A stretch of DNA of 24,864 bases, taken from IMG/VR virus record IMGVR_UViG_3300027746_000567, positions 1 through 24,864 of that record, one strand, 5' to 3'. Source of the stretch: a virus. The translations under genes were made by a program, and so were the position numbers. The notes beneath the pieces were generated by a model. That model was not told the DNA's origin. It searched no databases and saw only the letters and a program-made list of their open reading frames with translations. This document shows positions 1 through 24,864 of this stretch, piece after piece. Every line of letters starts with the position of its first letter. The stretch's first letter is position 1.

Positions 1-42
1 AACAGCCATCCAGCGTTTCCATTTACGAACGACGTTAGCCAT
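1..42 (-). CDS. Start of a further gene, cut by the window edge
   Basis: An ATG at base 42 opens a frame that stays open for all 14 codons to the window edge (MANVVRKWKRWMAV). The ATG overlaps the endolysin stop codon (ATGGCTAA), the same tight coupling seen through the rest of the operon, so this is probably the next gene after the endolysin. The basic and aromatic N-terminus would fit a cytoplasmic enzyme, and phages of similar layout often carry a metallophosphoesterase-like gene here, but 14 residues are too few to identify it. Confidence 0.5.
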   Translation of the reverse strand, partial: MANVVRKWKRWMAV

Positions 43-562
43 TTGTGGCGGCAAGTTGCAGAGCGTTGCAGCGGTTTAGCCAACCTTTTAAAAACACGCC
101 CTGAGTTGCGTTCCTGTCAACGATCCGGCGGTAATATTCGCGACGCAAATCGATAATGTTTAGAGCGATAGCGATTGAGTCATTGTTCTTAAGTGCGTGC
201 TCAACGTCCTTTAGTGTCTGCGGCCCAAAGCCCCCGTCGACTTTCGAGCCCACAGCTTTTTGCAACAGCCTGGTTGCCCCGCCCACGCCAATGTTTACGC
301 ACCCGTCAAAGTGGACTAAGTCGAGCGGTGCAGGCAGTTGCCCGCATTTTCCAGCCTGCCAATATTTGCGGTCGTAAATTGAACGCACCTCTTCGGCGGT
401 TATGAGTCGAATTGATTGAGTTGGCAACCCACGCTCTATGCGGTCTTTGTCGTACTCGGTGTGAGTAATGCCAAAATTAGTTGCGCCACCGCTGTCTGCG
501 GGGTCGTTGGAATAGCCGCCCTCTTGCGATAAAACAAATTTGAGAGCCGTGCTATTCATCAT
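35..562 (-). CDS. Endolysin, glycoside hydrolase family 108 with peptidoglycan-binding domain
   Basis: This 175-residue lysozyme-like enzyme should cut the glycan strands of peptidoglycan at the end of infection. The N-terminal block carries the GH108 signature: the presumed catalytic Glu in EGGYSNDPADSGGATNFGIT, about 12 residues after the start. A second part from about residue 75 (VHFDGCVNIGVGGATRLLQ, then VDGGFGPQTL) matches the PG_binding_3 module usually paired with GH108. There is no signal peptide or membrane segment, so release should depend on the holin. The start at 562 is chosen because GAGGAGG lies six bases upstream; the next codon is also ATG (559), and an in-frame upstream extension would lie entirely inside the preceding gene. 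It overlaps the acidic-protein gene by 11 bases and ends the visible lysis cassette. The family assignment is firm. Confidence 0.93.
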   Translation of the reverse strand: MMNSTALKFVLSQEGGYSNDPADSGGATNFGITHTEYDKDRIERGLPTQSIRLITAEEVRSIYDRKYWQAGKCGQLPAPLDLVHFDGCVNIGVGGATRLLQKAVGSKVDGGFGPQTLKDVEHALKNNDSIAIALNIIDLRREYYRRIVDRNATQGVFLKGWLNRCNALQLAATNG

Positions 563-782
563 CGGTTTCCTCCTCATCATCACTACCGTTCATCATCTCC
601 AGCCAGTTTTCCATTTGTTTCTGCCGAGCTAAAACGTTGCCATATCCAACGTTAAAAACGTCAGTGTGATCTGAGTTTTCTGTCTGCGCAAAAATTTGCA
701 CAACCTCAAAATGCTCACTGAGAGCCTGGGCAACTCGGCCAAGAAAATCCTCTTCAGTTTCGCCGGGTAGTGGAGCAATCAT
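552..782 (-). CDS. Small acidic protein of the lysis cassette, function unknown
   Basis: This 76-residue soluble protein has an acidic tail (SDDEEETDDE) and no membrane segment, Cys or known motif. Its start overlaps the stop of the 53-aa membrane protein (ATGA) and its end overlaps the endolysin start. The codons for its Glu run also provide the GAGGAGG ribosome-binding site of the endolysin. The position suggests a part in lysis or its timing, but nothing in the sequence shows it. It is kept as real because of the coupled overlaps on both sides. Confidence 0.72.
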   Translation of the reverse strand: MIAPLPGETEEDFLGRVAQALSEHFEVVQIFAQTENSDHTDVFNVGYGNVLARQKQMENWLEMMNGSDDEEETDDE

Positions 783-940
783 TTTGCCTGTAATGCTTTA
801 TAAAACTTGTAAGCCGTGTAGCTTATGGCCAAAAACAGCGACAAAATCCGCAGTCCCGTTTCAAACTCGCTTACGGAAATTGCCACCGCTACGGAGTTTA
901 CATAGCCAACGCTGAGGATGTCGTCAATGTGTCGGCTCAT
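779..940 (-). CDS. 53-aa single-pass membrane protein in lysis cassette
   Basis: A short gene from ATG at 940 encodes 53 residues. It has a charged N-terminus (MSRHIDDIL), a mildly hydrophobic stretch, and one clear C-terminal membrane helix around LRILSLFLAISYTAYKFYKA. It fills the gap between the lipoprotein gene and the acidic-protein gene exactly, overlapping both by ATGA. In a lysis cassette that already has a holin, a second small membrane protein is often an antiholin, second holin or release factor; that is inference from position and hydrophobicity only. Confidence 0.72.
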   Translation of the reverse strand: MSRHIDDILSVGYVNSVAVAISVSEFETGLRILSLFLAISYTAYKFYKALQAK

Positions 941-1185
941 CGGTTTTGTAAATGTTTCATGGCAGAGACTGCGTCAATTAGCTGCAACTCAAGCGACTGA
1001 TAACGCGCCGCCGAATGCCACGTCTCAGCGGCCTGCGCTTGATACGTCTGCCCCCGTTGTAGATGCAACACCCCCGACGGCGGGTAGAGCGATCCCTGCG
1101 GCGCGTGTGAAACGCTGACGCAACCTGTCAGCGAGAGCGTCGTTGCCAGCAGCCCGAGCGGTAAGAATAGCGTTTTCCGTTTCAT
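937..1185 (-). CDS. Small lipoprotein, candidate outer-membrane spanin (Rz1-like)
   Basis: This 82-residue protein has a type II signal peptide: basic start MKRK, hydrophobic core, and the lipobox LTGC with the lipidated Cys at residue 22. The mature part is about 60 residues, fairly polar, with a helical C-terminal half and no Pro-rich run. Its start lies inside the preceding gene in the +1 frame, the same arrangement as lambda Rz1 inside Rz. With a holin upstream and an endolysin downstream, an o-spanin that disrupts the outer membrane in the last step of lysis is the best reading. A Gram-negative host follows from this. The lipoprotein call is strong; the spanin role is inferred from context. 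Confidence 0.82.
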   Translation of the reverse strand: MKRKTLFLPLGLLATTLSLTGCVSVSHAPQGSLYPPSGVLHLQRGQTYQAQAAETWHSAARYQSLELQLIDAVSAMKHLQNR

Positions 1186-1285
1186 CGCAGTAGGTCTCTA
1201 TCTCGCGAGTCATCTCCCAATGTGCGGAAATCACGCGTAATTGTAGCCACGAACTAAGCGATTGGAGGAGCAGGAGGAACACTTG
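1025..1285 (-). CDS. Candidate inner-membrane spanin or holin-associated protein
   Basis: The gene encodes 86 residues from GTG at 1285, chosen because GGAG lies nine bases upstream; an in-frame TTG at 1297 has no such site. The N-terminus is hydrophobic (FLLLLQSLSSWLQL), followed by a charged helical segment rich in Glu, Arg and Ala (TREIETYCDETENAILTA, then DALADRLRQRF). This is the layout of an i-spanin (membrane anchor plus periplasmic helix), but the anchor is short and interrupted by Ser/Gln, so it may instead be a membrane-associated helper. It overlaps the holin end by 32 bases and contains the start of the lipoprotein gene in another frame. Confidence 0.68.
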   Translation of the reverse strand, partial: QVFLLLLQSLSSWLQLRVISAHWEMTREIETYCDETENAILTARAAGNDALADRLRQRFTRAAGIALPAVGGVASTTGADVSSAGR

Positions 1286-1448
1286 GTTTTTCTCCAATGA
1301 ACATTGCCAAAGTGCCTGCCACAGCGGATATGGCGTGTGCGATTTGCTGAAATTTAGCGTCCGGCATGTTGAGTCCAGCCAGCGCCAGAAGCGCCGATAG
1401 TCCTGCCCACGTCGATGGTTCTTGGAGTCGTGCTAGTAGTGTTTTCAT
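1254..1448 (-). CDS. Holin
   Basis: This 64-residue membrane protein has two hydrophobic segments, around STWAGLSALLALAGL (residues 12-26) and AHAISAVAGTLAMFIGEK (about 36-53), separated by a short polar loop (NMPDAKFQQI), and a Pro-rich tail. Size, two-helix pattern and place directly before spanin- and endolysin-like genes fit a small phage holin, which forms holes in the inner membrane at the time of lysis. The ATG at 1448 follows the stop of the last fibre gene by four bases; an earlier in-frame TTG would overlap that gene and is less likely. Confidence 0.85.
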   Translation of the reverse strand: MKTLLARLQEPSTWAGLSALLALAGLNMPDAKFQQIAHAISAVAGTLAMFIGEKPSVPPAPPIA

Positions 1449-1452
1449 AAAA

Positions 1453-3873
1453 TTAAACCGCAATCAGTGCCGTTTTTTTCCACGTGTTGTTGGCCGTGCA
1501 GATGTACAAAAAGCTCGCATCAAACGCCATTTGCCCTGGGCGTCCTACAGCCGTTGCCGTTGCGGGCACTGCGCCTGTGCCGCCAGCCGCGCCGTTGATA
1601 AACGTGGCTTTGATGCAGCGCATTGCAGCGGTAATGGTTGTCGCCGTAACGGTTTGAGACACAGAAACTGTGTAGTTTCCTGTGCCGCCTGTGCCTGTGC
1701 CTAGCGCGGTGATGGTCGTGCCTGCGGTTACGCCCGTGCCGCTAATGAGCATGCCAACTTGGATGACGCCCGTTGGCGTGCCCGTCACGGTTAAAACCGT
1801 TGTGGCAATCGAGCCTGCAAATATTGCGCCCGTTGTGACGTACTCGTTGGTCCCATCCCATTCTACGCTATGTGCCTGCGGTATCGTCATTAACGCGCCA
1901 GCTTGAAAAGCAAAAGGCACGGCACCCGAGCCTAAGCTGCCTGCTTGAAATGTGTTTTTGCCGGTGAAAGTGTTGCCACCCAACACTGCAACTACCCCGC
2001 GTCCAGCAATTAAGACCGTGCTAAGCTGCGTTACGCCAACCGTAATTTCAGCCTCGATTGCAATTGACGGCCACAGGCTGTAAATAACGCCTTGAGACGA
2101 CGCTCCCCGTAACATCATGCACGTCAATAAATAAGCAGTGCCCGTGAACCAGCTAGGTCGAGTAAAAATTTGAGAAACTCCAATTGCACCTTTAGTTGTG
2201 CATAGCCACGGGCCTTGCTGCGCCGTTGCAAGCTGTGCCGTAAAAAACACAACGTCACCAACCTCAACAGTATGGCCCTCAATAGCAGCCTGTGCTCCTG
2301 CCGGAAAAGTGAACGTCGTATTTGTCCCACGATAAGCCGAGTTGCTCTGAGCGGTTGCGCCTACGGATGGTGACCCCGACATCGTAACGTCGGTGCCGTT
2401 GCCGCTGATGGAAATTATGGTAAACGCCCGCAACGCCGATGGTGAAAAAGTCGATCCGATTGTTAGTCCTGCGCTGCCTCCTGCATTGGTGCAGGTAACA
2501 ACTGGATTACCGATGGAGTAGGTTAACAAATACGTCCCAATTGTGTCGGGCGTCTGAGTAGCAGTCTGCCTTACGGTTGCGTAGTGCATTGGGCTCCCAA
2601 GATTATAGAGCGCGTCCCCTGCGTCAATTGCGCCAGTGCCGCCGAGCGTCAGCGCCAGAGGGGCCGCAGTCGTCAACGCTGGCTGTGCGCCTAACGCCGT
2701 GAGAGCGCCCAGCTGACTGGTTGAGCCAGTCCCGCCAGCGATAAGCGCCAAAGGTGCCGCACTGCTCAACGCCGATTGCACGCCAGAGAGTTTGCTGTAG
2801 GCAATGTTTGCCGCTGCGTCAACGTCAGCGTCAACTAGCAGACTTGCAGGCGATTGCAACACACCGCTGGAGCTCTTCCACAGCCCCGTGCCACCAACTA
2901 ACGGAAGCGAAGTATGAACGTGCGAGGGTGTTCCGTCGCCAAACTGCGCGGTCACAGTGTGATTGTTGCCAGTGGCATACGCTTCAATCGCAATGTAGAT
3001 CCGATCCGTAAGCGCAACGGTTGTCTGCTGCACCAGCACTGAAAGCGAATACTGCGCAGAGCTGCCGTTAATTACCTGCCCGCCAGACGTTCCCAAAAGC
3101 GTTAGCGTGGTGCCGTTGTAGATGTAAGCCCGAGCACGTATTGACGTGCCTGCTTGGACATTAGCGTCGCCATATGCCCAGACGTTAAAATCCCACAGTC
3201 CGGCGGGAATGGTCGTAGTTGCTGGATCAACCGGAGTGGATTCCGAGACAAACCCAGCCACCAGCACCCATGTATTTTGCGTCAGCGTGCCCGTTGTAAT
3301 GGTCGTCTGCCCAGTCTCGCCCGTGCGGCCTAGCTGATGTGGCGTCGCCGGGATGTTGGTTGTCGGCGCATCAGCCGCCGTGCCCTGGTTGAGATAATAC
3401 GTCAGCCCATTTGCCCCACCGCCCCCGCCCGTGGACGCCGTTGCCGGTGCCCATTGCGTACCATTCCATGCGAGTACCTGCCCGCTGGTTGGTGTTGTAG
3501 CCGCGATTGCCGAGCCTTGAAGTGCCACAACCTGCGCTGACACTGCGCCAGCCGCGAGCGTTATGTCGCCGCCGAGTGCTGGGATCTGCGAGGTCGTAAG
3601 GTGCTCGCCTGTGAGTGTTGCAAACCCGGATTGTGCGCTAGTCGGAATTGCGCCAATGCTGGCCGGAGTAATCGCCGCCACCTGCGCAGTTGTCGCCAGT
3701 GACGCTAGCTGACTCGTGGGAATTGCGCCAACATCGCCAGCCGATGGCATGGCATGAACGTGGTCAGCGCAAGAGTAGCTCTGCGACGTGCCAGCCGCTG
3801 CGGTGCCGAGTGCTTGCGGTGCGCTGGTTGCGCCAGCGTTGAGCATTGCGCCTGTTGGTTTTGTAAGGGCCAT
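1453..3873 (-). CDS. Large tail fibre protein (806 aa)
   Basis: This Ala/Gly/Thr/Val-rich structural protein is low in charge and Cys and has the repetitive beta-structured look of phage fibres. The N-terminal ~140 residues carry repeating [19 protein letters not shown]-type units also found in the 318-aa fibre upstream. A junction module ([20 protein letters not shown], then GTQW) is shared with two neighbouring tail proteins. A glycine linker (TGGGGG) follows, then a long distal part. Near the C-terminus is the widespread fibre unit [20 protein letters not shown] with [12 protein letters not shown] and [10 protein letters not shown]. It probably carries receptor-contacting domains at the end of the tail. 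It starts one base after the stop of the Gly-rich fibre and runs into the lysis cassette. The fibre role is well supported; the receptor is unknown. Confidence 0.85.
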
Positions 3874-3874
3874 T

Positions 3875-5236
3875 TTAGTAAGTAATTGTGATTGAGGCCG
3901 TACCTGCGCCCGCTGAAATTGTTATGGGCACGAGTGCGCCTGCGGTAAATAAGTGTGCCGCGTCGAGCGTTTCGCCCGTGCCACCTGCTGTTGCACCGCT
4001 GCCTGTGCCGCCGCCTCCGCCATAGCCGGGACTTTGTGCATAACCGCCCCCCCCTCCACCCCCGCCGCTGCCGTTTCCGCCGCCGCCGCCTGACCCACCT
4101 GCCCCAAAACCTTGGCCGCCGTTACCTCCACCGTTAGCGCCAGAACCGGGAGTCCCTTGAGTTGCCGCGCCATCAGTTCCCCCGCCGTGACCTAATCCGC
4201 CTGCGCCACCACTTGAATAGCTCTGTCCACCTTCTCCGGCGTCTGGCCCATTGCCAGTGTTTCCGTTGCCTCCACCACCTTCATCGGAACCTGCTGCCCC
4301 ACCGCCGCCGCCGCCATATCCAACGCTTCCCGCTTGGCCAGAAGTTCCTCCTTGAATTGTAACTCCGTCAAAAACAATTGTGCGTCCCGTTATTCCAATA
4401 GATCCATAACCGTTTGTTCCATTTGAGCCATTACTGTCGCTGGTGCCATTTTGTCCATTAGCCCCCTGCCCATTAGTGCCCGCCGTGCCGTTGCCCGCCG
4501 TTGCCTGCACCCGCGCATATCGTGTGTATGCTGGCACTCTCCAGTAATGTGTTCCTTGAGTATTAAAAGTCACACTGCCGCCAGCCAGCGTTGTAGGCTC
4601 CCATTGGTTATTAGCCGCTGACCACATCAAAAATTGACCATCCGTTGGGGCCGTTGTCGATACCGCTCGCAACTGCAAACTCACTGCGTCCGCTGGCTGA
4701 GGTGCCCACCACGTTGGCGAGGTTGCTGGATCGTTGCCCGTGTTTGCGTTTTGGATGCAAATCCAAGTCTCGCGCTGAGATGTGGCTACCAAATCTCCCT
4801 CGGTGTATGTCGCGCCAGCCGCCCACGCACGCCCGCCGATGTCAGTGCCGCCGCCGCCGCCGAGCCCCTTAAGTATCGCACGAACGCTAACAGCCGCGCC
4901 CGCAGGCGGGGCCTCGCTAAACGTCAGCGTGGTGCCTGCAATCGTCCACCCGCTAGGCTGATCGATGCCACCAACGCTGACGAGATACCCGCCTGCATCA
5001 GTTCCTGTGCCGCCCGTGATCGTGAACGCAACCGTCGAGCCGTCTCCAGTGCCGAGGTTAAGCGTCGTGCCGGCCGCCAGTGCAACGCCGATCTGCACAA
5101 CGCCGGGATCCGCGCCTAAATAGACGTCGCCCGTGGTGGTGTTTACGGCGATTTCACCGAGCGTCAGAGACGTGGGATAACCCGCGCCCGTTACGGCGTT
5201 GCGCTTGGGAACGACTGGAACGATTGCGTTGGACAT
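3875..5236 (-). CDS. Tail fibre/adhesin with glycine-rich receptor-binding region
   Basis: Residues 1-50 ([34 protein letters not shown]) are an attachment domain paralogous to the start of the next fibre upstream. Residues ~185-217 hold the shared module ([20 protein letters not shown]). Residues ~225-247 ([20 protein letters not shown]) match the strand that precedes glycine-rich regions in many phage tail proteins. Residues ~248-420 are extremely Gly-rich with Asn/Ser/Ala/Tyr spacers, and the protein ends in a short beta strand ([13 protein letters not shown]). Such regions can fold as polyglycine-II bundles, as in the T4-like S16 gp38 adhesin, with loops binding the host receptor. Here that is inferred from composition only. 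It starts three bases after the stop of the 318-aa fibre. Confidence 0.85.
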
Positions 5237-5239
5237 GGT

Positions 5240-6196
5240 TTAGTAAGTGCCGCCTGTGATTGTGCCGATTTCCAACAAGCCCGCGCCGTCAATTATAAGT
5301 CCCGCGCCGACCTTGATGCCACCAAGTTGCGAGGTCGTAGCCGCTGGAAGCGTGTAGGTGCCTTGGATAGCTGACAGCACGCCTGCGCCGTCAATTGCAA
5401 GATTAGCGCCAACGCTAATTGCGCCCAACTGCGCAGTCGTTGCAACTGGCAACTGCGAACTCGTAAGTGCGCCTGCACCATTGAGGGTCGCAACGCCGTT
5501 GAGGGCGCCGAGTTGCGTTGTTGGGATTGCGCCCACATTGGCGGGCGTCAGCGTGATGTTGCCGTTTACTGGCCCCACGCTGTTGACGCTGATGACCTCG
5601 GACGTAGCGCCGTTGATCTTGTCCCAAGTCGTTCCGTTGAACGCAAGGATATCGCCAGCTAGAAACGAAGTCTTGCCGTCGATAGCGGGCGAGACAGTTG
5701 CTGTGTTTGCGCAAACGTAGTAATCCCCAAGTCCTGCCGTGCCTGCGCCAACAACGCCGCCGGAAGCGATTACAGGCGATGTATTGACCGTCCACGCGCC
5801 CTTATAGTGCAGCTGCCCAACAACGCTTGGAGGCAACTGCGCGAGAGCAATGTAGCCCGAGCCGTCAAGCTGCGGGATCCCGCCGGCAACAGCGGACTGC
5901 GTTAGCCCGGGAATTTGCGACGTTGCCAACACGCCAATCTGAGCCGAGCTAATTAACCCCGCGCCAGTAAGCTGAGGAACGCCATTAGCCACTGCCGATG
6001 TCGTTAGTTGCGACGTCTGCACGCTGCCAGCGGTTACGTCTACCGGAGTCGCTCCGTTGCCTTGCACGAATAGCCGCCCCGTAGCGGTATTGATGGCAAT
6101 TTCGCCCAACGTCATGCCCGTAAGAGCCGTTGGTGCTGCGGTGGACAAAGGAGCCGCGTTGATGCGCGGGACTATTGGGACGATTTGGTTACTCAT
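5240..6196 (-). CDS. Tail fibre protein (318 aa)
   Basis: The start (MSNQIVPIVPRINAAPLSTA, then GMTLGEIAINTATGRLFVQG) is paralogous to that of the Gly-rich fibre and probably attaches to the tail tip. The middle repeats SAVANGVPQLTGAGLISSAQ-like units. The segment GDYYVCANTATVSPAIDGKT with GDILAFNGTTWDKING is typical of phage fibres that use intron-like beta modules. The C-terminus has a tandem pair: TTAQLGAISVGANLAIDGAG, then TTSQLGGIKVGAGLIIDGAG. Nothing enzymatic is visible. It ends in GTY like the 67-aa protein upstream. The fibre assignment is good; whether it is side or central fibre cannot be told. Confidence 0.84.
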   Translation of the reverse strand: MSNQIVPIVPRINAAPLSTAAPTALTGMTLGEIAINTATGRLFVQGNGATPVDVTAGSVQTSQLTTSAVANGVPQLTGAGLISSAQIGVLATSQIPGLTQSAVAGGIPQLDGSGYIALAQLPPSVVGQLHYKGAWTVNTSPVIASGGVVGAGTAGLGDYYVCANTATVSPAIDGKTSFLAGDILAFNGTTWDKINGATSEVISVNSVGPVNGNITLTPANVGAIPTTQLGALNGVATLNGAGALTSSQLPVATTAQLGAISVGANLAIDGAGVLSAIQGTYTLPAATTSQLGGIKVGAGLIIDGAGLLEIGTITGGTY

Positions 6197-6203
6197 GGGT
6201 AAA

Positions 6204-6407
6204 TTAGTAGGTGCCTGCGGTTGTGGTCATTGGCACCCATTGGGTGCCGTTATAAGTGAGAGTCTGGTGATTTGTCGGCGCAACGTCCGCAATTGGAACG
6301 CCCTGCAATGAGGTTGCGTCGGTGCCTGTGCCGCCAGAGCCGGGAAGTCCTGGGATGCCAGTCAGTATTTCAATGGCGACAATGCCACATTCGGTGTTGC
6401 AGCTCAT
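6204..6407 (-). CDS. Short tail protein with fibre junction module (67 aa)
   Basis: The short N-terminal part has two Cys (MSCNTECGIVAIEIL). Next comes a small Gly/Pro segment that looks collagen-like (GIPGLPGSGGTGTD), then the module SLQGVPIADVAPTNHQTLTY with NGTQWVP, which recurs in the 806-aa and 453-aa fibres. Its start overlaps the upstream gene by ATGA. It could be a small tip protein or a fibre gene reduced to its junction module; the sequence does not decide between these. Confidence 0.75.
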   Translation of the reverse strand: MSCNTECGIVAIEILTGIPGLPGSGGTGTDATSLQGVPIADVAPTNHQTLTYNGTQWVPMTTTAGTY

Positions 6408-6721
6408 ATAGTTATGGTAATCCGCCCAACAAGAAGCGCAAGTCTAAGGCCGTCTTCAATCCGCGTAGCCCACAGCCTTAGCGTTGCGGTCTGCGCGGTT
6501 AGCGTGCCGGTGATCGTGTGTGAGATAAATATCCGAGCCGTCACGTCATCGCAGATTTGAATCTGCGGAGTCGCCAGCGCCGCGCCAGAAGCCGAGGTCA
6601 GCGTCGCGTCAAAAGTGTATGGAGCCAGCGGGAGATGTGCGCCGGCGACGTCCTGCAAGCGGACCCCCACGAACCAGTCAGCTCCGATGGTCATGCTTTG
6701 GGCTGTTCGTGCGGGGCTCAT
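6404..6721 (-). CDS. Small tail-tip protein, function unknown (105 aa)
   Basis: The start is set at ATG 6721 (MSPARTAQSMTIGADWFVGV), two bases before the end of the preceding stop. A longer in-frame version exists but would overlap almost all of the Cys-rich gene. The protein is beta-strand-like, with alternating hydrophobic residues (DVTARIFISHTITGTLTAQT) and no charged helices, as expected for a baseplate or tail-tip beta-sandwich domain. It lies between baseplate-like genes and fibre genes. No family is recognised. Confidence 0.72.
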   Translation of the reverse strand: MSPARTAQSMTIGADWFVGVRLQDVAGAHLPLAPYTFDATLTSASGAALATPQIQICDDVTARIFISHTITGTLTAQTATLRLWATRIEDGLRLALLVGRITITI

Positions 6722-6722
6722 A

Positions 6723-6947
6723 CTATAGGGGCGCGTGTAAAGCGGAATCACAGCAACCGCTAACAGCCTGCGCGTGTTGCGGCCAAGCCCGTTCCCAGCG
6801 GATTTCATCGCTCGCGGACGGGTGAGCGTTGATAGGACACAGCGGAAGCTCGTCAAAAAGGCTACCAGTGGCCTTGCAGCCCTCGCGTTGAGCGCAAGAC
6901 TGGCAGACTCGGAAACGCTTGTCAATAAGCCAGCGTGGGAGGGTCAT
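6723..6947 (-). CDS. Cys-rich small protein, probable zinc-binding fold (74 aa)
   Basis: Seventy-four residues include CQSCAQREGC, a later Cys in LPLCPIN and a CC pair near the end (SGCCDSA), with His nearby (HPS, WPQHAQ). The CxxC-x5-C spacing followed by another Cys suggests a small zinc ribbon or an iron-sulfur-like site. The start overlaps the upstream gene by ATGA and the stop is directly followed by the next ATG, so translation is coupled. A metal-binding knob among tail-tip genes may stabilise the tip or aid assembly; this is inference. Confidence 0.75.
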   Translation of the reverse strand: MTLPRWLIDKRFRVCQSCAQREGCKATGSLFDELPLCPINAHPSASDEIRWERAWPQHAQAVSGCCDSALHAPL

Positions 6948-8323
6948 AGGTCGGTCCAGGTTATTGTGAGTTTGCAGGACATCGAGAATTTTGCGCCATT
7001 TGTTGAATCTCCCGTTTCTGACGATGCCGATGTCGTCCAGCTCAACTCGCCTGGCGCTTGAGCAAAAAAAACATCATGGGTTCCGTCCCAGTCCGCAGTG
7101 CCAATATTCCACGGGAAAAAGTCGGGAGTTGCTTCTTCCCACGGTAGCTCTATTGCCCGCTTGGGTTCAAGAGTCCATGTCTTTGCAATATCAATCCCGC
7201 TAATTGCCTCTGCAAATTGTGCGCACCCTTTTTGCTTTTTGTTAAAAAATGGAAAGCCACTGCCTGAAATAGCATCGAGTTCAGAACTTGAAATTGACCC
7301 CATGTATCCTAAAAGATATTGCGCAAGACCAACTGGCAGGTCCGGCGCGTCTTTCCACGGCCCAAATTGAGGCAGTCCATTTGCGCTGACTTTTATTTTG
7401 TCGTCGTCGTCCGTTGCAATCTCGCGGAACGCCCCACTAGTATTTTTTGCTCCAAATTGAAAAAGACTGACCGGCCATTCTTTGGAGATAGCAGTGCCTG
7501 TGCTGGGAGGGAAACCGGAAGACTCAGCTAACGACGTCAGCGTAATAACTGCTATTTCGTCGCGAACAAGTTTGAAATCGACACCACATTGCGCATTGCC
7601 TCCGCAAAGGCCATTACCGCGTCCACCTGCGCCATCTCGGAAGGCTAGCCAATCTGTTTTGTTGGGAAAAAGCGTCGGACTTGCAGTAGAATTTGGATCG
7701 TTTGGCGCACCGGGAAAATAGACAGGTGAACGCGTCCCAGCCAGCCATGTTTGCAGCCATGCCTTGTAAGCCTCTTTTGAGTCAAATACGGCAGTGTCAG
7801 GTGTTAATGCGTAATGCTCTTGATCCAAATTTGGAGGAAATCCACTTTCTTCCAAAAAATAATACGGCCCAGTAAGCCATGCTTGCGTTAAAATTGGAGC
7901 AAGGGGTTGCCTTTCCCGAATCTTATCCATTAGTGGAACTGCCTCTGGTGTGTAACCAGTTTCGTTGGGATAGCGTTGGCCGACATAGTACTCAGCGGAA
8001 TACTCTTGGCCTTCTCCTTGGCCAAACGCTGGATATGGGTAGCCCATTGAAAAATCGCGCACGATTGGAACGTCAATTTGTTTGTGTGCCCAGCCATCAG
8101 TTGCTTTTACACGCGCCGGAATAAGAAATTTCTGACAGCTTAATTCCCGTTTTGTAAAATCTAATTTTGGCGGTTTGCTAGTCCAAGTTCCTTCGCCTGT
8201 AAGTTCAAAATGTAATGACTGACCACCTTCAAAAGTCTGTGTGGATTCTTCGTGCCAGTAGTAGTCCAGCGTCAGCGTAAAGTTGGAAAACAACAATCGC
8301 GCCTGACAATTTTGCGCACTCAT
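6944..8323 (-). CDS. Tail-tip/baseplate protein, unrecognised (459 aa)
   Basis: The start is set at ATG 8323 (MSAQNCQARLLFSNFTLTLD), which overlaps the upstream stop as TAATG. The protein is rich in aromatic residues, Pro and Gly, with beta-strand patterns (FTLTLDYYWHE at the start, SMSCKLTITWTDL at the end). There are several Cys, including GLCGGNAQCGVDF in the middle. No enzyme motif is seen. Position after the tape measure and two smaller proteins, and before the fibres, suggests a tail-tip or baseplate hub component. Base composition is more AT-rich than in the head genes. No family is recognised. Confidence 0.8.
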   Translation of the reverse strand: MSAQNCQARLLFSNFTLTLDYYWHEESTQTFEGGQSLHFELTGEGTWTSKPPKLDFTKRELSCQKFLIPARVKATDGWAHKQIDVPIVRDFSMGYPYPAFGQGEGQEYSAEYYVGQRYPNETGYTPEAVPLMDKIRERQPLAPILTQAWLTGPYYFLEESGFPPNLDQEHYALTPDTAVFDSKEAYKAWLQTWLAGTRSPVYFPGAPNDPNSTASPTLFPNKTDWLAFRDGAGGRGNGLCGGNAQCGVDFKLVRDEIAVITLTSLAESSGFPPSTGTAISKEWPVSLFQFGAKNTSGAFREIATDDDDKIKVSANGLPQFGPWKDAPDLPVGLAQYLLGYMGSISSSELDAISGSGFPFFNKKQKGCAQFAEAISGIDIAKTWTLEPKRAIELPWEEATPDFFPWNIGTADWDGTHDVFFAQAPGELSWTTSASSETGDSTNGAKFSMSCKLTITWTDL

Positions 8324-8868
8324 TAACTTGGTAGCGCAAGGTCGCAGACGCTCGGCATAGGCGCACTGCAAAGGTTTTGAATTCGTTGCACAGGCGTCTC
8401 TCCGCTTGAATCGGTGTCGATGTACGCAACTGGATAATAAGCGTATTGAGTGTCAGCAGGAGGAATTTCTTCCTCATTTTCAAACCGCACTGCATATACC
8501 GCCGTATCGTCGGTCACAAATTCGACCTGCATATAAACCCAGCCGTCGTTCCATGTCATGGTTAACGGCTGCACATTGTTGGGCAACATGCCAATCGGTA
8601 GAACGGGAGGTACTCCGACCATACCCCAGGCGACGCTGAACTTCCAGGTGTCGCCTTCGTTTGCGGTTGTGACTTGAAATGGGCAGATTGCAGTTGAGCC
8701 GCCGCCGCCAATTAGTCCCGGCGTAATTGATAACGACGTGCCGCCTAGGCCACGATTAACCGTGTAACCAACACCCTGCAACAGCGTATTAGCGCGGATC
8801 TCCGACGTAATGTTGTTGAGCTGTGCCGCTGTTGGCAGCGGATCATTTGGGCGAAAAATTGGCAGCAT
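8323..8868 (-). CDS. Tail-tip associated protein, unrecognised (181 aa)
   Basis: The start is ATG 8868 (MLPIFRPNDPLPTAAQLNNI), one base after the stop of the preceding gene; an earlier in-frame start would overlap that gene. The region ITSEIRANTLLQGVGYTVNR, then GLGGTSLSITPG, resembles the N-terminal attachment segment of small tail proteins. The remainder is beta-rich and acidic (ENEEEIPPADT). It overlaps the next gene by one base as TAATG, so the two are likely made together. The structural role is inferred from place. Confidence 0.76.
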   Translation of the reverse strand: MLPIFRPNDPLPTAAQLNNITSEIRANTLLQGVGYTVNRGLGGTSLSITPGLIGGGGSTAICPFQVTTANEGDTWKFSVAWGMVGVPPVLPIGMLPNNVQPLTMTWNDGWVYMQVEFVTDDTAVYAVRFENEEEIPPADTQYAYYPVAYIDTDSSGETPVQRIQNLCSAPMPSVCDLALPS

Positions 8869-8869
8869 A

Positions 8870-9484
8870 TTATCCTTCAGTTCCGTAGACAAAAGTATTA
8901 AACGGACGCGTTCCGCTGGCCATGTATTCGAGTTCAAAACGCCACAAATCGCCCTCTTGTTGTGCGCTCATGCCCGAATAAATAGCATTGCCATCGTGCG
9001 CAACTGGAACGTCTGCGGTTGAGATTTTCCCAATGTTCACGGCTGAAGGTGGCGAGGTCGCCACGTTTGTGTATCGCGCAACAATCCGTGGGACTAAATA
9101 CGTGCGCTCGCCAAGCTTCCAGAGCGGAAAAAGTACGTCTGATATTTTTGGAGCAGTTGAAGTTAATGGCGTCCAAGTTCCAAGTGTTGGGTCTTGAGGA
9201 TTTTGCACCCACAACTTCCACTTTTTCATTTCGGTTGAATCCACATCATCAAAATACGTTGCCGACTCAATCGGCTCCGTCATCAGGGTGCATTCAACTC
9301 TAGCCTGGGTTTTGCCAGTGTTTTCGTAATACTCCTCCACAAGCGTCCAGACGCCGTCTACAAGCGTTTTGTCGTAAGTGCGACAGCTTGCGCTCGGAGT
9401 CGGCTCATCAAAGGCCGTGTACGTGTCAAAGCGCCTAATTGCGCCACTCGGTTCTTTGGTCCATTGTTGCTTTGTGAGTGCCAT
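8870..9484 (-). CDS. Tail protein after tape measure, possible distal tail protein (204 aa)
   Basis: This is the first gene after the tape measure, where siphoviruses usually encode the distal tail protein or tip adaptor. The 204 residues are mixed beta with many Trp/Tyr/Thr (WTKEPSGAIRRFDTYTAF, LWRFELEYMASGTRPF) and no membrane segment or enzyme motif. It starts three bases after the tape-measure stop without a Shine-Dalgarno sequence (AT-rich leader ATAATTT... only). I do not recognise a family; the Dit-like role rests on gene order. Confidence 0.76.
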   Translation of the reverse strand: MALTKQQWTKEPSGAIRRFDTYTAFDEPTPSASCRTYDKTLVDGVWTLVEEYYENTGKTQARVECTLMTEPIESATYFDDVDSTEMKKWKLWVQNPQDPTLGTWTPLTSTAPKISDVLFPLWKLGERTYLVPRIVARYTNVATSPPSAVNIGKISTADVPVAHDGNAIYSGMSAQQEGDLWRFELEYMASGTRPFNTFVYGTEG

Positions 9485-9487
9485 AAA

Positions 9488-10933
9488 TTATTTAAGGGCC
9501 ACGCTTTGCGCCCGTTGCTCTGCAATTCGTTGTAAAATAGCAGTTTGATTTTGCGACTCTGAAAGCACCTTTGCCATCACTGGCACAACGGGTTCTTGTC
9601 GGATATTTGTCTGCGTTGGATTTGCCAACAATCCTGCGTTAAATACTGCCCCATAAGTGCTTTTGCCAGTGTCTAGAGCGCCGTTAATCAATGCGGTTGA
9701 AGGCATTGTTACTGGTTTAAGCGTTGGCAGGACTTGCTCAAGTTCTTTTTTCCCTTTTACTTCAGCCGCTAAACCTTGCCGGGTCATTTTACCAACGGAC
9801 TCGTCCGAAACTAACTGACGAAAAACAATAGAATCAGCTCGCATTGCTGCGATTACGTTTGCCAGCCCCACTTGAAATTTGCCAATAAACAAATCAGCCA
9901 ACCCAGACAACGCTATTTTAAGCGACTCTGCAAACGCCATTCCAGCATCAAGTAAGTTGCTTTTAAGTTCTGCAACGTAAGCTTTTAACGCACCAACAAG
10001 TTCGCCTGATTTCATCGCCTCGGCAACGCCGCCAAATGCTGCGCCAATTTTTACCCCGGCGCTCGCAAGATCGAGGTCGATTAGACTCTGCACAATGTCT
10101 ACCACTGGTGCTAGTGCCGGGTGTACCTTTCCAAATTCGGCAACTATTTCGCTGAGTCCTTTTTTTGGACCTTCAATTAGCGATAAAATTTCAGGAGCAA
10201 ATCCCGCTGCGACTCCCACAAAGAAGCCTTGCAGCTTGGTCTTGGCCATCGCAACAACGTCCATCAGCGTCGATCCGCTTAAGCCCATGATCGTGGTAAT
10301 CCGAGCAAACATGCCAGACGCTCTTTCGAGGATAATTGCTTGATCTCCAAGCGCCTTGCTTGCGCCCGCAAACGTGGTCGGATTCATCGCCGCCACCATG
10401 CGCTCACCACTTGCGCCAAAAATAGAAACAGCGGTTTGCGTTTTTTCGAGGCCGTTGTGCAGCCCACCAAATGCGGCAGTGATTGTGTCCACCTGCTTTG
10501 CCGTGCTCATTTTGCTCAACGCATCGGCAGACAAACCAAGCTTAGAAAACGCAACCGTGGCGCTCTCAGAGCCTCCTACAGCCGATTTGATCGAGTCTTG
10601 CATGGACTTAATCATCGGTCCTGCGTCCTCCGAGCTGCCTCCCACCATACGCAATGCTTCGCCCAGTGTCTGCATTTGTCGGACGGTTAACCCGGCCTTG
10701 TAGGATGTCTCTTGCAGTGTGTTGCCGAGAGAAATTGCAGATCGAACGCCCTGCACAAATGCGACGCCAGCAGCAATCACAGCCGCTGTTGCGGTAAGTG
10801 CCGCAGCTTTTAAGCGGTTCATCCCCTCGACCTCTCCAACGGCTCCTTTGAACTGTTGCACGGCTACGGTTGCATTTGACAATCCGAGGACAAAGCGACT
10901 TGCGTCTAAGGCCAATTCAGCGGTTGCACTCAT
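9488..10933 (-). CDS. Tail tape measure protein (481 aa)
   Basis: The protein is long, mainly alpha-helical, and rich in Ala, Gly, Leu and Lys. It has a hydrophobic segment near the N-terminus (AALTATAAVIAAGVAFVQGV, about residues 43-64) and another mid-protein (LQGFFVGVAAGFAPEILSLI), as usual for tape measures that enter the membrane during DNA ejection. The start MSATAELALDASRFVLGLSN is the typical opening of this family. It lies directly after the chaperone region and one gene. At roughly 0.15 nm per residue it predicts a tail near 70 nm, short for a siphovirus. The start overlaps the upstream gene by ATGA and has GGAG eight bases upstream, one of the few good ribosome-binding sites here. 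Confidence 0.9.
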   Translation of the reverse strand: MSATAELALDASRFVLGLSNATVAVQQFKGAVGEVEGMNRLKAAALTATAAVIAAGVAFVQGVRSAISLGNTLQETSYKAGLTVRQMQTLGEALRMVGGSSEDAGPMIKSMQDSIKSAVGGSESATVAFSKLGLSADALSKMSTAKQVDTITAAFGGLHNGLEKTQTAVSIFGASGERMVAAMNPTTFAGASKALGDQAIILERASGMFARITTIMGLSGSTLMDVVAMAKTKLQGFFVGVAAGFAPEILSLIEGPKKGLSEIVAEFGKVHPALAPVVDIVQSLIDLDLASAGVKIGAAFGGVAEAMKSGELVGALKAYVAELKSNLLDAGMAFAESLKIALSGLADLFIGKFQVGLANVIAAMRADSIVFRQLVSDESVGKMTRQGLAAEVKGKKELEQVLPTLKPVTMPSTALINGALDTGKSTYGAVFNAGLLANPTQTNIRQEPVVPVMAKVLSESQNQTAILQRIAEQRAQSVALK

Positions 10934-11598
10934 TTTTTAATCTCCTTATTTAACAATTCTTGCGCTTTTGCTTGTGCCGCTTTTTCAAGTCGAAATGTAG
11001 CCCGACGTTGAGCGTAACGAATCGCTTTTTCCATGTCGGCCATGTTGCCCGCGTATCGGACGCCATTCGTGGCTTTCATCGAAAAATATTGTCCGTCGTT
11101 ACGCTCGGAAAATGAACCAGGCGCTGACTTATTAACCCATCCTGGCACTGTTTGTCCCAATCGACTTGAAGCAGCGTTCCAACCCGCCTGTAAATATCCA
11201 ACGCGAGAATGCAGCATCGCTTCAATCTTCTTGAACGATTGCAATGTAACTGCCATTTTGACAGTCGTCCTTGGCCTGCCATTTGATCCGCGAATTGATT
11301 GATACCACGAGTAAGCGCGGTCTGTGTTTGTGGCAAGCTTTGACGATGGAGCAACTACTTTGAAGGCCTTCAGTAAATCAATCGTGATTGCCATCCGTCC
11401 TTTGCGATACGATAGACTTCCAACAGTTTCGCCGCTAGCTGGAGGGGTAACACTGCGGACGTCTCTCAAAAACGTCAGGAATGACATTGAAAGCGCGGAG
11501 GGAAGCCCAACGCCTGTTGCAAGTCCCACGCCCACGCGCTTGATGGTATCGACGCCCCATTTGGCTTCTGCTTCAGAAATATCAAATTGGATATTCAT
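10930..11598 (-). CDS. Tail protein between chaperone and tape measure, unrecognised (222 aa)
   Basis: The start is ATG 11598 (MNIQFDISEAEAKWGVDTIK), which overlaps the end of the frameshifted chaperone frame by 17 bases. The protein is basic, with a helical Lys/Ala-rich C-terminus (AAQAKAQELLNKEIKK) and a central basic region (RPRTTVKMAVTLQSFKKIEA). No enzyme motif is seen. Proteins here may be tail completion, minor tail or tape-measure helper proteins. Its coupling to both neighbours suggests it is needed in tail-core assembly. Confidence 0.8.
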   Translation of the reverse strand: MNIQFDISEAEAKWGVDTIKRVGVGLATGVGLPSALSMSFLTFLRDVRSVTPPASGETVGSLSYRKGRMAITIDLLKAFKVVAPSSKLATNTDRAYSWYQSIRGSNGRPRTTVKMAVTLQSFKKIEAMLHSRVGYLQAGWNAASSRLGQTVPGWVNKSAPGSFSERNDGQYFSMKATNGVRYAGNMADMEKAIRYAQRRATFRLEKAAQAKAQELLNKEIKK

Positions 11599-12159
11599 CG
11601 TCAAGATTTGTGGGAATTTGACCTAGCAACTCAGCAATAGTTTTTGATGCGTTAGGTGATTTCTTTGTCGTCCAAATTCCGCGTTTCCAAAGCATTGCGT
11701 GCCAATATCGCAGCGCCCGAGCTAGTGGCATTCGTCTTAAAATGTGATCTTCGCTCCATCCTGTTTCTGAGGCCAAATTGAGCACCAAATTCTCAACCCA
11801 ATCCGGCCCAATTAGTTTGGGGGCGCGTTTATATCTATGCTTGGACCTTGTTCAATAATGTCGACCTTGGCATCCTCTTGCATTTCTTGCTGGTTCATGG
11901 CCCAGTTTTTGGCTTTCACCATGAGCGAAAAAGGAAGTGTGCGGACAAAGCTTTTAATCTGGCCCTCGGCGATTTTGTCTGCAACTGCCTGCTCAACGTC
12001 CTCGACGGGTTGCGCGGCCATCCAAACCATTGCCAAAAGCGTTTCAAGATCGCTGCACTGTAAATTTAACTCAGCCAGATTTATGCAATCCTGCGCTACA
12101 AAATTGCGCAACGTGAGCGGCCCGAGTTGCGTAGTTGAACTAATGAATGGGTTTTTCAT
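11582..12159 (-). CDS. Tail assembly chaperone fusion (G-T type), made by -1 frameshift, 192 aa
   Basis: Reading frame 0 from 12159 to the slippery CCCAAAC (11821-11815) and then stepping back one base fuses the 115-aa G-like protein to 77 further residues. The tail begins LIGPDWVENLVLNLASETGW and contains RRMPLARALRYWHAML, the helix typical of the T part of tail chaperones. The T frame has no good start of its own near the junction. The fusion would bind the tape measure through T while G binds tube subunits, as shown for lambda gpG/gpGT. A short stem begins six bases after the slippery site. Frame logic, gene order and sequence all agree; only the efficiency is unknown. Confidence 0.85.
11771..11821 (-). 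promoter_or_regulatory. Programmed -1 ribosomal frameshift signal
   Basis: On the minus strand the codons GCG CCC CCA AAC TAA contain C CCA AAC, which fits X XXY YYZ exactly (11821-11815). The stop follows at once. After a six-base spacer (TAATTG) comes a nested stem: GGCC (11808-11805) with GGCC (11774-11771) outside, and TTGAG (11796-11792) with CTCAA (11782-11778) inside. The shifted frame continues 77 codons with chaperone-like sequence. Stem pairing is read by eye and is only 4+5 pairs. Confidence 0.83.
11812..12159 (-). CDS. Tail assembly chaperone, short form (G type), 115 aa
   Basis: The frame-0 product stops at TAA directly after the slippery site. It opens with a short beta segment (ISSTTQLGPLTLRNFVAQD) and continues with acidic helices (LNLQCSDLETLLAMVWMAAQ, EDVEQAVADKIAE). 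A mainly helical acidic protein just before the tape measure region fits the lambda gpG class, made in excess over the fusion. Its start overlaps the preceding gene by ATGA. The C-terminus (SIDINAPPN) is constrained by the slippery codons. Confidence 0.85.
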   Translation of the reverse strand: MKNPFISSTTQLGPLTLRNFVAQDCINLAELNLQCSDLETLLAMVWMAAQPVEDVEQAVADKIAEGQIKSFVRTLPFSLMVKAKNWAMNQQEMQEDAKVDIIEQGPSIDINAPPN

Positions 12160-12587
12160 ACAAGCCGTGCAGCATCCTGTTTAAGCCATTCTGGGGAGTG
12201 ATCGTAGACAACAGCGGTTGTCAGCCCTTTGCGCAACCTGATGCCAGTAGCCATCTCGTGCGCTTGCCGTTTCATATCTCGAGAGTTATCCCGAAATGCA
12301 CGCATAACAGCCACAGGATGCCACTCGTTAGCCTGGCACCACGCAAGCGAGTTCCACGCTTTCTGAAACTCCTCAAACGTCATCTTTCCGTCTGGAAACA
12401 CGATTGGCTCCGTCCCGTCATAAACCCATGTGGCGTAGGGCTTACCTGCCTCCATGACCTTCTCAAGTTGAGGCGTACCAAATGCGCCACCCAGGCTGTG
12501 CCAAGCCGCTGCCATATCCGTGTTGGGCGAGCGGCGAACGTCGTCGTGGTCAATGACAACGTGATAAGTGTTTCCCTGCTTTATCAT
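12156..12587 (-). CDS. Tail region protein, unrecognised (143 aa)
   Basis: This soluble 143-residue protein has Trp/His-rich stretches (MAAAWHSLGGAFG, AWNSLAWCQANEWHPVAVMR) and a basic C-terminal third (RDNSRDMKRQAHEMATGIRL). There is no membrane segment. It lies between the tube-like genes and the chaperone and overlaps the chaperone start by ATGA, so its expression is tied to tail assembly. I do not recognise a family. Confidence 0.78.
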   Translation of the reverse strand: MIKQGNTYHVVIDHDDVRRSPNTDMAAAWHSLGGAFGTPQLEKVMEAGKPYATWVYDGTEPIVFPDGKMTFEEFQKAWNSLAWCQANEWHPVAVMRAFRDNSRDMKRQAHEMATGIRLRKGLTTAVVYDHSPEWLKQDAARLV

Positions 12588-12607
12588 AATTGGTTGGGTT
12601 GATTAAC

Positions 12608-12919
12608 CTAAGACGCTGACGGGTAACTAATTCCAGAAGCTTCCCATGCGTTAAAGTCATCGTTTTTGGTTGATGCAGTAACTTTTGTTACAAACGCTTT
12701 GCCCGTTGCTAGAGCAAGTCCAAGATTACCAATGCCTGTTGAGTATGGATTTGTACCACGGCCTTTTGCAGAAAATTCAAACGTGCTATCGTATGTTTTG
12801 GTTTGAGATTGTTCGCCCAGCGAATTAATTAGCCGTTTAAATTCGGCTTTGTGAGTAAGGTCTACAGACTCAACAATGCCGCCGCCCCCGGTGATTAAAG
12901 TAACTCCAAATGTTGCCAT
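12608..12919 (-). CDS. Tail tube-like protein B (103 aa)
   Basis: The start is ATG 12919 (MATFGVTLITGGGGIVESVD), five bases after the preceding stop. The 103-residue beta-rich protein ends in a segment with KNDDFNAWEASG. It shares with its neighbour a short MA-TFG opening, size and a NDDF motif near the C-terminus, so the two look like diverged duplicates. Its position between the tail terminator and the chaperone is where the major tail tube protein is expected. Which of the two is the tube is unclear. Confidence 0.76.
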   Translation of the reverse strand: MATFGVTLITGGGGIVESVDLTHKAEFKRLINSLGEQSQTKTYDSTFEFSAKGRGTNPYSTGIGNLGLALATGKAFVTKVTASTKNDDFNAWEASGISYPSAS

Positions 12920-12924
12920 AAAAA

Positions 12925-13224
12925 TTATTCGTGGAGGGTGTAGGTTGCGCTTGAAGTGCTGAAATCGTCGTTTGTCTGTGCAAGGCCTGCCTCTGTGCAT
13001 GTTGCTCCGCTGAAATTGCCTGATGGCACCGTAACAAGAACTGCATCAGATTTGGTTTTTACCGTGGTCTTTGTTTCAGACCTTGGTTTTGCCTGCGCAA
13101 CAATTACTTGCCCGTTTTCATTGCGAATGGTCGCAATTTCAATGGTCTTTTCTTGCGAGGACTCTTGCAAGTATCCGCTGGGTGGTGTTACGCCGAATGC
13201 GTCGGCTCCGAATGTAATAGCCAT
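12925..13224 (-). CDS. Tail tube-like protein A (99 aa)
   Basis: The start is ATG 13224 (MAITFGADAFGVTPPSGYLQ), preferred to an in-frame earlier codon because it follows the previous stop directly and matches the opening of the next protein. It is beta-rich with alternating Thr/Val/Lys (KTTVKTKSDAVLVTVPSGNF) and ends with TNDDFSTSSATYTLHE. The leader is AT-rich (CTAATTTT) with no Shine-Dalgarno sequence. It is a candidate major tail tube or tube-cap protein; the assignment rests on gene order and fold-like pattern. Confidence 0.76.
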   Translation of the reverse strand: MAITFGADAFGVTPPSGYLQESSQEKTIEIATIRNENGQVIVAQAKPRSETKTTVKTKSDAVLVTVPSGNFSGATCTEAGLAQTNDDFSTSSATYTLHE

Positions 13225-13228
13225 AAAA

Positions 13229-13606
13229 TTAGATAGGTGAGAAACCAACTATGTATTGAAGAGGAGTTTGCCAGTGTCGCTCGGCGTGCGCGGAGTCGTC
13301 AGATACCGCCACAATACCAGCGAGCTGCACGACCGTGGATGTGATTGAAATGGTGCGCATAAACGTATCCACAGCCGCCACAAACTCAATGTGATCCGCC
13401 GGGGTCGTGTCGTCGGCCTGCGAAACTGCGGTGACCGTCAACTGCCCGCGCCCAAGCGGAGAGCCCACAACGGAGTCGGAACGTAGCTGCAACAAAATGG
13501 CTGGCGATGTCACGCGCTCGTTGTCCTGCGGTTCGCCGACGTAGATGTCGGGAAACTCCAGCTTGAGCGCGTCTGCGATTGCTGCCGCTAAAATGCCGCC
13601 GATCAT
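13229..13606 (-). CDS. Tail terminator/completion protein candidate (125 aa)
   Basis: The start is ATG 13606 (MIGGILAAAIADALKLEFPD), overlapping the upstream stop by ATGA. The pattern is an N-terminal helix, a GEPQDNERVTSPAILLQL strand with RGQLTVTAVSQADD, and a helix VDTFMRTIS, then strands. This alpha-beta order of about 120-130 residues is usual for siphovirus tail terminators that cap the tube and join it to the head. It sits between the neck proteins and the tube-like genes, as expected. Confidence 0.78.
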   Translation of the reverse strand: MIGGILAAAIADALKLEFPDIYVGEPQDNERVTSPAILLQLRSDSVVGSPLGRGQLTVTAVSQADDTTPADHIEFVAAVDTFMRTISITSTVVQLAGIVAVSDDSAHAERHWQTPLQYIVGFSPI

Positions 13607-13905
13607 CGAGAGACGTCCTCCAGGTAAATGCCCCACGCGGTTGGGTGATCTGCGGTCCGCACAATCCGACGCTCAACGCCTCGGATTGTTAAGCGGTCGC
13701 CTTTTTGCGGAACTGGGAAACCGCGTTTTTGCATATAAATTTCGCAACTGATATGCGTCTCAAACCCGCCAAAATTAAGGATTTCTGAGGTGTTGGTTTC
13801 ATTGATCACGCCCTTGTAAGTGTTTCCAAGGTAGTCAAATTCCTCGCCCATAAAGTCGAGACTCTGGGCGAGTGCATTAGCTGCGGTGTCAAACCACATT
13901 CCCAT
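13603..13905 (-). CDS. Head-tail joining (neck) protein candidate (100 aa)
   Basis: The protein has a short N-terminal helix (FDTAANALAQSLDFM) and then a beta-barrel-like region (GEEFDYLGNTYKGVINE, YMQKRGFPVPQKGDRLTIRG) with a strand ending in WGIYLEDV. The order 'small beta-barrel with GD-x-L-x-I' is common in phage head-tail stoppers such as the lambda gpFII class. It shares one base with the preceding stop (TAATG) and overlaps the next gene by ATGA. A neck role is likely. Confidence 0.78.
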   Translation of the reverse strand: MGMWFDTAANALAQSLDFMGEEFDYLGNTYKGVINETNTSEILNFGGFETHISCEIYMQKRGFPVPQKGDRLTIRGVERRIVRTADHPTAWGIYLEDVSR

Positions 13906-14105
13906 TAGTCGGATTTCTTGCGCTTGGCAGCGGGTGCCACCGCTTGCGGCTTGTTGCGTTTTTCGCGGTCGGGTTCAGCCAGGACAAAAAGCCGAATCAG
14001 ACCAGCGTCGTCGCATGCCTTGTAAAGTTCGACTGCCTCGCCGTAATTATCCGAGGTCAGGATGATTTCGTTGTCCCGGGTGACGATTGTCAGTTTTGCG
14101 CTCAT
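13905..14105 (-). CDS. Small basic-tailed protein after capsid (66 aa)
   Basis: This 66-residue protein has a compact alpha-beta N-terminal part (MSAKLTIVTRDNEIILTSDN, AVELYKACDDAGLIRLFV) and a Lys/Arg/Ala tail (AAKRKKSD). It is preceded by the terminator-like stem after the capsid gene and coupled to the neck gene by TAATG. The size and place resemble small head-completion or decoration accessory proteins, but no family is recognised. Confidence 0.75.
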   Translation of the reverse strand: MSAKLTIVTRDNEIILTSDNYGEAVELYKACDDAGLIRLFVLAEPDREKRNKPQAVAPAAKRKKSD

Positions 14106-14123
14106 AATTGGGGATAGTTCAAA

Positions 14124-14151
14124 GGGGCGGAGGCGATTAAACCCCCGCCCC
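14124..14151 (-). terminator. GC-rich stem-loop after the capsid gene, terminator-like
   Basis: On the minus strand GGGGCGG (14151-14145) pairs with CCGCCCC (14130-14124) around a 14-base loop, nine bases after the capsid stop. Only TTT follows, so termination would be partial; an alternative is stabilising the capsid message 3' end. It lacks the GCTTTAC tail of the three other stems. Confidence 0.5.
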
Positions 14152-14159
14152 GGTTAAGT

Positions 14160-15044
14160 TTACTGGGAAACAATACGCACGCCCATTTCAGAGCGGCCCT
14201 TCTGAACGCCAAATAGTACCCCGAAAGAATACCATAATTCCGCTTGGCGGTTATCGTATGCCCTTCTGAATTGTGCAGGAAGGTTTAGACCAGGGATAAC
14301 AACGTCTTGAATTTCAGTGCCAGTCTGAACAGCGCCGTCAGCGTTTACGCTACGAGCGGCCATTAAAAGCGCGGATTTGTGAAAAGCGAACCCTTGCAGG
14401 TACTCGCTATTTGCGTCTGCGAGTGTGGACTCGTAAACATCAAAGCCAGCAACGCGAGGGATGAAGCCTTCGCCTTTTTCGCGAATGAAGCCGGGAAACT
14501 CAGCCGTGTTAAGGGACTTGAGCAGGCTCGCAAAATACGCAGGCGAGAGAACAACAGCGCGGCCCTGCTGAGGAGCGCCTGCGAGGTTAAGCTGCGCACG
14601 AAGATCGGCGAGGTCGTTGCGATCGAAGTTTGCGGCCGTCGAAGTCAGCGGAGTCGAGGTGAAGTTTGCTGCGGTGATCAAATTCCACAACGCGCCAAAC
14701 ACGCTCTCACCAACGGCTTGCATGGCGGGCTGCACAAACAAATCGTTGAGGTTGATCGAAGACTTAGAACGCTCAAGATCGTTGAACCCGTAGACAAAAC
14801 CAGGGTAATTTTCAAGGGTTATGGTGCGGGCTACTGTGGTGACTCCCGTACTTGTAAACCCAGAGGAAAGGTCCTGAGCTGTGACGTTTACGGGGTAGCG
14901 GGTTGTGATGGATGCGCCACGGTCAGCGATATCGGAAGAGAAATCCGTTGTAATGCCGCCGAGGGGAGCGAAGAGAACTTGAAGCGCAGGAAGCGACTCC
15001 TGAGCGATTTGGGCGAGATTTACGCCTGCGATTGTGTTAGACAT
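14160..15044 (-). CDS. Major capsid protein, HK97 fold (294 aa)
   Basis: The N-terminal segment MSNTIAGVNLAQIAQESLPA (then LQVLFAPLGGITTDF) has no leader-like coiled coil. The signature of coat proteins follows: strands in SITTRYPVNVTAQDLSSG, NYPGFVYGFNDLERSKSSIN, and then the long helix region NDLFVQPAMQAVGESVFGAL. The later part includes RGRAVVLSPAYFASLLKSL-like sequence and the C-terminal LWYSFGVLFGVQKGRSEMG. It lies after the scaffold candidate and protease and before the neck genes. It forms the shell. No Shine-Dalgarno sequence precedes the ATG, surprising for the most abundant virion protein. P22-type coat is the closest style; exact family is not certain. Confidence 0.88.
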   Translation of the reverse strand: MSNTIAGVNLAQIAQESLPALQVLFAPLGGITTDFSSDIADRGASITTRYPVNVTAQDLSSGFTSTGVTTVARTITLENYPGFVYGFNDLERSKSSINLNDLFVQPAMQAVGESVFGALWNLITAANFTSTPLTSTAANFDRNDLADLRAQLNLAGAPQQGRAVVLSPAYFASLLKSLNTAEFPGFIREKGEGFIPRVAGFDVYESTLADANSEYLQGFAFHKSALLMAARSVNADGAVQTGTEIQDVVIPGLNLPAQFRRAYDNRQAELWYSFGVLFGVQKGRSEMGVRIVSQ

Positions 15045-15065
15045 ATAGTGTTAGTTTAGAGTGGT

Positions 15066-15455
15066 TTAGCTGCGGAGGGTGTCACGATACTTCGTGTAAA
15101 ATTCGTTGCGTGCTCCGACTGGGAGCGCGTTATATTCGGCCCACAATTCCTTTGCCGTCTTCGGTGCGCCTTCAGCCGCGATGATCGCAACGGGATCAAC
15201 GCCAAGATTTGCCACGATTGCGTTTGCCTTGGCAGCGGCGTCGAGTTCGGCAGCGGCCATAGCGGCCAGAGTTGCAGTGTGCTCCGCGCTGAGATTCTGA
15301 AACGCCACCACAGCGGCGCTTAAGTCAGACTGCGTTGCAGCGAGTGCGGCTAAAGTCGCCGTGTGTTCGGCGGTGAGCGCGTTAAACGCCTGCGCATCAG
15401 CGCGGGCGGCAGTCAGCGCCTCAAGCGCCTCGGCGAGGGTATTAGGAAGCTCCAT
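15066..15455 (-). CDS. Scaffold protein candidate, coiled coil (129 aa)
   Basis: The start is set at ATG 15455 (MELPNTLAEALEALTAARAD). It follows the shared stem-loop leader, whereas a longer in-frame reading would run through that stem. Residues 1-80 are Ala/Leu-rich helix with heptad character and an internal repeat (LTAEHTATLAAL and LSAEHTATLAAM, about 35 residues apart). The C-terminal part is a charged helical domain (KTAKELWAEYNALPVGARNE, FYTKYRDTL). A helical, coiled-coil protein between head protease and coat is where scaffolds are encoded; the basic C-terminus could contact the coat. The role is inferred. Confidence 0.76.
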   Translation of the reverse strand: MELPNTLAEALEALTAARADAQAFNALTAEHTATLAALAATQSDLSAAVVAFQNLSAEHTATLAAMAAAELDAAAKANAIVANLGVDPVAIIAAEGAPKTAKELWAEYNALPVGARNEFYTKYRDTLRS

Positions 15456-15470
15456 ATACCAATGCCCGCG

Positions 15471-15515
15471 ATGTAAAGCAAAACGCCGCGCGAGCGTGGA
15501 ACTCGGACGGCGTTT
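15471..15515 (-). terminator. Stem-loop with GCTTTAC tail upstream of scaffold candidate
   Basis: On the minus strand AAACGCCG (15515-15508) pairs with CGGCGTTT (15488-15481). An inner CGAG/CTCG pair set (15505-15502 with 15494-15491) closes a seven-base loop. TTTTGCTTTAC follows and the scaffold ATG lies 17 bases beyond it. The gap after the protease stop (15535) is otherwise empty. It acts as an intrinsic terminator or leader; see the two sister stems at 18131-18172 and 20004-20034. Confidence 0.65.
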
Positions 15516-15534
15516 AGAAGAGGTGGTGACTGTG

Positions 15535-16356
15535 TTAACCCACGAGCGCCAACAGTCGCGCATACGCTAGTTCTTCAGTGGCCACCTTGTCAATCAATTT
15601 GTTTGACAGTGCCCGACTTGCGAGAAACGCCTGCCCTCGCATTGCATCGGCGGGCACGTTTCGGTTTCGCAACACGTTGGAACGGAAGAGGTCAAAGTTG
15701 TCCTGGACGTACTCGGTCAGCGACGCACGTTGAGCAGCCGTAAGCTCCGGCCCCATCATGGCGCCTTTGAGATCGCCCTCGGCGTTGGTGATTGGGTCCC
15801 ACTCCATGCCTTCCTCGGCCCACATTGCGGACGTTGAAATCCACGGAATGATTGCGCCAATGCTGCCCACAGTTGCCGACGGCGACGCCCAGATTTCGCG
15901 GCAACTTACGGCAATGTTGTACGCCGCTGAGCACGCCAGCCCGTCCGTATAGGCGAGCGTGGGCACCTTGCGGCTGATCATTTGCAACGCGTCGGCCACT
16001 TCAGAATTACCATTGCAAGCACCGCCGGGAGAATCAATCTCCAGCCAAATTCCACGGCAACGGGCTTCCATCGCGGCTTCAAGTTCGTCCTCAATGTCTT
16101 CATAGTCAGTTGCACCACAACATTTTTCTATGGGAGAAATATCACGGGCCAACGTACCGCAAATCTCGATGTGAGCGATGCCGTTAGCGTCGATCATCAT
16201 CGGCTCGCGAGGATTCATCATCATGCTCATATCCGGCATCTCGTATTTGTCGCCGTTGATACGCGGACGCAAAATGCGGTCGATTGCCGCAAATCCTGCG
16301 GGGGAAATAAACCACGGCTCGCCGTAAACTTTGGAAATGATGCGGGAGAAACTCAT
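15535..16356 (-). CDS. Head maturation protease, S49 (SppA-like) family (273 aa)
   Basis: Sequence order matches S49 peptidases. HIEICGTLARDISP is the first strand, WLEIDSPGGACNGNSEVADA is the oxyanion/Gly region, and GLACSAAYNIA carries the nucleophile Ser143. ASPSATVGSIGAI is next, and the general-base Lys is probably Lys197 in EGDLKGAM; the 54-residue gap is close to the Ser147/Lys199 pair of B. subtilis SppA. There is no signal peptide. In phage heads such enzymes cleave scaffold, portal-associated or capsid proteins inside the prohead. The gene overlaps the portal by ATGA and the scaffold candidate follows. Processing of that scaffold is a likely job. Confidence 0.92.
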   Translation of the reverse strand: MSFSRIISKVYGEPWFISPAGFAAIDRILRPRINGDKYEMPDMSMMMNPREPMMIDANGIAHIEICGTLARDISPIEKCCGATDYEDIEDELEAAMEARCRGIWLEIDSPGGACNGNSEVADALQMISRKVPTLAYTDGLACSAAYNIAVSCREIWASPSATVGSIGAIIPWISTSAMWAEEGMEWDPITNAEGDLKGAMMGPELTAAQRASLTEYVQDNFDLFRSNVLRNRNVPADAMRGQAFLASRALSNKLIDKVATEELAYARLLALVG

Positions 16357-17849
16357 GGCGTTGGAGTTGGTAACATGTCAGGCGGTTGCCCGTTAGGAGT
16401 TAAAATTCCGAACACACTGCGAGGCAGGTTGCTGCGCTCCATGCGTGCGCGGATATTAAGCTCGTCTTGCTCGATGGCGTCGAGGTGCTCGTCGATAGTA
16501 AGCCCGCCTTCGCCGAGGATCTCGGACATCGAACGCATGCCGGCACGGTAGCCTTCGATGGCGTCTCGCGAGGCGTAGCCGCTGTCAGCGGTCAGGCGTG
16601 GAGGCGACGTAAAACGGAACTGGTATGCGCCTCCCTTGTCTTTGTCCGCACCTTTGTAAGCTGGCAGCAAGCCCAACTCGACAGCGCGAGCCACTGCAAA
16701 AGCACATCGACGTTTGCACGCTTGCGACAGGTATTGATGACGGTCAGAGGTAACCCGGTTGACCTGTTCCAAAACGATCCGCGCACTTGCGCCGCCCATT
16801 TTATCGAGTCCCCAGACGTATTCAACGGGCCAGCCCATCGCGAGACACGCCTGCTTAATGAGACGTTCTTGCAATCGGTCTTGCGCCTCAGACGGGATTT
16901 CGGATTTGAGCTGTGTTACGTTTTCGCCTGGTTGAAAATATTGGATCGTCCCGCCTTGCATTTGCTCCATGCGAATTCCAGTCGGATTGATGGACGCCTG
17001 CTCAGAAAGCGCGTAAGCGGGGTCGCTCACGTCGGCGATGCCCGTCTGGTTGGTAACGACTAGGCCGATTTTAGCAGCCATCTGCGACGCAACGCGAATA
17101 TCGTTTCCGAGCGTCGCTAAGCAGCGAAGGTCAAGGATAGCTGGCGCTAGAGCCGAGATGCCGCGAGCCTGTCCGACTTCGCGAGGGTCACGAGTAAGCT
17201 GTGCAGCGGTTGACGGAATGTCACGGTCATCCGCGGGCGTCTTACCAAGCACGCGGTAAGCTACAGCCCGCCCCAAGCGCGAGAGGATGACGCCGTTGAC
17301 CATTTCGAGTCCGGCGTATGGGCCTTCGGTGAGCGGCCCCGTCATGAGATCGCGAACGCCCATCTGATGCCATGGCACCTGTTGAAGCTGCGGAAAGCCC
17401 GTAGCGGTCGTCGTCAGGATCGTCAGCATGTCGCCGTCACGGTCAATTCCGACGGACTCCAGAAACAACCCATCCCACCACGAAGAGCCGTCAACGTAGC
17501 AAATTTGCATCCAGTCGTTTAGCCAAGCCTCAGCGAGTTTGCCCCACGCCTTATCTTCGCCCGTAAATATTGGGCGCATTGCCTTTCCGATTGTCAGAAA
17601 CGCCCGCTGATCGATAGCCCCGTTGACTACGCCTACGTTCCAATAAAGTTTTCTCGCTGCGCTAGTTAGCGTTCGCCACTCGCCAACGGGTAACTCTTGG
17701 TTGATCCCTTGAGTGTGATTCTGTTGAAATGGTTGCAGCCCCCATGCGCCCCCCTCCACAAGTCGCTGCCGACGATATACATCGTACTCCGAGCGCACGC
17801 TTGGCACGATCGGTTTGAAAAGCGTTTTGAGTCGTTGAAGGAAACTCAT
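16353..17849 (-). CDS. Portal protein, lambda family (498 aa)
   Basis: The portal forms the dodecameric ring at one capsid vertex through which DNA is pumped. Family landmarks run in order: a basic start (MSFLQRLKTLFKP), VVNGAIDQRAFLTIGKAM, a long alpha-beta body with GIDRDGDMLTILTTTATGFP and MVNGVILSRLGRAVAYRVLG, the wing-like ISALAPAILDLRCLATLGND, and the stem/clip region with QLKSEIPSEAQDRLQERLIK and CLAMGWPVEYVWGLDKMGGA. Length 498 fits lambda gpB-type portals. Start overlaps the connector stop and the end overlaps the protease, both by ATGA. Confidence 0.94.
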   Translation of the reverse strand: MSFLQRLKTLFKPIVPSVRSEYDVYRRQRLVEGGAWGLQPFQQNHTQGINQELPVGEWRTLTSAARKLYWNVGVVNGAIDQRAFLTIGKAMRPIFTGEDKAWGKLAEAWLNDWMQICYVDGSSWWDGLFLESVGIDRDGDMLTILTTTATGFPQLQQVPWHQMGVRDLMTGPLTEGPYAGLEMVNGVILSRLGRAVAYRVLGKTPADDRDIPSTAAQLTRDPREVGQARGISALAPAILDLRCLATLGNDIRVASQMAAKIGLVVTNQTGIADVSDPAYALSEQASINPTGIRMEQMQGGTIQYFQPGENVTQLKSEIPSEAQDRLQERLIKQACLAMGWPVEYVWGLDKMGGASARIVLEQVNRVTSDRHQYLSQACKRRCAFAVARAVELGLLPAYKGADKDKGGAYQFRFTSPPRLTADSGYASRDAIEGYRAGMRSMSEILGEGGLTIDEHLDAIEQDELNIRARMERSNLPRSVFGILTPNGQPPDMLPTPTP

Positions 17850-18112
17850 ACAAATCGTGCGGTCGTCCGCGTTACAGGTGCGCAGATCCCGCGCTCCTTG
17901 TGCTCGATGGCGGTCTGCGCGTACATCTGGATATCTAACGCGCTCAACGTCGTCCCGATGCCAAAAGTAAATGACGATCCGTTGACCGTGGAGCCGATTA
18001 GAACGCCTTGCCCGCCAACGCTTAAGTCAAAGCGCCCATCCCGCAACTCGTAAAGCTCCTCGGTAGACCGGGAGAGAAATACCTTAAGGATGATGCGAAA
18101 AACAGGTGCCAC
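17846..18112 (-). CDS. gpW-like head-tail connector candidate (88 aa)
   Basis: The start is GTG 18112 (MAPVFRIILKVFLSRSTEEL). An upstream in-frame ATG would run through a perfect terminator stem, and GTG 18112 lies 15 bases after the GCTTTAC tail, the same spacing as the TerL start. The helix-strand-helix pattern TEELYELRDGRFDLSVGGQG, VLIGSTVNGSSFTFG and then LDIQMYAQTAIEHKERG resembles gpW-type proteins, which in lambda lie between terminase and portal. The Arg/Val-rich end (CAPVTRTTARFV) is extra. Homology is not proven. Confidence 0.72.
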   Translation of the reverse strand: MAPVFRIILKVFLSRSTEELYELRDGRFDLSVGGQGVLIGSTVNGSSFTFGIGTTLSALDIQMYAQTAIEHKERGICAPVTRTTARFV

Positions 18113-18130
18113 AATAATAGACTCGGCGTA

Positions 18131-18172
18131 AAGCAAAAAACGGGGCGCGGGCCAATGACCTCCCGCGCCCCG
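18131..18172 (-). terminator. Intrinsic terminator/leader with GCTTTAC tail after TerL
   Basis: On the minus strand CGGGGCGCGGG (18172-18162) pairs perfectly with CCCGCGCCCCG (18151-18141) around a 10-base loop, followed by six T and GCTTTAC. This is an 11-bp GC stem plus T-run, a strong rho-independent terminator by sequence. It lies between the TerL stop (18204) and the connector GTG (18112), so head genes below it need read-through, antitermination or a promoter. Confidence 0.85.
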
Positions 18173-18203
18173 CACCTAAAACAAAAACAACCCAGCCCAG
18201 AGA

Positions 18204-19985
18204 CTACTCGGTTGCCTGCGGTTCGTCAACAACATCCTCGCTGAGATCCGGCAACGCGCCTAACATCATTGCGACAACGACCTGCATGGCTTCGCAATCC
18301 CACATGTGATTTGGTCGGTGTGTTTTCGTCCACCGCTTACGGGTACGTTTGGTGACTTTGTCCACCACATCACGCTTCCGTTCGGAGTTAAGATGCAGCA
18401 AATATTCACGCGGCACGTCGTGTGGAAACTCCCACGTAGGCGAGCCGATTGTGCGCAGGCGAGCCAGGACGTCTTTAACCGGATCCGACGCCCAATGGAA
18501 GAAAAGCACCATTGCCGAGCGGCCCGTCTGTTTCGATTTTGCCGTTGGTGCCGGGACGTAATCCGGCTTGGAAAACAACCGTCGAACCGTCCGGCCTTGT
18601 TTGTTTTTTGAGCTGAACCAATCCTCGCCGCGCCCGATGAGCGCCGTCCAACCGTACTGTGCGCAGCGGTCATAGACAACGCCATGAAAGCTATTGCCAG
18701 CGTCCATGCACGTCTTTTTGTCTGCGACTTTATAGCGCGTTTGAATCTCTCGCAATTTGTCGAGCGTTAGCACTCGACCACAGTATAACAGCCGAGATGT
18801 CCCAGAATTTGTCCAAGCTCTGATCACAGCCCAATAGTGATCTTGCTGCACGTCAATCGTCATCAACCGGATCATCTCGTCTGCAATCTGCCGCCCGTCC
18901 TCCATGTCGGCAGCGTTGTAATCAGCCGCTTCCATCTCAACGCTCGGCAACTCCAATTCCTTCGGCCACGGTTGCGCCAACTTCTTCATTTTGAAGTCTT
19001 TCAGCGGTTCCAACAACCCCAAGTGCTTTGCGTCGTTTGCGCGCACCCAACTGATTGCCAAATCACTCCACTTAATCCACCAGACGCATTGCGCGGGTAG
19101 CCAGTAGCTAACATGCCCGTCCATTGCGTCGCCGTCCTCAGCGACCCAGCGCGAGCGGTCAGCTAGTGCGCGGCGTGCCTGCGTTGTGTCTGGTGTTGAG
19201 TGCTCACAATGCGGGCAGACGTGCCGCACCGATGCCGATAACGCGCCCCATTGCCACTCGCCGTGCTCGTTTTTGACCTCGTCGTATTTGTAGTTGGTCC
19301 AATCAGGTTTGATTAACGCTCCACATTTTATGCAGTCGAACGCCCAGTAGTGCCGCTTGCCCGCATCCCATTCGTCGTCGAGCTGGTGCGGTTCCTCATG
19401 CGCCTGACTGACGATAACGGTTTTGCGGTCGAAGCGGTCGTGATGCCGCGCTTTGAACTGGCCAATGAGATTTGAGTACGTCCACGCCTCGTCGAGGAAC
19501 AAATGCTTCACGCTTTTCTCCTGCGCGTTGGACACGTTGGCGCCGCCCGCCATTAGCGCCATGTGCGGGAAAATGATGGCGTCTTTGCGCACCTTGAACC
19601 GATTGCTTGGCATCAGCGCCGCCACAGGCCCGCAACTGTGTAGGACTGGGAGCAACCGCTGCTCCATCCAGTCCACCGCAGTCTGGTCGGTCTGCGTAAT
19701 AAACAAACTCGGACCCGGATCGTGCGCTACAATCAGCGTTGAGAGCGCCTCCAGGAGCGTTGACTTGCCTGCGCCCGTACATGCTCTGACGTAAATTTGC
19801 CGCGTCCTCGGATTGGAGAACTCAGCGATGACGTCATTCCACCACGGGCCTTGTTGCCGGGTGAACCGCGTCGACCGTGCCGAGTGCGGAAACTGAACGT
19901 GCTCTTCCAGCCAGTCCAGCGGGTTGCCCTGAAACGGAAGGTGAATTCCGCGAGCAAAGCCCGTTAATAATTGTTGCGCCGCCAT
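18204..19985 (-). CDS. Terminase large subunit, GpA family (593 aa)
   Basis: This ATP-driven DNA packaging motor also has the nuclease that cuts concatemers. Counted from ATG 19985 (MAAQQLLTGFARGIHLPF), Walker A GAGKST is at residues 71-76 and Walker B LFLDEA at 162-167. Two CxxC pairs (CIKC at 218-221, CPHC at 257-260) probably bind zinc, as in many GpA proteins. The nuclease domain begins at MTIDVQQDHYW (Asp378), with AGNSFHGVVYDRCAQYGW and GRGEDWFSS later. The upstream TTG in the same frame would overlap the stem-loop leader and is unlikely. TerS lies just upstream. GpA terminases usually cut cos sites. The C-terminus (DLSEDVVDEPQATE) should dock to the portal. Confidence 0.95.
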   Translation of the reverse strand: MAAQQLLTGFARGIHLPFQGNPLDWLEEHVQFPHSARSTRFTRQQGPWWNDVIAEFSNPRTRQIYVRACTGAGKSTLLEALSTLIVAHDPGPSLFITQTDQTAVDWMEQRLLPVLHSCGPVAALMPSNRFKVRKDAIIFPHMALMAGGANVSNAQEKSVKHLFLDEAWTYSNLIGQFKARHHDRFDRKTVIVSQAHEEPHQLDDEWDAGKRHYWAFDCIKCGALIKPDWTNYKYDEVKNEHGEWQWGALSASVRHVCPHCEHSTPDTTQARRALADRSRWVAEDGDAMDGHVSYWLPAQCVWWIKWSDLAISWVRANDAKHLGLLEPLKDFKMKKLAQPWPKELELPSVEMEAADYNAADMEDGRQIADEMIRLMTIDVQQDHYWAVIRAWTNSGTSRLLYCGRVLTLDKLREIQTRYKVADKKTCMDAGNSFHGVVYDRCAQYGWTALIGRGEDWFSSKNKQGRTVRRLFSKPDYVPAPTAKSKQTGRSAMVLFFHWASDPVKDVLARLRTIGSPTWEFPHDVPREYLLHLNSERKRDVVDKVTKRTRKRWTKTHRPNHMWDCEAMQVVVAMMLGALPDLSEDVVDEPQATE

Positions 19986-20003
19986 ACAATAGCGTGCGCC
20001 GTA

Positions 20004-20034
20004 AAGCAAACGACCCGCGACAGTTAAGCGCGGG
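20004..20034 (-). terminator. Stem-loop with GCTTTAC tail upstream of TerL
   Basis: On the minus strand CCCGCG (20034-20029) pairs with CGCGGG (20019-20014) around nine bases, then TCGTTTGCTTTAC. The TerL ATG is 15 bases beyond. The stem is short and the T-run weak, so it may be an attenuator or translational leader rather than a full terminator. The tail is the same as in the two sister stems. Confidence 0.6.
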
Positions 20035-20045
20035 CCTTGGTTGCG

Positions 20046-20537
20046 TTACGTTGTCGGCTCTTGCAATCGTCGCCCCGTCGCATCTAAAAGTTGCGTCCAT
20101 CGTGCCGTTAGCCTTTCGCCGATTGTGATCTCATCCAGCCCCGCGAGCTGCCCGCGTAAGTCGCTGATCATGGCCTGCCCCTCGGAGCAGAGCACGGACG
20201 CAATGGTTTGATTTGCCTCAGCCACCGCCGCAATATCTATCAATTTTCCTTTTTCGGCCTGTAATCGCACATCAAGTCTAGCGCATTCTAAAACCAATTT
20301 GCGCCTTTTCATCTCAGGTGCGCTTTCATCTACGCTCGCGCCCGAACTCACGTCAGATCCAACGTTTGCGGAATCTGATTTCTTCAAAAACAAAATGTAA
20401 TTTTTGACACTTTCCCACAGCAAATATTTCCCATGGCTTGCTTTTTTCACAACCCCTTCTTTTGCAAGTTCTTGGATTCTCCGTTTTGTAACCCCAAAAA
20501 CCTCCGTCAAAATATCCACCGTGACTTCTTGCGCCAT
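20046..20537 (-). CDS. Terminase small subunit, Nu1-like (163 aa)
   Basis: The N-terminal winged helix-turn-helix (residues about 6-50: VTVDILTEVFGVTKRRIQEL, then GKYLLWESVKNYILFLKK) is the DNA-binding domain that recognises the packaging site. A Ser-rich linker follows (SDSANVGSDVSSGASVDES), then a helical part with EMKRRKLVLECARLDVRLQA for self-assembly and contact with TerL. Length and order fit phage lambda gpNu1 and its relatives. It lies directly before TerL. The upstream gap is where a cos site would be expected. Confidence 0.9.
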   Translation of the reverse strand: MAQEVTVDILTEVFGVTKRRIQELAKEGVVKKASHGKYLLWESVKNYILFLKKSDSANVGSDVSSGASVDESAPEMKRRKLVLECARLDVRLQAEKGKLIDIAAVAEANQTIASVLCSEGQAMISDLRGQLAGLDEITIGERLTARWTQLLDATGRRLQEPTT

Positions 20538-20674
20538 TAAAAATGAGCGTTATTGCAAGAGTCGCTCCCCTCTGTAATGCTAACTACCGGACGAACTTGC
20601 CGAAGCTGCTGATTGCGCAGCTCTAAACATAGCCGTCTTAGATCCAATATTTGCGCCTCTCATAGATTTTCAGG
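20538..20674 (-). other. Gap upstream of TerS, candidate cos region
   Basis: The 137 bases have no convincing gene. On the minus strand they contain a dyad AGCTGC-7-GCAGCT and, 30 bases before the TerS start, GAGGGGAGCGACTC (20572-20559). The latter loosely resembles the lambda cosN core (GGGCGGCGACCT), and in lambda cos lies just upstream of nu1. The likeness is short and could be chance. Confidence 0.35.
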
Positions 20675-21043
20675 TTACTCAATTATTCCGACCTCGTCAA
20701 TCAATTTCAACTTCTTAAACGGCTTTGCTTTTGGCTTATTTTGCGGAGTCAATGTAATTCCTAGCACTTTAGCTAAATGCTCACCGTTAATGTATTTATC
20801 TCCCAAAGTTCCGCCGCATAATTTCTCTAAAAATTGGTTTTTTTGCGCTCGATTTGCAAAGCAAACCGCAAACCAATATTCACTGTCTGTGTTGTCTACA
20901 AAGGTAGACTTTTCTTGAGCTGCATTTTTTTTGAATAATGACAACACCTCATTTAGTTCGGTTTTGGAATCCACTTCGGCGTCTCCGGTCATGACAATAT
21001 TTAATGGATTTTCAATCTCCGGCTTTAGGTCTTCAAGTTTCAT
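20675..21043 (-). CDS. Partner of the PP-loop ATPase, unrecognised (122 aa)
   Basis: This soluble 122-residue protein is acidic at the start and basic at the end (PQNKPKAKPFKKLKLIDEV). The central part, EYWFAVCFANRAQKNQFLEK, GDKYINGEHLAKVLGI, is the most conserved-looking segment and recalls a small phage protein seen near terminase genes elsewhere; I cannot name it. The gene overlaps the PP-loop gene by ATGA and shares its low GC, unlike the genes on either side. The two probably arrived and act together. Confidence 0.82.
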   Translation of the reverse strand: MKLEDLKPEIENPLNIVMTGDAEVDSKTELNEVLSLFKKNAAQEKSTFVDNTDSEYWFAVCFANRAQKNQFLEKLCGGTLGDKYINGEHLAKVLGITLTPQNKPKAKPFKKLKLIDEVGIIE

Positions 21044-21744
21044 AAATTTTCTTGTCTAAAAAGCTCCAAATCAGCCAGGGGAAACCATTCAAGGATCCTT
21101 TCAAAGTCCCTTGGAAAATGTTTTTTGATAGGCCCTAAAAATCGAGCATCCACGCCGTCAAAACTTCGCCCAAACAATTTGTAATCAATTGTAAGTTTTA
21201 CGCCTGCGCCACGCAGCGCACAACTCAACATGTCATTTTTCCAATCCCAAATCGGTAAGCATTTTTTTTTGCTTTTTATGAATGGCCCAAAACGTAAAAT
21301 TGAAGTTCTCCTTGCCAAAGAATCCGCCGCACGCACCCCTGAAAGCGTCCATGTTTCAGATGAGAGCTTTAAGTCAGCTTTTATTCTGGTTTCAAGGTCG
21401 GCATAATCAAAATTGGGCAAATCTGCATGTTCTAAAATTGCCAAATTTTGAGGAGCTTGAAACATAAACGCTCTCAATTGCCGATGCAAAGCTGGGTTTG
21501 GGTAGCGTTTAATTTGTTGCCCAAAAAACTTTTCGTAATATTGCAATCCCATTTCAACAAATTCTAAATCGGGAACGCTGTACATATAAAATGGGACTAT
21601 TTCAATTCCCAAATTTTGCACGGCTAACCAAGCGCCAACGGCATCTTTGCCCGCAGAAAATGAGAGCAACACCGGATTCCCTTGACGTTTTAATTCAGCT
21701 CGAACTTCAGAGGAGCTAGGTTGATTTTTAAAAATAATTAACAT
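21040..21744 (-). CDS. PP-loop ATPase, PAPS-reductase-like (234 aa)
   Basis: The PP-loop LLSFSAGKDAVGAW (residues 26-39; variant of SGGKDS) should bind ATP and activate a substrate by adenylation. Family features follow: VPDLEFVEMGLQYYEKFFG, then WTLSGVRAADSLARRTSILR (residues 132-151) and PIWDWKNDMLSC (164-175). The catalytic ECGLH Cys motif of true PAPS reductases is missing, so it is unlikely to make sulfite; the phage subfamily may modify nucleic acid or small molecules, and the DndC-like DNA modification enzymes are distant relatives. The base composition is clearly lower in GC than the flanking packaging genes (about 40% against about 60% by counting sample lines), which suggests later acquisition. 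It is transcribed after a 148-base gap. Confidence 0.88.
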   Translation of the reverse strand: MLIIFKNQPSSSEVRAELKRQGNPVLLSFSAGKDAVGAWLAVQNLGIEIVPFYMYSVPDLEFVEMGLQYYEKFFGQQIKRYPNPALHRQLRAFMFQAPQNLAILEHADLPNFDYADLETRIKADLKLSSETWTLSGVRAADSLARRTSILRFGPFIKSKKKCLPIWDWKNDMLSCALRGAGVKLTIDYKLFGRSFDGVDARFLGPIKKHFPRDFERILEWFPLADLELFRQENL

Positions 21745-21892
21745 TTCGCAACGTGTTACAATTTTAAAGCAAAATCTAATAAATTACCACGAAAAGCGAA
21801 CCTGAAATTTTTCGATTTTCGCACAAAAAGAGAGCACACGTCTGGACCAACACCCCGAATAAGGGTCGCGTAAAGAGATTCCTTACCGGGGG
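21745..21892 (-). other. AT-rich gap before the PP-loop gene
   Basis: The 148 bases hold no gene. The half nearest the PP-loop start is AT-rich (TTTATTAGATTTTGCTTTAA) and has no Shine-Dalgarno sequence; GCTTTA resembles the tails of the sister stems but has no strong stem. A promoter for the low-GC pair is plausible, yet I see no convincing -35/-10 pair. Confidence 0.4.
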
Positions 21893-22255
21893 TCATAGCC
21901 CAAGGTGCGCTTTTGCCCTCGCGCAGAGCTGCTGCATGCCCGCTCTGCTCATACCAACAGCCTCGGCAGACTCAGCCATCGAGCGGTGCTGCGTGCTGGC
22001 CCCGTGCCCGAGCGCCCAGGCTAATGCCAGCGGCCTTGCAAGTGGGTTGGCCTTGGCGTTGCCATCAAGCACCCAGTCAAGTAAGCGCGGCACGATGACG
22101 CTGACCGCGTGCGCCCGCTCGCGCTGACTGTACGCCTCGCAGACCATGGCGGCCTGCTGCACGTCGGTCGGCGACAGGCCCGACTCCTCTAGCATCTGCT
22201 CAAGCCCGAGTGGTTCGGGTTCGTCAAAGTGTGCGTTCGTGTGTGTCTCGTACAT
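21893..22255 (-). CDS. HTH protein, sigma-70-region-4-like (120 aa)
   Basis: The acidic N-terminus (HFDEPEPLGLEQMLEESGLS) is followed by a helical middle with RLLDWVLDGNAKANPLARP. The C-terminal helix-turn-helix (residues 91-119: RSMAESAEAVGMSRAGMQQL, CARAKAHLG) has the sigma region 4/LuxR-type pattern. It would bind DNA and could switch on the packaging and structural genes downstream, as phage late regulators do, or it could have another DNA role. GC is high, like the genes before it and unlike the pair after it. There is no clear Shine-Dalgarno sequence at the ATG; a second Met at residue 21 is an alternative. Confidence 0.82.
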   Translation of the reverse strand: MYETHTNAHFDEPEPLGLEQMLEESGLSPTDVQQAAMVCEAYSQRERAHAVSVIVPRLLDWVLDGNAKANPLARPLALAWALGHGASTQHRSMAESAEAVGMSRAGMQQLCARAKAHLGL

Positions 22256-22258
22256 GGG

Positions 22259-22372
22259 TTAAAGGTTGACAGCGGGCGAGCCAGCCAACAAGGCCAGCAA
22301 CAGAATGCCCATCCCGTGCGCACGTGCGCCGCCCGCTATCTCGTTTCGACTTACCGAATGCGACACTGCCAC
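22259..22372 (-). CDS. Possible 37-aa membrane peptide
   Basis: A GTG right after the preceding stop opens 37 codons that end three bases before the HTH start, filling the gap. The N-half is basic and polar (SHSVSRNEIAGGARAHG) and the C-half is a hydrophobic helix (MGILLLALLAGSPAVNL) like a signal or membrane segment. Its exact fit argues for a gene; the small size and rare start argue for caution. Confidence 0.35.
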   Translation of the reverse strand: MAVSHSVSRNEIAGGARAHGMGILLLALLAGSPAVNL

Positions 22373-22531
22373 CTAGTCCGAGGGTGCGTCAACACATTTT
22401 GCGCATCTGCGTCGTAAATCCTTAACGTCAGCGAGCGCCCGGTCTCGCTCTAAGGTTCGCCACGCTAACTCAATGCGTAGTTTTTGCTCGATGGTCAGCG
22501 GCTCTTCTTCTTGTTCTGTTTCGTCGGTCAT
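22373..22531 (-). CDS. Small charged protein (52 aa)
   Basis: ATG 22531 overlaps the stop of the preceding 67-aa gene by ATGA. The product is highly charged and helical: MTDETEQEEEPLTIEQKL, then RIELAWRTLERDRALADV and a CAKCVD zinc-type pair near the end. It resembles the other short coiled-coil proteins with a CxxC in this cluster (see 23885-24097). Function is unknown. Confidence 0.66.
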   Translation of the reverse strand: MTDETEQEEEPLTIEQKLRIELAWRTLERDRALADVKDLRRRCAKCVDAPSD

Positions 22532-22731
22532 TTTGCCTCCCGTGCTGCGGTAATTAACTTGTCTGCCTTCAACCTCGCCACCTCGGCTCGGGCTTCGTTG
22601 CGTTCTTTTTGCAACTCCTCCAGCCTGTCAGCCGCCTCACGCAGGCACGTTGCCGGTATGTCGTCAGGCGACTGTATGTCGTTGGCTAAAATCCGCAAAG
22701 CTGCGGCCAGTGTTTCTGTTTTTGATTTCAT
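22528..22731 (-). CDS. Small coiled-coil protein (67 aa)
   Basis: Sixty-seven residues, mostly one charged helix (REAADRLEELQKERNEARAE, VARLKADK), preceded by a short helical domain (LAAALRILANDIQSPDDIPA). It starts three bases after the upstream stop and overlaps the next gene by ATGA. It could be an oligomerising accessory protein of the early operon; no family is recognised. Confidence 0.74.
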   Translation of the reverse strand: MKSKTETLAAALRILANDIQSPDDIPATCLREAADRLEELQKERNEARAEVARLKADKLITAAREAK

Positions 22732-22734
22732 AAT

Positions 22735-23043
22735 TTATTCTTCCCATTTACCAAGCGTGCGCAGAAATGCCTCTGCGCGTTGGCGAGCGGTTGCTCGGAA
22801 ATACCATTGCTCGTCGTTGCGTTCGATATTTCGAGCCATGCGCCATAGTTGGTCGTCGGTTAAACTCCATTCGGCATCATGCATTGCGTTGAGGTCGTTG
22901 CAGTATGGTAATGGTTCGATAATGCTCTCAACTATGCTATTAACGTTTGTGCGGATCCATAACCAAGGCACACCGTTTGTTTCTTCTTTTGGTTTCCAAC
23001 CACACGCCTTAGCGATGGCCGCGTTAATTTGTTCGTTAGTCAT
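22735..23043 (-). CDS. Phage ABA-sandwich domain protein (102 aa)
   Basis: The sequence has the conserved marks of the small 'phage ABA sandwich' family: MTNEQINAAIAKACGWK at the start, LPYCNDLNAMHDAEWSLTDD in the middle, and ATARQRAEAFLRTLGKWEE at the end. The family is widespread in phage early regions and has no known activity. It is coupled to the preceding 58-aa gene by ATGA and lies four bases before the next gene. The family call is good, function unknown. Confidence 0.86.
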   Translation of the reverse strand: MTNEQINAAIAKACGWKPKEETNGVPWLWIRTNVNSIVESIIEPLPYCNDLNAMHDAEWSLTDDQLWRMARNIERNDEQWYFRATARQRAEAFLRTLGKWEE

Positions 23044-23216
23044 ACTTCTCCCTCCTCGCGTTCAATTGCTCTGTAAAGTTCTGCCTGTTTTAGCTCGTGA
23101 TAAGCCACCAAAAGCCGCAACACACATAACAGCGTGGTGTCATTTTCTGTTTCCGCAAAGTCTTCCACGTAAGCGGCGATGCGATTTAATTCTAAGCTGT
23201 GGTTTTCGTTGTTCAC
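23040..23216 (-). CDS. Small helical protein, GTG start (58 aa)
   Basis: GTG 23216 overlaps the kinase stop as GTGA, and its TGA overlaps the next ATG as ATGA, so the gene fits exactly between two good genes. Product: acidic helical protein, MNNENHSLELNRIAAYVEDF then AETENDTTLLCVLRLLVAYH and ELKQAELYRAIEREEGEV. No motif is recognised. A short length and GTG start make it easy to overlook. Confidence 0.7.
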   Translation of the reverse strand: MNNENHSLELNRIAAYVEDFAETENDTTLLCVLRLLVAYHELKQAELYRAIEREEGEV

Positions 23217-23683
23217 AAATTTGCCTCCGCTATCTCCAGCAACTGCTCGTGCAGTCCCTCAATAGTTCCGTCGTTGAGGATGCTCTGGTCGCTATGGATC
23301 CTTCGTTGCCCCGCCTCCGACTCGTGCTCGCCGACCTCCAGCCCCTCGCGTAGTACCCGGACGATGATGCCGCCCTCAGCGCGGATGAATTCAGCCTCGT
23401 TAGCAAACCGAACGTCGGTAAATACGCACGGCCTGCCACGCATTGCCGCTCGTGCGTGGTTGATCCAGTGGTTGGGGTCATACGCCCTCATCGCCATGCC
23501 CAGATCGCAGAGCAGTTGCCGCCCACGGTCGTCTTTGCGTCCGTCCCATCCGAGGTATATCGCCCGACCTTTTAGAGCGTCCGCAAACGCAACGCGCTTC
23601 CAGCCTCGGTCCATTAATACCAAAGCTGCCGTGTCCTTGCCCGCGCCTGCAAGCCCGATTAGTCCTATGTGTTGTTTTTTCAT
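23213..23683 (-). CDS. Deoxynucleoside monophosphate kinase (156 aa)
   Basis: The kinase phosphorylates dNMPs with ATP to supply DNA synthesis. The P-loop GLAGAGKDT spans residues 10-18 (Lys16 for phosphate, Asp-Thr after it). RGWKRVAFADALKG is the usual DxLK nucleotide-binding region, and FTDVRFANEAEFIRAEGG with IIVRVLREG marks the phage dNMP kinase/T4 gp1-like group. Its size is somewhat below T4 gp1. It overlaps the upstream gene by ATGA and the next by GTGA, and lies in the replication-linked cluster next to the helicase. Confidence 0.9.
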   Translation of the reverse strand: MKKQHIGLIGLAGAGKDTAALVLMDRGWKRVAFADALKGRAIYLGWDGRKDDRGRQLLCDLGMAMRAYDPNHWINHARAAMRGRPCVFTDVRFANEAEFIRAEGGIIVRVLREGLEVGEHESEAGQRRIHSDQSILNDGTIEGLHEQLLEIAEANL

Positions 23684-23892
23684 TTTGTTGTTTGTGTTCT
23701 ACCGAAAAACCGCATCCACGTTGCCCGATTTCGCATTATCTGCCGCACTCGCCACTCTGGCCAGCCGTAGACATGCGCAACGTACCGCACCTGCTCCTCG
23801 GTGACGGCCCACGCAAGCGCCTCGTCGTCGCCCACGAGTAGCAGCCGCTCGGCGAGTTGTCCAGGCTCCCAGCCCATTTGCCAATCATTCAC
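23680..23892 (-). CDS. Small protein with possible HTH (70 aa)
   Basis: Seventy residues, helical, with EEQVRYVAHVYGWPEWRVRQ, IMRNRATWMRFFG: a helix, tight turn (GWPEW) and second helix rich in Arg, which may be a small DNA- or RNA-binding fold. It overlaps the upstream gene by 8 bases and the kinase by ATGA. Function is unknown. Confidence 0.74.
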   Translation of the reverse strand: MNDWQMGWEPGQLAERLLLVGDDEALAWAVTEEQVRYVAHVYGWPEWRVRQIMRNRATWMRFFGRTQTTK

Positions 23893-24097
23893 GTTCCTCC
23901 AGCCCCGTTAGGTCTGCAGGTTCGCCAATCTCGATGCCGCAGAGTTCACCAATTGCAGCCTGTCGCAACGCCTCGCGCATGGATTCCAGTTTGTCGTTCC
24001 GCATTGCCAGCCGAAAGTTGAGATTGTCGAGAACTGCAATTTGCCGCTCGTACGCCTGACATTGCAGACAGTCTGTTGTTTTTTGACCAGTTTCCAT
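23885..24097 (-). CDS. Small coiled-coil protein with CxxC (70 aa)
   Basis: It begins METGQKTTDCLQCQAYERQI, with a CxxC pair at residues 10-13, then a helical region (VLDNLNFRLAMRNDKLESMR) that may form a coiled coil. It is the first gene after the inverted repeat at 24125-24228 and overlaps the next gene by eight bases. A zinc-bound or disulfide dimer is possible; function is unknown. Confidence 0.74.
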   Translation of the reverse strand: METGQKTTDCLQCQAYERQIAVLDNLNFRLAMRNDKLESMREALRQAAIGELCGIEIGEPADLTGLEERE

Positions 24098-24124
24098 GAG
24101 TTTTGATGTAATTTGCAGGCTATC

Positions 24125-24228
24125 TGCGGGGTGAAGGGGTAAGTTTGGTACTTTTGTATAGAAAATTTATTATATAGAGAGAGTGTATATATAGGACAAA
24201 AGTCGCGAACTTACCCCGCAACCCCGCA
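24125..24228. repeat. Interrupted inverted repeat with AT-rich centre
   Basis: Arms of 33 bases (24125-24157 and 24196-24228) match at 26 positions: TGCGGGGT, then a 3-base mismatch, GGGGTAAGTT, a 4-base mismatch, and ACTTTTGT, with their complements on the other arm. The 38-base centre is almost only A/T/G (TATATAG, GAGAGAG). The right arm covers the helicase stop codon. A replication origin, protein-binding site or bidirectional stop is possible. Confidence 0.8.
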
Positions 24229-24864
24229 ATCGGTAAGCTGAAGCTGCCATTCAACCACGTCTCTTTTGCCTGTATGGCGAGTAACAATCAGCCCCATCTG
24301 CGTCTGATAACGTCGAGAGTCGTCGTGTATGCGTCCAAGATATCGGCCCAACAGCGCCGGATCGTCGTGCAGTAGATTCCGAGCCTGGTACTGAGTCCCC
24401 TCGTCATTTCGCAGGTCGTCCAAAATCATGCGGGAAGTAATGTGCCCGTGGTTACGCAAAATGCCACGTTCCAGCGCGTGAACGATGAGTTGCGCCACAT
24501 TGTACTCGGGAGATTGCGACGCCAATAACGCAACAACGTAGGAATCTTGATAACAAGACACGCCACTGCGGCTGTCGAGCAACTTTGCTGGAATCTGATG
24601 TTGATCTAGCCAGCCTGCAAATGCTGGCAGTTCTGATTCAATTTGATCGCCATAAATCTTCCAATCGTTGTTTGACTCGGTGGCCATTGTCGGCATGGCG
24701 TAGCCACACCGAAAAAGATGAATTTTGTCCTCAATATCTGGTGTCAGCGGTGGCAAAACCTTAATTGCGTCATCCTGGTCGTTGCACAAAATGAACAACC
24801 TCGCAAAAGCTTGCACCGTAATTTGCGTCTTGTGCTTTGCATGAAACGACGGTGTTGCGCCATA
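24211..24864 (-). CDS. Primase-helicase C-terminal part (D5/SF3 type), cut by window edge
   Basis: The frame is open to the window edge, so the 5' part is missing; 217 residues are visible. Near the start, HKTQITVQAFARLFILCNDQ matches the SF3/D5 helicase motif C region, where a strand ends in the conserved sensor Asn (ILCND). DKIHLFRCGYAMP follows, like the arginine-bearing strand after it. The rest is a helical/winged C-terminal domain (AQLIVHALERGILRNHGHIT, SRMILDDLRNDEG). It would unwind DNA in phage replication. A GTG 24816 start inside would lose motif C context and is not used. The family call rests on this short segment. Confidence 0.78.
   Translation of the reverse strand, partial: YGATPSFHAKHKTQITVQAFARLFILCNDQDDAIKVLPPLTPDIEDKIHLFRCGYAMPTMATESNNDWKIYGDQIESELPAFAGWLDQHQIPAKLLDSRSGVSCYQDSYVVALLASQSPEYNVAQLIVHALERGILRNHGHITSRMILDDLRNDEGTQYQARNLLHDDPALLGRYLGRIHDDSRRYQTQMGLIVTRHTGKRDVVEWQLQLTDCGVAG

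Follow-up and report, generated by a model that had tools for sequence, protein, structure and literature searches.

Origin and layout of the locus

This locus raises the question of whether the 77 codons that lie open in the -1 frame behind a 115-aa gene, upstream of a tape measure gene, belong to a tail assembly chaperone and are reached by ribosomal frameshifting. The locus is part of a virus record of 24,864 bases, which was analysed as a whole and is called the window here. The 3′ end of the 115-aa gene reads GCG CCC CCA AAC TAA (protein end ...NAPPN*), and the -1 frame is open from the last base of the heptamer C CCA AAC to a stop at 11582-11584, confirming the heptamer, the adjacent stop and the 77-codon frame described by an earlier reading of the letters alone (the sequence-only reading). 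Translation of the -1 frame gives LIGPDWVENLVLNL...DDEYPI (77 aa), and the predicted fusion of the two parts, termed G and T, would comprise ~192 aa with the junction ...NAPPN-LIGPDW.... A Shine-Dalgarno-like stimulator was also searched for upstream (20 nt upstream of the slip site), where the best matches to AGGAGG reached just 3-5 of 6.

The chaperone genes are all on the minus strand, on which head genes are followed by small tail genes, G/T, a ~222-aa gene and the tape measure gene (Table 1). The head genes are lambda-like and include a gpA-type terminase, a lambda-family portal and an S49 protease, as well as weak matches to a P22-type coat protein and a head-tail attachment protein. The tape measure protein also matches Pfam TMP_2 with E 9.3e-6, just under the cut-off. 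The ATG of the ~222-aa gene overlaps the end of T, and its product found no family match, though its position is conserved in relatives. Family matches were likewise absent for a 143-aa gene directly upstream of G (12156-12587, minus strand), whose relatives share 28-97% identity, and for two adjacent minus-strand ORFs of ~100 aa with similar starts (MAITFG... and MATFGV...; 12608-13248), which lie where the major tail protein is expected. A search of bacterial and archaeal genomes found no relatives of G/T.

Table 1 Position of the chaperone genes, the recoding elements and the neighbouring genes in the window
Feature	Position	Strand	Evidence
G-type ORF, short form of the tail assembly chaperone (zero frame), 115 aa	11812..12159	-	ORF; homologs in 30 distinct G/T pairs
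Slippery heptamer C CCA AAC	11815..11821	-	XXXAAAC in 62/65 distinct homologous sites, XXX = CCC, AAA or GGG
Zero-frame stop TAA, directly 3′ of the heptamer	11812..11814	-	Adjacent stop in 48/65 distinct sites
Putative stimulatory hairpin, arms 11796-11809 and 11770-11783, 12-nt loop, 5-nt spacer	11770..11809	-	MFE, covariation, selection beyond amino-acid constraint
-1 frame T-type extension, 77 aa	11582..11815	-	Reading frame, homologs, invariant L1/P4, match to Mica extension
Gene of ~222 aa between T and the tape measure gene	10930..11598	-	ORF; same-position homologs in relatives
Tape measure protein, 481 aa, presumed chaperone client	9488..10933	-	PHROG tape measure, E 1.4e-11

Conservation of the -1 relation and the slip site

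Among 45 viral loci retrieved with the coat protein, a T homolog was present in 32, and in each it lay -1 relative to a G-like ORF. When the T alignment served as query, 80 loci with 59 distinct sites were retrieved, and again every homolog with enough sequence has T in the -1 frame of G. Both searches combined give 65 distinct homologous sites, all with the same relation.

The heptamers at these sites are GGGAAAC (31), AAAAAAC (16), CCCAAAC (15) and GGGGGAA (3). At all 62 XXXAAAC sites, the preceding codon, nearly always one for Pro, ends in the base that also fills the first two positions of the codon after it. On a tree from which the heptamer columns were left out, the letter X switches at least four times, and each exchange of the triplet alters the encoded residue (Pro, Lys or Gly) with AAAC kept. 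Slipperiness is therefore conserved while the sequence is not, because the X triplet switches yet its three bases stay identical, and this comparative pattern is the strongest single argument for the predicted tandem -1 slippage.

The sequence-only reading had taken the adjacent stop to mean that a long form is made only by slippage. The stop directly follows the heptamer in 48 of the 65 distinct sites, and in others it lies several codons downstream (e.g. L005, L021 and L025). Judged from this distribution, an adjacent stop is typical but dispensable and no part of the mechanism.

Two further observations were made among the relatives. Seven loci, representing three distinct sites (L082, L088 and L096), carry CCG GGG GAA instead of XXXAAAC, with the stop one codon later; their downstream hairpin is weak, yet T is still in the -1 frame. 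In L005, L006, L008 and L029, the coat protein is 94-96% identical to that of the window and the chaperones are very different (T ~41%), suggesting head-tail module exchange.

A hairpin downstream of the slip site

The sequence-only reading had placed a nested stem six bases behind the heptamer. A stem is indeed predicted there, with an MFE of -19.7 kcal/mol (z -4.09 against dinucleotide shuffles); instead of being nested, it forms a single hairpin that begins 5 nt after the heptamer and has 14 near-continuous pairs, several of them G-U. Across relatives, a 10-bp core is paired in 86.8% of cells (25 distinct sequences), compared with 22-46% in slid controls; this percentage also exceeds all shuffles, and the covariation score of the core was reached in 0 of 500 shuffles and in none of the slid controls. 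The inner TTGAG/CTCAA helix of the earlier proposal pairs in only 48.8% of cells and was abandoned.

As the bases of the hairpin are also codons of T, its folding energy was set against that of synonymous recodings, which leave the protein unchanged. The mean z of the MFE was -3.51 for 25 sites; for 59 sites it was -3.37, with control stretches at -0.34, +0.90 and -0.41. Selection for a hairpin at the 5-nt spacing was seen with CCC, AAA and GGG heptamers alike. By these comparisons, the putative stimulatory hairpin is under selection of its own, beyond amino-acid constraint. A downstream stimulatory RNA structure is common, though not universal, in the G/GT frameshift class. In L075 and L076, GGGAAAC persists but the hairpin is gone (z about +1.3 relative to synonymous recodings). 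In addition, the 48 nt just past the hairpin (T codons 17-32 in relatives) fold less than their recodings do (mean z +0.9 to +1.1), a pattern that would fit avoidance of structure in this stretch.

Constraint on T and alternative explanations

Rather than being an extension of G, T might be a separate gene with its own start, or be translated by re-initiation after the TAA, the overlap of frames reflecting ordinary operon compaction. A TTG at T codon 10 could serve as such a start (position 11788, ORF 11582-11788), and T codon 10 is the first start codon in 22 of the 65 distinct sites. However, the residues L1 and P4 of T, directly after the shift site, are invariant and precede codon 10, no start position is common to most relatives, and 10 of the 65 T frames contain no ATG. 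Independent initiation fails because the conserved residues of T begin at the shift site, before any start codon shared among the 65 distinct sites. Nor would re-initiation keep a slippery heptamer through changes of its letters, or a hairpin behind it, making a separate T gene very improbable.

Even less probable is that RNA polymerase, and not the ribosome, slips to open the T frame. Transcriptional slippage is possible on a run of six A, and the AAAAAAC sites hold such a run, but CCCAAAC and GGGAAAC sites lack a long homopolymer run, and a hairpin selected at the same spacing in all three heptamer classes fits ribosomal stimulation. Finally, the heptamer might end an ordinary gene by chance, and the open frame that follows might be unrelated. 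This reading could draw on the in-frame XXXYYYZ heptamers present at 31 of 7640 codon positions (~0.4%) across the ORFs of the window, where they are rare and where only the heptamer under study is a CCCAAAC that abuts a stop. Conservation of the heptamer at 62 of 65 distinct sites, across T proteins of 29-96% identity, already refutes the chance reading, which is excluded on this comparative evidence.

Comparison of G and T with known proteins

Pfam and PHROGs scans gave no match for G or T, either singly or as alignments. In an annotated phage collection, G had no relatives and T had matches only above E 1, Burkholderia phage Mica among these. A G profile found no match among PDB sequences, and a model of G (pLDDT 76) found no significant match among PDB structures with Foldseek. 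The Foldseek matches of the G model include the phage N15 tail assembly protein GT in third place (prob 0.98, E 0.024), and its match to the HK97 chaperone 2ob9 is weak (Z 3.9). No similarity of G to lambda G, N15 G or the G part of Mica was detectable.

The model of T is of modest confidence (pLDDT 68). Its best Foldseek match is the tape measure chaperone of phage Mica (prob 1.00, E 0.24, 1.1 A over 39 columns), and the matching stretch in the Mica record (MT701586.1) is the annotated frameshift extension. With hhalign, T and this extension align with a probability of 95 and 54% identity over 26 columns, a pairwise value for a pair picked by the prior search. The sequence-only reading had called the 77-aa tail typically T-type. 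Membership in the lambda gpT family is unsupported, since hhalign gave a probability under 1% for both lambda gpT and N15 T, and the match to the Mica extension stands in its place. By analogy of position and expression mode, T is gpT-like, though outside the lambda gpT family on present evidence.

Relation to known frameshift systems

The closest known system is the lambda G/GT tail assembly chaperone with its -1 frameshift, reportedly described by Xu, Hendrix and Duda in 2004. As in lambda, overlapping frames lie shortly before the tape measure gene and would give a short and an extended form; the XXXYYYZ slip site is placed close to the 3′ end of G, and the shift is in the -1 direction. The window family differs from lambda in its heptamer, in a stop that usually follows the heptamer directly, in its strong hairpin and in the 222-aa gene that separates T from the tape measure gene, and no similarity of its proteins to lambda G or T was detectable. 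HK97, SPP1 and KL1 are known to have a gene in this interval too (PMC3483164). The -1 frameshift at lambda g-t and its wide conservation have been described together with the shift-prone C_CCA_AAG, and AAC as the second codon has been called mammalian-like rather than bacterial-like (PMC5009743). In other tailed viruses, shift sites of the forms GGGAAAC and AAAAAAC have been reported or predicted (PMC5009743; PMC3483164); for CCCAAAC in phage frameshifting, no relevant literature match was found.

In Mica, the stretch matched by T likewise begins directly after the frame change, but the tail of Mica is sheathed, its tail region is P2-like and its chaperone belongs to PF10109. Burkholderia phage KL1 resembles the window in a GGGAAAC directly before the stop (gp18/gp19) and in the extra gene that precedes the tape measure gene (PMC3483164); its slip site is a prediction in a single phage, and the likeness concerns site and gene order. 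The haloarchaeal viruses HCTV-1, -2 and -5 differ in having archaeal hosts, and CCCAAAC is not among their sites (cited in PMC5009743). In Verrucomicrobia phage P8625, the portal of which is 29% identical, no equivalent of G/T was recognisable at gp16-gp17.

Proposed mechanism and significance

Taken together, the constant -1 relation, the slippery XXXAAAC, the covarying hairpin and the place upstream of the tape measure gene strongly support the frameshift proposed by the sequence-only reading, and it is almost certain that programmed -1 ribosomal frameshifting at this locus yields a tail assembly chaperone of the G/GT type. The majority of ribosomes would read G to the TAA and release the 115-aa protein. 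In a minority, stalled by the hairpin, tRNA-Pro on CCA and tRNA-Asn on AAC would slip back one base to CCC AAA, and these ribosomes would continue for 77 codons to yield the fusion. If the roles are those known from lambda, G would coat the tape measure protein, while T, within the fusion, would recruit the tail tube protein. The analysis shows the anatomy of the sequence, the constant -1 relation, selection on heptamer and hairpin, and the gene order; we infer slippage in the cell, its efficiency and, from the lambda system, the binding roles of G and T. The points against this mechanism are that G/T belong to no described sequence family, that the T model is of modest confidence and the HK97 match weak, that three sites lack the canonical heptamer, that some kin lack the hairpin and that AAC as second codon counts as mammalian-like (PMC5009743).

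The chaperone adds a sequence-divergent member to the G/GT tail-assembly-chaperone frameshift class, whose mechanism is already known; the comparative evidence is unusually clean. Two traits are mildly unusual: AAAC is strictly fixed, and one subclade has given up the canonical heptamer. A bolder and rather doubtful reading is that of an undescribed chaperone family in which AAAC is fixed, the X triplet is free among CCC, AAA and GGG, and a G GGG GAA subclade has lost or weakened the hairpin. If this were true of the subclade, it would imply a different slip mode, perhaps with the P-site tRNA alone.

The conserved G/GT frameshift would thereby extend to uncultivated phages with chaperones outside the described sequence families, in which automated annotation would miss the T extension or call it a stray ORF. 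Moreover, this chaperone family is a natural experiment in which three heptamers are interchanged under one second codon and one hairpin, so that the relative slip rates of the three could be compared directly.
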